Source: Chloroflexota bacterium | GTDB lineage: Bacteria > Chloroflexota > Limnocylindria > P2-11E | Direction of reading: 5' to 3' | Length of the DNA: 64,000 nucleotides | NCBI GenBank assembly: GCA_027310565.1 | Contig: DAIDAP010000001.1 | Coordinates: 62,001 to 126,000 of the forward strand | Part shown: piece by piece, positions 1 to 64,000 of the stretch | How positions within the stretch are numbered: position 1 is the stretch's first letter | Layout of the letters: each line of letters starts with the position of its first letter | Notes under the pieces: model-generated | Database searches by the model: none | Told to the model about the DNA's origin: nothing | What the model saw: only the letters and a program-made list of their open reading frames with translations | Position numbers and translations under genes: made by a program

Positions 1-689
1 TCACCTGGTCGGAGCGGGTGAGCGCTCCGCTGGCGTGCGTCGCCGCGGGCACGTGCGCCATCCGCATCTACAGCGGCGCGATCTCGGCGGCGAACATCAA
101 GGCGTCGACGATCCCGAACGAGAACGCGGGCGTCTCGCTCACGATCAGCGCGTGCGACGGCGTGGCCGGCGACAGGCTCACGCGGCTCACGCTGCAGCCG
201 AACGGCACGGCCTACGCGCCCTGCGCCGCAGCCGGTGCCGCGCTGCGCGGCGCGAGCTACACGCTGACGACGGCCGCGGCCGTCGTGCAGGACCTCGCCG
301 GAACGCCGAACGCGAGCGTCGCCGGCAGCCGTGGGCTCGCGGTGACGGACACCACCCGTCCGACCGTGATCATCGGATCGAGCGGCCCCGCCGCCGGTCA
401 GTGCGGCGCGACCCAGCCGTGCAGGGTCTTCACCATCACCTTCAGTGAGCGGATGGCGGACTCGGGCAGCGGGTCGGTCACCTCGACCGCCAACTACCGG
501 TTGAACGGCCTCGCCGTGACCGGCATCGCGTCGATCGACGGGACGGGCACCGTCGTCACGCTGACGCTGAGCGCCGATGCGCCGGGCGGGTCGAACCAGA
601 TCGCGGTCCTCAACGTGCGCGACGCGAGCAGTCAGGCGAACCTGCTGAGTCCGACCCAGGTGAACATCAACTTCACGCGTACCCCGTAG
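1..689 (+). CDS. Ig-like-domain secreted protein, C-terminal part (5' end outside window)
   Basis: The frame is open from base 3, so this is the end of a larger protein; the GTG at 18 is only an internal codon. It is rich in Thr, Ser, Gly and Val, and a phrase of the kind (F/W)SER(V/M) occurs twice, near the window edge (TWSERV) and about 130 residues later (TITFSERM). This repeat, with alternating beta-like stretches (TVVTLTLSADAPGG), fits bacterial Ig-like or SbsA-type domains of surface proteins. No catalytic motif is visible. The ORF ends just before a strong terminator, consistent with the last gene of a unit. The family call rests on pattern only. Confidence 0.6.
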   Translation, partial: TWSERVSAPLACVAAGTCAIRIYSGAISAANIKASTIPNENAGVSLTISACDGVAGDRLTRLTLQPNGTAYAPCAAAGAALRGASYTLTTAAAVVQDLAGTPNASVAGSRGLAVTDTTRPTVIIGSSGPAAGQCGATQPCRVFTITFSERMADSGSGSVTSTANYRLNGLAVTGIASIDGTGTVVTLTLSADAPGGSNQIAVLNVRDASSQANLLSPTQVNINFTRTP

Positions 690-711
690 ACGAAGCCGGC
701 GCCGGATACGT

Positions 712-739
712 GAGAGGGCGGCCGAAAGGCCGCCCTCTC
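712..739 (+). terminator. Perfect 12-bp hairpin with GAAA tetraloop
   Basis: GAGAGGGCGGCC (712-723) pairs fully with GGCCGCCCTCTC (728-739) around a GAAA loop, 22 nt after the stop of the upstream gene. There is no U-tract, as is common in GC-rich genomes. It separates the gene ending at 689 from the one starting at 764. Confidence 0.8.
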
Positions 740-751
740 GGTGTGTTCGAC

Positions 752-757
752 TACTCT
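752..757 (+). promoter_or_regulatory. -10 element TACTCT of a leaderless gene
   Basis: TACTCT lies 6 nt before the GTG at 764, with no Shine-Dalgarno between. It decides the start of the next gene: starts upstream of 764 would fall in the terminator or the promoter. Confidence 0.55.
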
Positions 758-763
758 TCCGCT

Positions 764-1369
764 GTGCCCCGTATCGCCTATTCGCCGGTCTGGTCGCTGC
801 TCGCCCTGCTCCTGGCGACCTGGATCGGCGGCTACTTCCTCAACACCGTCGAGGCGCGCGGCCGGCTCGTCGCCGCCGGCACCGGCGCCCCGATCACCGA
901 GGCCTCGCTCGTCTACGGAGCGCGCTCCTACACGCCGGACGCCACGGGCGGCTTCGTGATCCCGAACCTCCCGCGCGGCGCGGCGATCACGGTCCTCGCG
1001 CCGGGGTGGACGCGGCGGGACTTCGCGTGGGACACCGGGACGGTCGAGCTCACCGTCGGCGTCGTGAACTTCAACGTCTTCGACGCGACCAACGACCGGC
1101 TCCTCGGCAAGCCGGAAGCCCGCGACCCGGCCGACCCGCTGCGGCCGATGTGCTCGGGGCTCATGTGCGTGGGGACGGAGACCGGCTCGATCGCCGTCCC
1201 GCTCCCGCCGCCCGAGGTGCTCGTGTGCGCGAAGGGCTACGAGGCCCAGACCGTCAAGGTGGTCCAGCCGGTCATCGACGTGAAGCTGCGGCCGCAGCCG
1301 AGTGCGGACTGCCCGCGGCCGGCGCCGTCGGCGAGCCCCGGCGCGTCCCCGTCGCCTACTGGACGGTGA
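764..1369 (+). CDS. Membrane-anchored protein with carboxypeptidase-regulatory-like domain
   Basis: About 201 aa. One N-terminal membrane helix (SPVWSLLALLLATWIGGYFLNT) is followed by an extracytoplasmic domain that reads like a CarboxypepD_reg-type beta-sandwich: a variable loop, 'ATGGFVIPNLPRGA', then alternating strands. The C-terminus is a Pro/Ser tail (SPSPTGR). It is a paralogue of the gene at 4853; both share the GGYFLNT-V-AR anchor and the LPRGA turn. Its 3' end overlaps the convergent gene ending at 1356 by 14 nt. Function unknown; probably a surface or envelope accessory protein. The start is GTG, chosen from the -10 and the paralogue alignment. Confidence 0.7.
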   Translation: MPRIAYSPVWSLLALLLATWIGGYFLNTVEARGRLVAAGTGAPITEASLVYGARSYTPDATGGFVIPNLPRGAAITVLAPGWTRRDFAWDTGTVELTVGVVNFNVFDATNDRLLGKPEARDPADPLRPMCSGLMCVGTETGSIAVPLPPPEVLVCAKGYEAQTVKVVQPVIDVKLRPQPSADCPRPAPSASPGASPSPTGR

Positions 1370-2195
1370 TCGCGCCGAGCGTGTAGAGGCCGGGCGCGAT
1401 GCCGTAGCTGATGCGGAACTGCTGGACGCCGCGCGGGATCGTCACCGGGAGCGAGAACGACGCGTTGCCGTTCCCGTCGGGCACCGCGCGCGCGCTCACC
1501 ATGCCGCCGGCGACGTCCGGGTTGCCGAAGAAGATGGTGATGCTCTGGTAGCTGTTCCCTCCGCCGGGCAGGGTCACCTTGAGCCGTCCGGCGAGCGTCG
1601 CCCCGCGCGCCACGACCGTCGGTCCGCTGTAGCTGATCACGGTCCCGTCCTTGACCTTCACCGATCCCATCTGCGCCGGCGGCGGCGCCTGGGTGCGCGA
1701 GGCCGTCGCGGCGGGCGGCGCGGTCGGGGCGGCCGTCGGCGCCGCCGAGGCCGGCGCCGCCGTCGCGACGGGCGCGGCGGTCGCGACCGGCGGGCTGGTG
1801 GGGGCCGCGTCCGCCGACTCGCTCGGACCGAGCAGCGTCTGGCCCGCGACGACGGCCGCGCCGCCGAGGAGCAGCAGCACGGCGACGCCGGCCGCGAGCG
1901 AGGCGCGCGAGCCGCGCCGTGCGCGCGCCGGCTCCTCCGCCGGCTCCGCGATCGCGAGTCCCGTCTGGTACGGCCCGCGGTAGGCCTTGCCGAGCTCGAA
2001 CGAGATCTGCCGCGCCTGGCTGGCGAGGATCGTCGGGCCCCAGCGTCCGGTCTGCGTGTCCAGGAAGTAGCTCTGCACCGCGCCTTCGTCCACCGGCGGC
2101 ACGGGCGGCGGCGCCGCGTCGGCCGGCCCGCTCTCCTTCACCCAGCGCTTCGACCGCGGATCCCATGAGAAGACGAGCGAGACTCTTCCGTCCAC
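1356..2195 (-). CDS. Single-pass membrane protein with Ala/Pro/Thr linker, unknown function
   Basis: 279 aa, GTG start. A cytoplasmic N-terminal part (about 1-95) with several Trp and Gly residues (FSWDPRSKRWV, DTQTGRWGP) is followed by one transmembrane helix (about 97-118, ASLAAGVAVLLLLGGAAVVAG), a long low-complexity Ala/Pro/Thr linker (about 120-172), and a C-terminal extracytoplasmic beta-rich domain of about 105 residues. The layout, cytoplasmic sensor-like module, helix, spacer, outer domain, is that of an envelope anchor or sensor. I do not recognise either globular part. Short CTAC-type repeats lie just upstream of the start (about 2194-2205). Confidence 0.65.
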   Translation of the reverse strand: MDGRVSLVFSWDPRSKRWVKESGPADAAPPPVPPVDEGAVQSYFLDTQTGRWGPTILASQARQISFELGKAYRGPYQTGLAIAEPAEEPARARRGSRASLAAGVAVLLLLGGAAVVAGQTLLGPSESADAAPTSPPVATAAPVATAAPASAAPTAAPTAPPAATASRTQAPPPAQMGSVKVKDGTVISYSGPTVVARGATLAGRLKVTLPGGGNSYQSITIFFGNPDVAGGMVSARAVPDGNGNASFSLPVTIPRGVQQFRISYGIAPGLYTLGAITVQ

Positions 2196-2350
2196 CTACC
2201 TACCTAACGAGCGAGCAGGCCACGCCCTCTCATCGCCCGACGAAGGTCCCATGCCCTGGGCCCCGCCGCGACACAGCCTAGGCCAGGAGACCGCTCCGAT
2301 ACCGGAGCGCAGGGAAGGGGGCGGCGGCGCCGGCGAGCGCGCTCCCGGGG

Positions 2351-2680
2351 CTACATCCCCTCGACCGGGAAGCCCATGGCCCGCGCGGCGATGCCGAGCG
2401 CCTGGTCGTGGGTGGCGAACACCAGGCCTTCGTACCGGTCGCGAACGAGCAGCGCGCTCGCCAGATGCAGCGCGTCGAGCGGCCCGATCGACGTTGGGAA
2501 CGGCTCGGCCGCGCGCTCCAGGACGGGCGCCGCGAGCGGGACGAGGTTGAGGCCGCTGATCGCTTCGAGCGCGTCGGCGCGGCGCCGCGAGACGGCCTCG
2601 TCGCCGATCTGGAGCTGGATCCGAGCTCGATCGATCGTGCGCAGGCACTCGAGCCGGACCAGCTCGCTCGATACGGCCAC
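2351..2680 (-). pseudogene. VapC-like PIN toxin remnant lacking its N-terminus
   Basis: The readable part (AVSSELVRLECLRTIDRAR ... PLDALHLASALLV ... LVFATHDQALGIAA) matches the middle and end of VapC PIN ribonucleases, including the LDALHLA and THD acidic residues. The first about 30 residues, with the beta1 strand and the first catalytic Asp (normally MxxLDTS), are missing; upstream sequence in this frame has no start and no such motif. The antitoxin remnant runs directly into it in another frame. The product, if made from GTG 2680, should be inactive as a nuclease. Confidence 0.7.
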
Positions 2681-2832
2681 GTCGATCCGAGACCACGAGC
2701 CTTCACCGCGACGATCCGCGCGATCGGCCGGTCGCGATCGGTGACCTCGATCTCGACACCGCTCTCGGCCGCTCGCAGGTACGTCGAGAGTCCGTCCTTC
2801 AGCTCCGCCACGCCCACCCGCTTCATGGCCAT
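2681..2832 (-). pseudogene. Phd/YefM-like antitoxin, N-terminal remnant
   Basis: From ATG 2832 (or ATG 2826) the frame reads MAMKRVGVAELKDGLSTYL ... EIEVTDRDRPIARIVAV, the standard DNA-binding N-terminus of Phd/YefM antitoxins (about 45 residues). The toxin-binding C-terminal half is absent: after KARGLG the frame continues as a shadow of the toxin gene with no early stop. A deletion removed the antitoxin tail and the toxin head together, joining the two genes out of frame near 2680-2700. Compare the intact pair at 21034-21755. Confidence 0.65.
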
Positions 2833-2879
2833 GGGTCGTCGAGATGAGCGGCCCTCCGCCCGCCGGCGGGTGGGACGGC

Positions 2880-2919
2880 GGAAAAGGAAGCGGCCCGCCG
2901 ACGGAGTGGGCGGGCCGCT
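2880..2919 (-). terminator. Minus-strand intrinsic terminator
   Basis: AGCGGCCCGCC (2889-2899) pairs over 11 bp with GGCGGGCCGCT (2909-2919). Read on the minus strand the stem is followed by the T-rich run TTCCTTTTCC (2888-2879). It lies just after the stop of the minus-strand gene ending at 2946. Confidence 0.8.
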
Positions 2920-2945
2920 CGACGCAGGGGGATGGGGAAGCTCAG

Positions 2946-3773
2946 CTAGTCGTCGCCCTGACTCCGCCCGCGATCGCCGCTCTTGCCGCGCTCGCGGTCG
3001 AGCTGCTCGCCGTGCGCGCGGGGCTCGGCGCTCTGAAGCGGCGGGAGGCCGGCGAGGGCGTTGTCGTACGCGAGCTTCATCGCCGCGACCGCGAGGTCCG
3101 CGATCTGGGTCGGGTCGCTCGTGCCGAAGGTGATCCCGGACGACGGCTCGGGCGACGCGGTCGGCTCGGGGGACTTGGTCGGCTCGGGGGACTCGGTCGG
3201 CTCCGGCGAGGCCGTGACTTCGTTCTCGTCCTCGCTGTCGCTGACCTCGTTGTCGTTGTCGTTGTCGTTGTCGTCGGCCTTCGCGCAGTTGCCGGACGCG
3301 TGGATCGCCTTGACCGCCGACTGACGGATGTTCTTCAGGAGCCGGTCCGCGCCGGTGAGCGTCTGGCGGCCCGCGTTGTCGCCGGCGCCACGATTCAGCT
3401 TCGCGAGCGCGACGTGGTACTGCGAGAAGGCGCCGTTGACCTTCTGGACGGCCGCCACGACGGCGGCGCACGTGACCGACGCCGACCCGCTCGGCGACGC
3501 GGACGGGGATGGAGATGGAGAAGGAGAAGCGCTTGCGGAGGCCGACGCGCTCGCGGAAGCGGAGGCCGACGGGCTCGCGGAAGCGGACGCCGACGGGGAC
3601 GCGCTGGCGGAGGCGGAGGCGGACGGGCTGGCGCTTGCCTGCGTGATGGTGACCGTGGTCACCCCGTTCTCGACCGTCGCCGTGATCAACGCGCCGGTCG
3701 TGCCGATCAGGAAGACGCCCGCGAGGATGCCGGACTTCGCCTGGATCAGGAGCTCGATGAGCTGGTGGAACAT
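2946..3773 (-). CDS. Secreted or membrane-anchored low-complexity protein (Ser/Ala, Asp/Asn and SPEPT repeats)
   Basis: 275 aa from ATG 3773, preceded by GAGGGGG 5 nt upstream; the frame extends further but this RBS fixes the start. The N-terminus is MFHQLIELLIQ plus a hydrophobic signal/anchor (ILAGVFLIGTTGALI). Then come a Ser/Ala/Pro tract of about 55 residues, a helical domain of about 65 residues with two Cys (VTCAAVV..., GNCAK), an Asp/Asn and Glu/Asp acidic run, four SPEPT-type pentads, and a hydrophilic tail ending DRGRSQGDD. The two Cys flanking the helical domain may form a disulfide. Function unknown; looks like a surface-exposed stalked domain. Confidence 0.65.
   Translation of the reverse strand: MFHQLIELLIQAKSGILAGVFLIGTTGALITATVENGVTTVTITQASASPSASASASASPSASASASPSASASASASASASASPSPSPSPSASPSGSASVTCAAVVAAVQKVNGAFSQYHVALAKLNRGAGDNAGRQTLTGADRLLKNIRQSAVKAIHASGNCAKADDNDNDNDNEVSDSEDENEVTASPEPTESPEPTKSPEPTASPEPSSGITFGTSDPTQIADLAVAAMKLAYDNALAGLPPLQSAEPRAHGEQLDRERGKSGDRGRSQGDD
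3141..3209 (-). repeat. SPEPT-coding minisatellite (four units)
   Basis: Four imperfect copies of a unit coding for SPEPT, SPEPTE, SPEPTK and SPEPTA, in frame in the gene at 2946-3773. Likely a length-variable surface spacer. Confidence 0.6.
3243..3281 (-). repeat. GTTGTC hexanucleotide repeat coding for Asp-Asn
   Basis: On the plus strand GTTGTC units are repeated almost perfectly; the minus-strand gene reads them as (Asp-Asn)n. A 6-nt unit can change copy number without shifting the frame. Confidence 0.65.
3472..3640 (-). repeat. Ser/Ala/Pro-coding low-complexity tract
   Basis: A run of SA, SPSA and SP dipeptides, about 55 codons, inside the gene at 2946-3773. The DNA shows GGCGGAGGC/GCGGAAGC-like short tandem units. 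It is coding, not a CRISPR: there are no constant repeat-spacer units. Confidence 0.6.
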
Positions 3774-3839
3774 GGACACCCCCTCTTGCCGGCTGAACGA
3801 GCGACGCACGCGCGGCGTTAGGGGGCGGCGGCGACAGGC

Positions 3840-4088
3840 TTGCGGAGCGTGCGGAAGGTGTGGCCGCGGGCGCTCCGGCTGCTCGTCGCGGCGTTCGTAC
3901 TAGCTCTTGTGTCCTACCTCGGCGTCTCGTACCGCGTCTCCGAGGGCGTGACGAAGGTCGAGCGCACACCGCTGGTGCCGGCGGCCTCCGTCGTGTCGGC
4001 GACGTACGAGGACTTCCGCCCCTTCCCTCCTATCGTCCTTCGCCCGCGCCGCGCAATCGTTCGAGTATCGCGGTCTGCCCCTCATTGA
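3840..4088 (+). pseudogene. Possible N-terminal fragment of a membrane-anchored alpha/beta hydrolase
   Basis: 82 codons from TTG 3840 (GTG 3849 is an alternative). One membrane helix (ALRLLVAAFVLALVSYLGVSY) is followed by RVSEGVTKVERTPLVPA...YEDFRP, which resembles the stretch before the catalytic domain of signal-anchored alpha/beta hydrolases (GVT..ER.P....YEDV.F). The catalytic domain is not there; after about 4025 the frame runs into the opposite-strand gene at 4030-4596. It is either a short anchored peptide or a truncated hydrolase. Low confidence. Confidence 0.3.
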
Positions 4089-4596
4089 TGCGGTGCACCT
4101 CGGCAGTCAGACGGTGGACCGCGCTCAACGTCTCGTGATCGGCCTGAGCGCGCGCGTCGTTGGTCGCCTGGATGACGTTCTGGCCGACGATGATGATCGG
4201 CAGGAGCACGAGCTGCAGGAACGTCTGCGCGACCCAGGCGATGATCACGATCACGTCGCCGGAACGCAGTGCCGCGGGGAGGGAGATGAGCGCCAGCGCC
4301 CCGAAGGCGTAGGCCGTCCACATCGAGCCGACGGTCCGCGTGATGCGTACCGCGAGCCTGGTGTTGAAGCGCCCGGCGGCGCCGGCGCCGTGGACCTTCG
4401 CGCCGACGTGGTGACTGAGCACAAGACGCGGCCGATGCTCCGCGGCATACCCCGGATCGACGTATTTCCTCGGCGCGGCCGCGAACGCGTTGCGGCAGCC
4501 GGGAGAGCAGAAGTAGAAGGTCGTGCCGTCGTGCTGTACCTGCTCCGCCCGGCTCGTGTCCTGGATGTCCATCGCGCACACGGGGTCGGTCGGCAT
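4030..4596 (-). CDS. YHS-domain protein fused to a two-helix membrane domain
   Basis: 188 aa. The N-terminus is a YHS domain: DPVCAMDI (about 5-12) and FYFCSPGCRNAFAAAP (about 27-42) give the Cys pattern C-x(n)-C-x3-C seen in metal-associated YHS modules. Then come a basic linker and a hydrophobic part (GSMWTAYAFGALALISLPAAL and an AWVAQTFLQLVLLPIIIVGQNV helix) like DUF1003-type small membrane proteins, and a C-terminal helix. YHS modules usually accompany copper or other heavy-metal ATPases; none is nearby. The fusion could tie metal sensing to a membrane scaffold, which is inference. The gene starts on the last base of a small upstream ORF stop (TGATG). Confidence 0.65.
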   Translation of the reverse strand: MPTDPVCAMDIQDTSRAEQVQHDGTTFYFCSPGCRNAFAAAPRKYVDPGYAAEHRPRLVLSHHVGAKVHGAGAAGRFNTRLAVRITRTVGSMWTAYAFGALALISLPAALRSGDVIVIIAWVAQTFLQLVLLPIIIVGQNVIQATNDARAQADHETLSAVHRLTAEVHRINEGQTAILERLRGAGEGR

Positions 4597-4766
4597 CAGG
4601 GCACCGCCCGGGCGCGGACGGTCGCGTGGTCACGGCGTCGCCGCGGCACGGCCTCGTGGGTGATCGACGCGATCGAGCCTCCGCGGAGCCGGCTGGCGCC
4701 GCCGATCGGAAACGCCGCTACGTGGTCCATGATCCCCTCCGCCGATTCAGTGTCGACCTCAATCAT
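4596..4766 (-). CDS. Small ORF (56 aa) overlapping the start of the YHS gene
   Basis: ATG 4766 reads MIEVDTESAEGIMDHVAAFP... and ends at TGA 4596-4598, whose A begins the ATG of the YHS gene (TGATG). Upstream in the same frame is CWTC, suggesting a lost or alternative metal-binding start. Codon use is like the neighbours. No family recognised; the exact TGATG coupling is the main support. Confidence 0.3.
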   Translation of the reverse strand: MIEVDTESAEGIMDHVAAFPIGGASRLRGGSIASITHEAVPRRRRDHATVRARAVP

Positions 4767-4839
4767 GCAGGTCCAGCAGCGGCGGCGCGTCCTCGCGTTC
4801 CTGGATCGGGAGCTCGCTGCGCACGCCGCGGCGGCACGC

Positions 4840-4845
4840 TAGATT
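4840..4845 (+). promoter_or_regulatory. -10 element TAGATT of a leaderless gene
   Basis: TAGATT is 7 nt upstream of GTG 4853 (4 nt from GTG 4850). The spacing favours GTG 4853 as start. A short T-run follows. Confidence 0.5.
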
Positions 4846-4852
4846 TTTCGTG

Positions 4853-5506
4853 GTGTCCCGCTTCGCCCGATTCCGCTACCTCGTCTTCCTGCCCTACGCC
4901 ATCCTGCTCGTCGGGACCTGGGTCGGCGGCTATTTCCTGAACACGGTCGCGGCGCGGGCCGTCGTCGTCGATTCGTCCACCGGCGATCCGGTGAGCGGCG
5001 TGCCGGTCGCCTTCGGCCGGCGGCGCACCGCGACGGACGCGCAGGGCCGCTACGAGCTGCTCGACCTGCCGCGCGGCGCGCGGATCGACGTGCTGCCGAA
5101 CACCGCCTACTCCGACCAGAACGTCACGGTGGACGTCACCAGGGTCGAGCTCGCGCCGTCCACGCTGACCGTCACGGTCATCCAGCGCAACGTGCTCCCC
5201 GAGACGCCGCTGAAGAGCGCCGAGGCGCGCCAGGACGACAAGCTCCTCGCCAGCGGCACCGACGCCGGAACGATCGTCATCGCGCCCTATCCCGTCGTCG
5301 GCTCGAAGGTCCTCATCTGCGCGCCGGACTACCGCTCGGAGGTGATCGAGGCGCGCGGCACCCAGCTCACCGTCGGCCTCGTCCTCGGCGGCACCGGCTG
5401 CCCGCCGCTGCCGACACCGTCGCCCTCGCCGAGCCCGAGCGCGTCGCCCGCGGCGAGCCCCTCGCCGTCGGCGGCGCCGACGCCCTCGCCGAGCGGCTCG
5501 CCCTAA
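4853..5506 (+). CDS. Membrane-anchored protein with carboxypeptidase-regulatory-like domain (paralogue of 764-1369)
   Basis: 217 aa from GTG 4853; GTG 4850 would add one residue. A membrane helix (YLVFLPYAILLVGTWVGGYFLNT) leads into a beta-sandwich with the classic CarboxypepD_reg signature: DSSTGDPVSGVPVAF...TDAQGRYELLDLPRGA. Its C-terminal tail is (Pro/Ser/Thr/Ala)n, about 30 residues, more extended than in the paralogue. The two genes share anchor, first domain half and overall length. The 3' end overlaps the convergent hydrolase gene by 4 nt. Role unknown; probably surface-associated. Confidence 0.7.
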   Translation: MSRFARFRYLVFLPYAILLVGTWVGGYFLNTVAARAVVVDSSTGDPVSGVPVAFGRRRTATDAQGRYELLDLPRGARIDVLPNTAYSDQNVTVDVTRVELAPSTLTVTVIQRNVLPETPLKSAEARQDDKLLASGTDAGTIVIAPYPVVGSKVLICAPDYRSEVIEARGTQLTVGLVLGGTGCPPLPTPSPSPSPSASPAASPSPSAAPTPSPSGSP

Positions 5507-6309
5507 TCCGTCTCGCGCGCGAAGCCGATCACCGCCTCGGCGAGCGCGGCGGGTTGATCGAGCGCGACGTTGTGCGCCGCGTCGAGCTCGACGAGCCTCG
5601 CGCGCGGGAGCCTGGCGACGAGCTCGCGCGCGCTCTCCTCGCCGAACGAGGGCGAGCGCGTCCCGCGGACGACGAGGACGGGGCACTCGATCTCGCCGGC
5701 GCGCGCCCAGACTCCGCCCCGGTCACGCCGCGTCTCGAGGATCCGCGCGAGCGCGTGCTTCGCGGAGCGCCAGACGAGCCCGCCGGCGTCGCGGTCGAAG
5801 AGCCAGGCCATGCGGTTGGCGTACACGGCGTCGCCGTAGCCGGGCGAGGTCTCCCGCAGGTACGCGAGCGCGGCCGCCTCGTCGGGGAAGCGGTCCGGAC
5901 GCCCCAGCGACAGCCGCTTCGCGCGCGACGCGCCCTCCGGCTCGATCCGCGGCCCGACGTCGACGAGCACGAGGCCGCGCACGCGCTCGGGGTGCGCGAG
6001 CGTCAGCGCGGCCGCGTGGAAGCCGCCCATCGAGTGACCGGCGACGATCGGCCGCTCGAGCCCGGCCGCGTCCATCACCGCGAGCGCGTCCGCGACGAAC
6101 TGGGCGGGCGCGTAGCCGGTCGCGGGCTTGGGGCTCTCGCCGTGCCCGCGCGCGTCCGGCGCGACGAGGCGCAGCCGTCCCGCGGCCGCGTCGGCGAAGA
6201 GATCCCAGTAGCGGCCGTAGTTGCCGATGCCGTGCAGGAGGAGCGCGCCGGGCGGCGCGCCCGGCCACTCCCACACGCGGATCCCGCCGACCAGTGACCC
6301 CCGCGGCAT
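5503..6309 (-). CDS. Alpha/beta hydrolase
   Basis: 268 aa from ATG 6309; a GTG at 6336 would add 9 residues but would lie upstream of a good -10 (6318-6323), so 6309 is preferred. Fold marks: oxyanion strand LLLHGIGNYGRYW, VAPDARGHGESP, nucleophile elbow AGHSMGG (Ser about 93) and C-terminal DAAHNV carrying the catalytic His. The usual acid after strand 7 (VVRGxxD) reads VVRGTRSPSFGEES, so the Asp is missing or displaced, perhaps to Glu. Substrate unknown. It is divergent from the polysaccharide export operon. Confidence 0.8.
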   Translation of the reverse strand: MPRGSLVGGIRVWEWPGAPPGALLLHGIGNYGRYWDLFADAAAGRLRLVAPDARGHGESPKPATGYAPAQFVADALAVMDAAGLERPIVAGHSMGGFHAAALTLAHPERVRGLVLVDVGPRIEPEGASRAKRLSLGRPDRFPDEAAALAYLRETSPGYGDAVYANRMAWLFDRDAGGLVWRSAKHALARILETRRDRGGVWARAGEIECPVLVVRGTRSPSFGEESARELVARLPRARLVELDAAHNVALDQPAALAEAVIGFARETD

Positions 6310-6317
6310 TCCGCTCG

Positions 6318-6323
6318 AGAGTA
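6318..6323 (-). promoter_or_regulatory. -10 element TACTCT for the hydrolase gene
   Basis: On the minus strand TACTCT is 8 nt before ATG 6309; no Shine-Dalgarno lies between, so the message is probably leaderless. Confidence 0.5.
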
Positions 6324-6356
6324 GCCGCGCGTCCACGAGGAGCCTCGACCACCCGA

Positions 6357-6362
6357 CATACT
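6357..6362 (+). promoter_or_regulatory. -10 element CATACT for the polysaccharide operon
   Basis: CATACT lies 6 nt before GTG 6369. It rules out the longer frame that starts at 6294 inside the divergent hydrolase gene. Confidence 0.5.
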
Positions 6363-6368
6363 GGCGGC

Positions 6369-7169
6369 GTGCTCGCCGACATGCGCACGCTGCTGACGCG
6401 GCGGCAGCTGCTGCGGGACTTCGCGTGGCGCGACCTGCGGTCGCGCTACAAGGGCTCCGCGCTGGGGTTCGGCTGGAACTTCGCGATGCCGCTGCTGCAG
6501 CTCGCGGTGTTCTACGTCCTCTTCGGCGTCCTCTTCGGCATCCGGCCGCGGACGGCCAGCGGGGAGCAGAACTACGCGGTGTTCCTGTTCGTCGGCCTGC
6601 TGCCGTGGACGTTCTTCGCTAGCTCGCTGTCCGGCGGCGCGGCCTCGATCCTGGCGAACGGCGCGATCGTGAAGAAGGTGCGCCTGCCGCTCCAGCTGCT
6701 CCCGGCCGCGAGCGTGCTCTCCAACCTCGCGAACTTCCTGCTCTCGCTCGTGGTCCTCTTCGCCGTCCTCGCGATCTTCGGGCCGCGCCGGCCCGAGGGG
6801 CTGCTCGTGCTGCCGCTCCTGGTGGTCATCCAGATCGTCATGAACCTCGGGTTCGCGTACCTCTTCGCCGCCGCGAACGTCTTCTTCCGCGACGTCCAGC
6901 ACATCCTCACGGTCCTGCTCATGGCCTGGTACTTCCTCACGCCGGTGCTCTTCTCGGTCTCGATCGTCGAAGGTCGGCCCACCGAGGAGCTGCTCCTCTA
7001 CCTCAACCCGATGGCCGCGGTCATCGTGTCGTACCAGCGCGCGCTCCTCGACGGCGTCGCGCCGGAGTGGGGGCGCCTGCTGTACTCGGCGGTCTGGGCG
7101 GTGGGGATCTTCCTCGTCGGCTTCGCCTACTTCCGGCGCACCAAGGACGACTTCGAGGAAGCGCTATAG
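6369..7169 (+). CDS. ABC transporter permease for polysaccharide export (Wzm/TagG type)
   Basis: 266 aa from GTG 6369. The N-terminal amphipathic part LLRDFAWRDLRSRYKGSALGFGWNF is the hallmark of ABC-2 polysaccharide permeases, and about six membrane helices follow (for example YFLTPVLFS and LNPMAAVIVSYQRALLDG). It should pair with the ATPase at 7683 to move an undecaprenyl-linked glycan across the inner membrane. The stop TAG overlaps the apparent first codon of the PAP2 gene. Confidence 0.88.
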   Translation: MLADMRTLLTRRQLLRDFAWRDLRSRYKGSALGFGWNFAMPLLQLAVFYVLFGVLFGIRPRTASGEQNYAVFLFVGLLPWTFFASSLSGGAASILANGAIVKKVRLPLQLLPAASVLSNLANFLLSLVVLFAVLAIFGPRRPEGLLVLPLLVVIQIVMNLGFAYLFAAANVFFRDVQHILTVLLMAWYFLTPVLFSVSIVEGRPTEELLLYLNPMAAVIVSYQRALLDGVAPEWGRLLYSAVWAVGIFLVGFAYFRRTKDDFEEAL

Positions 7170-7666
7170 GCATCGACCGGGCGGCCCTCGACGCGTTCCA
7201 GGCGGTCCGCGCGCCGTGGCTCGACCTCCTCGGCTCGCTCATCGGGCTCTTCGGGCAGGCGGAGGTGACCGCCGGCCTCGCGCTCGGGATGGCGGTCGCG
7301 CGCTACCGGCGCACGCGGTCGCTGCGCCACGCGTCGATCCCGCTCTTCATCGCGGTCACGGTGGTCGTCGAGACGCTGCTGAAGCTCTGGGTGCCGCAGG
7401 TGCCGCCGCCCGACGAGCGCGCGCGGACGGTCGCGCTGCTCCCGTTCGCGCAGGTGCACTTCGCGTACTCGTTCCCCAGCGGGCACGTCGCGCGCGCCGC
7501 GTTCCTGCTGGCGATCGCGCGCGGCCTCCCCGCCCTCGTCGTGGCGGCCGGGGTGCTCCTCATGATCGTGTCGCGCGTCTACCTGGCCGAGCACTGGCTG
7601 TCCGACGCGCTTGGCGGCGCGGCGCTCGGCTTCGCGGTCGCGTACCTCGCGCGCCGGCTGAGCTAA
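7166..7666 (+). CDS. PAP2-family phosphatase
   Basis: About 166 aa. Phosphatase motifs: KLWVPQVPPPDERAR (variant of KxxxxxxRP), YSFPSGHVARAAF (PSGH) and SRVYLAEHWLSDALGG (SRxxxxxHxxxD). Several membrane helices surround them. Lying between the ABC permease and ATPase, it could dephosphorylate undecaprenyl pyrophosphate or another lipid carrier. No ATG, GTG or TTG exists at the right place: the frame begins with ATA 7166 overlapping the permease stop (ATAG) and an ATC at 7172 stands where MDRA would be expected. GTG 7067 would add 33 unrelated residues from inside the permease gene. The start is therefore tentative. Confidence 0.75.
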   Translation: MGIDRAALDAFQAVRAPWLDLLGSLIGLFGQAEVTAGLALGMAVARYRRTRSLRHASIPLFIAVTVVVETLLKLWVPQVPPPDERARTVALLPFAQVHFAYSFPSGHVARAAFLLAIARGLPALVVAAGVLLMIVSRVYLAEHWLSDALGGAALGFAVAYLARRLS

Positions 7667-7670
7667 TCCA

Positions 7671-7676
7671 TACACT
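7671..7676 (+). promoter_or_regulatory. -10 element TACACT before the ABC ATPase gene
   Basis: TACACT is 6 nt before GTG 7683 and suggests an internal, leaderless promoter within the export operon. Confidence 0.5.
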
Positions 7677-7682
7677 CGGCGG

Positions 7683-8858
7683 GTGCTTGCCATCCGCGCC
7701 GAGCACGTCTCCAAGACGTACCGGATCCGCCGCGAGCGCACGCGCACGCTGAAGGAGTGGGCGCTGCGGCAGTACGCCCCCGCGAAGGAGGTGCGCGCGC
7801 TGCGCGACGTGTCGTTCGGCGTCGAGCCCGGCGAGACGTACGGGATCGTCGGCGCGAACGGCTCGGGGAAGTCGACGCTGCTCAAGCTCATCGCCGGCAC
7901 CTCCAGGCCGACCGCCGGGACGATCGAGACCAAGGGCCGCATCTCCGCGCTCCTCGAGCTCGGGGCCGGGTTCCACCCCGACTTCACCGGGCGCGAGAAC
8001 GTCTACCTCAACGCGTCGATCCTCGGCTTCTCGCGGAAGGAGACCGAGCGCGTGCTGCCGGACATCATCGGCTTCGCCGAGCTGGGCGACTTCCTCGACG
8101 CGGCGGTGAAGACCTACTCCTCCGGCATGTACACGCGCCTCGCGTTCGCCGTGGCCGCGTTCGTCGACCCCGACGTGCTGCTCATCGACGAGATCCTCGC
8201 CGTCGGCGACGAGTACTTCCAGCGCAAGTGCTTCGCCAAGCTCAACGAGTTCCGCGCGCGCAGGAAGACGATCTGCTTCGTGTCGCACGACCTCGCCGCC
8301 GTCCAGCGCCTCTGCCGCCGCGGGCTGCTCCTGTCGAACGGCGAGGTGCGCGCCGAGGGCGACATCAAGCGCGTCGTCGAGGCCTACGCCGAGCTCGTCG
8401 AGGCGCAGGAGCAGCACCTCATCGCCGGAGCGGCGCCGCGCGGCGACCGCTGGGGGACGGGCGAGGTGCGCATCGAGGGCGTGTCGATCCACAGCGGCGG
8501 CGAGGCGACCTGGCTCGTGCCGAGCGGCGGCCCGTTCGAGGCGCGCCTGCGCTACGCGAGCGACGGCGCGCGCGACGCGATCTTCGGCCTCACCATCTAC
8601 CGGGACGACGGCATGGGCGTGTACGGAACGAACACCGAGGTCGACGGGCTCGTCGTGCGCACCGAGCGCGCCGGCGTCGTCACGTTCCGCAGCGAGCGCT
8701 TGCCGCTCCTGCCCGGCCAGTATGAGCTCGACGTGGCGGTCGTCTCGCCCGACCACCACACGTATGACTACCATTCGAAGCGCTACACCTTCCGCGTGAC
8801 GGGGCCCGCGGGCGAGCTGGGCACGTCTCGCATCGAACACCGCTGGGAGACGTCATGA
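7683..8858 (+). CDS. ABC transporter ATPase with C-terminal glycan-binding domain (Wzt type)
   Basis: 391 aa. Walker A GANGSGKST (about residues 60-68), the Wzt/TagH hallmark LELGAGFHPDFTGREN, signature YSSGMYTRLAFA, Walker B LLIDEILAVGD and H-loop FVSHD are all present. After about residue 245 follows a beta-rich domain of about 145 residues (RWGTGEVRIEGVSI ... PGQYELDVAVVSP), as in Wzt proteins that recognise the finished end of their own O-antigen. With the permease it forms an export system whose substrate is checked by this domain. Its last 4 nt (ATGA) start the methyltransferase. Confidence 0.9.
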   Translation: MLAIRAEHVSKTYRIRRERTRTLKEWALRQYAPAKEVRALRDVSFGVEPGETYGIVGANGSGKSTLLKLIAGTSRPTAGTIETKGRISALLELGAGFHPDFTGRENVYLNASILGFSRKETERVLPDIIGFAELGDFLDAAVKTYSSGMYTRLAFAVAAFVDPDVLLIDEILAVGDEYFQRKCFAKLNEFRARRKTICFVSHDLAAVQRLCRRGLLLSNGEVRAEGDIKRVVEAYAELVEAQEQHLIAGAAPRGDRWGTGEVRIEGVSIHSGGEATWLVPSGGPFEARLRYASDGARDAIFGLTIYRDDGMGVYGTNTEVDGLVVRTERAGVVTFRSERLPLLPGQYELDVAVVSPDHHTYDYHSKRYTFRVTGPAGELGTSRIEHRWETS

Positions 8859-9955
8859 CGCAGCCGACCACGCCCGAGGCCCTGAAGGCGTCCTACGAGC
8901 GCATCTGGTCCACGACGGACATGCGCGAGAGCGCCGACTACTACGCCCGCTGCCTCGACCTCGCCGCGCCGCGGCCCGGCGAGCGGCTCCTCGACGTCGC
9001 CTGCGGCGGCGGCTACCTGCTCATGGAGGCCGAGCGCCGCGGCCTGCGGACGAGCGGGATCGACATCGCCGAGAGCGCCATCCGGCGGGCGCGCGAGTTC
9101 GCGCCGAGCAGCGCGCTGCGGCAGGGCGACGCCGAGGCGCTGCCGTACGACGACGCGTCGTTCGAGATCGTGACCTGCCTCGGCTCGCTCGAGCACTTCC
9201 TGCGGCCGGCCGTCGCGCTCGAGGAGATGCGCCGCGTGCTCGCGCCCGGCGGCCGCGCGGTCGTCGTCGTGCCGAACCAGTGGTTCGCCTACGACGTCGC
9301 GCGCGGCTGGCTCGAGGGCGTCGGGCTCTCGCACGGGCAGGAGTCGGAGCGCTACTTCTCGATCGGCGAGGCGCGCGACCTGGTCGGTCGCTCCTTCTGG
9401 ATCCGGCACGTCGAGGGCTGGAACCCGCCGGTCCGCCTCGCGCAGGCCACGCGGCCGTTCACCGGCCGCCGGCGCGGCGCCGCGCTGCGCGTGTACGGCT
9501 GGCTGCGACCGCGGCTGCCGCTCGCCGCGGCGTACGTCTTCGTCTTCCTCGGCACGCACGGACCCGACGACGCGCCCAGCGAGGTGCGGCCGGGGCGCGA
9601 CGCGGTGATCCCCGGAGGCTGGCACGAGCGCGAGGGCGGCGACGCCCGCTGGACGGCCGGCCGCGCCGGGGTGTGGCTGCGCCTGGGCGCGCGCGTGCAC
9701 GCGCTCGTCCGCCACGGCGAGCCGGACGGCGCGCCGCTCGAGGTGACGCTCGCGGCCGAGCGCGACGACCTCGGCGGCGCGCGCGTCGCGAGCGGCGACT
9801 GGACCGAGGTCTCCTCCGACGTGCCGGCCGTGCTGCGGGGCACGGTGCGCCGCGTGTTCGTCGATGCCGGCCGCACCTGGTCGCCCGCCGCGCGCGGCGA
9901 CAGCACCGACGCGCGCGCGCTCGGCGTCTCGGTGCAGCGCATCTGGTGCACGTAA
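8855..9955 (+). CDS. SAM-dependent methyltransferase with C-terminal beta-rich domain
   Basis: 366 aa. SAM site LLDVACGGGYLL (about 46-57), GIDIAESAI, GDAEALPYDDASFEIVTCLGSLEH and RVLAPGGRAVVVVPN give a complete class I methyltransferase. From about residue 235 a second domain (GGWHEREGGDARWTAGRAGVWLRLGA ... VRRVFVDAGRTW) looks like a jelly-roll of the kind seen in glycan-active enzymes. Overlaps the ABC ATPase by ATGA and the next gene by 10 nt. Probably methylates a sugar of the exported polymer, perhaps as chain terminator. Acceptor not determinable from sequence. Confidence 0.82.
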   Translation: MTQPTTPEALKASYERIWSTTDMRESADYYARCLDLAAPRPGERLLDVACGGGYLLMEAERRGLRTSGIDIAESAIRRAREFAPSSALRQGDAEALPYDDASFEIVTCLGSLEHFLRPAVALEEMRRVLAPGGRAVVVVPNQWFAYDVARGWLEGVGLSHGQESERYFSIGEARDLVGRSFWIRHVEGWNPPVRLAQATRPFTGRRRGAALRVYGWLRPRLPLAAAYVFVFLGTHGPDDAPSEVRPGRDAVIPGGWHEREGGDARWTAGRAGVWLRLGARVHALVRHGEPDGAPLEVTLAAERDDLGGARVASGDWTEVSSDVPAVLRGTVRRVFVDAGRTWSPAARGDSTDARALGVSVQRIWCT

Positions 9956-11292
9956 GGGCCCCCAGCCAGGTCCTCGCGGACCTGCGCGAGCGCACGCCGT
10001 ACGTCGCCGTGTTCGCGCCGCGGCGCGCGCACCCGTTCGCCATCGCGCTCGAGCGGCTGCTGAAGGAGTACGGCTTCGCGGCGTACCTGCTCGAGATGGG
10101 CGCGAGCCCGGTGGACGTGTGGCGCGCGGCGCGCGCGACGCAGCCCGAGACCGGCGCGGTCTTCGTGGAGTACGCGCCCGGCGACTACCAGGTGCTCGCG
10201 CTGCTCCTCGGCGTGCTGCGCTGGCGCGCGCGCGGCGCGGCGGTCGTCATCTGCCGCCGCGGCGAGCGCTTCCGCTCGCCGCGCCAGCGGATCGCCTACG
10301 CCCTGACGCGCCTGCTCGCGCGCGCCGAGCTGCGCGTCGACGCGGACGATCCGATGCGCACCATCGCCGCGTGGCGCCCCTCGCTCATGCCGCCGCGCGC
10401 GCCGCTCGCGCGCGGCTGGGTCGTCCGCAGCGATCCGGCGCGCGTCGACGGCATCGTCGGCATCCTGCGCTGCCCATCCTGCGGCGGCCCGCTCCGGCCT
10501 TCGGGCGAGGGGCTCGCCTGCGAGCGCTGCGCGCGGACGCACCCGATCGTCGACGGCATCCCGGTCCTCCTCCGCGAGGGCGCGCGCGCGCAGGTCGAGG
10601 AGCACGAGCACGGCTACGAGGCCGGCGACGCGTACGAGCTCGGGAAGGAGGAGAACCGCGCCTGGCTCGAGATCGGCCTCGCCAAGCGCGACCTCGTCGG
10701 CCGGCTGCTGCGCGGCCACACCGCGCGCGCGAGCCTCGACGTCGGGTGCGGCGACTGGGGCTTCCACCACGACGTCGTGCGCGGGCTCGGCAGCGAGCTC
10801 GCCGTCGCCGGCGACATCTCGCTCAAGCTCGTGCGGCACGCGCGCATGGCCGCGGCGGCGCCGGGCCGCGTCCATCACCTGGTGTTCTCGGCCGAGGCGC
10901 TGCCCTTCCGCGACGGCGTCTTCGACCTCGCCTACTGCAGCGAGGTCCTCGAGCACGTCGGCGACCCGGAGCGCGCGCTCGCCGAGATCGCGCGCGTGGG
11001 GCGCGGCGGCCGGGTCATCCTCACCGCGCCGAACGAGGAGGTCACCGGGAAGCTGGAGGAGGGCCACGTCCAGACGTTCGGCTACGACAGCTTCCTCGCG
11101 CTGGTGCGCCGGCACGTCGACGTGCGCGACGTGCGCGGCGTGTACCTCTACGAGGAGGAGCCGCGGCGCGCGTACGAGGCGCGGTGGCGCGGGCTCCCGG
11201 TCGGGCCGCTGCGCCTGCGGCTCGCGCTGCTGCGCGGCGAACGGGAGCCGCGACGCAGCCTTTCGATCCTCGTAGACGGCATACTCCGCTAG
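9946..11292 (+). CDS. Methyltransferase with N-terminal helical domain and Trm112-like Zn ribbon
   Basis: 448 aa from GTG 9946 (10-nt overlap with the gene before). Residues about 1-165 form an unrecognised Arg/Ala-rich domain that includes ADDPMRTIAAWRPSLMPPRAPLARG. Then a zinc ribbon follows (CPSCGGPLRP ... LACERC, as in Trm112-like modules) with IVDGIPVLL, and a class I methyltransferase (SLDVGCGDWGFH, VAGDISLKLVRHA, ALPFRDGVFDLAYCSEVLEHV, VILTAPNEEV). The ribbon-methyltransferase pair is common in surface-glycan clusters. Confidence 0.8.
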   Translation: MHVRAPSQVLADLRERTPYVAVFAPRRAHPFAIALERLLKEYGFAAYLLEMGASPVDVWRAARATQPETGAVFVEYAPGDYQVLALLLGVLRWRARGAAVVICRRGERFRSPRQRIAYALTRLLARAELRVDADDPMRTIAAWRPSLMPPRAPLARGWVVRSDPARVDGIVGILRCPSCGGPLRPSGEGLACERCARTHPIVDGIPVLLREGARAQVEEHEHGYEAGDAYELGKEENRAWLEIGLAKRDLVGRLLRGHTARASLDVGCGDWGFHHDVVRGLGSELAVAGDISLKLVRHARMAAAAPGRVHHLVFSAEALPFRDGVFDLAYCSEVLEHVGDPERALAEIARVGRGGRVILTAPNEEVTGKLEEGHVQTFGYDSFLALVRRHVDVRDVRGVYLYEEEPRRAYEARWRGLPVGPLRLRLALLRGEREPRRSLSILVDGILR

Positions 11293-11295
11293 AGG

Positions 11296-12387
11296 GTGGC
11301 GACACAGCAGCGGGTCGACGTCGACGCCATCGTCGCCGAGGTCAGGGAGCGCGTCCGGCGGCGTCGCGCCTCGGGCGCGTTCGACGCGCAGGTCGAGGCG
11401 CTCCTGCGGACGCCGCTGCCGGGCGGGGCGCCGCCGCTCGCCGACCAGCTCGCCGATCCGATCGGAGCGCTCGAGGAGCTGCTCGGCACCGAGTACGTCT
11501 ACGACGCGCGCAGCCGGCGGGCGGTGCTCGGGCCGTTCATCACCGTCGCCCGCCGCGGGCTCATGTGGCTGCTGCGCTGGTGGATCGCCGGGATGCAGGA
11601 GCGCCAGGACCGCGCGAACCAGCTCGTCCTGCAGGCGCTCCGCGACCTCTCGGAGCGGCCGTCGCCGCGCTTCGGCGCGCGGCTCGCCGCGATGGAGCGC
11701 CAGTGGCGGCGCCACGTCGCCGACGAGACCGCGCGGCAGATGCGGCTGCGTCCGTTCGCCGAGCGCTTCTCCGGCGACCCGGCGGTGATCCGCGCGCAGG
11801 CCGAGCCGTTCGTGCCGCTCTTCCGCGGGCGGCGCCGCGTGCTCGACCTCGGCTCCGGCCGCGGCACCTTCCTCGCGCTCATGCGCGACGAGGGCATCGG
11901 CGCGTACGGCGTCGACCTCGACCGCGAGCTCGTCGACGAGTGCACGCGCGCCGGCTTCGAGGTCGTGTGCGCCGATGTCGAGGATCACCTGCGCTCGCTC
12001 CCCGAGCGCAGCATCGACGGCGTGTTCTCGGCGCACGTCGCGGAGCACCTCGAGCCGGGTACGCTCATCGAGGTGCTGCGCGAGTGCCGCCGCGTGCTGC
12101 GGCCGGGCTCGCCGCTGGTGATGGCGACGCCGAACCCGCGCACGCTCACCGTCGGCGCGCACACCTTCTGGCTCGATCCCTCGCACCGGAGGCCGATCCC
12201 GCCCGACCTCTTCCGCTTCTACCTCGAGAGCGAGGGCTTCGTCGACGTCGAGGTGCGCGGCTACGCGCGGAGCGAGGCGCAGCTCAGCGAGGACGTGCCC
12301 CACCCGGTCATGCAGGGCAACATGCGCCTGCTCAACGAGACCCTCTTCGGCGACCGCGACTACGCGGTCGTCGGCCGCGCGCCGTGA
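11296..12387 (+). CDS. SAM-dependent methyltransferase, O-antigen cluster type
   Basis: 363 aa, GTG start. The N-terminal part (VDVDAIVAEVRERVRRRRASG and a hydrophobic/helical stretch to about 135) is the helical leader typical of O-antigen-cluster methyltransferases. The catalytic domain follows (VLDLGSGRGTFLALM, AYGVDLDRELV, DGVFSAHVAEHLEPG, LVMATPNPRTL). The next gene starts inside its stop codon (GTGA). Together with the two preceding genes it gives three distinct methyltransferases next to an ABC exporter that has a glycan-binding domain. Confidence 0.85.
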   Translation: MATQQRVDVDAIVAEVRERVRRRRASGAFDAQVEALLRTPLPGGAPPLADQLADPIGALEELLGTEYVYDARSRRAVLGPFITVARRGLMWLLRWWIAGMQERQDRANQLVLQALRDLSERPSPRFGARLAAMERQWRRHVADETARQMRLRPFAERFSGDPAVIRAQAEPFVPLFRGRRRVLDLGSGRGTFLALMRDEGIGAYGVDLDRELVDECTRAGFEVVCADVEDHLRSLPERSIDGVFSAHVAEHLEPGTLIEVLRECRRVLRPGSPLVMATPNPRTLTVGAHTFWLDPSHRRPIPPDLFRFYLESEGFVDVEVRGYARSEAQLSEDVPHPVMQGNMRLLNETLFGDRDYAVVGRAP

Positions 12388-13445
12388 TCACCGTCCACCA
12401 GTTCCATCCGACGCTCGCGCCGGGCGACGCGATCAGCGGCCACGTCTTCGCGCTCGCCGAGGCGATCCGCTCCTGGGGCCACGGCTCGAGCGTGTATGCG
12501 GTCGAGACGAAGCCCGGGGTGAAGACCGACGTGCTGCCGTACCGGCGGATGTTCCGCTCGGTCAAGCCGGATGACCTGGTCGTGCTGCACTTCTCGATGG
12601 GCCACGAAGTCTTCGATCAGCTCGTGAAGCTCGAGGCACGGCGGGTGCTCGTGTACCACAACGTCACACCGCCGCGGTTCTTCCTGGGCATCAACCCGCA
12701 CGCCGCGGCCCACACGCAGCTCGGCCTGCGCCAGCTCGCGGCGCTCGCGCGGCACGTCGACCTCGCGATCGGCGTGTCGGAGTTCAACCGCCGCGAGCTC
12801 GCCGCGGCCGGGTACCGCCGCACCGTCCGCGTCCCGATCCTCATCGACTGGCCCGCGTACGACGTCGCGCCGGATCCCGAGACGCTGGCGGCGTGGCGGA
12901 GCCGCTCGACGATGCTGCTGTTCGTCGGCCGCATCGCGCCGCACAAGCGGCAGGACGATCTCCTGCGCCTGCTCGCGTATTACCGCCGGTGCATCGACCA
13001 CGACGCGGAGCTCGTGCTGGTGGGGAGCCACCGCGACCAGCCGCAGTACTTCGAGCGCCTCGGCGCGCTCGCGGACCAGCTCGGCGTCACGGACGCCGTG
13101 AGCTTCACCGGATCGGTGAGCCTCGCGGAGCTCGTGGCCTACTACGAGGCCGCGTCGTGCTTCGTCTGCCTCTCCGAGCACGAGGGCTTCGCGGTGCCGC
13201 TGCTCGAGGCGATGCGCTTCCGCCGGCCGATCGTCGCGCACGATGCCGGGGCGGTCGGAGAGACGCTCGACGGGGCCGGCATCCTCCTGGCTCGCAGGGA
13301 CCTCCCGGAGGCCGCGGAGGCCGCCGCGCTGCTCATCGAGCGCGAGGACCTGCGCGAGCGCTTCGCGGCGATCGGCCAGCAGCGGCTCGCCGACTTCGCC
13401 GCGGACCGGGTGGCCCTGCAGACCCGGGAGGCGCTGGGGCTGTGA
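12384..13445 (+). CDS. Glycosyltransferase, GT4 type
   Basis: 353 aa, GTG start overlapping the previous stop. GT-B fold: N-terminal ITVHQFHPTLAPGDAISGH, acceptor-side YHNVTPPRFFLG and VDLAIGVSEFNRREL, then donor-domain motifs LLFVGRIAPHKRQDDLL, FTGSVSLAELVAYYEAAS and the GT4 signature SEHEGFAVPLLEAM (E-x7-E). It is about 50% alike, by eye, to the first half of the next gene, so the two arose by duplication. Adds a sugar to the exported glycan; specificity unknown. Confidence 0.88.
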   Translation: MITVHQFHPTLAPGDAISGHVFALAEAIRSWGHGSSVYAVETKPGVKTDVLPYRRMFRSVKPDDLVVLHFSMGHEVFDQLVKLEARRVLVYHNVTPPRFFLGINPHAAAHTQLGLRQLAALARHVDLAIGVSEFNRRELAAAGYRRTVRVPILIDWPAYDVAPDPETLAAWRSRSTMLLFVGRIAPHKRQDDLLRLLAYYRRCIDHDAELVLVGSHRDQPQYFERLGALADQLGVTDAVSFTGSVSLAELVAYYEAASCFVCLSEHEGFAVPLLEAMRFRRPIVAHDAGAVGETLDGAGILLARRDLPEAAEAAALLIEREDLRERFAAIGQQRLADFAADRVALQTREALGL

Positions 13446-15673
13446 GCGGGGAGGATCGCCTGCGCGCGGTACACCAGTTCCACCCGACGATCACCTTCGG
13501 CGACGCGATCTCGAACGACTGCTTCGAGCTCCAGCGCCACTTCTGGTCGTCGGGCCTCTTCTCCGAGGTCTACGCGGCCGAGACCAAGCCGGAGCTGCGC
13601 GCGTTCACCAGGGACGCCGGCGAGCTCGGCGGCGGCGCGCGGCGGCGGGAGGCGCTGCTCATCCACCACAGCATGGGCGCGGCGTCGCTCGACGCGGCGG
13701 CGAGCGCGCCGTTCGAGCGGCGGGCCGCCGTGTACCACAACATCGCGCCGGCGCGGTTCTTCGAGGGCGTGAGCGAGCACAACCGCGACCACGCGGCGCT
13801 CGGGCGCGAGCAGCTCGCGACCCTCGCCGCGGCCTGCGAGCTCGGCATCGCCGACAGCGAGTTCAACCGCGAGGAGCTCGTGGCGGCGGGGTTCCGCAGG
13901 ACCGCGGTCGTCCCGATCCTCGTCGACTGGGCGGCGTACGACGTCGCGCCCGACCCGGCGGTGCTCGCGCGTCTCGCGGACGAGCGCACGGCCATCCTCG
14001 TCGTCGGGCAGATCATGCCGCACAAGGCCATCCACGACGTGCTGCCCGCGTTCGCGCGTTACCGCGAGCGCGACCCGGGTGCGCGCCTCCTCATCGTGGG
14101 CTCGAGCGCGATGGCCGGTCCGTACCTGGTGCGGCTCCGCGACGACGTCACGCGCCTGGGGATCGGCGACGCCGCGACGTTCACCGGGCGCGTGAGCATG
14201 AGCGCCCTCGCCGCGTACTACCGGTCCGCGTCGGTCGTGCTCACGCTCTCGGACCACGAGGGCTTCTGCGTCCCGCTGCTCGAGGCGATGCGCTACGAGC
14301 GGCCGATCGTCGCGCACCCGGCGGGCGCGATCCCCGAGACGCTCGGCGACGCCGGGATCCTCCTGCGGTCGAAGGAGCCCGGGAGCGTCGCCGACGCGCT
14401 CGAGCGGGCGGTCCGCGACGACCGGCTGCGCGAGAGCCTCGTCGCGCGCGGCACGGCGCGGCTCGCGGAGTTCTCGCGCGAGCGCGTGACCGAGCGGCTC
14501 CACGAGGCGTTCCGGCTCGCGGGGTGGGACGTGCCGCGCTCGCGGCCGCGGACGATCGCGATCGTCTCGAGCGCCGAGCGCTGCGGCATCCACCACTACT
14601 CGCTCGCCGTCGCCGACGGCCTGCGTGCCGACGGCCACGACGTGACCTTCGTCGGCGTCGACCGCGCCGACACGGCCGACCTCTTCCGCAATCTCGCGCG
14701 GCTGCCCGCGCGCACCGACGTCGTGATCGTCGAGCACGAGGCCGGCATCTTCCGCGAGGTGCCGTTCGTGCGCGCGCTCTACGACCTGCGCCGCCGCGGC
14801 TTCGCGACGATCCTCTCGCTCCACGAGCTCGAGCCGGACAAGCTGCACGCGTACCGCATGCTCACGCAGGCGCTGCACTACCGCATGAGCCGCTCGCTGC
14901 CGAAGGAGATCGTGCGCATCCCGGTCGTCGCGGCGAAGCTCGCCTGGCGCTTCACCAAGTACCGCGCGATCCTCGCGCTCACCGGCGGGCTCCCGCACCG
15001 GCTCGTCGTCCATTCCGAGCGCTCGCGCTTCTGGTCGGACCTGCTCACGAGCGACCGGGCGAAGGTGCAGCACGTCCCGCTCGTCACGACGCCGCTCGAG
15101 GACGTGGTGCTGCCGCGGGACGCACAGGAGAAGCGCGAGCTGCGGCGCCGGCTGCGGCTGCCGCCGGACGCCTTCATCTTCGTGTCGCCCGGCTTCTTCT
15201 TCCGGCGCAAGCGCTTCCTCGAGGTCATCGCCGCGGCGCCGGCGGGGAGCGTCGTCCTCCTCTCCGGCACGGCGGCGTCGTGGGAGCGGGACTACTTCGA
15301 CGAGGTCATGCGCTACGTCCGCGACCGGCGCCTCGAGCACGTCGTCGTGAACACCGACTACGAGCGGATGGGTGAGCACGTCGCCGCCGCGGACTGCGTG
15401 GTCCTCTACTACGAGGACGTCTTCCAGAGCGCGGTCGCGACGCAGGCGATCTGGGCGGGCCTCCCGTGCATCTTCTCGGACGTGCCGGGTTTCCAGATCT
15501 ACCGCGGCGCGGGGCTCTTCGTCAGCGACACGCAGGGGCTGCACGAGGCGATGGTCGAGGTCCAGCGCCCCGAGACGTACGCGCGCCTGGCCGAGCAGGT
15601 GCAGGTGCTGCGGCACCGCCTCGCGCCGGAGCGTCTGGCGCCGCGCTATCTCGCGGGCCTGCCGCCGCGATGA
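13442..15673 (+). CDS. Fusion of two glycosyltransferases (GT4 plus second GT-B)
   Basis: 743 aa from GTG 13442 (GTGA overlap). Residues about 1-355 repeat the previous enzyme (VHQFHPTITFGDAISND ... YHNIAPARFFEG ... DSEFNREELVAAG ... SDHEGFCVPLLEAMRYERP). After RSRPRTIAIVSSAERCGIHHYS a second GT-B enzyme begins (about 365-743), with IVEHEAGIFREV, SLHELEPDKLHAY, FVSPGFFFRRKRFLEV and NTDYERMGEHVAAADCVVLYYED. Two catalytic units in one chain suggest two successive sugar transfers. No frameshift is seen at the junction. Confidence 0.85.
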   Translation: MSGEDRLRAVHQFHPTITFGDAISNDCFELQRHFWSSGLFSEVYAAETKPELRAFTRDAGELGGGARRREALLIHHSMGAASLDAAASAPFERRAAVYHNIAPARFFEGVSEHNRDHAALGREQLATLAAACELGIADSEFNREELVAAGFRRTAVVPILVDWAAYDVAPDPAVLARLADERTAILVVGQIMPHKAIHDVLPAFARYRERDPGARLLIVGSSAMAGPYLVRLRDDVTRLGIGDAATFTGRVSMSALAAYYRSASVVLTLSDHEGFCVPLLEAMRYERPIVAHPAGAIPETLGDAGILLRSKEPGSVADALERAVRDDRLRESLVARGTARLAEFSRERVTERLHEAFRLAGWDVPRSRPRTIAIVSSAERCGIHHYSLAVADGLRADGHDVTFVGVDRADTADLFRNLARLPARTDVVIVEHEAGIFREVPFVRALYDLRRRGFATILSLHELEPDKLHAYRMLTQALHYRMSRSLPKEIVRIPVVAAKLAWRFTKYRAILALTGGLPHRLVVHSERSRFWSDLLTSDRAKVQHVPLVTTPLEDVVLPRDAQEKRELRRRLRLPPDAFIFVSPGFFFRRKRFLEVIAAAPAGSVVLLSGTAASWERDYFDEVMRYVRDRRLEHVVVNTDYERMGEHVAAADCVVLYYEDVFQSAVATQAIWAGLPCIFSDVPGFQIYRGAGLFVSDTQGLHEAMVEVQRPETYARLAEQVQVLRHRLAPERLAPRYLAGLPPR

Positions 15674-16833
15674 GGCTCCTGCTCGTCGTCCAGCGCTATG
15701 GCGCGGAGGTCACCGGGGGCTCCGAGGCGCACGCGCGCGCCGTCGCGCACCGCCTCGCCGAGCGGCACGACGTGCAGGTCGCGACGACCACGGCCCTCGA
15801 CTACTGGACCTGGGAGCCGCACTTCCCGCCGGGCGTCTCCGACGACGGCCCGGTCGGCGTGCGGCGCTTCGCGGTGCGCGAGGGCCGCGACCCGAGGTTC
15901 AAGGAGCTCGAGCGGCACGTGCTGTTCGAGGAGCACACGCTGCAGGACGAGCTCGACTGGCCGCGCGCGCAGGGGCCGACCTGCCCGGACCTCTACACGT
16001 TCCTCCACGCGCGCGGCGACGAGTACGACCGCATCCTCTTCTACACCTACATCTACGCGCCGACCGCGCTGGGGCTCCCGCTCGTCCCCGAGCGCGCGAT
16101 CCTGCTGCCCACCGCGCACCGCGAGCGGCCGCTGCGCCTCGCGCCCTACCGCGCGCTCTTCGCCCTGCCACGGGCCATCGGCTACCTCACGCCGGAGGAG
16201 CGCGCGCTCGTGCACGAGACGATGCACAACGAGCACGTGCCCTCGACCATCATCGGGACCGCCCTGCAGGAGGCACCGCGCGGCGACGGCGCGGCGTTCC
16301 GCGCGAAGCACGGCATCGGCGGGCCGCTCGTGCTCTACCTCGGGCAGGTGAGCGAGGGCAAGGCCGTGCACGAGCTGCTGCGCTGCTGGGACGAGTACCG
16401 CGCGGGAACCGCGGACGCCAGGGCGGCGACGCTGGTCCTCGCCGGCACGGTGCGCATGGAGCTGCCGCGGCGCGACGACGTGCGCGTCCTCGGCCGCATC
16501 GACGACGAGGAGAAGTGGGACGCGCTTTCCGCCGCCGACGCGCTCGTGCAGCCGTCGCACATGGAGAGCCTCGGCATCGTCCTCTTCGAGGCGTGGCAGC
16601 AGGGCACGCCGGTGCTCGTGCCCGAGTGGAACGCCGTCACCGCGGGCGCGGTGCGGCGCTCGGAGGGCGGCATGGTCTACGCCTCGAACGAGGAGTTCGC
16701 CCCGAAGCTCGCGGCGCTCCTGCTCGGGACCGACCGCGGCGAGCGCGGCCGGGCCTGGGTCGAGCGGGAGTGCTCGACCGCGTCGTTCGACGACCGTCTC
16801 GAGGAGCTGCTGGAGATCTCGCGTGCCGCCTGA
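15670..16833 (+). CDS. Glycosyltransferase, GT4 type (first of a duplicate pair)
   Basis: 387 aa, ATG overlapping the previous stop (ATGA). Starts LLLVVQRYGAEVTGGSEAHAR, a donor-loop-rich GT4 N-terminus; then TTALDYWTWE, LYLGQVSEGKAVHELL, VLGRIDDEEKWDALSAADALVQPSHMESLGIVLFEAW. The E-x7-E region reads MESLGIVLFEAW. The following gene is a close paralogue (shared VVQRYG, DYWTW, FFYTYIY-type and FEAW/LEAW motifs). Confidence 0.87.
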   Translation: MRLLLVVQRYGAEVTGGSEAHARAVAHRLAERHDVQVATTTALDYWTWEPHFPPGVSDDGPVGVRRFAVREGRDPRFKELERHVLFEEHTLQDELDWPRAQGPTCPDLYTFLHARGDEYDRILFYTYIYAPTALGLPLVPERAILLPTAHRERPLRLAPYRALFALPRAIGYLTPEERALVHETMHNEHVPSTIIGTALQEAPRGDGAAFRAKHGIGGPLVLYLGQVSEGKAVHELLRCWDEYRAGTADARAATLVLAGTVRMELPRRDDVRVLGRIDDEEKWDALSAADALVQPSHMESLGIVLFEAWQQGTPVLVPEWNAVTAGAVRRSEGGMVYASNEEFAPKLAALLLGTDRGERGRAWVERECSTASFDDRLEELLEISRAA

Positions 16834-18013
16834 GCGCAGGCTCATGGTGGTCGTGCAGCGCTACGGCCCCGACGTCGCGGGCGGCGCCGAGCAGCACGCG
16901 CGCGAGCTGGTGACCCGGCTCGCGCCGCACTTCGACATCACCGTCGCGACGACGGCGGCGCGCGACTACTGGACCTGGGACAACGAGTACGTGCCCGGCG
17001 CGACGAAGGTCGACGGCATCCCGGTCATGCGCTTCGCGGTGGAGCGGCCACGCTCCGCCGACTTCAAAGAGCGCGAGGCGCGCGCCTTCGCCGAGGGCGC
17101 CTCGCTGGCGGACGAGCGCGCGTTCCTCGACGCGCAGGGTCCGTACTGCCCCGAGCTGCTCGAGTTCATCCACCAGGCCGCGCCGACCTTCGCGCAGATT
17201 CTCTTCTTCACCTACATCTACCACCCGACCGTCCACGGGCTGCCGCTCGTCCCCGACCGGGCGGTGCTCGTGCCGACCGCGCACGACGAGCCGGCCATCC
17301 GGCTCGCGGTGTACAAGCCGCTCTTCCACGCAGCGCGCGCGATCGCGTTCAACACCGAGGAGGAGCGCGCGCTCGTACACGGGCGCTTCGGCAACGGGCG
17401 CGTGCCGAGCGACGTCGTCGGCGTCGGCGTCGACCTGCCGGCGGACCGCTCCGCGGAGCGGTTCCGCCGGTCGCACGGCATCGCCGGTCCGCTGTTCCTG
17501 TACGTCGGACGGGTCGTCGAGAGCAAGGGCTGCGCGGAGATGTTCTCGCACTGGGCGGGCTGGGCCGACGCGAGAGGCGACCTCGGCGCGCGCCTCGTCG
17601 TCATCGGGAAGGCCGAGATGCGCATCCCGAGCCGCGCCGACGTGCTGCACCTCGGGTACGTGAGCGATCGGGAGAAGTACGACGCCCTCGCCGCGGCCGA
17701 CGTCGTTCTGGTGCCGGAGCGCGTGTCCTCGCTCTCGATGGTGACGCTCGAGGCCTGGTCGAGCGGCAAGCCCGTGGTCTGCAGCGCCTACTGCAACGTC
17801 CTGCGCGGGATGAGCCGCCGCGCCGGCGGCGGCCTGTACTACGCGAACGGCGCCGAGTTCGCCGAGCTGTGCGACCTGCTGGCCCGCGACCGCGCCCTCG
17901 CCGAGCGTCTGGGCGCCTCGGGCCGCGCGTTCGTGGGGCGCACGTACACCTGGCCGGTGGTCGTCGAGAAGTACCTCGATCTCTTCGCCGAGGTCCGCCG
18001 CCGCCAGCACTGA
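16823..18013 (+). CDS. Glycosyltransferase, GT4 type (second of a duplicate pair)
   Basis: 396 aa, start overlapping the previous gene by 11 nt. RLMVVVQRYGPDVAGGAEQHAR, TTAARDYWTWDNEY, LFFTYIYHPTVHGLP, LFLYVGRVVESKGCAEMF, LGYVSDREKYDALAAADVVLVPERVSSLSMVTLEAWSSGKP. It ends the polysaccharide operon; the next gene has its own promoter. Confidence 0.87.
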   Translation: MPPERRLMVVVQRYGPDVAGGAEQHARELVTRLAPHFDITVATTAARDYWTWDNEYVPGATKVDGIPVMRFAVERPRSADFKEREARAFAEGASLADERAFLDAQGPYCPELLEFIHQAAPTFAQILFFTYIYHPTVHGLPLVPDRAVLVPTAHDEPAIRLAVYKPLFHAARAIAFNTEEERALVHGRFGNGRVPSDVVGVGVDLPADRSAERFRRSHGIAGPLFLYVGRVVESKGCAEMFSHWAGWADARGDLGARLVVIGKAEMRIPSRADVLHLGYVSDREKYDALAAADVVLVPERVSSLSMVTLEAWSSGKPVVCSAYCNVLRGMSRRAGGGLYYANGAEFAELCDLLARDRALAERLGASGRAFVGRTYTWPVVVEKYLDLFAEVRRRQH

Positions 18014-18021
18014 GCGGCCTT

Positions 18022-18027
18022 CATACT
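18022..18027 (+). promoter_or_regulatory. -10 element CATACT
   Basis: CATACT is 7 nt before ATG 18035, the first codon of a six-codon ORF that leads into the UPF0182 gene. Confidence 0.45.
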
Positions 18028-18034
18028 GCGCGGT

Positions 18035-18055
18035 ATGGCGGCGAGCCCGACGTGA
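18035..18055 (+). CDS. Six-codon leader ORF (MAASPT) overlapping the UPF0182 start
   Basis: ATG 18035 opens MAASPT and stops at TGA 18053-18055; the stop sits inside the GTGA that carries GTG 18052 of the next gene. With the -10 at 18022 the ATG would be at the very 5' end of the mRNA. Looks like a leaderless mini-ORF that delivers ribosomes to a GTG without a Shine-Dalgarno. Confidence 0.4.
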   Translation: MAASPT

Positions 18056-20949
18056 GTCAGCGGCGCGGCGACGGCGGGTCCGACTGGGGCAACATCGACT
18101 GGTCGAGCTTCGACCTCGGCGCCCTGCGCGGCCGGCGCGGGACGCCGCGGCCGCCGGCCGGCCGAGGCATCGCGCTCGCCGTCGTCGTCCTCCTCCTCCT
18201 GCTCCTCCCGCTCGTCCTGGGCCCGCTGGTGACGTTCCTCACCGACCTCCAGTGGTTCCGCAGCCTCGGGTTCGAAGACGTCTTCCTGCGCCGCTACACC
18301 GCGGCGTTCTGGGCGTTCGCGGCGTTCCTGCTGGTCTTCTTCGTCCTTGCGCTCCCCAACCTCTACTTCGCGCTGCGCCCGCAGGTCCCCCGCGTCGTCA
18401 TCGACGCGAGCCGGCCGCGCCCGTCGGCGCTCGCCGGGACGGCGCGCCTGGCGTGGCTCCTGCTCGTCCCGGCGTTCTTCTTCGGCCTCGCCGCGGCCGA
18501 TCAGTGGGACGCGCTGCTGCGCTGGCTCAACGCCGTTCCCTTCGGGACGAGCGACCCCGTCTTCGGGCAGGACATCGGCTTCTACTTCTTCACGCTGCCG
18601 GTGCTCCAGTTCGTGCGCGGGTGGGCCATCGCCGCGGTCCTGGTCATCGCCGCCGGCGTCGTGCTCGTCTACGCGCTGCGCGGTGTGATCGGCGTCGCCA
18701 CCGACACGATCACCCGCGGAGACCTCGCCGTCGCCGGGCGCACCGCGCTGGCGCTCGCGCGGCCGGCGCGCGCGCACCTCTCCGTGCTCGGCGGCGTCTT
18801 CCTCGCGCTCGTCGCCTACGGCTACGTGCTCGACCGCTACGACCTGCTCCTGCGCCAGGAGAGCGTGCTCACCGGGGCGGGGTACACGAGCATCAACGCG
18901 CGCCTCCCCGCGCTCACCGTGCTCGCGGCCATCGTCGGCATCGCCGCGCTCGCGTGCTTCGCGAACGCGTTCGCGCGGACGCTCTGGGTGCTCGGCGGCG
19001 CGATCGTCGTCTGGTTCGCGGCCGCGATCCTCTTCGCCGGCGTCTACCCGGCGCTGGTGCAGAGCTTCGTCGTCCAGCCCGACCAGCTGAACAAGGAGCG
19101 TCCGTACCTCGAGCGCAACATCGCCGCGACGCGCGAGGCCTACGCCGTGAGCAACGTGGAGGACTCGTTCTTCGACGTCGCGGACGCCCCGACCCCGACC
19201 GAGGCGCAGCAGGCTCTCTCCGACACGCTCGCGGTCCGGCTCTGGGACTGGCGTCCGCTCCTCTCGGCCTTCGACACGCTCCAGGGGCTGCGTCAGTACT
19301 ACACGTTCAACGACGTCGACGTGGACCGCTACAGCATCGGCGGGACCGAGGTTCCGGTGATGCTCTCCGCCCGCGAGCTCTCCTCGACGAGCCTGCCGCA
19401 GGCGACGTGGGTGAACCGCCACCTCGTGTTCACGCACGGGTACGGCGCCGTGCTCACAGCGGTCGGCGGGGTCGCGGCCGAGGGCCGGCCGCAGCTCCTG
19501 GTGAAGGACATCCCACCCGTGGGCGAGCCGAAGATCGATCAGCCGCGCATCTACTACGGGGAGCTCACGACCGACTGGGTCATCGTGAACACGCTCCAGG
19601 ACGAGTTCGACTACGCGCAGGAGGGCGGCGACCGGTACACGCGCTACACCGGCACCAGCGGCGTGAGCGTCGGCTCGCTCTGGGACCGCATCCTCTTCGC
19701 GATCCGCTTCGGCGACACGAACCTCCTGTTCACCAACCAGATCACGCAGGAGAGCCGGGTCCTCTTCCACCGCACCATCGCCGAGCGCGAGCAGCTCGTC
19801 GCGCCGTTCCTCTCCTACGACCGCGATCCGTACCTCGTCATCGCCGACGGCCAGCTCTGGTGGATCAACGACGCGTACACGACGGGCAGCCGGTACCCGT
19901 ACAGCGAGCGCTACGGCGCGCTGCTCGTCGGCGGGAATCCCATCGGCTCGTCGGACACGAACTACGTCCGGAACAGCGTGAAGGTCGTCACCAACGCGTA
20001 CGACGGCTCGATGACCTACTACGTCGTCGACGATACCGACCCCGTCGTGCGCAACCTTCAGCGGATCTACCCGACGCTGTTCCGCCCCATCGCCGAGATG
20101 CCCGCGAGCCTTCGGGCGCACATCCGCTATCCGGAGGACATCTTCACCATCCAGGCGCAGGTGTACGCGATCTACCACATGACGAACCCCGACGAGTTCT
20201 ACAACCGCGTCGACGCGTGGCGCATCGCCAACGAGATCCAGGCGCAGGGCTCCGTGAAGCAGCCCGTCCAGCCCTACTACGTGAAGACGCGCCTGCCGGG
20301 CTCGGACCGCGAGGAGTTCGTCCTGTTCGTCCCGATGACGCCGGCCGGCGGGCAGCGTGACAACATGGTCGCGTGGATCGCGGGCCGCGCCGACGCGCCC
20401 GACTACGGCAGGCTGCGCGTGCTGCGCTTCCCGCAGGACCGCACGATCTTCGGGCCGCTCCAGGTGGAGGGCCGCATCGACAACGACAGCGTCATCCGCC
20501 AGCAGCTCACGCTCCTCTGCCCGCAGGGCAGCGGGACCCAGTGCATCCGCGGCAACCTGCTGGTGCTGCCGGTGGCGTCCTCCTTCATCTACATCGAGCC
20601 GCTCTTCATCCAGTCGGCGCAGATCAAGATCCCCGAGCTGCAGCGCGTCATCCTCGCGACGCAGGACCGGGTCGTCATGGCGGAGTCGTTCGCCAAGGCG
20701 CTCGTCGCGCTCTTCACCGGTGCGGCGCCCGCCCCGACGCCCACGCCGACGCCGGGGCCCACGCCCGGCGCGTCGCCGACGCCCGCGCCGTCCGGCTCGC
20801 CGGACATCGCCGGCCTGGTGCGCCAGGCGAGCGAGCGCTACGACCAGGCGCAGGCCGCGCTCCGGCGCGGCGACTTCGCCGAGTACGGCCGTCTCATCAC
20901 GCTGCTGCAGGAGGACCTCGCCAGGCTCCGCGCCGCGACCGGCCAGTAG
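18052..20949 (+). CDS. UPF0182 family membrane protein
   Basis: 965 aa from GTG 18052. A short hydrophilic lead with DWGNIDWSSFDLGALRGRR is followed by seven predicted membrane helices in the first about 310 residues, including WFRSLGFEDVFLRRYTAAF and FAALILFAG-type segments, then a very large extracytoplasmic domain rich in Tyr and Asp (FNDVDVDRYSIGG, FLSYDRDPYLVIADG, RIYPTLFRPIAEMP). The C-terminus adds a Pro/Thr linker (about 855-885) and a helical tail (LVRQASERYDQAQAALRRGD). Length and layout match UPF0182 proteins, whose biochemical role is unknown; the helical tail is common in this family. A terminator follows. Confidence 0.88.
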   Translation: MSQRRGDGGSDWGNIDWSSFDLGALRGRRGTPRPPAGRGIALAVVVLLLLLLPLVLGPLVTFLTDLQWFRSLGFEDVFLRRYTAAFWAFAAFLLVFFVLALPNLYFALRPQVPRVVIDASRPRPSALAGTARLAWLLLVPAFFFGLAAADQWDALLRWLNAVPFGTSDPVFGQDIGFYFFTLPVLQFVRGWAIAAVLVIAAGVVLVYALRGVIGVATDTITRGDLAVAGRTALALARPARAHLSVLGGVFLALVAYGYVLDRYDLLLRQESVLTGAGYTSINARLPALTVLAAIVGIAALACFANAFARTLWVLGGAIVVWFAAAILFAGVYPALVQSFVVQPDQLNKERPYLERNIAATREAYAVSNVEDSFFDVADAPTPTEAQQALSDTLAVRLWDWRPLLSAFDTLQGLRQYYTFNDVDVDRYSIGGTEVPVMLSARELSSTSLPQATWVNRHLVFTHGYGAVLTAVGGVAAEGRPQLLVKDIPPVGEPKIDQPRIYYGELTTDWVIVNTLQDEFDYAQEGGDRYTRYTGTSGVSVGSLWDRILFAIRFGDTNLLFTNQITQESRVLFHRTIAEREQLVAPFLSYDRDPYLVIADGQLWWINDAYTTGSRYPYSERYGALLVGGNPIGSSDTNYVRNSVKVVTNAYDGSMTYYVVDDTDPVVRNLQRIYPTLFRPIAEMPASLRAHIRYPEDIFTIQAQVYAIYHMTNPDEFYNRVDAWRIANEIQAQGSVKQPVQPYYVKTRLPGSDREEFVLFVPMTPAGGQRDNMVAWIAGRADAPDYGRLRVLRFPQDRTIFGPLQVEGRIDNDSVIRQQLTLLCPQGSGTQCIRGNLLVLPVASSFIYIEPLFIQSAQIKIPELQRVILATQDRVVMAESFAKALVALFTGAAPAPTPTPTPGPTPGASPTPAPSGSPDIAGLVRQASERYDQAQAALRRGDFAEYGRLITLLQEDLARLRAATGQ

Positions 20950-20950
20950 C

Positions 20951-20984
20951 CGGTACCCCGCCGCCGCCCGCTCGCGGCGTACCG
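20951..20984 (+). terminator. Hairpin after the UPF0182 gene
   Basis: CGGTAC (20951-20956) pairs with GTACCG (20979-20984), and inside it GCCGC (20960-20964) with GCGGC (20974-20978), leaving a 3-nt bulge and a 9-nt loop. Located two bases after the stop; CTCTTTG follows. Confidence 0.55.
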
Positions 20985-21033
20985 TCCCGGCTCTTTGACT
21001 GTATCGATCACATGGAATCGACCTGAGAGGACG

Positions 21034-21327
21034 ATGATGACCGTCACGACGGTGTCGAAGCTCAAGGCGTCCCTGAGCGAGTTCATCCGCCGCGTGAAGG
21101 CGGGCGAGGAGGTGCTGGTCACCGAGCGCGGTCGTGTCGTCGCGCGGCGGGCCCCAGCGGTGCCCTCCCCGGGATCGGCCGAATCGCTCCGCGACATGGA
21201 GCGCCGCGGCCTGGTGCGGCTCGGCACGGGCAGGCTCCCACGTGACTTCTGGCGCATGCCGCGACCGAGGGACCCCCGAGGCCTGGTGATGCGGGCGCTG
21301 CTCGAGGAGCGCGCGGAAAGCCGATGA
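21034..21327 (+). CDS. vapB: Type II antitoxin, Phd/YefM family
   Basis: 97 aa. GAGAGG precedes ATG 21034 (ATG 21037 also possible). TVSKLKASLSEFIRRVKAGEEVLVTERGRVVAR is the Phd/YefM DNA-binding N-terminus; the C-terminal half (LRDMERRGLVRLGTGRLPRDFWRMPRP ... RALLEERAESR) is the toxin-binding tail. It overlaps the toxin gene by ATGA. Expected to neutralise the PIN toxin and repress the operon. This full-length pair serves as reference for the two broken loci at 2351-2832 and 24942-25360. Confidence 0.85.
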   Translation: MMTVTTVSKLKASLSEFIRRVKAGEEVLVTERGRVVARRAPAVPSPGSAESLRDMERRGLVRLGTGRLPRDFWRMPRPRDPRGLVMRALLEERAESR

Positions 21328-21755
21328 GATTCTTGGACCGCTCCGCGCTCGTCGCTCTCTGCGTCGACGAGCCGACGAGCGTCGCGATGCGTGCGCTGCT
21401 GGATCGCGACCCGATGATCGTCGCGTGGTGGTCGACGCGCATCGAGTGCATCGCTGGGCTGCTGCGCCGCTCCCGCGAGGGCTCGCTCACCGTCTCCGGG
21501 GTGTCGCAGGCGCGCGCGGTGCTGCGAGCGCTGGCCCTGTCCTGGGTCGAGGTCAATCCATCGGATGCGGCGCGCGGCGCGGCCGAGCGTGCGCTCGCCT
21601 CCCACGACCTTCGTGCCGCCGACGCGATGCAGCTCGCGGCGGCGCTCGTGTGGACCGACGGCGACGCGAGCGGAGCGGGATTCGTCTCCTTCGACGCGCG
21701 TCTCCGCGAAGCCGCGCTGCGCGAAGGGTTCGATGTCCTCCCGGATTCGATCTGA
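21324..21755 (+). CDS. vapC: PIN-domain ribonuclease toxin, VapC family
   Basis: 143 aa. Acidic PIN residues are all visible: FLDRSALVAL (Asp5), STRIECIAGLL (Glu41), HDLRAADAMQLAAALV and FVSFDARLREAA. Length and motif spacing are those of a complete VapC; it should cleave RNA when free of the antitoxin. The last 23 nt overlap the start of the next gene. Confidence 0.88.
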   Translation: MRFLDRSALVALCVDEPTSVAMRALLDRDPMIVAWWSTRIECIAGLLRRSREGSLTVSGVSQARAVLRALALSWVEVNPSDAARGAAERALASHDLRAADAMQLAAALVWTDGDASGAGFVSFDARLREAALREGFDVLPDSI

Positions 21756-22926
21756 GCATCCCGGACCCGAGCGTCCCGGCTCAGCCGGCCTGGCCGTGCT
21801 CGCCGCGCTCGCCGTCGCCCTCTTCTGGGCGATCGAGGGCATCGACGTCAACGCGCCGCAGATCGAGCGCGTCGCCATCCTGGTCTCGACGCTCGCGCTC
21901 GCGTGGGCGGCGCTGCGCGAGACGCCGTACGCCGCCGGCCTGGCCGCGTACCTCGCCGTGCTCGTCGCGATCTCCGAGCGGCTGCGGCGCGTGCCGCTCC
22001 TCGACGGCAGCGACGTGCTCCGCGCGACGGTCGAGGCGATCGGCGTGGTCGGCGGCGGCGGCAACCCGTACACGCACGTCATGCAGAGCACCAGCCCGGT
22101 CGGCTCGCCGTTCGTGTACCCGCCCGGCGAGCTCGCCTGGTACGCCGTGCCGCTCGCCCTCTTCGGCGACGTGACGCGCGTGGACTCCTGGGCGGGCGTC
22201 GCGATCGTCGCCGCGATCGCCCTCGCCGGCATCCGCCTCGGCTTCGAGAACGTCGCGCTGCCGGCGATGCTCTACGCCGCGTGGGGCACCGCCGGCTACC
22301 GCGCGATCGACGGGCAGAACGACGTCTCCGCGTCCGCGCTCGTCGTCTTCGCCGCGGTCGCGCTCGTCTTCGCCACCGGCGAGAGCCGGTCGTCGCGGGT
22401 GATGCTCGTCGTCTCAGCCGCGCTCTTCGGCTGGGCGATGGCCTTCAAGCAGTTCTCGGTGCTGGTGTTCCCCCCGGTGCTGCGCTGGGTCGCGGTGAGC
22501 GGCGGCCCGTGGCGGCGGTACGCCGCGGTCGCGCTCGGCGTCGCGGCCGCGTTCGTCCTGCCGTTCTTGGTGGCCGACCCCGGCGCGTTCCTCGGCTCGC
22601 AGTGGGCCGCGCTCACCTTCCACGGCGAGATCTGGGGCACGAACCTGCTCGCGACGCTGCGGCAGTACACCGACCCCGCGCCGTTCCTGCCGCTGTTCTT
22701 CGCCGCCGAGCTCTTCGGCACGCTCGCGCTCGTCGCGCTGGTGCGCTGGTGGCGGCCGCCGTCGCTCGGCGCAGCCGTGCTCGCCGGCGCGGGCATCGTG
22801 ATGGTCCCGCTGCTGCTCGCGAAGTGGACGACGCAGCCGTACTTCGCCTACGCCGGCGCGATCGTCGCGTGCGGCATCGCGTTGGGAGCGCTTACCGGTC
22901 GCTGGTCCGTCCGCCGGGGTACTTGA
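21733..22926 (+). CDS. Polytopic membrane glycosyltransferase, GT87/DUF2029-like
   Basis: 397 aa from ATG 21733, which lies inside the vapC gene; the frame before it is only a shadow of vapC. About ten membrane helices. Between the early helices is the loop DGSDVLRATVEAIGVVGGGGNPYTHV followed by SPFVYPPGELAWYAVPLALFG, the NPY...YPP pattern of GT-C mannosyl/arabinosyl transferases that use polyprenyl-phosphate sugars. It could use the product of the polyprenyl-phosphate mannose synthase at 26656. Acceptor unknown. Confidence 0.7.
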   Translation: MSSRIRSEHPGPERPGSAGLAVLAALAVALFWAIEGIDVNAPQIERVAILVSTLALAWAALRETPYAAGLAAYLAVLVAISERLRRVPLLDGSDVLRATVEAIGVVGGGGNPYTHVMQSTSPVGSPFVYPPGELAWYAVPLALFGDVTRVDSWAGVAIVAAIALAGIRLGFENVALPAMLYAAWGTAGYRAIDGQNDVSASALVVFAAVALVFATGESRSSRVMLVVSAALFGWAMAFKQFSVLVFPPVLRWVAVSGGPWRRYAAVALGVAAAFVLPFLVADPGAFLGSQWAALTFHGEIWGTNLLATLRQYTDPAPFLPLFFAAELFGTLALVALVRWWRPPSLGAAVLAGAGIVMVPLLLAKWTTQPYFAYAGAIVACGIALGALTGRWSVRRGT

Positions 22927-22983
22927 CCGGCGCCCTACCGTCAGCCCGCCACCACGGCGGGGTGACCTTCTGCGGGACCGCGC

Positions 22984-23382
22984 GTGATCCTCATCGACTC
23001 GAACGTCCCGATGTATCTCATCGGCGCGGCACATCCGAACAAGGCGCCGGCGCGTCAAGCGCTGGAGCAGTCCATCGCCGCGGGTGAGCGGCTCGTGACC
23101 GATGCCGAGGTCCTGAAGGAGATCCTCCACCGCTACGTGGCGATCGGGCGGCGAGAGGCTCTGCAGCCCGCATTCGACGCCTTACTCGGCGTGGTGGATG
23201 ACGTCTTCCCGATCGAGCGTGCGGATGTCGAAGAGGCCAAGTTGCTGCTGCTCACGGCGGAAGAGCTCTCGGCCAGGGACGCATTGCACGTCGCGCTCAT
23301 GCGCCGGCGCGGGATCTCGCGGATCCTCACGTTCGATCGCGGCTTCGACGGCATCCCGGGCGTCGTCCGCGTCAGCGAGTAA
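22984..23382 (+). CDS. Orphan PIN-domain protein (VapC-like)
   Basis: 132 aa, GTG start. [11 protein letters not shown] (Asp5), [13 protein letters not shown] (Glu), [11 protein letters not shown] and [14 protein letters not shown] give four conserved PIN acids, so the nuclease site looks complete. No antitoxin ORF lies before it (22927-22983, only a CCCGCC/GGCGGG hairpin) or after it. Either the antitoxin is encoded elsewhere or the protein has become harmless or housekeeping. Confidence 0.8.
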
Positions 23383-23407
23383 CCGCGCCGCCCGCGCCGG
23401 TCGTGAC

Positions 23408-23413
23408 TAGAAT
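23408..23413 (+). promoter_or_regulatory. -10 element TAGAAT
   Basis: TAGAAT, 5 of 6 to consensus, 9 nt before GTG 23423 of the aminotransferase; no Shine-Dalgarno. Confidence 0.55.
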
Positions 23414-23422
23414 CGACCGACG

Positions 23423-24550
23423 GTGACGACGAAGCTCGCGGACATCCCGCTCGTCGATCTGCGGGCCCAGTACGCGACCATCCGCGACGACGTCCGCGCC
23501 GCGATCGACGGCGTCCTCGAGAGCATGGAGCTCACCATCGGCCCGAACGTGCGCGCGTTCGACGACGAGTGGGCGGCCTACGTGGGCACGGCGTACGCGA
23601 TCGGCGTCGGCAGCGGGACCGACGCGCTGCAGCTCGCGATCCGCGCGTGCGGCGTGTCGTCGGGCGACGAGGTCATCACCGTCTCGCACACCTTCTTCGC
23701 GACGGTCGAGGCGATCGTCTACGCGAACGCCCGGCCGATCCTGGTGGACGTGGACGAGCGCACGATGCTCATGGACCCCGCCGCGGTCGCCGCCGCGATC
23801 ACTCCGCGCACCAAGGCGATCGTCCCGGTGCACCTGTACGGCCGCACCGTCGACATGCGGCCGCTGCGCCAGATCGCGCAGGACCGGCAGATCACGATCA
23901 TCGAGGACGCCGCGCAGGCGCACGGCGCGCTGCTCGAGGACGGGAAGAAGGCCGGCACGGCGGGTCGCGTCGCCGCGTACTCCTTCTACTGCAGCAAGAA
24001 CCTCGGCGCGTACGGCGAGGCGGGCAGCATCGTGACGAGCGACGAGAGGCTCGCCGACGATCTGCGCGCGCTGCGCGAGCACGGGCAGTCGACGCGCTAC
24101 TACCACCCGGTCGTCGGCTACAACGCGCGCCTCGACGAGATCCAGGCCGCGATCCTGCGCGTGAAGCTGCGGCACCTCGACGAGTGGAACGCGCGCCGGC
24201 GGGCGATCGCGGCGCGTTACGCCGAGCTGCTCGCCGACACGGGCGTGATCACGCCGGAGATGCCGGCGGCGGGGCGGCACGTCTACTACGCCTACGCCAT
24301 CCGGGTGCCGAACGGCCGCCGCGACGCGCTGCGGGCGCACCTCGCCCGGCGCGGCATCGGCACGCAGATCCACTACCCGGTGCCGATCCATCTGCAGGAG
24401 GCCGCGACCTTCCTCGGCTACCGCAAGGGCGACCTCCCGGTGACCGAGCGGCTCTCGGACGAGGTCCTGTCGATGCCGATGTACGCCGAGCTCGCGGACG
24501 AGCAGATCGAGCGCGTGACGACGGCCGTGCGGGAGTTCATGCGCGGATGA
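23423..24550 (+). CDS. DegT/DnrJ/EryC1/StrS-family sugar aminotransferase
   Basis: 375 aa. IPLVDLRAQY, IGVGSGTDALQLAIRA, TFFATVEAI, PVHLYGRTVDMRPL, IIEDAAQAHGA and the PLP-lysine segment SFYCSKNLGAYGEAG (Lys about 190) are the full signature. It converts a keto-sugar nucleotide to an amino sugar with Glu as usual donor. Likely supplies a 3- or 4-amino sugar to the surface glycan made by the 6-18 kb cluster, although it is not in that operon. Its stop overlaps the next gene (ATGA). Confidence 0.9.
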   Translation: MTTKLADIPLVDLRAQYATIRDDVRAAIDGVLESMELTIGPNVRAFDDEWAAYVGTAYAIGVGSGTDALQLAIRACGVSSGDEVITVSHTFFATVEAIVYANARPILVDVDERTMLMDPAAVAAAITPRTKAIVPVHLYGRTVDMRPLRQIAQDRQITIIEDAAQAHGALLEDGKKAGTAGRVAAYSFYCSKNLGAYGEAGSIVTSDERLADDLRALREHGQSTRYYHPVVGYNARLDEIQAAILRVKLRHLDEWNARRRAIAARYAELLADTGVITPEMPAAGRHVYYAYAIRVPNGRRDALRAHLARRGIGTQIHYPVPIHLQEAATFLGYRKGDLPVTERLSDEVLSMPMYAELADEQIERVTTAVREFMRG

Positions 24551-24861
24551 CGCTCGACGATCAGGACGCCGCGACCATCGCCGAGCTGGCGCGGGCGGGC
24601 GTCGACCTCCGGCAGCCGCACACGCTCCGCCACTACCTCTACGTGCCGAACGATCGGATCGCGAAGCTCCTCGCGCCGCGGATCGCCGACATCGGGTTCG
24701 CCGTCGAGACCTCACCCGCGGCCGAGGGCGACCGCTGGCTGATCCTCCTCAGCGGTGAGGCGATGCTCACCCTCGAGGAGCTGCGCGCGTCGCGCGAGAC
24801 GCTCGAGGGTCTGGCCGCGAAGGTCGACGGCACGTACGACGGCTGGGAGGTGGCGGTCTAG
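24547..24861 (+). CDS. RraB-like regulator of ribonuclease activity
   Basis: 104 aa, ATG in the stop of the aminotransferase. After a polar start, LRHYLYVPNDRIAKLLAPRIADIGFAVETSP ... DRWLILLSGEAMLTLEELRASRETLEGLAAKVDGTYDGWEV matches the RraB fold (HYLYVP, W-L-hydrophobic, YDGWE). RraB inhibits RNase E in enterobacteria; here the target is unknown. A paralogue lies at 25416. Confidence 0.65.
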   Translation: MTLDDQDAATIAELARAGVDLRQPHTLRHYLYVPNDRIAKLLAPRIADIGFAVETSPAAEGDRWLILLSGEAMLTLEELRASRETLEGLAAKVDGTYDGWEVAV

Positions 24862-24941
24862 CGCTCGCGATCCGCCTCGCGGCCCACGCGGTCCGGCCGC
24901 CGGGGGCGGGTACCCGGACGACGTGGGGTGGGGGGCACCTT

Positions 24942-25193
24942 ATGTTGACCCGGCGGCTTCAGATGCTGCTCGATGACCGCAGGTACCGGCGGCTCCAGGC
25001 CGAGGCGCGCGCGCGCCGCGCCTCGGTCGGCGCGCTCGTACGCGAGGCCATCGACCGCAGCTATCCCGTCTCCAGCGAGCGCAAGCGCGCGGCCGCGAAG
25101 GCGATCCTCGCGGCGCCGCCGATGCGGCTGCCCGACGACATCCGCGACCTCGTCGCCGAGCTCGACGAGATCCGTGCGGGGGTGAAGCGCTGA
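24942..25193 (+). CDS. Ribbon-helix-helix antitoxin
   Basis: 83 aa. TRRLQMLLDDRRYRRLQAEARARRASVGALVREAID is a CopG/RHH-type N-terminus; the C-terminal RAAAKAILAAPPMRLPDDIRDLVAELDEIR is the expected toxin-binding tail. The toxin reading frame begins in its stop codon (CTGA) but has been gutted (see 25190-25360). Confidence 0.75.
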   Translation: MLTRRLQMLLDDRRYRRLQAEARARRASVGALVREAIDRSYPVSSERKRAAAKAILAAPPMRLPDDIRDLVAELDEIRAGVKR

Positions 25194-25360
25194 TCGTCGT
25201 CGATACGACGATGCTCGCGCTGGCCGTCCTCGCCGCGACGGCCCTGGCGAATGATGCCGCGGCGCTGGTGTCCGCCGACGCGGGCTTCGCCGTCGTGCCC
25301 GGGATCCGCCACGTCGCGCCGGGGACGGACGCCTTCACCCACCTCCTCGCGCGAGGCTGA
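25190..25360 (+). pseudogene. VapC-like toxin with internal deletion
   Basis: 56 codons in frame from CTG 25190: the first 13 read LIVVDTTMLALAV, the start of a PIN toxin with its first Asp; then, without break, LAATALANDAAALVSADAGF...VPGIRHV...LLARG, the normal C-terminal end. About 80 residues in between, with the second and third catalytic acids, are gone. The frame is kept, so a short peptide could still bind the antitoxin. No nuclease activity expected. Confidence 0.65.
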
Positions 25361-25403
25361 CGCACTCGGCGGGTGCGCACGGCATCCGACGCGTGGGCGC
25401 GCG

Positions 25404-25409
25404 TACCCT
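25404..25409 (+). promoter_or_regulatory. -10 element TACCCT
   Basis: TACCCT lies 6 nt before GTG 25416 and fixes that GTG as start of the RraB-like gene. Confidence 0.5.
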
Positions 25410-25415
25410 GAGGAC

Positions 25416-25682
25416 GTGGGCACGAAGACGAGGGCGGTCAGCCACTTCCTCTACGTGCCTGACCGCGCCGCGGCCGAGCGCGCCGGGAGGGCCCTCGCGC
25501 GCGCCGGCTTCCGCTCCGAGGCCGGCCCGGCGTCCGACGGCGACGACTGGCTCCTCGTCGCGACGCACGAGGCGGTCGCCGATCGCGACCGCGGAGTCGC
25601 GACGCAGGAGGCGATGCGCGAGATCGCGCTCGCGGTCGGCGGCCAGTACAACGGCTACGAGGTGCGCGAGCGACGTGGGTGA
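25416..25682 (+). CDS. RraB-like regulator (second copy)
   Basis: 88 aa from GTG 25416; the longer frame from 25251 overlaps the toxin remnant. VSHFLYVPDRAAAERAGRALARAGFRSEAGP ... DDWLLVATHEAV ... REIALAVGGQYNGYEV aligns with the copy at 24547 (HxLYVP, WL, Y-GYE). The two copies flank the broken toxin-antitoxin locus, 555 nt apart. Confidence 0.65.
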   Translation: MGTKTRAVSHFLYVPDRAAAERAGRALARAGFRSEAGPASDGDDWLLVATHEAVADRDRGVATQEAMREIALAVGGQYNGYEVRERRG

Positions 25683-25693
25683 GCGGGACCCGC

Positions 25694-26659
25694 TCAGAGC
25701 GTCCTGAGGTACTGCACCGCGTCCGGCCGCCGCGTGTAGCCCATCGACTCGTTGATGTGCAGGATCGGCGCGTTCGTCGAGTCGTTGTCGGTGCGCACGC
25801 GGTCCACGCCGAGCGCGATCGCCTGCATCACCGTCTCGCACTTGAGCGCGCGCGCGACGCCGCGCCCGCGCGCCCTGCGCGCCGTCCCCGTCCAGTCGGT
25901 CATGACCACGCCGCGGGTCGGCGGGTAGGAGAGCATCGAGATCCCGACGATGTCGTCGCCCTCGCGCGCGATCCAGATGCGGTCGGGGCGCAGGCCCGGC
26001 GCCTCGAACCACTTCATCCACTGCGCCAGGTCGTCCACCGGAACGTGCGGCACCGTCGTCGGCACGTCGGCCTCGGCCTCGTCGCTCATGCGCTTGAGCT
26101 TCTCCCACTTCCGCCCGTCGCCGTCGCGGTCGAGCGTGAGCAGGCGGACGCCCTCCCGCTCCATCCGCCGGCGCGACTCCTCGGCCATCGCCGCGATCCG
26201 CTCCCGGTTCCGCGCCAGGTCGAGCTCCCAGAACCGCTCGCGGCGCTCCTCGCGGTAGCCGCGGCGCTCCAGCATCCGCCGCCGGAGCTCGTCCCACTCC
26301 CAGGCCCACGACGTGACCTTCCGCGCGCCGTCGCCGCGCGCCGCGTCCTCGAGGTGCGCGTGCAGCGCGTCGAGACGCTCGGCGGTGCGAGAGGCCGGCC
26401 GCAGCTCGGCGTTCACGCGCGCGAAGCGCTCCGGCATCTTCGACCAGACGGTGTGCAGCCAGACCGCGTAGCCCTCGTCCCTGCCGGCCACGCGGACGAT
26501 CGAGCGCGTCACCACCGCGTCGACCGCTTGGAGCGTCCACCAGTGGCGCAGGATCCCCGGGTCGGTCGGATCATCCGGCCGCAGCTCCGTGTCGACGTCC
26601 GCGGCGAGCGCGGCGTCGTCGAGCGTCGCCGGGCGCAGCTCCATGTCGCCGATCCTCAT
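25694..26659 (-). CDS. GNAT-family acetyltransferase with two GNAT domains
   Basis: 321 aa from ATG 26659 (ATGA overlap with the gene before). The N-terminal half (MELRPATLDDAALAADVDTEL ... WAWEWDELRRRMLERRGYREERRERFWELDL) is a degenerate GNAT domain. The C-terminal half has motif A (ARRARGRGVARALKCETV) and the acceptor end TDNDSTNAPILHINESMGYTRRPDAVQYLRTL. Such tandem GNATs usually keep one active site. Substrate unknown. Confidence 0.78.
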   Translation of the reverse strand: MRIGDMELRPATLDDAALAADVDTELRPDDPTDPGILRHWWTLQAVDAVVTRSIVRVAGRDEGYAVWLHTVWSKMPERFARVNAELRPASRTAERLDALHAHLEDAARGDGARKVTSWAWEWDELRRRMLERRGYREERRERFWELDLARNRERIAAMAEESRRRMEREGVRLLTLDRDGDGRKWEKLKRMSDEAEADVPTTVPHVPVDDLAQWMKWFEAPGLRPDRIWIAREGDDIVGISMLSYPPTRGVVMTDWTGTARRARGRGVARALKCETVMQAIALGVDRVRTDNDSTNAPILHINESMGYTRRPDAVQYLRTL

Positions 26660-27378
26660 CGCGTCCTCCGCAGCACCCTGTCGCGCGTCACCTGCCCGAG
26701 CTGGACCAGGTACTGCCCGATCTCGCGCCGGCCGAACTTCGACCTGCCCAGCTCGCGGTCGCGGAACACGTACGGTACCTCCGCCGCGCGCCGGTAGCGG
26801 CCGCGCGCCATCACCTCGAAGCCGATCTTGAAGCCGATCGGGTTGAGGCGGACGCCGTCGATGACGGCGCGGCGCAGCGCGAAGAAGCCGGACGTGGAGT
26901 CGCGCACCGGCACGAGGGCGCTCCCCATGAGGCAGGCCACCCGCGACACCACCCGCCGCCGCAGCGGCCAGTCCCGCGACCCGCCCCCGCGCACGTAGCG
27001 GCTGCCGACGGCGAGGTCCGCGCCCGCGTCGAGCGCGGCGAGCAGCGCCGGCACGACCTCGGGGGGGTGGGAGAGGTCCGCGTCCATCACGACGAGCACG
27101 TCGCCCTCGGCCACGGCGAACCCCGCGATGACGGCCGAGGCGAGCCCGGCCTTCCCCGGGCGGCGCACCACGCGCACCGGCTGGTCGGGCGCGAAGGCCG
27201 CGGCGACGTCCGCGGTGCCGTCGGGGGAGCCGTCGTCCACCACGACGAGCTCCCACTCGCGCCCCGCGAGCGCGGCCGCCAGACGCGGGACGAGACGGCG
27301 CAGCGAGTCGGCCTCGTTGTACGTGGGGACGACGACGGAGACGAACGTGAGGGTAGTGTACGGACGCGTGCGGGTCAC
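26656..27378 (-). CDS. Polyprenol-phosphate mannose synthase-like glycosyltransferase, GT2
   Basis: Up to 240 aa. VSVVVPTYNEADSL, VVVDDGSPDGT, VMDADLSHPPEVVPALL and SRYVRGG are the GT2/DPM1 motifs; the ending without extra membrane helices resembles short Ppm1 types. It should load mannose or glucose onto polyprenyl phosphate, a donor for GT-C enzymes such as the one at 21733. Start unclear: GTG 27378 lies upstream of the -10; the homologous first codon would be about 27348, which is ACG. Confidence 0.82.
   Translation of the reverse strand: MTRTRPYTTLTFVSVVVPTYNEADSLRRLVPRLAAALAGREWELVVVDDGSPDGTADVAAAFAPDQPVRVVRRPGKAGLASAVIAGFAVAEGDVLVVMDADLSHPPEVVPALLAALDAGADLAVGSRYVRGGGSRDWPLRRRVVSRVACLMGSALVPVRDSTSGFFALRRAVIDGVRLNPIGFKIGFEVMARGRYRRAAEVPYVFRDRELGRSKFGRREIGQYLVQLGQVTRDRVLRRTR
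27354..27360. promoter_or_regulatory. Symmetric -10 site shared by two divergent genes
   Basis: The bases TAGTGTA read TAGTGT on the plus strand (8 nt before GTG 27368) and TACACT on the minus strand (about 6 nt before codon 27348 of the divergent gene). One near-palindromic hexamer can thus open both promoters. Confidence 0.45.
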
Positions 27379-28504
27379 CTTCGACGCGCGTCACCTCCAG
27401 ACCGTCGCGCGCGTGCGCGGGATCGGGCGCTACACGCGGAACCTGCTGGGCGCCTTCGCGCGCAGCGCGCCCGCCGACGTCGAGTGGACGCTCCTGCGGC
27501 TGCGCAACTTCCCCGCGGCCGACCCGGGCGCGGCGCCGCCGCACCGCGACCTCGCCACGCTGCGCCTGCGGCGTCCGGAGCTCTCGATGCTCGCGCTGGA
27601 CCCGGTGCTGCTGTCGCTCGAGCTGCCCTTCGCGCGGCCCGACGTGTACCACGCGGTCCAGCTCAGCCTGCCGGCGGTACGCGCGTGCCGCGCGGTGATC
27701 ACCATCCACGACCTCGCGCCGCTGCGCTGGCCGGAGCATTACCTGCGCCTCCCGTACGCCCGCGCCGGCCACGCCTGGGCGTACCGGCTCGCGCGCGACG
27801 CGGACGCCGTCATCGCCCCGTCGCTCGCGACCAAGCGCGACGTCGTCGATCTCCTGCGCATCCCGGCGTCGCGCGTGGTGGTCATCCCGGAGGCGGTCGA
27901 CAGCGGCTTCGCCCCGCCGCCGCGCGAGGACGCGCGCGCCACCGTCGCGTCGCGCTTCGGCCTCGCGGCGCCGTACGTCCTCTACGTGGGGCAGTTCGAT
28001 CCGCGCAAGAACATGGGCGGCCTGCTCGCGGCGTTCGCGCGCGCGTCCGCGACGCATCCCGACCTCCGGCTCGTCGTCGCCGGCGACCTCGGCAAGCTCG
28101 CGTCGCACCTGTACCGCGCGATCGACGAGAGCGGCATGCCGCGCGAGCGCATCACGCTCGCCGGCCGCGTCGACGACCCCACGCTCGCCGCGCTCTACGC
28201 CGGCGCGGAGTGCCTGCTGCACGCGGCGCTGCTCGAGGGCTTCGGCCTCACGCCGCTCGAGTCGCTCGCCGCGGGCACCCCCGTCGTCGGCTATCGCGCC
28301 GGCGCGGTGGAGGAGGTCGTCGGCGACGCCGGGCTGCTCGTCGACGCCGCCGAGCCGGACGCTCTCGGGGAGGCGCTCGTCCGCTTCCTCGACGACACCG
28401 CGCTGCGGGAGACGCTGCGCGGCCGCGCCGCGGCGCGCGCCGCCGCGTTCTCGTGGGACCGCGCGGCGGAGGACACGCTCGCCGTGTACCGGCAGGTCTT
28501 CTGA
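27368..28504 (+). CDS. Glycosyltransferase, GT4 type
   Basis: 378 aa, GTG start decided by the -10 at 27354. VTFDARHLQTVARVRGIGRYTRNLL is the typical mannosyltransferase-B N-terminus; then DVYHAVQLSLP, VITIHDLAPLRWPEHY, YVLYVGQFDPRKNMGGLLAAF, LAGRVDDPTLAALYAGAECLLHAALLEGFGLTPLESLAAGTPVV (E-x7-E intact). Separate from the 6-18 kb cluster but probably active on the same kind of glycan or on a lipid. Confidence 0.87.
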   Translation: MRVTFDARHLQTVARVRGIGRYTRNLLGAFARSAPADVEWTLLRLRNFPAADPGAAPPHRDLATLRLRRPELSMLALDPVLLSLELPFARPDVYHAVQLSLPAVRACRAVITIHDLAPLRWPEHYLRLPYARAGHAWAYRLARDADAVIAPSLATKRDVVDLLRIPASRVVVIPEAVDSGFAPPPREDARATVASRFGLAAPYVLYVGQFDPRKNMGGLLAAFARASATHPDLRLVVAGDLGKLASHLYRAIDESGMPRERITLAGRVDDPTLAALYAGAECLLHAALLEGFGLTPLESLAAGTPVVGYRAGAVEEVVGDAGLLVDAAEPDALGEALVRFLDDTALRETLRGRAAARAAAFSWDRAAEDTLAVYRQVF

Positions 28505-28531
28505 GACGGAACTTCCCGCGGACCGCTTCGG

Positions 28532-28537
28532 TACACT
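28532..28537 (+). promoter_or_regulatory. -10 element TACACT
   Basis: TACACT is 10 nt before ATG 28548. No Shine-Dalgarno; leaderless or with a leader of a few bases. Confidence 0.45.
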
Positions 28538-28547
28538 CGGTATCTCC

Positions 28548-29897
28548 ATGGCACGCCGGATTCCCCTTCCGCGGCTGACGCGGCGGCAGCGCACGAGCCG
28601 CTGGCAGCGCGAGCGCCGCCAGCAGGCCGTGATCGTCACGGTCTTCTCGGCGCTGCTGTTCTTCGCGCTCGGCCTGGTCGCCTGGGCGGCGTCCAGCCGC
28701 TACTACGCCGCGAACCTCGTGCCCGCGGCGTCGGTCGACGGCGCGACGCTGCCCATGCGCGACTATCAGCGCGAGCTCGGGTACCAGCTCACGCAGTTCT
28801 ACCTCGACTTCGGCGTCCCGCCCGGATACGAGAACGACCAGCAGGTCGTCCAGTACAAGGCGGCCTACGAGACGACCGCGCTCGAGGCGCTCGCCGAGCA
28901 GCGGATCCTCGACGCGCTCGCTCGGGCCGACGCCTTCAGCGTCACCCAGCAGCAGATCGAGGCCCGGTATGCCGACGAGTACGGCGAGTACCGCGCGCGG
29001 CAGATCCTCATCGTCCCCGTCGGCGACGACAAGGCGCTCGCGGACAAGGAGGCGCTGGCCACGGCGCGCGCGGTCCGCGACCAGCTCGTGCAGGCGCCGA
29101 TGGATCAGGCGCTGTGGAACCAGCTCGCGAAGGAGTACCCGGGCGATCCGGGGTCGGCCGCCGCCGGCGGCGACCTCGGCTTCGCGGGCAAGGGCCAGTT
29201 CGTCGCCGAGTTCGAGAACGCCGTGAAGGGCATGCAGATCGGCCAGATCTCCGAGCCGGTGAAGTCCCAGTTCGGCTACCACGTCATCCAGCTCCTCGAG
29301 CGTCGCGCGCCCGAGGAGAGCACGTTCGTCAAGCGGCAGCAGTCCTACGGGTACACCGTGGCCGACGTGAAGCGGCACGTGCGGTATCTCATCCTGAGGG
29401 ACGAGTACACCAAGCGCGCCCAGGCCGCGGCGGTCACGTCGCCGACGCCGCAGGTCCGCCTCGCGTGGATCTCCGTCGCGTCGCCCACGGTGAGCGGCGG
29501 CGACTTCCAGGCGTTCACGGACCAGGTGAAGAAGGTCAACGACATCCAATCGGCGCTCGCGGGCGGCGCCGACTTCGCGCAGGTGGCGAAGGACAGCAGC
29601 GAGGACGCCGCGACGAAGGACACGGGCGGCGAGCTCGGCTGGTACGCGAAGGGGATGCTCCCCACCGTCGCCATCGAGCAGGACGTGTTCTCGCTCGCGG
29701 TCGGCAAGGTGAGCCAGCAGCACAGCGACAAGTCGAAGACCGTCTGGTACAAGGTGCTCGAGCGCGACGAGGCGCGGGCGCTCGACGACACCCAGACGCA
29801 GCAGATCAAGGACAACGCGTACAACCTGTGGCTGCAGCAGCAGCGCCGCGCCCGCAACGTGAAGTTCCTCGTCCCCGGACACGAGCTCGACGCCTGA
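28548..29897 (+). CDS. Peptidyl-prolyl isomerase/foldase with two parvulin domains (SurA/PrsA-like)
   Basis: 449 aa. Basic N-terminus and one membrane anchor (VIVTVFSALLFFALGLVAWAASS) place the rest outside the membrane. A SurA-N-like helical region (about 55-150) precedes parvulin 1 (ARQILIVP ... ELAKEYPGDPGSAAAGGDLGFAGKGQFVAEFENA ... QISEPVKSQFGYHVIQLLER) and a less typical parvulin 2 (VRLAWISVASP ... FAQVAKDSSEDAATKDTGGELGWYAKGML). It assists folding of exported proteins. Confidence 0.87.
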   Translation: MARRIPLPRLTRRQRTSRWQRERRQQAVIVTVFSALLFFALGLVAWAASSRYYAANLVPAASVDGATLPMRDYQRELGYQLTQFYLDFGVPPGYENDQQVVQYKAAYETTALEALAEQRILDALARADAFSVTQQQIEARYADEYGEYRARQILIVPVGDDKALADKEALATARAVRDQLVQAPMDQALWNQLAKEYPGDPGSAAAGGDLGFAGKGQFVAEFENAVKGMQIGQISEPVKSQFGYHVIQLLERRAPEESTFVKRQQSYGYTVADVKRHVRYLILRDEYTKRAQAAAVTSPTPQVRLAWISVASPTVSGGDFQAFTDQVKKVNDIQSALAGGADFAQVAKDSSEDAATKDTGGELGWYAKGMLPTVAIEQDVFSLAVGKVSQQHSDKSKTVWYKVLERDEARALDDTQTQQIKDNAYNLWLQQQRRARNVKFLVPGHELDA

Positions 29898-30003
29898 GCT
29901 CGTTCCCGCGCTCGCGGCCCTGCTCGCGCGCTTCCCGGGCGGCGTCGACATCGTCCGCGCGAGCGCCCTCGACCGGCACTCCTTCGAGACGCTGCGCCCG
30001 ACC

Positions 30004-30837
30004 GTGCTCGTGCTCGACGCCGAGCCCGACCTGGGGCTGCTGCGGAAGCGCTACGGCGAAGCGTTCGTCCCCGAGCCGCTCGCGCCCGGGTACGCGCTCC
30101 TCCCCGCTCTGGGGCCCTACGTCGACCTGGCTTCCGTCGGCGCGGTGACGCGCATCGCCGAGCGGCTGCGCGCCGCGGACGGCTGCCCGTGGGACCGCGA
30201 GCAGACGCACGCGTCGCTGCGGCCGCACCTGCTCGAGGAAGCACACGAGGCGCTCGCGGCGCTCGACGCGGGCGACCTCGCCCGACTGCGCGACGAGCTC
30301 GGCGACCTCCTCTTCCAGATCGCCATCCACGCGCAGCTCGCGCACGAGGAGGGCGCGTTCGACATGGGCGACGTCGCGCGCCGCCTCGGCGAGAAGCTGG
30401 TGCGCCGCCACCCGCACGTGTTCGCGGGGACCGAGATCCGGGGCGACCTCCTCGCGCAGTGGGAGCGCATCAAGCGCGAGGAGCGCGAGGCGGCGGGCGC
30501 GGCGGCGGAGGGCATCCTCGCCGGCGTCCCGAGAAACCTCCCCGCGCTGTTCGCGTCCGAGCGGCTCCAGGAGCGCGCGGCCCGCGTCGGCCTCGAGCGC
30601 CCGCGCGTCGACCTGCCGGTGGACGTCGACGATCCGCAGTTCCTCGGCGAGCTCCTGTTCGACCTCGTCGCCCTCGCGCGCGAGCAGGGGTTCGACGCGG
30701 AGACGGCGCTGCGCGAGGCGAACGAGCGCTTCGCGGCGCGCGTCGCGCGCGTGGAGCGGCGGGCGACGGCGGAGGGCCGCGCGCTGGAGTCGTACTCTCC
30801 CGACGAGATGCGGCGGATGTGGGAGGCGGCGGTGTGA
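30004..30837 (+). CDS. mazG: Nucleoside triphosphate pyrophosphohydrolase MazG
   Basis: 277 aa from GTG 30004. The MazG motif EEAHEALAALDAGDLARLRDELGDLLFQ (EExxE...ExxD) and CPWDREQTHASLRPHL are complete; the C-terminal half repeats the fold without the metal glutamates (LGELLFDLVALAREQGFDAETALREAN). It hydrolyses non-canonical or excess NTPs. The frame is open back to 29863 without a standard start and looks coding there (PELVPALAALLARFPGGVDIV), so the true N-terminus may be about 40 residues longer, perhaps from ACG. Overlaps rph by GTGA. Confidence 0.85.
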   Translation: MLVLDAEPDLGLLRKRYGEAFVPEPLAPGYALLPALGPYVDLASVGAVTRIAERLRAADGCPWDREQTHASLRPHLLEEAHEALAALDAGDLARLRDELGDLLFQIAIHAQLAHEEGAFDMGDVARRLGEKLVRRHPHVFAGTEIRGDLLAQWERIKREEREAAGAAAEGILAGVPRNLPALFASERLQERAARVGLERPRVDLPVDVDDPQFLGELLFDLVALAREQGFDAETALREANERFAARVARVERRATAEGRALESYSPDEMRRMWEAAV

Positions 30838-31541
30838 GCAGGTACACGCGCCCGGACGGCCGCGGGTACGACGCGCTGCGGCCGGTGCGGATCGAGGTCG
30901 GCGTCTCGAAGTTCGCCGAGGGATCCGCGCGCATCTCGTTCGGCGACACGCAGGTGCTCTGCCTCGCGACCGTCGAGGAGTCCGTCCCGCGCCACCTCAT
31001 CGGGAAGGACCAGGGCTGGGTGACCGCCGAGTACGCGATGCTCCCGCGCTCCACGCCGGAGCGCAGCCGCCGCGAGAGCCTCGAGGGCCGGCCCGGCGGG
31101 CGCACCTTCGAGATCCAGCGGCTCGTCGGCCGCGCGCTCCGCGGCGCGGTGGACCTCAAGGCGCTCGGCTCGCGCAGCGTGATCGTCGACTGCGAGGTGC
31201 TCCAGGCCGACGGCGGCACGCGCACCGCGGCCATCACCGGCGGCTGGGTCGCGCTCTCGCACGCGCTGCGGCACTTCACGCCGAAGCCGGTGCGCAGGCA
31301 CGTCGCCGCGGTGTCGGCGGGCTTCGTGAGGGGCGAGCTCGTCCTGGATCTGCCCTACGCCGAGGACTCCATCGCCGACGCCGACGTGAACGTCGTCGCG
31401 ACCGGCGACGGCGAGCTCATCGAGGTGCAGGGCACCGCCGAGGGCCGGCCGTTCACGAAGGAGGACTTCGACCGCGTCATCGACCTCGCGCTGCGCGGCG
31501 TCGCGCAGCTCGTCGAGGCGCAGCGCGCCGCGCTCGCGTGA
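30834..31541 (+). CDS. rph: Ribonuclease PH
   Basis: 235 aa from GTG 30834, in the mazG stop. RPDGRGYDALRPVRIEVG, SARISFGDTQVLCLATVEE, AEYAMLPRSTPERSRRES, GRTFEIQRLVGRALR and DLPYAEDSIADADVNVVAT cover the phosphate and RNA-binding positions. Trims the 3' end of tRNA precursors by phosphorolysis. In many bacteria it neighbours rdgB, as here. Confidence 0.93.
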   Translation: MSRYTRPDGRGYDALRPVRIEVGVSKFAEGSARISFGDTQVLCLATVEESVPRHLIGKDQGWVTAEYAMLPRSTPERSRRESLEGRPGGRTFEIQRLVGRALRGAVDLKALGSRSVIVDCEVLQADGGTRTAAITGGWVALSHALRHFTPKPVRRHVAAVSAGFVRGELVLDLPYAEDSIADADVNVVATGDGELIEVQGTAEGRPFTKEDFDRVIDLALRGVAQLVEAQRAALA

Positions 31542-31564
31542 GCGCGGTCGTGGGCCCGCGGTGA
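31538..31564 (+). CDS. Eight-codon ORF (MSAVVGPR) bridging rph and rdgB
   Basis: GTG 31538 lies in the rph stop (GTGA) and the ORF ends at TGA 31562-31564 inside the GTGA that starts rdgB at 31561. Both ends are exact 4-nt overlaps. Probably a translational relay rather than a functional peptide. Confidence 0.35.
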   Translation: MSAVVGPR

Positions 31565-32169
31565 GCGGCCCGCACGGCGAGCATGTCCTGCTGATCGGGT
31601 CGGCCAACGTCGCCAAGCAGCGGGAGTGGCGCGCGCTCCTCTCCGGTCTCGACGTCGTGCTCGTCGTCCCGCAGGACCTCGACCCCGTGCCGGCGGAGCC
31701 CGAGGAGGCGGGCACGACGTTCGCCGAGAACGCGTCGCACAAGGCGCGCGCCTACGCCGCGGCCACCGGCCTGCGCACCCTCGCCGACGACTCCGGCCTC
31801 GAGGTCGACGCGCTCCACGGCGCGCCGGGTCTGCGCAGCCGCCGTTTCTTCGGCGAGGACGCGACGCCCGCGGAGCGCAACGCGCGCCTGCTCGCGCTCC
31901 TCGACGGCGTCGCCGCGCGCGGCGCGCGGTTCGTGTGCGTTGCCGCGCTGGCCGCGCCCGACGGCCGCGTGGAGCTCTTCGACGGCGAGGTGCGCGGCGA
32001 GATCGCGCAGGCGCCGCGAGGCGAGCACGGCTTCGGCTACGACCCGATCTTCGTCGTCGCCGGCGACGGACGCACGATGGCCGAGCTGAGCGCCGCGGAG
32101 AAGCACGACGTCTCCCACCGGGGGCTCGCCGCGGCCAAGGTGCGCTCGCGCCTGGCGCAGCCTCTCTAG
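31561..32169 (+). CDS. rdgB: XTP/dITP diphosphatase (RdgB/HAM1)
   Basis: 202 aa from GTG 31561. SANVAKQREWRALL (variant of T-x-N-x-x-K), ADDSGLEVDALHGAPGLRSRRFFG, ERNARLLALL, HGFGYDPIFVV and VSHRGLA make a complete Ham1 site. Removes ITP, XTP and dITP, so together with MazG it forms a nucleotide clean-up unit next to RNase PH. Confidence 0.92.
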   Translation: MSGPHGEHVLLIGSANVAKQREWRALLSGLDVVLVVPQDLDPVPAEPEEAGTTFAENASHKARAYAAATGLRTLADDSGLEVDALHGAPGLRSRRFFGEDATPAERNARLLALLDGVAARGARFVCVAALAAPDGRVELFDGEVRGEIAQAPRGEHGFGYDPIFVVAGDGRTMAELSAAEKHDVSHRGLAAAKVRSRLAQPL

Positions 32170-32186
32170 GGCGTAGTGCCCACGTT

Positions 32187-32411
32187 CTAGGCGGGCGCGG
32201 CGTCCTCGAAGCGGATGGTGAGCATGGCGTTGCAGCGCCCGCAGCGCATGGTCGCGAGCTGCGGCGCCGCCCCGCCGAAGCTGCTCACGAAGCTCGGATT
32301 GTCCGCGGGACCGACCGGACGGCGGCACTGCGGGCAACGCGCCTCGGCCCGATCGAACGACGCGCGGTCCGTGACGAGGTCGCCGAAGCCGCTTCGCTTC
32401 TTGCGTGCCAT
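32187..32411 (-). CDS. Small zinc-ribbon protein
   Basis: 74 aa from ATG 32411, with GGGAGG 7 nt upstream; the longer frame to 32531 is not needed. ARCPQCRRPVGP and MRCGRCNAML form a four-Cys ribbon; the N-terminus MARKKRSGFGDLV is basic. Nucleic-acid binding is possible but unproven. A minus-strand -10 (TAGACT, 32446-32451) lies 35 nt upstream. Confidence 0.65.
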   Translation of the reverse strand: MARKKRSGFGDLVTDRASFDRAEARCPQCRRPVGPADNPSFVSSFGGAAPQLATMRCGRCNAMLTIRFEDAAPA

Positions 32412-32570
32412 TGGGCACCTCCCCGTGCGCTCCGGCGCTCGTATCAGTCTAGGCCGTGGAACGCGCCGGCACCCGTCCGGCCGCGGTCCGGCGCGGTCGG
32501 CACCGGAGATGCATTCGTGCGCGCCGCGCACCCTCCCAGGCGGTCGGTGCGCAGGTGAAGGAGGCGACCG

Positions 32571-32726
32571 ATGAGGCTGACGCGCAATCTTGGGATGCTC
32601 GTGCTCGCGATCTACCTGATCCTGGTCGGCATCGCGGGGCTCGGGGTCGTGGCGGTGTCGGGGCTGGGGACCATCACGGCCCTGGCGGCCGTCGCGGCGG
32701 GCGTCCTGATCCTCGTCGGTCGGTGA
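32571..32726 (+). CDS. Small two-helix membrane protein (51 aa)
   Basis: ATG 32571 has AAGGAGG with a 6-nt spacer, the best Shine-Dalgarno in the window. The product starts MRLTRNLGMLVLAIYLILVG and consists of two hydrophobic helices joined by SGLG, ending VLILVGR. I recall short proteins of this pattern as conserved hypotheticals in Chloroflexota. Function unknown. Confidence 0.65.
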   Translation: MRLTRNLGMLVLAIYLILVGIAGLGVVAVSGLGTITALAAVAAGVLILVGR

Positions 32727-32736
32727 CCGCGCGCGG

Positions 32737-32742
32737 TACAGT
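32737..32742 (+). promoter_or_regulatory. -10 element TACAGT
   Basis: TACAGT is 7 nt before ATG 32750; leaderless start of the next gene. Confidence 0.5.
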
Positions 32743-32749
32743 CGCGCGC

Positions 32750-33052
32750 ATGCTCGCCGTGGTGGTCTCGCTCCAGGTGCGACCGGAGGGCCGCGAAGCC
32801 GTGCTCGAGGCGATCCGTGCCCAGGCGGCGGCGTCGCTCGAGCGCGAGCCGGGCTGCGTGCGCTTCGACGTCACCGTGGACACGCACGACCCGGACCATC
32901 TCGTGCTCTTCGAGGTGTATGCCGACGAGGAGGCGATGGCCGCGCACCGCACGACGCCGCACTTCGCGCGCTGGCGTACCGTGTCCGACGCGCACGTGGC
33001 GCGGCGCGACAGCACCGTCGCGACGATCGTCGCGGGCAGCGACGCCGGTTAG
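32750..33052 (+). CDS. Antibiotic biosynthesis monooxygenase (ABM) domain protein
   Basis: 100 aa. VVVSLQVRPEGREAVLEAIRAQAAASLEREPGCVRFDVTVDTHDPDHLVLFEVYADEEAMAAHRTTPHF is the ABM/YgiN ferredoxin-like fold with its conserved ExGCxxFDV and FEVYxDxxAxxAHxxTPHF. Such dimers act as quinol or small-molecule oxygenases. Substrate unknown. Confidence 0.85.
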   Translation: MLAVVVSLQVRPEGREAVLEAIRAQAAASLEREPGCVRFDVTVDTHDPDHLVLFEVYADEEAMAAHRTTPHFARWRTVSDAHVARRDSTVATIVAGSDAG

Positions 33053-33078
33053 GGCCTCCGCACCGGACGACGACGCCG

Positions 33079-33849
33079 ATGCGCCCGCACGTCGCCTGGA
33101 TCCACGTCGCGCCGATCAAGGCGCTCGCCGTCCACGACGTCGGGCGCGTCGAGCTCACGCGGAACGGCGTCGAGGAAGACCGGCGCTTCTGCGTCGTCGA
33201 CGAGCAGGATCGCATGCTGAACGCCAAGCGCGTCCCGGCGTTTGTGGGCGTGCGGCCGCGCCTGGAGGACGGCACGCTCGCGCTGCGCCTTGCGGACGGC
33301 ACCGTGGTGTCCGGCCACGTCGAGCTCGCCGAGGCGCTGACGGTCTCGATGTACCGGCGGCGGCCCACCGCGCGCGTCGTCGCGGGCCCGTTCGCCGGCG
33401 CGCTCTCCGCGCTCGCCGGCCGGCCGGTCCGCCTGGTGCGCTTCGACCGGCCCGGCCAGGGCGTCGACCGCGGCGAGGACGCGGGGGCGACGCTGCTCTC
33501 CGCGGCCGCGCTCGACGCCCTCGCCGAGGCGGCGCGGGCGGGAGCGGCCGTGGATCCGCGGCGGTTCCGCATGCTGTTCGGCGTCGGGGGCGTGCCCGCG
33601 CACGAGGAGGACCGCTGGATCGGCCGCCGCGTGCGCATCGGCGGAGCGACGGTGGTGCCGATGGGCAACGTGGGCCGCTGCGCGGTGACGACCCTCGATC
33701 CGGACCGCGGCGTCCCCGACCTCGACACGCTCGGGGCTCTCGCCCGCTACCGCGGCGCGCTTTCGACGACGGAGCCGCTGGCCTTCGGGGTGTGGGCGCG
33801 CGTCGCCGAGCCGGGCGCGGTCAGCGTCGGCGACGCCGTCGCCGTCTAG
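33079..33849 (+). CDS. MOSC-domain protein
   Basis: 256 aa. The N-terminal MOSC beta barrel begins VAWIHVAPIKALAVHDVGRVELTRNGVEEDRRFCVVDE; the MOSC core contains RRFRMLFGVGG and the conserved Cys in MGNVGRCAVTTLDPDRG, which binds molybdenum cofactor in mARC/YcbX-type reductases. May reduce N-hydroxylated compounds or carry sulfur; no partner reductase is nearby. Confidence 0.85.
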   Translation: MRPHVAWIHVAPIKALAVHDVGRVELTRNGVEEDRRFCVVDEQDRMLNAKRVPAFVGVRPRLEDGTLALRLADGTVVSGHVELAEALTVSMYRRRPTARVVAGPFAGALSALAGRPVRLVRFDRPGQGVDRGEDAGATLLSAAALDALAEAARAGAAVDPRRFRMLFGVGGVPAHEEDRWIGRRVRIGGATVVPMGNVGRCAVTTLDPDRGVPDLDTLGALARYRGALSTTEPLAFGVWARVAEPGAVSVGDAVAV

Positions 33850-33894
33850 AAAAGCGCAACCGTCGCGTCACTGTCCCGTCACCGTTCCGTCCGC

Positions 33895-33901
33895 TACACA
33901 T
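33895..33901 (+). promoter_or_regulatory. -10 element TACACAT before the gltB leader peptide
   Basis: TACACA (33895-33900, then T) lies 7 nt upstream of GTG 33908. Transcription would start at or next to that GTG. Confidence 0.5.
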
Positions 33902-33907
33902 CACCTC

Positions 33908-33964
33908 GTGGGCACGCGCATTTCGGCAGCGGCAGCGGTCGCCACCGGGGGTGGCGGGGGCTAG
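33908..33964 (+). CDS. Leader peptide of the glutamate synthase gene (18 aa)
   Basis: GTG 33908 reads MGTRISAAAAVATGGGGG and stops at TAG 33962. The Ala codons (GCA, GCG, GCA, GCG, GCC) and Gly codons (GGG, GGT, GGC, GGG, GGC) vary, so residues rather than bases seem to be kept. A terminator follows 30 nt later and gltB 73 nt later. Gly-coding GGGGGCT (33956-33962) can pair with AGCCTCC (33997-34003) of the terminator. This is the build of a ribosome-controlled attenuator. Confidence 0.5.
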   Translation: MGTRISAAAAVATGGGGG

Positions 33965-33994
33965 TCGCATCCGAGAGGGCGCACGAAACGCGAC

Positions 33995-34023
33995 GAAGCC
34001 TCCCCGCACAGGGAGGCTTCTTT
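33995..34023 (+). terminator. Intrinsic terminator in the gltB leader (attenuator)
   Basis: GAAGCCTCCC (33995-34004) pairs over 10 bp with GGGAGGCTTC (34011-34020), 6-nt loop, followed by TTTCATT. It ends 17 nt before the gltB ATG, so it can only serve to control gltB. Confidence 0.75.
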
Positions 34024-34037
34024 CATTGGGGGAACGG

Positions 34038-37000
34038 ATGAGCGACGAACACGACGCATGCGGGCTGGTCGCGGTGGCGCGCAAGGACGGCCGCGCCACC
34101 GGCGACGTCGCGGCCGAGGCGATCCGCGGGCTCGCCGCGCTCGCGCACCGCTCCGGGTGCGTCGACGGCGAGGGTGACGGGGCCGGCCTGCTCACCGACA
34201 TCCCGCGGGCGCTCTGGGCCGTGCGGCTCGCCGCGGCGGGTCACGACGGCGCGCACGCGCGGAGCGACCGCTTCGCCGTGGCGCACGTCTTCGTCCCCGC
34301 GGCGGCGGACGAGGGCGAGGAGGCGGCGATCCGGCGCATCCTCGCGCGGCACCGGGTCACGCTCCTGCTCGAGCGCGCCGGCGCGGTCGCGAGCGAGGCG
34401 CTCGGGCCGCGCGGGCGCCTCGAGGAGCCGCGCTTCGTGCAGCTCGCGCTCCTCGCGCCGCGCCGCGGCGCGGCGGGGTCGCGCGCGCTCCACGAGGCCT
34501 GGGTGGAGATCGAGCGGCTCACCGCCTCGACGGTCGCGAGCCTCTCGCGCCACAGCGTCGTGTACAAGCTGCGCGGCTCGCCCGGGCAGCTCGTCCCGTA
34601 CTTCGCCGACCTCGCCGACCCGCGCTTCGCGACCTCCATGGCGTTCGGTCACGACCGCTACGCGACGAACACGAGCACGAGCTTCGAGCGCGTGCAGCCC
34701 TTCCCGGTGTTCGCGCACAACGGCGAGATCGACACCATCGGCCGGCTGCGCGAGGAGGCGCGCGCGCTGCGGATCGCCCTCTCGCGCGACGGCAGCGACT
34801 CGCAGGACGTCGACGCGGTCATCCGCGGCATGGTGCTGCGGCTGCGCCTCACGCCGATCGAGGCGATCGAGCTCGTCTTCCCGCCGATCGTGAACGAGCT
34901 GCGCCGGATGCCGCCGCGCCTCCAGGACCTCTACGCGCAGGCGCGTGCCGCGTTCGGCCCGTTCGCCCAGGGCCCCGCGGCGTTCCTCGCGCGCGTGGGC
35001 GACACCTGCGTGTTCGGCGTGGACGCGCTCGGGCTGCGTCCGCTGTGGCACGTCGAGACCGGCGAGGCGCACGTCTTCGCGAGCGAGCGCGGCTTCGTCC
35101 CGCTCGAGCGCTACGTGCGCGATCCGTACCCGCTCGGCCCCGGCGAGCGCGTCGCGCTCCGCCGTGACGGCCGCGGCTGGCGCTTCCTCGACCAGAGCGC
35201 AGTCCGCGAGCGCTTCGCCGCCGACCGCGAGGCGCGCGGCCTCGTCGGCGACGGGGCGCGCGCGCGGCTCGAGTGCGGGGGGCCGACGACGCCGGTCGAG
35301 CGCACGCAGCGCGCGTCACGCGGCGGGCCGGCGCGGCGCTGGGAGGTCGGCGTTCCCCCCGACGAGCTCGAGGACGTCGCGCGGCGCCGCGAGCAGCAGT
35401 TCGCCGCGCTCGGCTTCGAGCCCGACGACCTGCGCATGGCGCAGCACATGGCGCGGACGGCGGCCGAGCCGATCGGCTCGCTCGGCTGGGACGGTCCGCT
35501 CGCCGCTCTGGGCGCCGCCGACGCGATGCTCGCGGACCACCTGCACGAGACCGTCGCCGTCGTCACGAACCCGGCCATCGACCGCGAGCGCGAGATCGAG
35601 CACTTCTCCACGCGGGTCGTGCTCGGCCCGCGGCCGAACCTGCGCACCCGCCGCGCGAACAGCGAGGCGTGGCGCGAGCTGCGGCTGCCGCTCCTCCTCG
35701 GCGGCCACGGGGTCGAGACCGGCCTCGGCGTCGACGACGAGCGCCTCGCCGCGCGCGCGCTCGGGACGTGGCTCATCGAGGACCTCATCGAGCGCTGCGC
35801 GAGCGAGGCGGGCCGGGCGCCGGTGATCCTCGAGGCCGACCGCGACTGGGAGGAGCATCCGACCGACGCGCTCGCGCGCCTCGGCGCCGCGGCGTGCCGC
35901 GGCGTGCGCGCCGGCGCGACGCTCGTCCTCGTCCAGGACCGCCACGTGATCGACGAGGGCCGCGCGTGGCTCGACCCGCTCCTGGTCGTGGCCGCCGCGC
36001 AGCGCGCGCTCGTCGCGCAGCCGCACCACAACGGGTCGCTGCGGCGCGCGTGCGGGCTCGTCCTGTCGGCCGGGAGCCTGCGCAACCTGCACGACGTCAT
36101 GGTGGCGCTCGCGCTCGGCGCCGACGCGGTGAACCCGTACCTGCTCACCGAGTACGCGCGCTCGTTCGACGATCCCGACGCGCTGCCCAACCTCGTCGAG
36201 GCGCTCCGCAAGGGGATGGAGAAGGTCATCTCCACGCTCGGCATGCACGAGCTGCGCGGCTACGGCCGGCAGCTCTCCGCGATCGGCGTCGCCCCGGACG
36301 TCGCGCGCCTGCTCGGGATCCGCGCGTTCGCGGGCGCCGAGGACCGCGGGCTCACCTGGGAGCGCATCGGCGAGGCCGGCCTCGAGCGCGCGATGCGCCT
36401 GCGCTCGCGCACCGTCGCGCGCGTCGAGCCGCCCTTCCGGGTGTACCCGCGGGTGTGGAAGAGCGCGCTCGCGGTCGCCAGGGGCGAGGCGCCGTACGCC
36501 GCGTACGCAGAGAAGCTCGGCGAGATCGAACGGGAGCACCCCGTGTCGCTGCGGCACCCGCTCGACCTCACCGTCCCGACCGACGGCGAGCCCGAGCGGC
36601 GCGCGCGGACCCGCGCCGGCGAGCACGCCGCCCCCTTCTACATCTCGTCGATGTCGTTCGGCTCGCAGGGCGAGACCGCGTACCGCGCGTACGCCGAGGC
36701 GATGGCGCGCATGGACCTGCTCTGCGTGAACGGCGAGGGCGGCGAGCTGCCCGACCTCATCGGCAGGTACCCGCGCAACCGCGGCCAGCAGATCGCGTCG
36801 GGCCGCTTCGGCGTGTCGGCGCTGCTCGCGAACTCGTCGGACTACCTCGAGATCAAGATCGGCCAGGGCGCCAAGCCCGGCGAGGGCGGGCACCTGCCCG
36901 GGCGGAAGGTCTCGGCGAAGGTGGCGCTCGCGCGCAACGCGGCGCCGGGCGTCGACCTCATCTCGCCCTCGAACAACCACGACATCTACTCCATCGAGGA

Positions 37001-38489
37001 CCTCGCCCAGGTGGTCCACGAGCTCAAGACGGTGAACCCGCGCGCGCGCGTCGCGGTGAAGGTGCCGGTCGTCCCGGACATCGGGATCATCGCCGTCGGC
37101 ATCGCGAAGTCCGGCGCGGACATCGTCACGCTCTCGGGCTACGACGGCGGGACCGGCGCCGCGCGCCAGCACGCGCTGCGCCGGGCGGGCCTGCCGGTGG
37201 AGATCGGCGTGACCGAGGCGCATCGCGCGCTCGTCGCCGCGGGCCTGCGCGACGAGGTGGAGATCTGGTGCGACGGCGGGCTCCGGAGCGCGCTCGACGT
37301 CGTGAAGATGCTGTGCCTCGGCGCCGACCGCACGGGGTTCGGGACGCTCGCGATGGTCGCGATCGGCTGCACGATCTGCCGCGGCTGCCAGCTCGACACC
37401 TGCCACGTGGGCATCGCGACGCAGATCGAGTCGGCGGTCGAGGCGGGCGAGCGCGGCCTCCGGCGCTTCGAGCCGCAGGAGCTCGAGCGCGCCGTGGAGC
37501 AGCTCTGCCGCTTCTTCGGCGCGATGCGGGACGAGCTCGCGCGCATCGCCGGGCACCTCGGCGTCGAGTCGACCGAGGAGCTCGTCGGGCGCACCGATCT
37601 GCTGGTGCAGGCGCGCGGGCTGGACCGCGTGGACCTCTCCGCGATGCTCGCGCCGGCCGGCCCGGCGCGGCGCGGCGGGCGCGGGGTGCGCCTCGTCGTC
37701 GCCCCGCACGCGCCCTCGGCGGCCGCCGGCGAGGCGCCGCGTCTGGCCAGCGAACACCGCTTCGTCGCGACGGCGCCGGCCGGGCAGCTCGCGCGCCAGC
37801 GCATCGCGGGCGCGGTCGTGACCGCGTACGAGGCGGCGTTCGGACACGGCTCGGTCGCCGGGAACGGGCTCGGCGCGTACGCGACCGAGGGCGTGAGCCT
37901 GGTGGTCCACGGCGGCGGGCAGGACGGCGCGGCGAAGACGGCGCTCGGCGGGAGCATCACCGTGCTGAAGGCGCGCAACGCCGCGGGCGCGTGGGTCGAC
38001 GGGTCGGTGGGGAAGTGCTTCGCCTACGGGGCGCAGCGCGGCCGCTTCATCGTGCAGGGCGGCGCGGACGCGCGCGCCGGCATCCGCCTCTCGGGCGCCG
38101 ACGTGGTGTTCGGCGGCGACCTGCGCGGCTTCGCGTTCGAGTACATGACCGGCGGCCGCGCGCTCGTGCTCGGCGATCCCGGCCGCTGGATCTGCTCGGG
38201 CATGAGCGGCGGCGTGGTCTTCCTGCGGCACGACCCGGCGCGCGGCCTCGACGAGGCCGGCCTGCGCGACCGCCTCGCGAAGGGCGCGAAGGTCACGCTG
38301 CGCGTGCCGGGCGAGGACGAGGCGGCGATCCTGCGCGAGCTGCTCGTCGCCTACCGCGACGCGCTCGCGCGCGGCGACCAGCCGGACGCCGCGGCGGCGG
38401 TGAGCGCGCTGGCCGCCGATCCCGCGGCGCACTTCCGCGTCGTCCGGCCGGGCGCCGAGGTGGTGGAGCAGACGATCTCGACCGAATAG
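34038..38489 (+). CDS. gltB: Glutamate synthase, large subunit type
   Basis: 1483 aa from ATG 34038 with GGGGGAACGG upstream. The N-terminal amidotransferase nucleophile is Cys8 in HDACGLVAVA (a seven-residue propeptide would be removed), with FGHDRYATNTSTSFERVQPFPVFAHNGEI. Then the central domain (about 440-770), the FMN synthase domain (FYISSMSFGSQG, NGEGGELPDLIGRYP, IKIGQGAKPGEGGHLPG, ISPSNNHDIYSIEDLAQ, LSGYDGGTGAA) and the 3Fe-4S motif CTICRGCQLDTC (C-x5-C-x4-C). The GXGXG domain closes it. It makes two Glu from Gln and 2-oxoglutarate. No small subunit (GltD) is in the window, so it may take electrons from ferredoxin. Confidence 0.9.
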   Translation: MSDEHDACGLVAVARKDGRATGDVAAEAIRGLAALAHRSGCVDGEGDGAGLLTDIPRALWAVRLAAAGHDGAHARSDRFAVAHVFVPAAADEGEEAAIRRILARHRVTLLLERAGAVASEALGPRGRLEEPRFVQLALLAPRRGAAGSRALHEAWVEIERLTASTVASLSRHSVVYKLRGSPGQLVPYFADLADPRFATSMAFGHDRYATNTSTSFERVQPFPVFAHNGEIDTIGRLREEARALRIALSRDGSDSQDVDAVIRGMVLRLRLTPIEAIELVFPPIVNELRRMPPRLQDLYAQARAAFGPFAQGPAAFLARVGDTCVFGVDALGLRPLWHVETGEAHVFASERGFVPLERYVRDPYPLGPGERVALRRDGRGWRFLDQSAVRERFAADREARGLVGDGARARLECGGPTTPVERTQRASRGGPARRWEVGVPPDELEDVARRREQQFAALGFEPDDLRMAQHMARTAAEPIGSLGWDGPLAALGAADAMLADHLHETVAVVTNPAIDREREIEHFSTRVVLGPRPNLRTRRANSEAWRELRLPLLLGGHGVETGLGVDDERLAARALGTWLIEDLIERCASEAGRAPVILEADRDWEEHPTDALARLGAAACRGVRAGATLVLVQDRHVIDEGRAWLDPLLVVAAAQRALVAQPHHNGSLRRACGLVLSAGSLRNLHDVMVALALGADAVNPYLLTEYARSFDDPDALPNLVEALRKGMEKVISTLGMHELRGYGRQLSAIGVAPDVARLLGIRAFAGAEDRGLTWERIGEAGLERAMRLRSRTVARVEPPFRVYPRVWKSALAVARGEAPYAAYAEKLGEIEREHPVSLRHPLDLTVPTDGEPERRARTRAGEHAAPFYISSMSFGSQGETAYRAYAEAMARMDLLCVNGEGGELPDLIGRYPRNRGQQIASGRFGVSALLANSSDYLEIKIGQGAKPGEGGHLPGRKVSAKVALARNAAPGVDLISPSNNHDIYSIEDLAQVVHELKTVNPRARVAVKVPVVPDIGIIAVGIAKSGADIVTLSGYDGGTGAARQHALRRAGLPVEIGVTEAHRALVAAGLRDEVEIWCDGGLRSALDVVKMLCLGADRTGFGTLAMVAIGCTICRGCQLDTCHVGIATQIESAVEAGERGLRRFEPQELERAVEQLCRFFGAMRDELARIAGHLGVESTEELVGRTDLLVQARGLDRVDLSAMLAPAGPARRGGRGVRLVVAPHAPSAAAGEAPRLASEHRFVATAPAGQLARQRIAGAVVTAYEAAFGHGSVAGNGLGAYATEGVSLVVHGGGQDGAAKTALGGSITVLKARNAAGAWVDGSVGKCFAYGAQRGRFIVQGGADARAGIRLSGADVVFGGDLRGFAFEYMTGGRALVLGDPGRWICSGMSGGVVFLRHDPARGLDEAGLRDRLAKGAKVTLRVPGEDEAAILRELLVAYRDALARGDQPDAAAAVSALAADPAAHFRVVRPGAEVVEQTISTE

Positions 38490-38519
38490 CGGCGAGCGCG
38501 CTGCGCGTTCCTGGTGGTG

Positions 38520-38526
38520 TATACAT
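38520..38526 (+). promoter_or_regulatory. -10-like element TATACAT
   Basis: TATACA(T) downstream of gltB, 26 nt before the small ORF at 38553. Good -10 match; no clear -35. Confidence 0.4.
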
Positions 38527-38552
38527 ACGCCATTCGGTCGAGTCTGCGGATC

Positions 38553-38609
38553 GTGAAGCACCTCAAGCAGCTCTTCCCCGGACCGAGCGCGCCGTATCGG
38601 TACGCGTGA
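38553..38609 (+). CDS. Eighteen-codon ORF (MKHLKQLFPGPSAPYRYA) overlapping the EamA start
   Basis: GTG 38553 to TGA 38607-38609; its stop lies in the GTGA carrying GTG 38606 of the next gene. The gene behind it has no Shine-Dalgarno of its own. A coupling mini-ORF or a short leader peptide. Confidence 0.35.
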   Translation: MKHLKQLFPGPSAPYRYA

Positions 38610-39466
38610 CGACCGTCGCGGTCGCGCTCGTCCTCGGCTCCGCGTTCATCCACGCGACCTGGAACCTGCTCGCGAAGCGGGTCGAGGGCGGCACCGCGTT
38701 CCTCTGGCCCGTGTACGTCGTGAGCGCCGTGCTCTACGCGCCGCTCGCGCTCGCGGTCGTGCTCGTCGCACGGCCGGTGATCGGAGCCGCCCAGCTCCTC
38801 TTCATCGCCGGCACGGTCGTGCTGCACCTGGGCTACTTCGCCTTCCTCACCGCGGGGTATCGCGCCGGCGATCTCTCGCTGGTGTACCCGGTCTCGCGGG
38901 CCACCGGGCCGCTGCTCTCGACGGCGGGCGCGATCGCGCTCTTCGCCGAGCGTCCGACGCCGCTCGCGCTCGCCGGGGGGCTCCTCATCGTCGTCGGCGC
39001 GGTCGTGCTCACCGGCGACCCGCGCGCGCTCCACGCCGCGGGCGCATCGCGGGCGCTCGCGTACGCGCTCCTCACCGGAGGCACCATCGCGCTCTACACG
39101 CTGTGGGACAAGCAGGCCGTCTCGACCCTCGCGATCCCTCCGCTCCTCTACGACTGGGCGCGCAACGTCGGTCTCGCGGTGGTCGTCGCGCCGGCGGCGC
39201 TGCGGCAGCGCGCCGCGGTCGCTCGGCACCTGCGGACGGATCGTCGCGAAGTGCTCGGCGTCGCCATCCTCAGCCCGCTCGCGTACATCCTCGTGCTCAC
39301 CGCGCTGTCGGTGAGCCCGGTCTCCTACGTCGCGCCGCTGCGCGAGTCCGGGATCCTCGTCGGCGCGCTCCTGGGGACGCGGCTGCTCGCCGAGGAGGGC
39401 GGCCGCCGCCGCGTCGCCGCGGCCGCGGCGATGGCGCTCGGGATCCTCGCGCTCGCGTTCGGCTGA
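38606..39466 (+). CDS. EamA-family transporter (ten-helix type)
   Basis: 286 aa. Two EamA halves: ALVLGSAFIHATWNLLAKR ... GDLSLVYPVSRATGPLLSTAGAI and YALLTGGTIALYTLWDKQAV ... VSPVSYVAPLRESGILVGALLGTRLLAEE. About ten membrane helices. Exports or exchanges small metabolites, substrate unknown. GTG start follows from the overlap with the mini-ORF and from the N-terminal helix. Confidence 0.83.
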   Translation: MTTVAVALVLGSAFIHATWNLLAKRVEGGTAFLWPVYVVSAVLYAPLALAVVLVARPVIGAAQLLFIAGTVVLHLGYFAFLTAGYRAGDLSLVYPVSRATGPLLSTAGAIALFAERPTPLALAGGLLIVVGAVVLTGDPRALHAAGASRALAYALLTGGTIALYTLWDKQAVSTLAIPPLLYDWARNVGLAVVVAPAALRQRAAVARHLRTDRREVLGVAILSPLAYILVLTALSVSPVSYVAPLRESGILVGALLGTRLLAEEGGRRRVAAAAAMALGILALAFG

Positions 39467-39654
39467 GGGAACCGGCCGGTGGGCGAGCCGTCCTCGGCGC
39501 CGCCCGCGCCCGACACGGGCGATCTCGTCACGCTGCGCGGAGTCCGATCGACCTGAGCCGCGAGCTCTTGCGGGTTCGCTGCCGCCGCACGCCCTCGCAC
39601 TCGTGCTGGAGTGGTCTGCCGCACGTCACGACGAGCCGCTCGCCAACCGGCGGC

Positions 39655-39660
39655 TATGCT
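39655..39660 (+). promoter_or_regulatory. -10 element TATGCT
   Basis: TATGCT is 7 nt before GTG 39668. The ATG at 39656 is part of this -10 and is not the start. Confidence 0.5.
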
Positions 39661-39667
39661 CGCCGCT

Positions 39668-40141
39668 GTGTCCCCATGGCCTGACGACTGGGATGAGCGC
39701 AAGCGGGGGAAGGACTGCGCGATGTGCGCGCGGGGGCGCGTCGAGGACGACGGGTTCGGTCTGCGCGTCTTCGCCGGGACGTGCTCCGACGCCTACCTGC
39801 AGCGCGCGGATGTCGGGCAGCGCGGCTACACGATCGTGATCTGGCGGGGAAGGCACGTGGCCGAGCCGACCGAGCTCACGGATGACGAGGCATCGGCGTA
39901 CTTCTCCGAGATGCTGAGTGTCGGTCGCGCCATCGAGGCCCTTTACCGGCCCATCAAGCTGAACTTCGAGCTGCTCGGGAACAGCCTTCCGCACCTGCAC
40001 GCGCACGTCGTGCCACGCTATCGCGACGATGGCGCGCCGGGGATGCCGCCGCGCTTCATGAGGCAGACGGCAGAGCACGCGACGCGCCCGGAGGCCGAGG
40101 TCGCGAATGAGGCGGAGCGGCTGCGACGGCTGCTCGCGTAG
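39668..40141 (+). CDS. HIT-family hydrolase
   Basis: 157 aa from GTG 39668. CAMCARG (possible zinc pair), GYTIVIWRGRHVAEPTEL, KLNFELLGNSLPHLHAHVVPRY with the H-x-H-x-H triad. HIT proteins hydrolyse nucleotide phosphoramidates or Ap4A-like compounds. Lies just before the convergent tRNA gene. Confidence 0.87.
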   Translation: MSPWPDDWDERKRGKDCAMCARGRVEDDGFGLRVFAGTCSDAYLQRADVGQRGYTIVIWRGRHVAEPTELTDDEASAYFSEMLSVGRAIEALYRPIKLNFELLGNSLPHLHAHVVPRYRDDGAPGMPPRFMRQTAEHATRPEAEVANEAERLRRLLA

Positions 40142-40171
40142 CCGCCGAGGCGGTCCGCCACGCGGCGCCGG

Positions 40172-40245
40172 TCGGGGTGGGCGGATTCGAACCGCCGACC
40201 GCGTGCGCCCAAGGCACGTGCGCTACCAGGCTGCGCTACACCCCG
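40172..40245 (-). tRNA. tRNA-Pro (anticodon TGG)
   Basis: On the minus strand: acceptor CGGGGTG/CACCCCG, D-arm with TGGTAGCGC, anticodon stem CGTGC/GCACG with loop CTTGGGC (anticodon TGG), T-arm GGCGG-TTCGAAT-CCGCC, discriminator A. The CCA end is not encoded. 74 nt, no intron. Confidence 0.95.
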
Positions 40246-40326
40246 TCAGACCTCATTTTCGCACGCCCTCTCTGACTCCCGTACGCTCGTTCGAGACCGA
40301 GAGGAAGCGCGCCGGGAGGGTCGCCC

Positions 40327-42555
40327 TTGTTCTCCGCCTGGGGTCACGTCGTCTACCGCTTCCGCTGGCTCGTCCTCGCCGTCTCGCTCGTGCTCCTGGC
40401 CGCGTCCGCGTACGTCGCGTCGCGGGGCGGCCCGCTCGAGAGCGGCAGCTTCATCCAGACGGCCGAGGCCGGCCGCGCGGCGAAGCTCATCGAGCAGGAG
40501 CTGCCGCGCGCCGGCGGCTCGACCTTCACGCTCGTCTTCAGCAGCACCACGCTGAGCGCGGCCGATCCCGCGTTCCAGAAGGCGGTCGCGGACGCCGTGG
40601 CGCCGCTGCGTGCGGATCGGCGCGTCGATATGGTCCAGACGCCATACGACGCGTCGCCCGCGGCCGCCGCGGCGCTCGTCTCGGGGGACGGCAGGTCGGT
40701 CGCGGTGAGCGTCGCGGTGAAGGACGACATCGGGACCGCGCTCGGCTACTACCAGGAGCTTCGCGACAGCGTCCGCTCGGATGCGCTCGCCGTGCAGGCC
40801 ACCGGCGTGCTCGCCATCGACCGCGACTTCAACGACATCCTCCAGCAGGACCTGCGGCGCGCCGAGACGGTCTCGCTCCCGCTCGCGCTCCTGCTGCTGC
40901 TCGTCGTCTTCGGCACCGTCGTCGCCGCGCTCCTGCCGCTCGGCGTCGGGATCTTCGCCGTCCTCGGCGGCGTGGCCGGGATGTACGCGCTCACGCGCGT
41001 CACGACGGTGTCGGTGTTCGCCGAGAACGTCATCACCCTCATCGGCCTCGGCGTCGCGATCGACTATTCGCTCTTCGTGGCCAACCGCTTCCGCGAGGAG
41101 CTGCACCGCGGACGGACCACGGAGGACGCGGTGGCGACGGCCGTCGCCACGTCGGGACGCGCCATCACCTTCTCCGGCCTGACCGTCGCGATCGGCCTCA
41201 CCGGGATGCTCTGGTACGAGGGCACGTACCTCTCGTCGATGGGCCTGGCGGGCTCCATCGTGGTCGCGGCGGCGGTGTTCTACGGTCTCACGTTCCTCCC
41301 GGCGCTGCTCTCGGTCATCGGGAAGCGCGTCGATCTCGTCCGCATCCCCATCCTCGCGTCCGATCCGACCGGGCGCGGCCTCTGGCACGCGCTCGCGACG
41401 ACCGTCATGCGCAGGCCGTTCCTCGTGCTCGTGCCGGTCGTCGCGCTCATCCTCCTCGTCGGGTCGCCGTTCCTGGGCCTGCGGCTCGCTCTCGGCAGCG
41501 TCGACATGCTGCCCAAGCGGGCCGAGTCACGCGCCGCCTACGAGAAGCTCACCGCCGACTTCCCGGGTGCCGGTCAGAACAACGCGAACGTGCTCGCGTA
41601 CTTCCCCGACGGCTCACCGCTCGCGCCGTCCCGTATCCCCGACCTCATCGACCTGCAGAAGCGTCTCGAGGGGGTGCGCGGCGTCCAGACGGTCCAGTCG
41701 CCGTTCGCCGATCCGCGCGTCACGCCGCAGCAGTACGCGCAGCTGTTCGCGCTTCCGAGGGAGCAGTGGCCACCCGAGCTGCGCGCCGCGGTGACGCAGC
41801 TCGTCGGCGAGCGGATCGTGCTCTTCAGCGTCGTGACGAGCGACAAGTACGGCAGCGACGCCGCGCGCCAGCTCGTGCGCGACATCCGCGCGCTCGCGCC
41901 GCCGGCCGGCGCCGAGCTGCTCGTCGGCGGCTTCGCCGCGATCGACCTCGACACGGTGGACTTCATCGCCGAGCGGACGCCGCTTGCCATCGGCTACATC
42001 GTGGCCGCGACGATCCTCGTGCTCTTCCTGCTGCTCGGCTCCGCCGTCCTGCCGCTCAAAGCCGTCGTGATGAACCTCCTGTCGATCAGCGCGTCGTTCG
42101 GCGCGCTGGTGTGGGTCTTCCAGGAGGGCAACCTCTCCGAGCAGCTCGGGTTCGTGGCGTCCGGCTCACTCGATCCGACGCTCCCGGTGATCATGTTCGC
42201 CACGCTGTTCGGGCTCTCCATGGATTACGAGGTCCTGCTGCTCTCGCGCATCCAGGAGGAGTACGCGCGCCTCGGCGACAACACCGCCGCCGTCGCGGAG
42301 GGGCTCGAGCGCAGCGGCCGCCTCATCACCGGCGCCGCCGCGATCATGGTCGCGGTGTTCGCCGCGTTCGGCCTCGCCGAGATCGTGATCATCAAGGCCA
42401 TCGGCCTGGGCATGGCGCTCGCCGTCGCGATCGACGCCACGCTCGTGCGGGCCCTCGTCGTCCCCGCGACGATGCGGCTCCTGGGGCGCTGGAACTGGTG
42501 GGCGCCGGGGCCGCTCGCGCGCCTGTATCGCCGTGCCGGGCTCGGCGGGTCGTAG
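40327..42555 (+). CDS. MMPL-family RND transporter
   Basis: 742 aa, TTG start with GGGAGGG upstream. Two repeats of one helix, a periplasmic loop and five helices; the loop of the first starts GPLESGSFIQTAEAGRAAKLIEQELP. Proton-relay region GVAIDYSLFVANRFREEL in repeat 1 and GLSMDYEVLLLSRIQEEY in repeat 2, each with the conserved Asp-Tyr. Exports lipids or amphiphiles across the cytoplasmic membrane. Monocistronic, since the next gene has its own -10. Confidence 0.9.
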   Translation: MFSAWGHVVYRFRWLVLAVSLVLLAASAYVASRGGPLESGSFIQTAEAGRAAKLIEQELPRAGGSTFTLVFSSTTLSAADPAFQKAVADAVAPLRADRRVDMVQTPYDASPAAAAALVSGDGRSVAVSVAVKDDIGTALGYYQELRDSVRSDALAVQATGVLAIDRDFNDILQQDLRRAETVSLPLALLLLLVVFGTVVAALLPLGVGIFAVLGGVAGMYALTRVTTVSVFAENVITLIGLGVAIDYSLFVANRFREELHRGRTTEDAVATAVATSGRAITFSGLTVAIGLTGMLWYEGTYLSSMGLAGSIVVAAAVFYGLTFLPALLSVIGKRVDLVRIPILASDPTGRGLWHALATTVMRRPFLVLVPVVALILLVGSPFLGLRLALGSVDMLPKRAESRAAYEKLTADFPGAGQNNANVLAYFPDGSPLAPSRIPDLIDLQKRLEGVRGVQTVQSPFADPRVTPQQYAQLFALPREQWPPELRAAVTQLVGERIVLFSVVTSDKYGSDAARQLVRDIRALAPPAGAELLVGGFAAIDLDTVDFIAERTPLAIGYIVAATILVLFLLLGSAVLPLKAVVMNLLSISASFGALVWVFQEGNLSEQLGFVASGSLDPTLPVIMFATLFGLSMDYEVLLLSRIQEEYARLGDNTAAVAEGLERSGRLITGAAAIMVAVFAAFGLAEIVIIKAIGLGMALAVAIDATLVRALVVPATMRLLGRWNWWAPGPLARLYRRAGLGGS

Positions 42556-42566
42556 CCGCTCGCGTG

Positions 42567-42572
42567 TAGCAT
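42567..42572 (+). promoter_or_regulatory. -10 element TAGCAT
   Basis: TAGCAT lies 9 nt before GTG 42582 and heads the MoxR-type operon. Confidence 0.5.
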
Positions 42573-42581
42573 CGCGTCACC

Positions 42582-43475
42582 GTGGAGGCGCCCCAGCTCC
42601 GGCCGCTCGGCGTCGGCGACATCGTCGACCGCGTCTTCTCGCTCTACCGCTCCAGGCCGGCGATCTACCTCGTCGTCGCGGCGCTGCCCTACGTCGTCTT
42701 CGTCCTCATCCTCGCCGCGGTGACCGCGGGCCTCGCGCTGTCCTTCGCCGGCGCGTCGGTCATCACCGACCCGGTCGCGTTCTTCGAGAACCCCGATCCG
42801 CGGGGACTGGCGGAGCTCCTCGTACGCGTCCTGGCGTTCGTGCTCGTCATCGTGGCGATCGCGCTCGTCGTCTTCTCGATGCAGAGCGCGGCGCTCGTCG
42901 CCGCGTTCGCGGCGCGCTACCTGGGGCGGGAGACCACCGCGGGCGCCGCGCTGCGGCAGGGCCTGCGGGCGGCGCCGCGGGTCATCGGCGCCGGGATCGT
43001 CCTGTTCGCCGTCCTCCTCGTGCTCTGGGTCGCGGTCATCCTCGTCACGGCGCTGACGCGGAGCGTGCTGGTCGGCATCGGCCTCGCGCTCGCGGGGGTC
43101 GTGGCGACGAGCTACGTCCTGGCGTCCACCGTCGTGATGCCCATCGTCGCGACGCTCGAGGGCGCGGGACCGATCGCGTCGCTGCGGCGGTCCTGGTCGC
43201 TCTCGGAGGGGAACCGCTGGCGCATCATCGGCCTCGAGCTCCTGCTCGTCGTGCTCAACGTCGTGCTGGCGACGCTCATCTCCGCCGTCTTCCTCGCCGT
43301 ACCGACGAACGACGTGACCTCGGTGGTCGTCCAGCAGGTCGTGAACCTCGTCGTGAACATCGCGTGGACGCCGGTGCAGTGGGGGACGTTCACGATCCTC
43401 TACTACGACCTCCGGGTCCGCCGCGAAGCGTTCGACCTCCAGCTCGCGGCGGAGGCGCTGCCGCGCGAGCCGTAG
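42582..43475 (+). CDS. Membrane protein, glycerophosphodiesterase-membrane-domain-like
   Basis: 297 aa, GTG start. LRPLGVGDIVDRVFSLYRSRPAIYLVVAALP is the usual start of proteins with the GPDPase-type membrane domain; about six helices follow (FAARYLGRETTAGAALRQGLRAAPRVIGAGIV, then VVMPIVATLEGAGPIASLRRSWSLSEGNRWRIIGLELLL). First gene of the MoxR-DUF58 cluster. Its stop TAG overlaps the apparent first codon of the next gene (GTAG). Confidence 0.7.
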   Translation: MEAPQLRPLGVGDIVDRVFSLYRSRPAIYLVVAALPYVVFVLILAAVTAGLALSFAGASVITDPVAFFENPDPRGLAELLVRVLAFVLVIVAIALVVFSMQSAALVAAFAARYLGRETTAGAALRQGLRAAPRVIGAGIVLFAVLLVLWVAVILVTALTRSVLVGIGLALAGVVATSYVLASTVVMPIVATLEGAGPIASLRRSWSLSEGNRWRIIGLELLLVVLNVVLATLISAVFLAVPTNDVTSVVVQQVVNLVVNIAWTPVQWGTFTILYYDLRVRREAFDLQLAAEALPREP

Positions 43476-44374
43476 CCGGCGCGCTCCTCGTCGCGGCCAT
43501 GCTCACGCTCGCGCTCCCGAGCGTGGCGCTCGCCGACACGCTGCCCGTCGCCCAGTACCGCGCCAGGCTCCAGCAGGTGCAGGATCTCCTCCTGCTGGCC
43601 CGCCCGGCGAGCGGCGACGCGCGCGCGAGCGAGGTCGCCGCGGCACAGCGCCTCCTCCGGCAGACGGACGCCGTGACCGTCGGCGGCGCCACGGTGCCCG
43701 TGGACGACTCGACGCTCGCCGACGCCCTCGCGCCCACCGATGCGGCGATCGCGGCCGGGCTCGCGCGTGTCGCGGCGCTGCTCGCGCTGGCCCCGCCGCT
43801 CGACGCGCCGGCGGTCGATCCGTCGACCGCGGACGCGCGGCTGCGCGAGATCGTCGGGCAGACCGCCGGCGCGCAGGCCGGGTCGAACCTCGTCGATGCC
43901 ATCCTGCGATTCCTCTCCGGACTCCGCGGGCCGCGGCTGGACATCGGCATGCTCTTCCCGGCGTTCGGCCTCCTCGGTCTCGCGCTCGTCCTGTTCATCA
44001 TCGCGACGCTCGGCCGCGCGCTGCCCGAGCGCGTGAGAGGCGAGGTGCTCGTCCCGCTCGCGCGCGCCGACGAGCGTCCGGATCCCGCGCGGCAGCTGGG
44101 CGCCGCCGACGCCGCCCTCGCGGCGGACCGTCCGCGCGACGCGATCCACGCGCTGTTCCTCTACGTCATCGCCGCGCTGGTGGCGCGCGAGGCCCTGCGC
44201 TACGAGCCGGCGCTCACCGATCAGGAGCTGCTCGTTCGGGCGGCGGCGATCCCGCACGCGGACGCGCTGCGCGAGCTCGTCGGCCTCTACGAGCGATCGT
44301 GGTTCGGGCTGCGCGAGCCGTCGCGCGACGAGGCCCTGCGCGCGCGCGCGCTCGCCCTGCGGGTCGCGCCGTGA
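43472..44374 (+). CDS. DUF4129-domain membrane protein
   Basis: About 300 aa. A signal-peptide-like stretch (AGALLVAAMLTLALPSVALA) is followed by a helical outer domain, a membrane helix (MLFPAFGLLGLALVLFIIATLG) and the C-terminal DUF4129 region with ALFLYVIAALVAREALRYEPALTDQELLVRAAAI...LYERSWFGLREPS. The signal peptide begins before the first ATG (43499); the frame opens at GTA 43472 inside the stop of the gene before. So the start is either non-standard GTA or ATG 43499 with a shortened signal. DUF4129 proteins accompany MoxR/DUF58 genes. Confidence 0.7.
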   Translation, partial: VAGALLVAAMLTLALPSVALADTLPVAQYRARLQQVQDLLLLARPASGDARASEVAAAQRLLRQTDAVTVGGATVPVDDSTLADALAPTDAAIAAGLARVAALLALAPPLDAPAVDPSTADARLREIVGQTAGAQAGSNLVDAILRFLSGLRGPRLDIGMLFPAFGLLGLALVLFIIATLGRALPERVRGEVLVPLARADERPDPARQLGAADAALAADRPRDAIHALFLYVIAALVAREALRYEPALTDQELLVRAAAIPHADALRELVGLYERSWFGLREPSRDEALRARALALRVAP

Positions 44375-45492
44375 GACGCGTCGATCCGCTGTACCTCCTC
44401 GCAGGCGCGCTCGTCGTCGTCGCCCTCGCCGTGACCGTCCTGACGGCAGGGGCCGCGCCGAGCGGCGGGCGCAGCGCATCGGTGTACGACGGCGGGCCCG
44501 GCGGCGCCGCGGCGCTGCGGCGCTACCTCGACGCCATGGGCGCGCGCACGACGACGGTGCAGGGCGCTTCGTTCGATCCCGCCGGCGCGCGGGTGCTGCT
44601 CGTCCTCGGCGCGACCGAGCCCGTCACGCCCGCCGACGTCGCCACGATGCGGTCGTTCGTGCGCGGCGGCGGGACGCTCGTCGTCGCGACGGACCTCGGG
44701 CTCGCCGAGCGCGCGCTCCTCGACGCGTACGGCGTGGCCGTCGCCGGCGTCGCCGCCGGCGGTGCGTACCCGCTCGCTGGCGCGGCGTTCGCCGACCCGC
44801 CCGCGGGCCGGCTCGCGATCGACCAGGGCGTCACGCTCGCGCTGCCGCCGGAGGGGCTGGTGCTCGCCTCGGCCGGCGGCGCGCCGCTCATCGGGGCGGT
44901 CAGGGACGGGAGCGGCGCGGCGATCTTCGTCGGCAGCCTGCGGCCCTTCCTCAGCGCGGGGCTCGGCGACGCCGACAACGCGCGCGCGGTGCTCGGCCTG
45001 GTGCGTCCGGCTCTCCGCGGCGCGACGGTCGCGTTCGACGAGTACCACCACGGCTACCGTCCCTCGAGCGACGTGCTCGTCCTGCTCGAGCGGACCTGGC
45101 CGGGCCGGGCCCTCGTCTTCGTGGCCGTCGTGGTGCTGCTCTACCTCGTGCTCTCGGGCCGGCGTCTCGGTCCGCCCCTCCCGCTCGAGGTGCGGCCGGC
45201 GCGGTCGAGCCTCGAGTACGTCCGCGGCTTCGCCGGCCTCGTGCGCCGCTCGGGCCACGGCGAGATCGCGCGCCGGAGGCTGCGCTCCGACCTGCACACC
45301 GGCCTCGCGCGATCGCTCGGTCTCGATCCGGCGACGCCGTTCGACCGCGTCGTCGCCCGCCTCGCCGCGTCCGACGCGGGCCGCGCCGCGGAGGCGCGCC
45401 TCCTCGACGACGCGCTCGCGCGGCCCTTGCGCGACGATGCCCTGCTCCGTACCGTCGCCCAGATCGACCGCATCGTGGGAGGAACACCGTGA
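44371..45492 (+). CDS. DUF4350-domain membrane protein
   Basis: 373 aa, GTG in the previous stop. N-terminal membrane helix (LYLLAGALVVVALAVTVLTAG), then a Rossmann-like DUF4350 domain (GGPGGAAALRRYLDAMGARTTTVQ ... VLLVLGATEPVTPADVATMRSFVRGGGTLVVATD ... VAFDEYHHGYRPSS), a second helix (ALVFVAVVVLLYLVLSG) and a cytoplasmic tail. Typical partner of MoxR ATPases. Role in envelope stress is inferred from other organisms. Confidence 0.8.
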   Translation: MRRVDPLYLLAGALVVVALAVTVLTAGAAPSGGRSASVYDGGPGGAAALRRYLDAMGARTTTVQGASFDPAGARVLLVLGATEPVTPADVATMRSFVRGGGTLVVATDLGLAERALLDAYGVAVAGVAAGGAYPLAGAAFADPPAGRLAIDQGVTLALPPEGLVLASAGGAPLIGAVRDGSGAAIFVGSLRPFLSAGLGDADNARAVLGLVRPALRGATVAFDEYHHGYRPSSDVLVLLERTWPGRALVFVAVVVLLYLVLSGRRLGPPLPLEVRPARSSLEYVRGFAGLVRRSGHGEIARRRLRSDLHTGLARSLGLDPATPFDRVVARLAASDAGRAAEARLLDDALARPLRDDALLRTVAQIDRIVGGTP

Positions 45493-46430
45493 GTCGCACC
45501 AGCGAAGTCGCCGAGCGCTTCACGCGCGACGTGCACCGGATCGTCGTCGGTCAGGACGAGACGGTGCGCCTCGCGTTCATCTCGCTCGTGCAGGGTGGCC
45601 ACCTGCTCATCGAGGGCGTGCCGGGGACGGCCAAGACGCTCCTCGCGCGGACGATCGCGCGGCTCATCGGCGGCACGTTCAAGCGCATCCAGTTCACGCC
45701 CGACCTCATGCCGAGCGACATCGTCGGGACCTCGGTGTACGAGATCAGCACCTCGTCGTTCCGCATCAAGGAGGGGCCGATCTTCGCGAACGTCGTCCTC
45801 GCCGACGAGGTGAACCGCGCGCCGGCGAAGGCGCAGGCCGCGCTCCTCGAGGCGATGGAGGAGCGCCAGGTCACGCTCGAGGGCGTGGCGCGCGCGCTGC
45901 CGCATCCGTTCCTCGTGCTCGCGACGCAGAACCCCGTGGAGTACGAGGGCACGTACCCGCTTCCCGAGGCCGAGCTGGACCGCTTCCTGTTCAAGGCGAT
46001 CGTGCGCTACCCCGAGGCGCCCGAGGAGCGCGCGATCCTGCGCGCGCACGACCGCGGCCAGCCGCTCGGCCAGATCGGGACGCTCGAGCCGTTCGCCGCG
46101 GGGACCGTCGACGCCTGCGCCGCGGAGGTCGAGGCGGTCACCGTGGAGGACTCCGTGCTGGACTACGTCGTGCGGATCGTCGAGGAGTCGCGGCGCTCCG
46201 CCGACCTCATCCTCGGCGCGAGCCCCCGCGCCGGGGTGCACCTGCTGCGCGCCGCGAAGACCGCGGCGGCGATCGACGGCCGCGACTTCGTCACGCCCGA
46301 CGACGTGAAGTCGCTGGCGCTGCCCGTCCTGCGACACCGCATCGTGCTGCGCGCCGAGGCCGAGATCGAGGGGCTCGACGCGGACGCGGTCTGCCGGCGC
46401 GTCCTCGCGCGCCTCGACGTCCCACGCTGA
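45489..46430 (+). CDS. MoxR-family AAA+ ATPase
   Basis: 313 aa, GTG in the previous stop. VGQDETVRLAFISLVQGGHLLIEGVPGTAKT (Walker A), FTPDLMPSDIVGTSVYE, VVLADEVNRAPAKAQAALLEAMEERQVT (Walker B and MoxR signature), LVLATQNPVEYEGTYPLPEAELDRF and SPRAGVHLLRAAKTAAAI. A chaperone-like ATPase acting with the DUF58/VWA protein encoded next. Confidence 0.93.
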   Translation: MSRTSEVAERFTRDVHRIVVGQDETVRLAFISLVQGGHLLIEGVPGTAKTLLARTIARLIGGTFKRIQFTPDLMPSDIVGTSVYEISTSSFRIKEGPIFANVVLADEVNRAPAKAQAALLEAMEERQVTLEGVARALPHPFLVLATQNPVEYEGTYPLPEAELDRFLFKAIVRYPEAPEERAILRAHDRGQPLGQIGTLEPFAAGTVDACAAEVEAVTVEDSVLDYVVRIVEESRRSADLILGASPRAGVHLLRAAKTAAAIDGRDFVTPDDVKSLALPVLRHRIVLRAEAEIEGLDADAVCRRVLARLDVPR

Positions 46431-47746
46431 GCCGGCTTCCCTTGCCGCGGCCGCGGCTCGCGGCGATCCTCCTCGCCGCGTCCCTCCCGCTCGCGCTCGG
46501 GATCGTGTCCGAGGTCTTCGTGCTCCTCGCCGCCGCGATCGTCGCCCTCGCGCTCGTGCTCGCCGTCCTCGACGCGCGCGCGACGCCTGCGCCCGAGCGC
46601 GTCGTCGTGGAGCGCCTGGCCGACCCGCAGCTCTCCATCGGCGTCGGCAACCGGGTCGCGCTGCGGATCGCGAATCCCTTCCGGACGCCGCTGCGCGCCG
46701 TGCTCGTGGACGCGGTGCCGGCCTCGTTCGAGGTCGACCGGCGGCGCATCGCGGTGACCGTGCCGCCGGGGTCCGAGACGCGCCCGGAGTACGTCACGCG
46801 GCCGCGGCACCGCGGCGGCTTCGCCTTCGGCGACGTCTCGCTCCGCCTGCGCGGCCCGCTCGACCTGGTGGAGCGGCAGGGCGCGGTGCCCGCGGCGGCG
46901 CCCGCGAACGTCTACCCGAACCTGCAGGAGATCCGCCGCTACGAGGTGACGCTGCGCCGCGGCCTGGCCTACGACGCCGGCCAGCGGCGCGCGCGCGTCC
47001 CCGGCGCGGGGACGATCTTCGAGCGCCTGCGCGAGTACCTGCCGGACGACGACCCCCGGTCGATCTCGTGGACCGCGACCGCGCGGCGCGGCCGGCCGAT
47101 CACCGTGGAGTACGAGACCGAGCGTCAGCAGCGCGTGCAGATCCTCCTCGACGCGGGCCGCATGATGTCGAGCACGCTCGCGGGGCTCACCAAGCTCGAC
47201 CATGCCGTCAACACCGCGCTCATGCTTTCGTACGTCGCGATCGCCAAGGGCGACGAGATCGGACTCATGGGTTTCGCCGATACGGTGCGCGGCTACGCGC
47301 CGCCGCGCCGCGGGCGCCGGCAGTTCCTGCGGCTCACCGAGGAGCTGCGGCGCATCGAGGTGACGACGACCGAGCCCGACTACCGCGCCGCCTTCGAGTT
47401 CCTGCGCGCCCGCTCGGGACGGCGCTCGCTCGTCGTGCTGTTCACCGACCTGGTGGACGTGGAGGCCTCGCGGGCGCTCGTCGCCGCGGTGACCCGCCTC
47501 GCGGGGAACAACCTCGTGCTCTGCTGCCTCCTGCAGGACGCGCGGCTGGCGGAGGCGGCGTCGCGTCAGCCTGCCTCGACGACCGAGCTGTTCGAGCGCG
47601 TCGTCGCCGAGGACGTGCGCGACGCGCGGGCGCGCGCGCTCGCGCTGCTGCGCCGGCGGGGCGTGCACGTCATCGACGTGCCCGCGGATCGCCTCACGGT
47701 GGCGACGATCCAGCGCTACCTCGAGCTCAAGCGACGCTACCTCTGA
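46427..47746 (+). CDS. DUF58 (VWA-like) protein
   Basis: About 439 aa from CTG 46427 in the stop of moxR (CTGA); TTG 46442 would give about 434 aa. Two N-terminal membrane helices (LAAILLAASLPLALGI, VFVLLAAAIVALALVLAVL), a beta-rich region, then DUF58: YLPDDDPRSISWTATARRGRPITVEYETERQQRVQILLDAGRMM and IAKGDEIGLMGFADTV. Usual substrate or partner of MoxR. The 3' end overlaps the convergent gene by 20 nt. Confidence 0.85.
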   Translation: MSRLPLPRPRLAAILLAASLPLALGIVSEVFVLLAAAIVALALVLAVLDARATPAPERVVVERLADPQLSIGVGNRVALRIANPFRTPLRAVLVDAVPASFEVDRRRIAVTVPPGSETRPEYVTRPRHRGGFAFGDVSLRLRGPLDLVERQGAVPAAAPANVYPNLQEIRRYEVTLRRGLAYDAGQRRARVPGAGTIFERLREYLPDDDPRSISWTATARRGRPITVEYETERQQRVQILLDAGRMMSSTLAGLTKLDHAVNTALMLSYVAIAKGDEIGLMGFADTVRGYAPPRRGRRQFLRLTEELRRIEVTTTEPDYRAAFEFLRARSGRRSLVVLFTDLVDVEASRALVAAVTRLAGNNLVLCCLLQDARLAEAASRQPASTTELFERVVAEDVRDARARALALLRRRGVHVIDVPADRLTVATIQRYLELKRRYL

Positions 47747-48710
47747 CCGGCGCCGACCCCCGGCGCCGGGGCCGTCCGGCGAGGAGCACGTACCCCCACA
47801 GCAGCGCCCCGGTGGTCGCGCCGATCGCCGCCTTCACCGCGACGGGCGCGTCGGAGGGCGAGACGAAGCCCTCGATGAGCCCCGCGACGCCGAGGGCCAC
47901 GGTCACCAGGAGCACGACGCGCGCGGTCTGCGCCGTTGCGAGACGCAGCGCGTCGCGCCGCGTGTGGTCGCCCGGCCGCAGGATGGCCCACGCCAGGCGC
48001 AGCCCGGCCCCGCCGGACAGGAAGATCGACGACAGCTCGAGCACGCCGTGCCCGGCGATGAACGAGAGAAGGCCGCCCGCCAGGCCGTAGCCCTGCACGA
48101 CGGCGAACGTCGTCCCCAGCATCGCGCCGTTGCTCGCGAGGGCGTAGAGCGTGAGCGCGCCGGCGGTCATGCCGCCGGCGAAGAGGATGATCGCGACGCG
48201 GACGTTGTTCACGAGGAGGAGCGGCCCCGCGACGGGCCGGAGCCCCTCGGGGATGTCCGTCCAGAGCCGCCGCTGCGCGAGCTGCTCGCGCGTCGCCTCG
48301 GGCAGCGCGCCCGCGGCGACGTCCGGCAGGAGCAGCCCCACGACGTAGGTGAGGAGGGCGAACCCGAGGAAGATCGCGAGCGCCGTGCCCGTCCAGGGCA
48401 GCTGCGCGCGGACCGTGGCGGGGAGCTCGCGCAGGACGAACGCGCGCAGGCGTCTGCCGCTCGTCGGAGCCTCGCTGTACACGAGCGCGTGCGCGGCGGC
48501 GACGAGGTCGTTGAGCCGCTCCGTCGCGGCGTCGTGCGGGAAGTCGCGGCGCGCGATCGCGAGGTCGCTCGTCGCGGAGCGGTACAGCGTGCCGAGCTCG
48601 AGCACGTCATCGGCCGGGAGGCGCTCGACCCGGCCGCGCGCCTCCGAGACGAGCCGGCCGAGGCGCGCCCACCGCGCCCGCCGGTCCTCCACGAAGCGGT
48701 CGATCGTCAC
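47727..48710 (-). CDS. Stage II sporulation protein M-like membrane protein
   Basis: 327 aa, GTG start. A helical cytoplasmic start (DRRARWARLGRLVSEARGRVERL) with LYRSATSDLAIARRDFPHD, then about six helices including VNNVRVAIILFAGGMTAGALTLYALASNGAMLGTTFA and FIAGHGVLELSSIFLSGGAGLRLAWAILRPG, the SpoIIM/DUF95 signature. In non-sporulating bacteria this family sits beside MoxR and RDD genes, as here. Confidence 0.87.
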   Translation of the reverse strand: MTIDRFVEDRRARWARLGRLVSEARGRVERLPADDVLELGTLYRSATSDLAIARRDFPHDAATERLNDLVAAAHALVYSEAPTSGRRLRAFVLRELPATVRAQLPWTGTALAIFLGFALLTYVVGLLLPDVAAGALPEATREQLAQRRLWTDIPEGLRPVAGPLLLVNNVRVAIILFAGGMTAGALTLYALASNGAMLGTTFAVVQGYGLAGGLLSFIAGHGVLELSSIFLSGGAGLRLAWAILRPGDHTRRDALRLATAQTARVVLLVTVALGVAGLIEGFVSPSDAPVAVKAAIGATTGALLWGYVLLAGRPRRRGSAPVRGSVA

Positions 48711-48716
48711 GACGCG

Positions 48717-48726
48717 ACCGTACCAT
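48717..48726. promoter_or_regulatory. Overlapping divergent -10 elements
   Basis: ACCGTACCAT: the plus strand reads TACCAT (48721-48726), 7 nt before ATG 48734; the minus strand reads TACGGT (48722-48717), 6 nt before GTG 48710. The two elements share the central TA. Both messages would be leaderless, which fixes ATG 48734 rather than 48725. Confidence 0.5.
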
Positions 48727-48733
48727 GGGCCCG

Positions 48734-49486
48734 ATGGCCGTCTCGCTCGGCAGGCTCGAGGTGGAGACCGCCGACCACGTGATCCTGCGCTACGACCTGG
48801 CCGGCGGCGGGAACCGCGGCTTCGCGGCGCTCGTCGATTTCGTCGTCGCGACGCTCATCTTCGTCGCCGGACTCTGGTCCTTCGATCGGCTGAACGGCCT
48901 GGTCGGCGGCGAGCCGATCGGCCCGTACTTCGGCGTCCTCATCCTCCTCCTGTTCCTCATCGCCTGGTCCTACTTCGTCCTCGTGGAGTGGCTGTGGAAC
49001 GGTCAGACGATCGGCAAGCGCCTCTACGGTCTGCGCGTGATCGGTGAGGACGGGGCGCCGGCCGGATTCGTCGCCGTGCTCGTGCGCAACCTGCTGCGCA
49101 TGGTCGACTTCCTCCCCGGCGGCTACGGCATCGGGCTGCTGGCGATCGTCTTCTCGTCGAAATCGCAGCGGCTCGGCGACCTCGCCGCGGGGACCTACGT
49201 CGTGCGCGCGCCGCGCCCGCAGGTCGACTGGCTCGCGCTGCGGACGGTCACGACGCTCGGGGCGGGGGTGCGGGTCGAGACGCGCCGTCTCCCCGGCGAG
49301 GCGCAGCGGCTGGTGCGTGAGTTCGTCGCGCGCGAGGCCAGGCTCGCCCCCGCGGACCGCGCGCGCGTCGCGAAGCGGATCGCGGAGCGCATCCGGCCGT
49401 ACAGCATCGACGTGGCGCCCGACGCCGACGACGTGGAGTTCCTGCGCTCCGTCGCGCGGTCCCTGCGCGCGAGCGGCGAACGCTGA
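48734..49486 (+). CDS. RDD-family membrane protein
   Basis: 250 aa. LRYDLAGGGNRGFAALVDFVVATLIFVAGL is the RDD start (Arg, Asp), followed by LVEWLWNGQTIGKRLYGLRVIGEDGAPAGFVAVLVRNLLRMVDFLPGGYGIGLLAIVFSSKSQRLGDLAAGTYVV. Three to four helices, then a cytoplasmic tail of about 95 residues. Belongs to the MoxR/SpoIIM cluster; ion or solute handling has been proposed for some RDD proteins. The next gene starts in its stop (CTGA). Confidence 0.87.
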   Translation: MAVSLGRLEVETADHVILRYDLAGGGNRGFAALVDFVVATLIFVAGLWSFDRLNGLVGGEPIGPYFGVLILLLFLIAWSYFVLVEWLWNGQTIGKRLYGLRVIGEDGAPAGFVAVLVRNLLRMVDFLPGGYGIGLLAIVFSSKSQRLGDLAAGTYVVRAPRPQVDWLALRTVTTLGAGVRVETRRLPGEAQRLVREFVAREARLAPADRARVAKRIAERIRPYSIDVAPDADDVEFLRSVARSLRASGER

Positions 49487-49923
49487 GCTGGCTGCCTCTC
49501 GCGCTCCTGGCCCCGCTCACCTGGTCGGTCCAGCGTGTGGTCACGAAGGCCGCGCTCGTGCGCTGGTCGACCGCGCGCTTCTACCGCTGGAACGCGGCGC
49601 TGTCGCTGCTCATGGCGCTCACTGCGGTGCTCGCCGTCGCGCTGCTCCGGGAGCGGCCGGACGCCTGCGGCTGGGCGGGGGTCGCGTGCGGCACGCCCCT
49701 CGTCACGTCGATCGCGCTGGTCGCCGCGGCGCTCCCGACCGTCGGGTGCCTCTCCGCGCTCGCCACGGGCCCCGCGAGCGTCGTCGTCCCGCTCGTCGCG
49801 ACGAGCCCGGTGCTCGGCGGGCTGCTCGGCATCCTCATCCTGCGCGGGCACACCACCAGGCGCCAGAGGGCCGGCATCGGGGCGGGGCTCGCGGCCTTCC
49901 TGCTGCTCGCTCGACCGGGGTGA
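49483..49923 (+). CDS. Small EamA-like membrane protein (half-size)
   Basis: 146 aa if started at CTG 49483 (LSWLPLALLAPLTWSVQRVVTKAALVRW). GTG 49537 would remove the first helix, which aligns well with EamA N-termini, so CTG is preferred. About five helices, with GPASVVVPLVATSPVLGGLLGILILRGH as the usual EamA end. A single EamA unit must pair with itself or another half. Confidence 0.65.
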   Translation: MSWLPLALLAPLTWSVQRVVTKAALVRWSTARFYRWNAALSLLMALTAVLAVALLRERPDACGWAGVACGTPLVTSIALVAAALPTVGCLSALATGPASVVVPLVATSPVLGGLLGILILRGHTTRRQRAGIGAGLAAFLLLARPG

Positions 49924-49933
49924 GCGCGCGCAT

Positions 49934-49962
49934 TTGACACTCGCCCGATCGGCCTATGGAAT
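49934..49962 (+). promoter_or_regulatory. Sigma-70-like promoter of the oxidase genes
   Basis: -35 TTGACA (49934-49939, perfect), 17-bp spacer, -10 TGGAAT (49957-49962), then 8 nt to ATG 49971. GAGAG before the ATG is a weak Shine-Dalgarno. Confidence 0.65.
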
Positions 49963-49970
49963 GAGAGCCC

Positions 49971-51590
49971 ATGACCACGGCCGAACGTGCGTTCCCCGTC
50001 GCCCAGCCCCAGTACACGGGCATCCTCGAGTGGATCACGACCACCGACCACAAAAAGATCGGGACCCTCTACCTCTGGACGACGTTCCTGTTCTTCCTCG
50101 CGGGCGGCCTGCTCGCGGTCGGGATGCGGACGCAGCTCGCGAGCGCCGCCGGGACGTTCCTCACGGCGGAGCAGTACAACGCGGCCTTCACGATGCACGG
50201 GACGACGATGGTCTTCCTGTTCGTCGTCCCGGTCTGGACCGGGTTCGCGAACTACGTCGTCCCGCTCATGATCGGCGCCCGCGACATGGCGTTCCCGCGC
50301 CTCAACGCGCTCTCCTACTGGCTCCTGGTCTCGGGCGCGGTCGTCCTGTACTCGAGCTTCCTCGTCGGCCCGCCGGCCGCCGGGTGGACGAGCTACGTGC
50401 CGCTCGCGACGGCGCGGTACTCCCCGGGCTTCGGGGTCGACCTGTGGATCCTCGGGCTCACGGTGCTCGGCTTCTCGTCGATCTTCGCGGCGCTGAACAT
50501 GATCGTGACGATCTTCGCGCTGCGCTGCCCGGGGCTCACGTTCCACCGGCTGCCGCTCTTCGTGTGGAGCGTCCTCGTCACGAGCTTCCTCCTGGTGCTC
50601 GCGATGCCGTTCCTCACCGTCGCCGGCGTGCTCCTGCTCTTCGACCGCATCGCCGGGACGAACTTCTTCTCGGTCAGCGAGGGCGCCGATCCGCTCCTGT
50701 GGCAGTACCTCTTCTGGTTCTTCGGGCACCCGGAGGTCTACATCATGATCCTGCCGGGCTTCGGCGTGGTGTCCGAGGTGCTGCCGGTCTTCTCGCGCAA
50801 GCCGATCTTCGGCTACAAGATGATCGCGTACTCGTCCGTCGCGATCGGCTTCCTCTCGTTCGGCGTGTTCATGCACCACATGTTCGTCGCGGGCATCGAC
50901 CCGGTGCTCCAGGTCTTCTTCATGTCGTCGACGATGCTCATCGCGGTCCCCACCGGCGTGAAGATCTTCTCGTGGCTCGGCACCATCTGGGGCGGATCGC
51001 TGCGCTTCACGACGTCGATGCTCTTCGCGCTCGGGTTCATCGTCGTCTTCGTCATCGGCGGCATCTCCGGCGTCTTCCTCGGCGCGGTCCCGGTCGACGT
51101 CCAGCTCTCCGACACCTACTACGTCATCGCGCACATCCACTACGTGCTCGTCGGCGGCGCGCTCTTCACGTTCTTCGCCGCCTGCTACTACTGGATCCCG
51201 AAGATGACCGGGCGCATGCTCTCGGAGCAGCTCGGACGGCTGCACTTCCTCATCTTCTTCGTCGGCTTCAACATGGCCTTCTACCCGATGCACCAGCTCG
51301 GGCTCGAGGGCATGCCGCGCCGCGTCTACCAGTACCCCCAGTCGCCGGAGTGGACGTCGCTGAACTTCATCTCCACCATCGGCGCGTACATCCTCATCGT
51401 GGCCATCCTCATCTTCATGTGGAACTTCGTCTACAACGTCCTGCTCGGGAACGGCCGCGTCGCCGACGACGACCCGTGGGAGGGCGACACGCTCGAGTGG
51501 GCCACGGCCTCGCCGCCGCCGGCGTACAACTTCGCGCGCATCCCGGTGGTCCACAGCGCGCGGCCGCTGAAGGATGACCTGCCCCATTAG
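49971..51590 (+). CDS. ctaD: Cytochrome c oxidase subunit I
   Basis: 539 aa, about twelve membrane helices. Low-spin heme His in FTMHGTTMVFLF; CuB/Tyr site WFFGHPEVYIMILPGFG; CuB His pair in FMHHMFVAGIDP; heme a3 and a axial region AHIHYVLVGGALFTFFAACYYWIPKMTGR. D- and K-channel regions look normal for A-type oxidases. Final electron acceptor step of aerobic respiration, proton pumping. Confidence 0.96.
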   Translation: MTTAERAFPVAQPQYTGILEWITTTDHKKIGTLYLWTTFLFFLAGGLLAVGMRTQLASAAGTFLTAEQYNAAFTMHGTTMVFLFVVPVWTGFANYVVPLMIGARDMAFPRLNALSYWLLVSGAVVLYSSFLVGPPAAGWTSYVPLATARYSPGFGVDLWILGLTVLGFSSIFAALNMIVTIFALRCPGLTFHRLPLFVWSVLVTSFLLVLAMPFLTVAGVLLLFDRIAGTNFFSVSEGADPLLWQYLFWFFGHPEVYIMILPGFGVVSEVLPVFSRKPIFGYKMIAYSSVAIGFLSFGVFMHHMFVAGIDPVLQVFFMSSTMLIAVPTGVKIFSWLGTIWGGSLRFTTSMLFALGFIVVFVIGGISGVFLGAVPVDVQLSDTYYVIAHIHYVLVGGALFTFFAACYYWIPKMTGRMLSEQLGRLHFLIFFVGFNMAFYPMHQLGLEGMPRRVYQYPQSPEWTSLNFISTIGAYILIVAILIFMWNFVYNVLLGNGRVADDDPWEGDTLEWATASPPPAYNFARIPVVHSARPLKDDLPH

Positions 51591-51614
51591 CGCCGCGCGC
51601 GAAGACCCGCTCCC

Positions 51615-53375
51615 GTGACCGCCGGCCCGCGCTACCGCGCCCTCGTCTACACGACGCTGCTGCTCTCGTTCCTCGTGGTCGTGTGGGGCGGCGTGGTGCG
51701 CGTCACCGGATCGGGCCTCGGCTGCCCGGACTGGCCCACCTGCTACGGGCAGTTCCTCCCGAGCCTCGACGCGGCGACGCGGATCGAGTGGCTCCATCGC
51801 TTCCTCGGCGTCGCGGGCGGCCTGTCGCTCGCCGCGCTCGTCGTCGTCACGCTCCTCGCCTACCGGCGCGAGCGCTTCGCGCTCGCGCTCGTGCTCGCCG
51901 CGGGCACGCTCTACGTCCTGCAGGCCGTCCTCGGCGCCGTCGTCGTGCTGCTCGAGCTCCCGCCGACGTGGGTGACCGTCCATCTCGCGAACGCCGAGCT
52001 CGTGCTCGCGCTGCTCACGATGCTCGCGGTGGGTGTGCGCTGGCCGGGCAGCCTGGGCGCACGGGCGCGTGGGGCGCCGTGGACGTCGCTCCTGCTCGCC
52101 GGCGCGGTCGGCACGTACGTGCTGCTCCTCACCGGCGCGTACGTGCGCGGCGACGACGCGACCGCGGCGTGCACGACGTGGCCGTTCTGCGACGGCGGCC
52201 CGTTCCCTCTCGCCGGGGCGCCCGCGGTCAACATGGCGCACCGCTGGGTCGCGGCGATCGTCGGCGCGGTCGTGCTCGCCGGCTGCTGGCAGGCCTGGCG
52301 GCACCGCCGCGAGGCCCCGGGCCTCGGTCCGCTCGCCCTCGCCACCGCCGCCCTGCTCGTGCTCCAGGTGCTCGTCGGCGCGGCGACCCCGCTCACGCGG
52401 TTCTCGCCGTGGGCGCTCGGGGCCCATCCCGCGCTCGCGTCGCTCGTCTGGATCTGCGTCGTGGCGCTCACCGCCCGCGCCTGGCGCCCCAGCGCGCCGT
52501 CGCGCGAGCTCGTCGGCGATCTCGTCGCGCTCACCAAGCCCGCGATCATGTCGCTCCTGCTCCTCACGGCGCTCGGGGGCATGTTCCTCGCCGCGCGCGG
52601 CGTGCCGCCGTTCGGCGTCCTGGCCGCGGTCCTCGTCGGCGGCGCCGCGGCGAGCGGCGGGGCGTCGGCGCTGAACCACTACTTCGACCGCGACATCGAC
52701 GACCTCATGCGCCGCACGCGGCAGCGCCCGCTGCCGTCGCGACGCGTCGCCGACGAGTGGGCGATCGGGATCGGCGTCGCGCTGAACGTCGTCGCCTTCG
52801 CGGTGCTCGCGCTCTTCACCAACCTGCTCGCGGCCGCCCTCGCGCTCTCCGGCACGCTCTTCTACATCCTCGTGTACACGCTCTGGCTCAAGCGCTCGAC
52901 CGTGCAGAACATCGTCGTCGGCGGAGCGGCCGGGGCGATCCCGCCGCTGGTGGGCTGGGCCGCGGTGACCGGCTCGCTCGAGCTCGAGGCGTGGCTGCTC
53001 TTCGCGATCGTGTTCTTCTGGACGCCGGCGCACTTCTGGGCGCTCGCGCTCCTCATCCGCGACGACTACGCCCGCGCCGGTGTCCCGATGCTCCCGGTCG
53101 TCCTCGGTGAGGACGCCACGGCCTGGAACATCCTCCTCTACGCGCTGTCGCTCATCCCGCTCTCGATGCTGCTGTTCCTCGGCGGCGGGCTCGGGCTGCT
53201 TTACCTGGTCGCGGCGCTCGCCCTGGGTCTGTTCTTCGTCGGCCACGCGGTGCGGCTGCTGCGCGCCGCGGCCGCGCGGCGCCGCGCGGTCGCGCGGAGC
53301 ATCTACATCTACTCGCTCTTCTACCTCGCGCTGCTGTTCGTGGTGATCATGGTGGACTCGTCGCTGCGGCTGTAG
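51615..53375 (+). CDS. Fused heme A synthase and protoheme IX farnesyltransferase (CtaA-CtaB)
   Basis: 586 aa, GTG start. First half (about 1-295): CtaA with VVRVTGSGLGCPDWPTCYGQ, ACTTWPFCDGG (two Cys pairs), EWLHRFLGV and NMAHRWVAAIVG (heme ligands). Second half (about 300-586): CtaB with LTKPAIMSLLLLTALGGMF, SGGASALNHYFDRDIDDLMRRT (prenyl diphosphate site), WTPAHFWALALLIRDDYARAGVPMLPVVLG. One chain thus makes heme O from protoheme and heme A from heme O, for the oxidase next to it. Such fusions are known in Thermus and relatives. Confidence 0.92.
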   Translation: MTAGPRYRALVYTTLLLSFLVVVWGGVVRVTGSGLGCPDWPTCYGQFLPSLDAATRIEWLHRFLGVAGGLSLAALVVVTLLAYRRERFALALVLAAGTLYVLQAVLGAVVVLLELPPTWVTVHLANAELVLALLTMLAVGVRWPGSLGARARGAPWTSLLLAGAVGTYVLLLTGAYVRGDDATAACTTWPFCDGGPFPLAGAPAVNMAHRWVAAIVGAVVLAGCWQAWRHRREAPGLGPLALATAALLVLQVLVGAATPLTRFSPWALGAHPALASLVWICVVALTARAWRPSAPSRELVGDLVALTKPAIMSLLLLTALGGMFLAARGVPPFGVLAAVLVGGAAASGGASALNHYFDRDIDDLMRRTRQRPLPSRRVADEWAIGIGVALNVVAFAVLALFTNLLAAALALSGTLFYILVYTLWLKRSTVQNIVVGGAAGAIPPLVGWAAVTGSLELEAWLLFAIVFFWTPAHFWALALLIRDDYARAGVPMLPVVLGEDATAWNILLYALSLIPLSMLLFLGGGLGLLYLVAALALGLFFVGHAVRLLRAAAARRRAVARSIYIYSLFYLALLFVVIMVDSSLRL

Positions 53376-53399
53376 CGAGCGGAGTCGGCTCGAGCGCGC

Positions 53400-53405
53400 T
53401 ACTCT
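53400..53405 (+). promoter_or_regulatory. -10 element TACTCT
   Basis: TACTCT, 8 nt before ATG 53414; GAGGGG between them could also act as Shine-Dalgarno. Confidence 0.4.
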
Positions 53406-53413
53406 CGAGGGGC

Positions 53414-53833
53414 ATGATCCCGCTCCGCGCCCTCACCCTGGCCGCCGTCGCCGCGCTCGTCTCCGGATGCTCCGCCGCGTCGCCGTCGACGCTCCCGACC
53501 GACGTCCAGGTGACCGTCGAAATGAAGGAGTACACCGCGACCGCCACGCCGGCCACGATCAAGGCCGGGACCGTCAAGTTCGGGATCCGCAACAGCGGCA
53601 CGCTCGTGCACCAGTTCGACCTCATCAAGACGGACCTCGCCCCCGACCAGCTCCCGATCGACGGCGCGACCGCGACGGCGCGCGCCGACGTGCTCGTGAA
53701 GCAGCTGAAGAGCATCGGCGCCGGCGTCGTCGCGACGGTCAGCGCCGACCTGCAGCCGGGGCGGTACGTCATCATCTGCAACGTCCCGGGGCACTACCAG
53801 CTGGGGATGCGCACCGCCTTCACGGTCCAGTAG
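53414..53833 (+). CDS. Cupredoxin lipoprotein
   Basis: 139 aa. Lipobox AALVSGC at residues 14-20. The cupredoxin fold ends with type 1 copper ligands: His in GTLVHQFDLI and Cys-His-Met in IICNVPGHYQLGM. Probably a membrane-tethered electron carrier or copper donor for the oxidase. It ends one base before the end of the convergent coxB. Confidence 0.85.
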   Translation: MIPLRALTLAAVAALVSGCSAASPSTLPTDVQVTVEMKEYTATATPATIKAGTVKFGIRNSGTLVHQFDLIKTDLAPDQLPIDGATATARADVLVKQLKSIGAGVVATVSADLQPGRYVIICNVPGHYQLGMRTAFTVQ

Positions 53834-54790
53834 CTACTTCAGCGTCAGCAGCCACTGCACGATGTCGTTGATCTGCTGATCGGTGAGATTCAGCTTCGGC
53901 ATGATCGTGCCGGGCTTCACCGCGGGCGGGTTCGAGATCCACTTCTTGAGGTTCTCCTCGTTCACCGGCGACAGCACGCCCGCGATCGGCGTCGTCTGGC
54001 TGGCGATACGCGAGAGATCCGGGCCGACCTTGCCCTGCGCCGGAGTGCCCTGCACGGTGTGGCAGCCGGCGCAGGCTTGCGCGAGGAACGTCTCGCGCCC
54101 GGCCTTCGTCGCCGGATTGGCCGCCTGGTTCGCGGCCGCCACGGCCGTCTGCGCCCACGCCGCGTACTCCTCCTTGGGGTGCACGACGACGGTGATGAGC
54201 ATGTTGGCGTGCCCGGTGCCGCAGAACTCGTAGCACTGACCCTTGTACGTCCCGGGCTTGTCGGCCTCGATCCACGTCTCGGTCGGTCGTCCGGGGACCA
54301 CGTCCTTCTTGCCGCCGAGGTTCGGGACCCAGAACGAGTGGATGACGTCCGGCGAGGTGAGCTTGATGCGCACCTTCGTGCCGACCGGGATGTCGAGCTG
54401 CCCGCCGGTGACGAGGTACGAGCCGTCGTTGAGCTTGAAGCGGTCCTCCTTGGGATAGCTGAAGCTCCAAGCCCACTGGCGGCCCTCGACGTCGATCGTC
54501 ATCTCCGCGTTCGTGCTCGTGGCGTTGATGATCTGGAGCTTCTGGAACGAGAGGACCGAGAAGCTGATGACCATGATCGTGGGCACGACGGTCCAGACGA
54601 GCTCGAGGAGGTTGTGGCCGTGGAACTGCCTGGCGACGTGGCCGGGACGCTCGCGGAAGCGGATGCCGGCGTAGAGCAGCCCGCCGTCGACGATCGCGAG
54701 CACGATCACGGCGGCGACGAACATGATCCAGTAGATGTCCGCGCTGGCCCGGGCGGAGGGGCCAAGCGGGTCGTTCGGCCACGGTCCCAT
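53834..54790 (-). CDS. coxB: Cytochrome c oxidase subunit II with fused cytochrome c (caa3 type)
   Basis: 318 aa, ATG with GGAGAG upstream. Two helices, then the CuA domain: VIHSFWVPNLGGKKDVVPGR and CYEFCGTGHANM (C-x3-C-x3-H-x2-M). From about residue 220 a cytochrome c domain (CAGCHTVQGTPAQGKVGPDLSRI ... GTIMPKLNLTDQQINDIVQWL) with heme-binding CxxCH and distal Met. It lies on the other strand, between ctaD/ctaAB and ctaE, so the oxidase subunits are in three units. Confidence 0.95.
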   Translation of the reverse strand: MGPWPNDPLGPSARASADIYWIMFVAAVIVLAIVDGGLLYAGIRFRERPGHVARQFHGHNLLELVWTVVPTIMVISFSVLSFQKLQIINATSTNAEMTIDVEGRQWAWSFSYPKEDRFKLNDGSYLVTGGQLDIPVGTKVRIKLTSPDVIHSFWVPNLGGKKDVVPGRPTETWIEADKPGTYKGQCYEFCGTGHANMLITVVVHPKEEYAAWAQTAVAAANQAANPATKAGRETFLAQACAGCHTVQGTPAQGKVGPDLSRIASQTTPIAGVLSPVNEENLKKWISNPPAVKPGTIMPKLNLTDQQINDIVQWLLTLK

Positions 54791-54889
54791 CTAGATCGAT
54801 CTCTCCGCGGCCCCTGCCCCCGCGCTCGTCGCTCGGCTCATGTGCGGCAAAGACTACGGCCTCGTTTCGACATGTGCCAATCCGGCCCA

Positions 54890-54895
54890 TACACT
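54890..54895 (+). promoter_or_regulatory. -10 element TACACT
   Basis: TACACT, 7 nt before GTG 54903, leaderless. It rules out the longer frame from 54840. Confidence 0.5.
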
Positions 54896-54902
54896 GCGCG
54901 CC

Positions 54903-55136
54903 GTGGCGGGACACCATGAGACCGGCGCGCAGAGCGAGCCCGCGATCCATCTCCCCGGCCCGAGCCTGTCGCCCCCGCTGCTCGGCCTCGGCGTGACGAT
55001 CGTCGCGTTCGGCGTGCTCTTCGGGCTCTGGCTGATGGCCATCGGTCTCGTCATCCTCCTCATCGGCCTGGTGACGTGGCTGGTCGACGACGCGCGCGCC
55101 TACGGTCGCGCGAGCGATGAGGGCGGCCATGGCTAG
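54903..55136 (+). CDS. Small two-helix membrane protein, probable oxidase subunit IV (CtaF-like)
   Basis: 77 aa from GTG 54903. Hydrophilic start with His-rich AGHHETG, IHLPGPSLSPPLLGLGVTIVAFGVLFGLWL and AIGLVILLIGLVTWLVDDARAYGR. The IHLPxPSxxP phrase before the first helix is typical of the small protein encoded next to ctaE. Likely assembly or stability subunit. Confidence 0.7.
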   Translation: MAGHHETGAQSEPAIHLPGPSLSPPLLGLGVTIVAFGVLFGLWLMAIGLVILLIGLVTWLVDDARAYGRASDEGGHG

Positions 55137-55151
55137 CGTCGCGCACCGGAG

Positions 55152-55838
55152 ATGAGCTATCAGGTCGGCGAGCGGCGGGTCTTCCGCGGCCGGCGCGAGC
55201 GTCCACGCGACCGTCTGCCGACGAGCGAGACCGGCGGCGTGCAGCCCGCGCGCTTCTCTTCCGGGATGTGGGCGGCGATCCTCTTCATCTCGAGCGAGAC
55301 GATGTTCTTCGGCGCGCTCTTCACCACGTACTTCTTCCTGCGCGGCCGCATCCCCGGGTGGGAGCCGGTGTTCCAGCGCTGCGTCGCCGCCGTCTGCGAG
55401 AAGCCGACGTTCGCGGTGGACCCGATCTTCGGCGTCGGCCTGCCGACCATCAATACCGTCGAGCTGCTCGTGTCGAGCGTGACCATGCAGCTCGCGGTGA
55501 ACGCGGTCAAGAGGGGCGACCGCACCGCGCTGCGCAACTGGCTCATCCCGACGCTCGTGCTCGGCGTGCTGTTCCTCATCGGCCAGGGGTACGAGTACAC
55601 GCGGCTCGGCTTCCTCCCCGACAACGGCGTGTTCGCCGCGGTGTTCTTCACGCTCACGGGGTTCCACGGCGCGCACGTCACGGGCGGCGTGCTCATGAAC
55701 GGCTACGTCCTCACGCGCACGCTGAAGGGACAGTTCACGAAGAACCGCCACCTCGCCGTCGAGGCGGCGTCGCTCTACTGGCACTTCGTCGACGTCGTGT
55801 GGATCGGCCTCTTCACGACCATCTACATCATCGGGTGA
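55152..55838 (+). CDS. ctaE: Cytochrome c oxidase subunit III
   Basis: 228 aa. After a cytoplasmic start, GMWAAILFISSETMFFGALFTTYFFLRGR (Glu-containing helix), INTVELLVSSVTMQLAVNAVKRGD, GQGYEYTRLGF, FTLTGFHGAHVTGGVLMN and LYWHFVDVVWIGLFTTIYI are the standard subunit III motifs. Its stop lies inside a perfect hairpin. Confidence 0.95.
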   Translation: MSYQVGERRVFRGRRERPRDRLPTSETGGVQPARFSSGMWAAILFISSETMFFGALFTTYFFLRGRIPGWEPVFQRCVAAVCEKPTFAVDPIFGVGLPTINTVELLVSSVTMQLAVNAVKRGDRTALRNWLIPTLVLGVLFLIGQGYEYTRLGFLPDNGVFAAVFFTLTGFHGAHVTGGVLMNGYVLTRTLKGQFTKNRHLAVEAASLYWHFVDVVWIGLFTTIYIIG

Positions 55839-55909
55839 CGTGAGTCACCCGATGGACGTACAGGCGCAGCGGTAGCTGCGGTCTTCCATCATCGGGTGAC
55901 GTAAGTCAC
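55826..55909 (+). repeat. Direct repeat: end of ctaE copied 61 bp downstream
   Basis: The 23 bases 55826-55848 (last codons of ctaE and following GTGACGTGAGTCAC) recur at 55887-55909 with a single change (G to A at 55903). The second copy keeps the TGACGTAAGTCA dyad but not the full hairpin arm. Confidence 0.65.
55829..55854 (+). terminator. 11-bp hairpin over the ctaE stop codon
   Basis: CATCGGGTGAC (55829-55839) pairs completely with GTCACCCGATG (55844-55854), loop GTGA. It includes the last Ile-Gly codons and the TGA of ctaE. No U-tract. Confidence 0.55.
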
Positions 55910-55935
55910 ACCGCGGACCGGCGGGCGCGGCGCCG

Positions 55936-55941
55936 TATCGT
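55936..55941 (+). promoter_or_regulatory. -10 element TATCGT
   Basis: TATCGT, 6 nt before GTG 55948; leaderless. Confidence 0.45.
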
Positions 55942-55947
55942 GGTGAG

Positions 55948-56862
55948 GTGCCTCCCCTGGTCGTCCTCGCCGGCTACGCGCTGCTCGTCGCGCTGTGGGG
56001 CTCCACCTGGGCCGCGATCAAGATCGGGGTGAGCGCGGTGCCGCCGTTCGTGTTCGCGTTCGAGCGCGCGGTGGTCGTGGCGCTCCTGCTGACGGCGCTG
56101 TCCCTGGCGCTCGGTCACCGCCTCCCGCGTGACCGCCGGACGCTCCTCGCGGCGATCGTCGCGGGCGTCATCAACACCGGCACGAGCTGGGCGATCATCT
56201 TCTGGTCGGAGCAGTACGTCCCGAGCGGCCTCGTGGCGGTGTTCGGCGCCGCCGGTCCGATCTGGACGGCGCTGCTCGCGCACTTCCTCGTGCCGGGCGA
56301 CCGGCTGTCGCGCCTCAAGATCGTCGGCCTCCTGCTCGGGCTCGTCGGTGTGGGCGTCCTCGTGGGCGCGCCGGGGGCGGCCGCCGGCCCCGAGGCGCTG
56401 CTCGCGACGATCCTCCTCGTGCTGGTGCCGGTGACGTGGGCCATCGGCACGATCGTGCAGGTGCGCATCCTCCATGCCGGCTCGCCGCTGCCGCTCGTCG
56501 CGGTCGGCACCTGGGGCGGCGTGATCGTGCTCTTCCCGTTCGCGCTCACGCAGCTCGCCACCCCCGCGGCCTGGACGCTCGAGGTCGCGATCGCGTTCGG
56601 CTACCTCGTCGTCTTCGGCTCGTGCGTCGGCCTCGTCCTGCAGCTCTGGCTCACCCGCCGGCTGCGGCCGACGACGATGATGCTCGCCCAGCTGCTGATC
56701 TCGGCCCAGGCCCTCCTCGTGGGGGCACTCGCGTTGGGCGAGTCCATCACCTGGCGCATGCTCGCCGGGGCGCTCCTGGTGGCTCTGGCGCTGGGTATCA
56801 ACGCCTACGCGGGCGGCACCCGGCCGCCGCGGCTGTCCGCGACCGCCGCCCCCGCCGACTGA
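55948..56862 (+). CDS. EamA-family transporter
   Basis: 304 aa, about ten helices in two EamA repeats: LVALWGSTWAAIKIGVSAVPPFVFAFERAVVVALLL and TGTSWAIIFWSEQYVPSGLVAVFGAAGPIWTALLAHFLVPGDRLSRLKIVGLLLGLVGV in the first; WAIGTIVQVRIL and MMLAQLLISAQALLVGALALGESITWRMLAGALLVALAL in the second. Export of amino acids or similar metabolites is the usual role. Confidence 0.87.
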   Translation: MPPLVVLAGYALLVALWGSTWAAIKIGVSAVPPFVFAFERAVVVALLLTALSLALGHRLPRDRRTLLAAIVAGVINTGTSWAIIFWSEQYVPSGLVAVFGAAGPIWTALLAHFLVPGDRLSRLKIVGLLLGLVGVGVLVGAPGAAAGPEALLATILLVLVPVTWAIGTIVQVRILHAGSPLPLVAVGTWGGVIVLFPFALTQLATPAAWTLEVAIAFGYLVVFGSCVGLVLQLWLTRRLRPTTMMLAQLLISAQALLVGALALGESITWRMLAGALLVALALGINAYAGGTRPPRLSATAAPAD

Positions 56863-56903
56863 CGACCGAACGCACGTTCCGTTCGCCCGCCCGGGGCGGC
56901 CTG

Positions 56904-56932
56904 CTGACACAAGTACGACACACACGTAGTAT
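56904..56932 (+). promoter_or_regulatory. Promoter with BlaI-like dyad
   Basis: -35 CTGACA (56904-56909), 17-bp spacer, -10 TAGTAT (56927-56932). Within it TACGAC (56914-56919) and GTAGTA (56926-56931) form an inverted pair with 6-bp spacing, like the TAC(T)AC...GT(A)GTA half-sites of BlaI/MecI operators. A BlaI-like gene lies in the operon, so autoregulation is plausible. Confidence 0.5.
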
Positions 56933-56944
56933 TTCGCCGGGACC

Positions 56945-57349
56945 GTGGCGATCGACTGGGGCACCAACGTCTTCACGAGCGACCCGACGCTGCTCGAGCG
57001 CGGCGAGGACGCCGAGTACGAGCGCGCGGCGGACGCTCTGCGCCAGCTCGCCGATCCGCTTCGTCTGCGCCTCCTGCACGCGCTCGTGCTCGGAGAGGAC
57101 ACGCCGCAGCACGCCGCGGTCTGGAGCGACGTCAGCCAGCCCGTCGCGGAGCGCGAGCTCGCGGCCATGGCCCTTGCCGGCATCGTCGAGCGCCGGGAGT
57201 CGCCGCGGGGCCCCTGTTACGTCCCGCGCGACGGGCACCACGTCGTCGAGCTCTACACCGCGCTCATGCACGGCCACGAGGGGATCGCCGAGCGCCACCC
57301 GCGGATGCTCACGCGCCGCCGCCTCGGGCGGGCCCGGCGCGCGGGCTGA
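56945..57349 (+). CDS. ArsR-like winged-helix regulator
   Basis: 134 aa, GTG start. RAADALRQLADPLRLRLLHALVLGED is the ArsR-type helix; VSQPVAERELAAMALAGIVERRESPRGPCYVP continues the winged helix, and HHVVELYTALMHGHEGIAERHPR is a His-rich tail that might bind metal or ligand. First gene of the unit with the BlaI-like and M56 genes. Confidence 0.65.
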   Translation: MAIDWGTNVFTSDPTLLERGEDAEYERAADALRQLADPLRLRLLHALVLGEDTPQHAAVWSDVSQPVAERELAAMALAGIVERRESPRGPCYVPRDGHHVVELYTALMHGHEGIAERHPRMLTRRRLGRARRAG

Positions 57350-57356
57350 CGAGCGC

Positions 57357-57767
57357 GTGAGCGCGCCGCTGCGGCGCATCCGGCGCGCCGCGGCGGGCGG
57401 CCTGCTCGGTCCGCTCGAGGCCGAGATCATGACGCGCTTCTGGCGCCGCGGGCCGGCCACCGTGCGCGACGTCGTCGAGGAGCTCACGCGCGACCGCGAC
57501 CTGGCGTACACGACGGTGATGACGGTGATGGTGCGTCTGAAGCAGAAGGGCCTCCTGCGCCGCGATCGCGTGGGGAAGACCTACCACTACCGCGCGGCGC
57601 TCACGCGCCGGGAGCACGAGGCGCGCGTGTCGCGCGACCTCGCGCGCGGCCTGGTCGCGCGGTTCGGCGACGCCGCGCTCGCGGCGTTCAGCGCCGAGCT
57701 CGCCGGCGTCGATGCCGAGCGCCGCGCGGCGCTGCGCCGGCTCGGCGGGGGGCGGCGTGCGCGCTGA
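57357..57767 (+). CDS. BlaI/MecI/CopY-family repressor
   Basis: 136 aa from GTG 57357. LLGPLEAEIMTRFWRRGPATVRDVVEELTRDRDLAYTTVMTVMVRLKQKGLLRRDRVGKTYHYRAALTRREHEAR is the full Penicillinase_R winged helix; a helical C-terminal dimer part follows (SRDLARGLVARFGDAALAAF). Overlaps the M56 peptidase gene by 11 nt; the pair is the BlaI-BlaR1 layout. Confidence 0.9.
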   Translation: MSAPLRRIRRAAAGGLLGPLEAEIMTRFWRRGPATVRDVVEELTRDRDLAYTTVMTVMVRLKQKGLLRRDRVGKTYHYRAALTRREHEARVSRDLARGLVARFGDAALAAFSAELAGVDAERRAALRRLGGGRRAR

Positions 57768-58710
57768 CCGCGCGTTCGTCCTGGTGCTCGGGCTCGGCGC
57801 CGTGTCGGGCGCCGTCCTCGGCGGGCTCCTCGCCGTGCTCGTCCCGCGCACCGCGCAGGTGCTCGCGACGGGGCCCGACGACCTCGTGGACACCGTGACG
57901 CTCGCGCTGCTCGCGCTCGCGACGGCCGGCATCGCCCTCGGGCTCGGGTCGCTGTTCCGTCAGCTCCTCGCGACCGCTTCGCTCATCCGCGGCCTCGTCG
58001 CGCGCCGCGTCGCGGCCCCGGCGCGGGTCCGGGCCGTCACGCGGTCCCTGGACATCGCGTCGCGCGTCGACGTCGTGTCCGACGCGCGCGCGTTCGCGTT
58101 CTGCTACTGGTTCCGGCGGCCGCGGATCTGCGTCTCGACCGGCCTGGTCCGCGCGCTCTCGAACGAGGAGCTGCGCGCCGTGCTGGCCCACGAGCGCTAC
58201 CACCTGCGGCAGCGCGACCCGCTCCGCGTGGTGATCGCGCGCTACTTCGCCGCCGCGTTGTACGTCGTCCCCGTCGTCGACGAGCTGACGTCCCTCTACG
58301 CGCTGCAGAAGGAGATCGCCGCGGACGACGCGGCGGTGCGCGAGGCGGGTGTCGCGCCCCTCGCCCGCGCGCTGTACAAGGTGCTGCCGACCGCGCCCGG
58401 CGACCTCGGCCTGCTCGCGCCGGTCAGCGGCCTCTCGATCACCGAGGCTCGCATCGACCGGCTCACCCGCGGGCTCGACGTCCCGCTCAGGCTGTCGCCC
58501 GGCTCCGTGGCGCTCTCGGCCGGCGCGCTCGCGGCGGCCGCGGTCCTCGCCGCGATCCGCGTCGGGACGAGCGGCACCTACACGAGCCTCCCGCCGCTCC
58601 TGGCCGTCCCGGCGCTCCTCCTCGCGCCGGCGTCGCTGCTGTTCGCCGCGGCGCTCGCCGGCGGCGCGCACCAGGTCCGCGCGGTCGCCGGTCTGGCCAC
58701 CCGACGCTAG
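57757..58710 (+). CDS. M56-family membrane metallopeptidase (BlaR1-like)
   Basis: 317 aa from GTG 57757. Zinc site LAHERYHLRQRDP (HExxH) with KEIAADDAAVREAG carrying the third ligand region; FAFCYWFRRPRICVSTGLVRALSNEELRAVL is the M56 lead. Helices on both sides; no penicillin-binding sensor domain at the C-terminus, which consists of two helices. It should cleave the BlaI-like partner on a signal sensed by its own short loops. No beta-lactamase gene is in the window. Confidence 0.87.
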   Translation: MRADRAFVLVLGLGAVSGAVLGGLLAVLVPRTAQVLATGPDDLVDTVTLALLALATAGIALGLGSLFRQLLATASLIRGLVARRVAAPARVRAVTRSLDIASRVDVVSDARAFAFCYWFRRPRICVSTGLVRALSNEELRAVLAHERYHLRQRDPLRVVIARYFAAALYVVPVVDELTSLYALQKEIAADDAAVREAGVAPLARALYKVLPTAPGDLGLLAPVSGLSITEARIDRLTRGLDVPLRLSPGSVALSAGALAAAAVLAAIRVGTSGTYTSLPPLLAVPALLLAPASLLFAAALAGGAHQVRAVAGLATRR

Positions 58711-58721
58711 GCAAGCCGGCC

Positions 58722-58750
58722 TTTACTTCCGGCCGCCAAAGCCGGATAGT
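58722..58750 (+). promoter_or_regulatory. Candidate promoter of the secreted-peptide gene
   Basis: -35 TTTACT (58722-58727), 17-bp spacer, -10 GATAGT (58745-58750), each 4 of 6 to consensus. It would give a leader of about 50 nt, unlike the leaderless neighbours. Confidence 0.4.
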
Positions 58751-58783
58751 CGCCGGCGGAGGGGCCCAGCGACACAAATCGCC

Positions 58784-58805
58784 GGTGGGGTCGGGAGGAC
58801 CCACC
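58784..58805 (+). promoter_or_regulatory. Hairpin holding the Shine-Dalgarno of the peptide gene
   Basis: GGTGGGGTC (58784-58792) pairs with GACCCACC (58798-58805) with one bulged G, leaving GGGAG (58793-58797), the core of the Shine-Dalgarno, in the 5-nt loop. ATG 58808 follows at once. Translation may depend on this fold. Confidence 0.45.
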
Positions 58806-58807
58806 TA

Positions 58808-58933
58808 ATGTCGATCCGTCGTGCTCTTCAGATCGTGACCTTCGCTTTCGCCCTGGTGTTCGCGATGAGCGTCCCCGCGGCCAGCCTGAGCGCCTACGCC
58901 TGCGACCCCACAGACACAGGCGGCCTCTGCTAG
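58808..58933 (+). CDS. Small secreted Cys-peptide precursor (candidate signal peptide pheromone)
   Basis: 41 aa. MSIRRALQIV is a basic start, TFAFALVFAMSVPAASLSA a hydrophobic core, and the chain ends YACDPTDTGGLC. A signal-peptidase site AYA before Cys would free CDPTDTGGLC, ten residues with Cys at both ends, able to form a disulfide ring. GGGAGG precedes ATG 58808 by 9 nt. The next gene on the same strand encodes an XRE-TPR regulator. That is the arrangement of RRNPP peptide-receptor pairs. No homologue recalled. Alternatives: small structural secreted peptide or non-signalling leader. Confidence 0.6.
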   Translation: MSIRRALQIVTFAFALVFAMSVPAASLSAYACDPTDTGGLC

Positions 58934-58968
58934 AGAGCTCCGCGTCGCACAGGCCCCCACGCGGGGCC

Positions 58969-59030
58969 GACCGAGACAAACGGGCATCCTGGGCCCGTGG
59001 ACCCCGACCGGCATCGCCCCGGTCTCGGTC
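58969..59030 (+). other. Structured intergenic region between peptide and regulator genes
   Basis: GACCGAGAC (58969-58977) pairs with GTCTCGGTC (59022-59030) over 9 bp. Inside lie CGGGC/GCCCG (58981-58985 with 58993-58997) and ACCGG/CCGGT. Together a three-armed fold ending the peptide transcript or regulating the regulator gene. No U-tract follows. Confidence 0.4.
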
Positions 59031-59054
59031 CGAGATTTCAGGGTTCACGCTGGA

Positions 59055-59083
59055 TTGACCGCCGGCTTGCCGCTTCGTAAAGT
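59055..59083 (+). promoter_or_regulatory. Sigma-70-like promoter of the XRE-TPR gene
   Basis: -35 TTGACC (59055-59060), 17-bp spacer, -10 TAAAGT (59078-59083), 9 nt before GTG 59093. One of the strongest promoters in the window, and leaderless. Confidence 0.65.
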
Positions 59084-59092
59084 GACGGTGCT

Positions 59093-60373
59093 GTGGCTCT
59101 GGTTCGACCCGGGATGGCCTCCGACGTCGGCGCGCGCATCCGCTCGCTGCGGACGGCGAAGGGCCTCACGCAGGCGCAGGTCGCGGAGCCGCTGTACACC
59201 AAGGCCTACATCTCGATGCTCGAGTCCGGCCGGACGCGGGCGTCGATGAAGGCGCTCGAGCACATCGCGGGCGTGCTCGGCGTGAAGCCCTCGGACCTGC
59301 TGGGCGGCTCGTCCACGCCGGCGACGCCGCAGTACGAGCTGGTGGAGGCCAGACGCCTGCTCGAAGAGGGAAGGGCGAAGGATGCCCTGGTGATCCTCGA
59401 GAAGCTCGAGGACGGACTGACCGCGTCGGACCAGCTGGTCCGGCTGCGCTATCTCGCCACCGCGTACAACCTGATCGGTCAGCCAAAGCAGGCGTTCCCG
59501 GTGATCGAACGTGCCCAGCGAATGGCGGAGCTCCTCGAGAGCGTCGAGGAGTCCGTGCGCGTGAAGGCGGTCCTGGCCTCCGCGCACGCGAAGACGTACG
59601 CGTATTCGGACGCGATCCGGCTGCTCCGCGAATGCGTGACCGCCTGCGAGAGCGGTGAGGTGAAGGACCCCACGTTCCATTTCCGCAGGCTCGTCGATCT
59701 CGCCGTGAATCTGACCAACGATCGTCAGCCCAAGCAGGCGCTCGCGATGTACGAGCGCGCGATCGAGCTGAGCTCGCGGTTCTCCGATCAGGCCTCGTCG
59801 GCCTTCCTGTACGCGGGCATCGCGAAGCTGTATCAGAACGAGGGTGACCTGGAAGCCGCGATCAGGTACAACCAGAAGAGCCTTCAGGTCTACGAAGAGC
59901 TCGGCCTTCTCGACCAGGCCGCTTGTGCTTTGGACAACGCCGCGATGCTCTACGCCGACTACGGGAGCAAGGAGCGTGCGCGTGAGTGTCTCGAGCGCGC
60001 GGGGCGGCTTGCGACCGCAGCGGGGCGATTCGGCACGCTGGCGTCGATCCGCGCGTCCGAGGCGGAGGTCACGGCGAAGGGCGACCCCGCCGCCGGGCTC
60101 GAGGCCGCGCAGGAAGCGCTCAAGTTCGCGCGCAAGATCGACCAGCCCGACGCGCAGGTGCGCTGCCTCATCCTCATCGGCGAGGCGAAGATGGCGTCGA
60201 GCCCCACCGCGGCGAGGCGCTCCTTCCAGGAGGCCAGCCAGCTCGCCGAGGCGCGCGTCCCGCACCTGCTGCGGGTCGTGTTCGACCGCTGGTCGCGCGC
60301 GGTCGAGGCGAAGGGCGACAGCGACGAAGCGCTCCGGCTCGCGCGCCGGGCGCTCGAGACAGCACGCACATAG
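59093..60373 (+). CDS. XRE-family regulator with TPR repeats (RRNPP-like)
   Basis: 426 aa from GTG 59093 (ATG 59114 possible). Residues about 11-72 are an XRE helix-turn-helix (VGARIRSLRTAKGLTQAQVA ... YISMLESGRTRASMKALEHIAGVLGV). From about 80 to 420 run helical TPR pairs (RYLATAYNLIGQPKQAFPVIERAQR, AVNLTNDRQPKQALAMYERAIELSS, AKLYQNEGDLEAAIRYNQKSLQVYEELG, NAAMLYADYGSKERARECLERAGRLA, ARRSFQEASQLAEA). This is the build of cytoplasmic peptide receptors such as PlcR, PrgX and Rap-type proteins. Codon use in the TPR part is less GC-biased than in neighbours. The secreted-peptide gene lies 159 nt upstream. Confidence 0.85.
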   Translation: MALVRPGMASDVGARIRSLRTAKGLTQAQVAEPLYTKAYISMLESGRTRASMKALEHIAGVLGVKPSDLLGGSSTPATPQYELVEARRLLEEGRAKDALVILEKLEDGLTASDQLVRLRYLATAYNLIGQPKQAFPVIERAQRMAELLESVEESVRVKAVLASAHAKTYAYSDAIRLLRECVTACESGEVKDPTFHFRRLVDLAVNLTNDRQPKQALAMYERAIELSSRFSDQASSAFLYAGIAKLYQNEGDLEAAIRYNQKSLQVYEELGLLDQAACALDNAAMLYADYGSKERARECLERAGRLATAAGRFGTLASIRASEAEVTAKGDPAAGLEAAQEALKFARKIDQPDAQVRCLILIGEAKMASSPTAARRSFQEASQLAEARVPHLLRVVFDRWSRAVEAKGDSDEALRLARRALETART

Positions 60374-60390
60374 CGGCCCGCCGCCGCCGC

Positions 60391-60396
60391 TAGCCT
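60391..60396 (+). promoter_or_regulatory. -10 element TAGCCT
   Basis: TAGCCT, 7 nt before ATG 60404; leaderless start of the cysteine operon. Confidence 0.5.
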
Positions 60397-60403
60397 CTTC
60401 TCC

Positions 60404-61318
60404 ATGACCCTCAGCGCGGCGCTCGTGCGCGAGCGCGTGCGCGGCACGATCCTCGAGCGCATCGGCGACACGCCGCTCGTCCGTCTGCGGCGCATCGACG
60501 CCGGTCTGCGCGGCGAGCTCTGGGCCAAGCTCGAGTCGGCCAACCCCGGCGGCAGCCTGAAGGACCGCGCCGGCCTGTGGATGGTCATGGCCGCCGAGGT
60601 CGAGGGACGCATCGGCAAGGACAGCGTCGTCCTCGACGCGACCAGCGGGAACACCGGCGTCGCGCTCGCGATGGTCTGCGCGGTGCGCGGGCACCGCTGC
60701 GCGCTGGTCATGCCCGACAAGGTCTCGTCCGAGCGCCGGCGCATCGCGCGCGCGTTCGGGGCCGAGGTCATGCTCAGCGATCCGCTCGAGGGCACCGACG
60801 GCGCGATCCGCGAGGCGCGCCGCCTCGCCGCCTCCGACCCGCGTTACGTGTACGTCGACCAGTACTCGAACAGGGCGAACCCGCTCGCCCACGAGCACAC
60901 GACGGGGCCGGAGATCTGGTCGCAGACCGCCGGGCGGGTCACCCACGTCGTCGCGGGCGTCGGCACCTCCGGGACGGTCGGCGGCATCTCCGCGGCCCTG
61001 CGGCCGAAGGGCGTGCGCGTCGTCGCCGTGCAGCCGGACGACCCGCTGCACGGCATCGAGGGCTGGAAGCACATGCCGACCGCGCTGCGCCCGGCGATCT
61101 GGGACGAGCGGGTCGCGGATGTGCACATGGTCCAGGGCACCGAGGAGGCGCTCGCCATGACGCGCAGACTCGCGAGGGAAGAGGGCATCTTCAGCGGCCC
61201 GTCCGGCGGCGGCGCGGTCGCCGCGGCGGTGCGGGTCGCGCGGGAAGAGAGCGGCCGTATCGTCGTGTTGATCGCCGATGGGGGCGAGCGATACCTGGGC
61301 ACCACGCTCTGGGAGTGA
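60404..61318 (+). CDS. cysM: Cysteine synthase, CysM type
   Basis: 304 aa. IGDTPLVRLRRI, PLP-lysine in NPGGSLKDRAG (Lys about 53), LDATSGNTGVALAMV, VAGVGTSGTVGGI and FSGPSGGGAVAAAV. Followed within 5 nt by a ThiS-like carrier and then a JAMM peptidase, it should be the CysM that takes sulfur from thiocarboxylated CysO, known from mycobacteria, rather than from free sulfide. The best acceptor there is O-phosphoserine. Confidence 0.9.
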   Translation: MTLSAALVRERVRGTILERIGDTPLVRLRRIDAGLRGELWAKLESANPGGSLKDRAGLWMVMAAEVEGRIGKDSVVLDATSGNTGVALAMVCAVRGHRCALVMPDKVSSERRRIARAFGAEVMLSDPLEGTDGAIREARRLAASDPRYVYVDQYSNRANPLAHEHTTGPEIWSQTAGRVTHVVAGVGTSGTVGGISAALRPKGVRVVAVQPDDPLHGIEGWKHMPTALRPAIWDERVADVHMVQGTEEALAMTRRLAREEGIFSGPSGGGAVAAAVRVAREESGRIVVLIADGGERYLGTTLWE

Positions 61319-61322
61319 AGCG

Positions 61323-61601
61323 ATGTCGGTGACCGTGCGCCTGCCGGGCGCGCTCCGCGACGCGGCCGGCGGCAAGACGAAGCTCGAGGCGACCGGAGGA
61401 ACGCTGCGCGACGTCATCGCCGACGTCGACCGCCGCCACCCCGGGTTCCGCGGACGCATCGTCGACGAGAGCGGCCGGCTGCGGACGTACGTGAACGTCT
61501 ACGTCGGCGACGAGGACGTGCGGACGCACGGCGGCGTCGACGCCGCGGTGCCCGACGGCGCCGAGGTGATGATCATCCCGGCGATGGCGGGCGGGCGATG
61601 A
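61323..61601 (+). CDS. cysO: ThiS/MoaD-like sulfur carrier protein (CysO)
   Basis: 92 aa. VTVRLPGALRDAAGGKTKLEATGGTLRDVIADVDRRHPGFRGRIVDESGRLRTYVNVYVGDEDVR is a beta-grasp fold; the chain ends AEVMIIPAMAGGR. The reactive Gly-Gly is followed by one extra Arg, so activation would need trimming first, or the carrier is used differently. Neighbours cysM and mec support CysO identity. Confidence 0.87.
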   Translation: MSVTVRLPGALRDAAGGKTKLEATGGTLRDVIADVDRRHPGFRGRIVDESGRLRTYVNVYVGDEDVRTHGGVDAAVPDGAEVMIIPAMAGGR

Positions 61602-61657
61602 GACCCGAGCCGTCGCTCGGCCTGCGCGCGAGGGCCCGCGGGCGGGCCCTCTGGTAG
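61598..61657 (+). CDS. Nineteen-codon ORF (MRPEPSLGLRARARGRALW) between cysO and mec
   Basis: ATG 61598 sits in the cysO stop (ATGA); the ORF ends at TAG 61655, which overlaps the first codon (GTA 61654) of the mec frame. It spans a strong hairpin, so ribosomes translating it would melt the hairpin. Likely a translational relay. Confidence 0.35.
   Translation: MRPEPSLGLRARARGRALW
61630..61651 (+). other. 9-bp hairpin between cysO and mec
   Basis: GAGGGCCCG (61630-61638) pairs with CGGGCCCTC (61643-61651), loop CGGG. It stands just before the mec frame. May be a processing or pausing site; no U-tract. Confidence 0.5.
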
Positions 61658-62064
61658 CGCGCGAGCAGCTGCGCCTCGCGCCGGAGCCGCGCGACGCGAT
61701 CGTCGCGCACGCGCGCGAGGGCGCGCCGGACGAGGTCTGCGGCCTCGTCGCCGGGCGCGGCGGCCGCGGCGAGCGGCTCATCCGCTGCGCGAACGTCCAT
61801 GCGACGCCGACGACGCGCTACCGGATCGACCCGCGCGAGCAGCTGCGCGCGTTCCGCGAGATGGACGACCGCGGCGAGGAGCTGGTCGCGATCTACCACA
61901 GCCATCCGCTGAGCCAGCCCTACCCGTCGCCGACCGACCGCGCCGAGGCCCACTACCCCGACGCCTTCTACCTCCTCGTCTCGCTGCGCGCGCCGGAGCC
62001 GGAGCTGCGCGCGTATCGGATCGCGCCCGACGGCGCCGTGCGGGAGGCCGACCTCATCACGTAA
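61654..62064 (+). CDS. mec: JAMM/MPN+ metalloprotease (Mec-like, CysO-cysteine peptidase)
   Basis: About 136 aa. Catalytic site: Glu in PDEVCGLVAGRG and the JAMM motif YHSHPLSQPYPSPTDRAEA (H-x-H-x7-S-x2-D). In mycobacteria Mec releases cysteine from the CysO-Cys adduct. Upstream of the conserved QLRLAPEPRDAIVAHARE there is no ATG or GTG; the frame begins with CTG 61651 or GTA 61654, the latter overlapping the TAG of the small ORF. The start is tentative; ATG 61861 would destroy the domain. Confidence 0.8.
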   Translation, partial: VAREQLRLAPEPRDAIVAHAREGAPDEVCGLVAGRGGRGERLIRCANVHATPTTRYRIDPREQLRAFREMDDRGEELVAIYHSHPLSQPYPSPTDRAEAHYPDAFYLLVSLRAPEPELRAYRIAPDGAVREADLIT

Positions 62065-62138
62065 GGCCGTGCTGGCTGGCGGAACCCGCCGGGCGCGCGC
62101 ACGTTGTACCGGTAGACCGTTCCCCGGAGGATCCGACG

Positions 62139-63401
62139 ATGCGTGCGTCCCGCGCGCTGCTCATGGCGGTGCTGGCCGGTCTGGTCGTCTCGGCGTGCGC
62201 CGGCCCCGCCGCCGCGGCGGAGGAGATCCGCTCGTCGGCTCCGCGCGGGTCCGCGGACGCCGCCGCCGCGGCGAAGGCCGCGGCCGCGCTCGACGCGTTC
62301 GCGACCGACCTCTACCGCGAGCTGGCGAAGAAGGAGGGCAACCTCGTGCTCTCCCCGTACAGCGTCGCCGTCGCGCTCGCGATGGCGCGCGCCGGCGCGG
62401 CCGGCGAGACCGCCGCGCAGATGGACGCCGTGCTGTACGCCGCGCTGGCGGGCGACCTGGACGCCGGGTACAACGCGCTCGATCAGGCCCTCGCGACACG
62501 TTCGGGGAAGTTCAAGGTCGGCGATCAGACCCTCGAGCTCGAGCTCGCGACGGCGAACCGGCTCTGGGGCCAGAAGGGCTTCACGTTCGAGCAGGCCTTC
62601 CTCGACCGTCTCGCCGCGTCGTACGGGGCGGGCATGCAGATCGTCGACTACAAGGCGGCGCCGGAAGCGTCCCGCAAGACCATCAACGCCTGGGTCGAGG
62701 AGCGCACGCGCGGCCGCATCGTGGACCTCATCCCGCAGGGCGTCATCGACGCGCTGACCCGTCTCGTGCTCACGAACGCGATCTACCTCAAGGCGAGCTG
62801 GCTGTACCGGTTCGGCGACGCGACTGCGGCGCCGTTCACGCTCGCCGACGGGTCCAGCGTCCAGGCGCAGCTCATGCCCCTCAGCGAGGGCCTCCAGTAC
62901 GGCAGGGGCGACGGCTACCAGGCCGTGCAGCTGCCGTACGCCGGCGGGCTCGCGATGATCGCGCTCGTGCCCGACGCCGGGACGCTCGCCGCGTTCGAGG
63001 CGTCGCTCGACGGCACCAAGCTGCGGGCGATCGTCGGCGGCCTGCGCTCGACCCGCGTCGATCTGTGGCTGCCCAAGTTCTCCTACCGGACCGAGGCGAG
63101 CCTCAAGGACACACTCGGCGTGCTCGGTATGCCGGTCGCGTTCACCGGCGAGGCGGACTTCTCGGGCATCACGAAGGAGGCCCCGCTCGAGATCGCCGAC
63201 GTCCTGCACCAGGCGTTCATCGCGGTCGACGAGAAGGGCACCGAGGCCGCGGCCGCGACAGCGGTCGTCATGCGCGAGACGGCCGCGCCGGCCGACCAGG
63301 TCGAGCTGCGCATCGACCGGCCGTTCCTGTACCTCATCCAGGACACCGCGACCGGCGCGATCCTGTTCATGGGACGCGTGAGCGACCCGACGAAGTCGTA
63401 A
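62139..63401 (+). CDS. Serpin lipoprotein (protease inhibitor)
   Basis: 420 aa, ATG with CGGAGGA upstream. Lipobox LVVSAC at residues 15-20, so membrane-tethered. Serpin marks: NLVLSPYSVAVALAMARAGAAGETAAQM, TANRLWGQ, RIVDLIPQGVIDALTRLVLTNAIYLKASW, ADVLHQAFIAVDEKGTEAAAATAVVM and RPFLYLIQDTATGAILFMGRV. The hinge GTEAAAATA is of the inhibitory kind. By counting from the conserved Glu (P17) the scissile bond is near RET-A. Inhibits a serine or cysteine protease outside the cell. Confidence 0.92.
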   Translation: MRASRALLMAVLAGLVVSACAGPAAAAEEIRSSAPRGSADAAAAAKAAAALDAFATDLYRELAKKEGNLVLSPYSVAVALAMARAGAAGETAAQMDAVLYAALAGDLDAGYNALDQALATRSGKFKVGDQTLELELATANRLWGQKGFTFEQAFLDRLAASYGAGMQIVDYKAAPEASRKTINAWVEERTRGRIVDLIPQGVIDALTRLVLTNAIYLKASWLYRFGDATAAPFTLADGSSVQAQLMPLSEGLQYGRGDGYQAVQLPYAGGLAMIALVPDAGTLAAFEASLDGTKLRAIVGGLRSTRVDLWLPKFSYRTEASLKDTLGVLGMPVAFTGEADFSGITKEAPLEIADVLHQAFIAVDEKGTEAAAATAVVMRETAAPADQVELRIDRPFLYLIQDTATGAILFMGRVSDPTKS

Positions 63402-63407
63402 GCCAGG

Positions 63408-64000
63408 TCAGCCGGCGCCGGCCACGCGCCAGGTGACCGCGATCGAGGCCGCCTCCGCGAGCGCGGCGTCGCGGTCCGCCGGACCGACGGCGCGGTACAC
63501 CAGCGCGAGGCCCTGCCGGCCGGCGACGGTGGTGAACTGACGGACGACGATCGGGCGGCCCAGGTACGTGCCGCCGTAGCGGTCGTCCACGATGAGCAGC
63601 CCGTTCGCGCGCACGACGTCCCGCTCGCGCCACTGGCCGTCGAGTCCCTGCCGCTCGCGCTCGCCGATGCTCGTCGCGTAGCCGTCGGCCGTCGAGAGCG
63701 CCAGACCCTGCGCGCGCGCGACGACGAGCGTCGCGCTCGCGGACTCGAAGCGCGCGGCCTCGCCGACGTTCCCGCTGGTGACGTTCTTCCAGCCAGGCGG
63801 GAGCGCGAGCTCGAACCCGACCTGCTCGAAGCGCTCGCCCGTCGCGGCGGGGGCGCGCAGCTCGGGGACGAGCCGCGGCTCGAGCGCGTAGGTGACGAAG
63901 CGCAGCCGCGACACCTCGTCGGCGAGGACGAGCCAGCCGCTCACCAGCACGACGACGAACGCGACGACCGCGAGGGCCGGCGGGAGGATGCTGCGGACGT
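63408..64000 (-). CDS. Membrane-anchored protein of unknown function (5' end outside window)
   Basis: The frame is open to the window edge. Upstream of GTG 63950 it continues as a membrane helix (SILPPALAVVAFVVVLVSGWL), so the true start lies beyond 64000. The outer part (RFEQVGFELALPPGWKNVTSGNVGEAARFESASATLVVARAQG ... VDDRYGGTYLGRPIVVRQFTTVAGRQGLALVYRAVG) is a beta-rich domain resembling PsbP/DcrB-like folds. Convergent with the serpin gene, 6 nt apart. Confidence 0.6.
   Translation of the reverse strand, partial: VRSILPPALAVVAFVVVLVSGWLVLADEVSRLRFVTYALEPRLVPELRAPAATGERFEQVGFELALPPGWKNVTSGNVGEAARFESASATLVVARAQGLALSTADGYATSIGERERQGLDGQWRERDVVRANGLLIVDDRYGGTYLGRPIVVRQFTTVAGRQGLALVYRAVGPADRDAALAEAASIAVTWRVAGAG

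Follow-up and report, generated by a model that had tools for sequence, protein, structure and literature searches.

A gene for a small, putatively exported peptide lies immediately upstream of an XRE-TPR regulator gene in an uncultured Chloroflexota bacterium, and among the relatives of this organism the two genes are kept, gained or lost together. The peptide combines an export-like N-terminus with a pair of cysteines, its reading frame carries the mark of purifying selection, and the promoters of both genes share a motif. We consider it fairly probable that the peptide is a secreted signal which is sensed by the neighbouring XRE-TPR protein, in a system that would resemble the RRNPP systems in its logic; common descent with them is not claimed.

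The locus and its conservation

The analysed window is the whole stretch of 64,000 nucleotides, taken from a genome of 2.79 Mb in 38 contigs that is 97.5% complete. Both open reading frames (ORFs) were found where the initial annotation had placed them, the peptide ORF at 58808-58933 and the regulator ORF at 59093-60373, both on the + strand and separated by 159 bp. Upstream of the pair, at 57348-58710, the window contains genes for a BlaI-like repressor and an M56/M48 membrane peptidase. A role of the peptidase in processing of the peptide is conceivable. Since the BlaI and M56 genes are also present in relatives without the pair, they are probably unrelated to it. Directly downstream of the regulator, here (60404-61318, + strand) and in the orthologous loci examined, lies a cysM-like cysteine synthase gene (PALP), a possible output gene, which is followed by a gene for a ThiS/MoaD-like carrier and then by one for a JAMM-type protease, the latter assigned by eye. 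At 62139-63401 the window also encodes a serpin with a signal-peptide-like N-terminus (Pfam Serpin, E 6e-103); serpins are a family of protease inhibitors better known from animals.

The comparison set consisted of 28 genomes of the same uncultured Chloroflexota family. An orthologue of the regulator (64-73% identity to that of the window) is present in 17 of them, the window's own genome included, and the peptide gene lies immediately 5' of it in all 17. The contigs with orthologues belong to metagenome-assembled genomes (MAGs) of uncultured Chloroflexota (Chloroflexi) from soil and lakes. Both genes are missing in the other 11 genomes, some of which are incomplete MAGs and several of which are 89-95% complete. 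The adjacency on which the initial annotation had made its proposal depend thus holds throughout the family (17/17 with the regulator, 0/11 without it).

The pair sits exactly between the M56 peptidase gene and cysM in the window and in the majority of the relatives carrying it, while in other congeners it is preceded by an EamA-like gene and not by the M56 peptidase gene. Five genomes (L171-L175) show the order BlaI-M56-cysM without the pair, and there the end of the M56 peptidase ORF is no more than tens of bases away from cysM. Since the same junction occurs with and without the pair, gain or loss involves both genes together.

The peptide gene

The 41 codons encode MSIRRALQIVTFAFALVFAMSVPAASLSAYACDPTDTGGLC and are preceded by the Shine-Dalgarno (SD) sequence GGGAGG (58793-58798), 9 nt 5' of the ATG. 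Residues 1-31 resemble a signal peptide, with a predicted cut between AYA and CDPTDTGGLC; the product has no Pfam match. All 17 peptides have a signal-peptide-like N-terminus and a tail of the form C-x(6-9)-C, and nearly all of them show RR in the n-region, a hydrophobic core and A-x-A ahead of the tail. They align from the initial M-S as far as the last Cys, and M1, S2, R5, A31, C32 and C41 are invariant (17 sequences). The second Cys is the last residue in 16 of the 17 peptides, and one carries WHP after it. The tails, of 9-12 aa, are acidic to neutral and variable between the two Cys.

The pooled pN/pS of the gene was 0.53, at saturated synonymous sites. In close pairs omega was 0.14 (L007-L008), 0.19 (L003-L004 and L007-L011) and 0.26 (L007-L017 and L010-L017), and the closest pair, L012-L013, gave 0.42 on few changes. 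The close-pair values of 0.14-0.26 indicate that the ORF is under purifying selection, in line with what had been predicted for a functional pair. A strict filter, which we devised for small ORFs of the exported type and tuned by eye, yielded one other candidate when applied to both strands of the window (128 kb). Four lines of evidence, namely co-occurrence, alignment, selection and chance, indicate that the peptide ORF is a real gene. Outside the family, no convincing homologue of the peptide was found among 177 genomes of the class or in phage records.

The regulator

The 426-aa product of 59093-60373 is an XRE-TPR protein and a putative peptide receptor, with Pfam matches to HTH_3/HTH_31 and TPR_12 at E 4e-10 to 1e-15 (HTH_3, E 4.2e-10; TPR_12, E 1.2e-15). 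AlphaFold2 predicted one HTH followed by about nine TPRs (pLDDT 93.8). The likeness to PlcR and to Rap-type receptors seen by the initial annotation was recovered for both, by profile or by fold. The profile of the regulator matches PlcR across the HTH and the TPRs (residues 3-250, E 1.1e-5) and also RapF, both matches being weak. The fold matches in the PDB are led by general TPR proteins such as LGN, with PlcR in complex with PapR, the Rap protein of phage Phi3T with peptides, and RapI ranking lower, at 11-18% identity; in the alignments with the two Rap proteins, sequence identity is 11-13%.

The nearest curated family (NCBIfam) is NsdA (NF053720, E 5.9e-12), where the score of 45.8 bits lies below the cut-off of 75 and leaves the regulator outside the family. 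The NsdA-type regulators of Streptomyces share the XRE and TPR architecture, and we know of no peptide partner or ligand for them. As the top curated family is NsdA and not an RRNPP family, we claim for the pair a resemblance to RRNPP systems in logic, and not in descent.

As a docking proxy, AlphaFold2 was run on the natural read-through chain of the two genes, which share a frame, with TAG and TAA read as residues. In this crude model, which is no valid test of binding, the peptide tail was disordered and not placed in the groove (pLDDT about 24-29); the prediction of a receptor-peptide complex suggested with the initial annotation thus left the tail unplaced and weighs neither for nor against binding.

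Promoters, candidate operator and RNA elements

Two separate promoters had been proposed, and both stand. For the peptide gene, TTTACT-17 nt-GATAGT (58722-58750, + strand) is a weak match to the consensus and gains support from its position, which 16 of the 17 orthologues share. For the regulator, TTGACC-17 nt-TAAAGT (59055-59083, + strand) is the only sigma-70-like match of the region; from its position, transcription of the regulator would begin at the GTG start codon or close to it.

Comparison of the orthologues brought out a candidate operator with the sequence GTAAAG-N5-TTTGAC; it overlaps the -35 boxes of the peptide and regulator promoters, in opposite orientations. In the window a degenerate copy, GTTCACGCTGGATTGAC, lies at 59043-59059 before the regulator. 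At the peptide promoter, GCAAGCCGGCCTTTAC (58711-58726) overlaps the -35 and is a degenerate copy of the GTAAA-N6-TTTAC of the orthologues, in which the motif is exact or near-exact at the same locus. Throughout the 28 genomes, exact GTAAA-N6-TTTGAC has 11 copies, all in the promoter of an orthologous regulator, and GTAAA-N6-TTTAC is confined to two peptide promoters. Allowing up to one mismatch, GTAAAG-N5-TTTGAC, a motif that was picked by viewing the alignment, whose right half doubles as the -35 and whose copy in the window is degenerate, has 20 copies, 14 of them in regulator promoters, three in peptide promoters and three elsewhere. The three near-exact copies outside the locus, retrieved in a regulon search of the 28 genomes, have no common target.

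The SD of the peptide gene lies in the loop and 3' arm of a hairpin, GGTGGGGTC...GGACCCACC (58784-58805, + strand). This hairpin, another element of the initial annotation, is conserved in the 17 orthologues, but its energy compared with shuffled sequences is ordinary for its composition (z -0.06). The structured intergenic region noted at the outset was confirmed, and its sequence hardly varies: a non-coding element at 58965-59031 (+ strand), lying in what is presumably the 3' UTR of the peptide mRNA, with an outer helix GACCGAGAC/GTCTCGGTC, has 41 invariant columns over 15 orthologues and is better conserved than the peptide ORF. It has no match in Rfam and no copy in viral contigs. Because nearly all of its pairs are invariant, covariation neither supports nor refutes the fold. 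In the window, GCCGGTGGGGTC, the hairpin arm that covers the SD, can pair with GACCCCGACCGGC of the intergenic element, leaving one bulge, and most orthologues have such a complementarity. This complementarity could act as a switch; in many orthologues the duplex energies were no better than those of shuffles (z +0.7 to -2.5), and the switch was set aside.

Other peptide-regulator pairs in the family

Paralogous XRE-TPR proteins of the family, at about 30% identity, adjoin other small peptides of the exported type, here called types B and C, the peptide of the window being of type A. Type B peptides lie 5' of their regulators (L028, L025, L032, L041, L053, L089) and end in GPCWGGDIGC, GPCPPADFGC, GPRPPCVPGWGC, GGPCLPSDVGDC, GPCLPDPYGC and GPCPPPDAGGC, following the pattern GPC...GC. 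Type C peptides begin at or just past the stop of the regulator (L022, L036, L061, L066, L020), in pairs located between glpX and folD. Their tails follow DW.G.PP.CC (DYFGGPPICC, DWGGPPPICC, DWWGSPPLCC, DWMGSPPTCC), and one, SWGGDPPTAG, is without Cys. Within the family, strong matches to the type B and type C peptide profiles are confined to these loci, and elsewhere in the class the type C profile gave marginal signal-peptide matches only.

In a tree of 81 XRE-TPR proteins, built by a quick method with SH-aLRT as the only support, the receptors of types A, B and C form one group each, A and B being neighbours (94) and C standing elsewhere, and each peptide type is confined to its own receptor clade. 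No peptide was detectable beside the members of a large XRE-TPR clade of other families in the class, nor in further clades of this family. From the presence of both paired and unpaired clades it follows that peptide pairing is recurrent and not universal, and the many paralogues without a detectable peptide indicate that the fold does not need one.

In the type B loci (L025, L028, L032, L041, L053, L089), the motif CTAGT/ACTAG, chosen after looking at these same loci, has a density of 13.6 per kb upstream of the peptide and of 6.4 per kb upstream of the regulator, compared with 0.18 per kb in the rest of the loci, and is possibly a lineage-specific operator. In two or three of the genomes with type B pairs (L025, 2842-3399; L028, 2942-3421; L053; regulator set on the + strand), genes for camelysin/TasA-like proteins, with a match to the TasA model far below its cut-off, and/or for SipW-like signal peptidases lie 3' of the regulator. 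This neighbourhood suggests, and does no more than suggest, that the output of type B could be the surface or biofilm matrix, as would fit a population signal. The likeness to SipW/TasA biofilm cassettes is limited to type B and does not extend to the locus of the window.

Discussion

Published work presents RRNPP-type signalling as belonging to Bacillota and the mobile elements of this phylum (PMC10075063, PMC9765709, PMC12700828); where genomes were surveyed (PMC10075063, PMC9765709), only those of Firmicutes and viruses were included. The structural phylogeny of RRNPP is likewise framed on Bacillota. In the open-licence papers to which our search was limited, no report of such systems in Chloroflexota or Actinobacteria was found. 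In validated systems the exported propeptide has 21-50 aa, and its gene stands -50 to 191 bp from that of the receptor (PMC10075063). RRNPP_detector looks for receptors of 250-500 aa with a TPR HMM at E < 1e-5 and an optional HTH, and for propeptides of 10-100 aa at a distance of -60 to 400 bp and preceded by an SD (PMC10075063). The regulator, with its 426 aa, TPR_12 and HTH_3, falls within the first rule, and the propeptide, with 41 aa, 159 bp and GGGAGG, within the second. Given this agreement in size, spacing, TPR, HTH and SD, we think that the pair reasonably likely works as an RRNPP pair does. The label of RRNPP-type pair in the initial annotation is therefore retained in part: co-occurrence, selection and the export-like N-terminus speak for it, but the nearest curated family of the regulator is NsdA, matched below its cut-off.

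In the model that we favour, in which translation of the peptide and the sign of regulation are both presumed, the 41-aa propeptide would be exported by Sec and cut after A-x-A, to give a peptide of 9-12 residues with Cys at or near both ends, which a disulfide would probably close once it is outside the cell. The peptide would be re-imported through an oligopeptide permease; the genome encodes 17 SBP_bac_5 oligopeptide-binding proteins, which are common genes and not linked to the locus. In the cytoplasm it would bind to the XRE-TPR protein of the adjacent gene, in the concave groove, and binding would alter the grip of the HTH on the candidate operator. As the -35 boxes of the peptide gene and the receptor gene both overlap with this operator, the system would be self-controlled. 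Its action is likely to be local. The regulator may also govern the cysM operon, which begins within tens of bases 3' of it.

Like PlcR-PapR of the Bacillus cereus group, the pair combines a receptor that has an HTH and TPRs with an adjacent gene whose product is a short, putatively exported propeptide. The papR gene lies downstream of plcR, and the PapR heptapeptide is without a Cys pair. In the window, unlike in that system, the propeptide gene is 5' and has its own promoter, Cys stands at both ends of the tail, there are about nine TPRs, and the host belongs to the Chloroflexota; type C pairs do share the downstream position of the peptide. Rap-Phr, NprR-NprX and AimR-AimP also combine a TPR receptor with an exported propeptide, Rap proteins being without a DNA-binding HTH.

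The peptide might instead be the effector itself, a bacteriocin-like or membrane-active toxin directed against others or self, with the XRE-TPR protein serving only as regulator or antidote and sensing nothing. A small hydrophobic ORF with a hairpin that sequesters its SD, a tail that varies between two Cys and the gain and loss of a two-gene cassette would all suit a toxin. However, nothing nearby is recognisable as a gene for immunity, export or modification, the tails are tiny and carry an acidic to neutral charge, the TPR array is large and of the peptide-binding type, and the peptides differ by receptor clade, so that we regard this role as unlikely.

The proximity of a cysteine synthase gene gives some appeal to a cysteine-responsive attenuator, in which ribosomes stalled, under cysteine shortage, at the Cys codons of a leader peptide would steer the folding of the intergenic RNA and thereby control a regulator-cysM operon. 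Two conserved Cys codons do lie close to the end of the ORF, with structured, near-invariant RNA past its stop, yet the promoter of the regulator lies past this structure, and no U-tract terminator was found; in an attenuator, the downstream gene would depend on read-through past a terminator. An attenuator also leaves the conserved amino acids of the export-like N-terminus unaccounted for, and the peptides of types B and C stand beside XRE-TPR proteins with no adjacent cysteine genes, those of type C even 3' of the receptor gene. The retention of cysM at the five empty sites, where the leader is missing, further speaks against attenuation of cysM, and we hold this explanation to be very unlikely.

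The peptide might also have some other function, for example in redox or envelope stress, as a small protein that is secreted or anchored in the membrane and that is controlled by an XRE-TPR protein sensing something else. This would agree with the many XRE-TPR proteins of the class that have no peptide and with NsdA-type regulators, for which no peptide ligand is known to us, as the nearest curated family, but is made highly improbable by the strict pairing in 17 genomes and by pairings that exist separately in two further receptor lineages.

A broader proposal, which we put forward tentatively and as less than an even chance, is that Chloroflexota have evolved or retained their own set of peptide-pheromone systems, with at least three XRE-TPR lineages, each with its class of exported Cys-peptide and its operator, and with type A forming a disulfide ring of 9-12 residues that is read inside the cell. 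In that case, peptide sensing inside the cell would reach beyond Bacillota, and its ligands would include a ring-shaped one. The Cys-flanked tails predict that the signal is either reduced or recognised as a ring once inside. Most Chloroflexota are uncultured, and the phylum is abundant in soil and lakes; peptide-receptor pairs of this kind would make its cell-cell signalling testable from sequence alone. They would also raise the question of whether intracellular peptide sensing is older than Bacillota or has arisen more than once.
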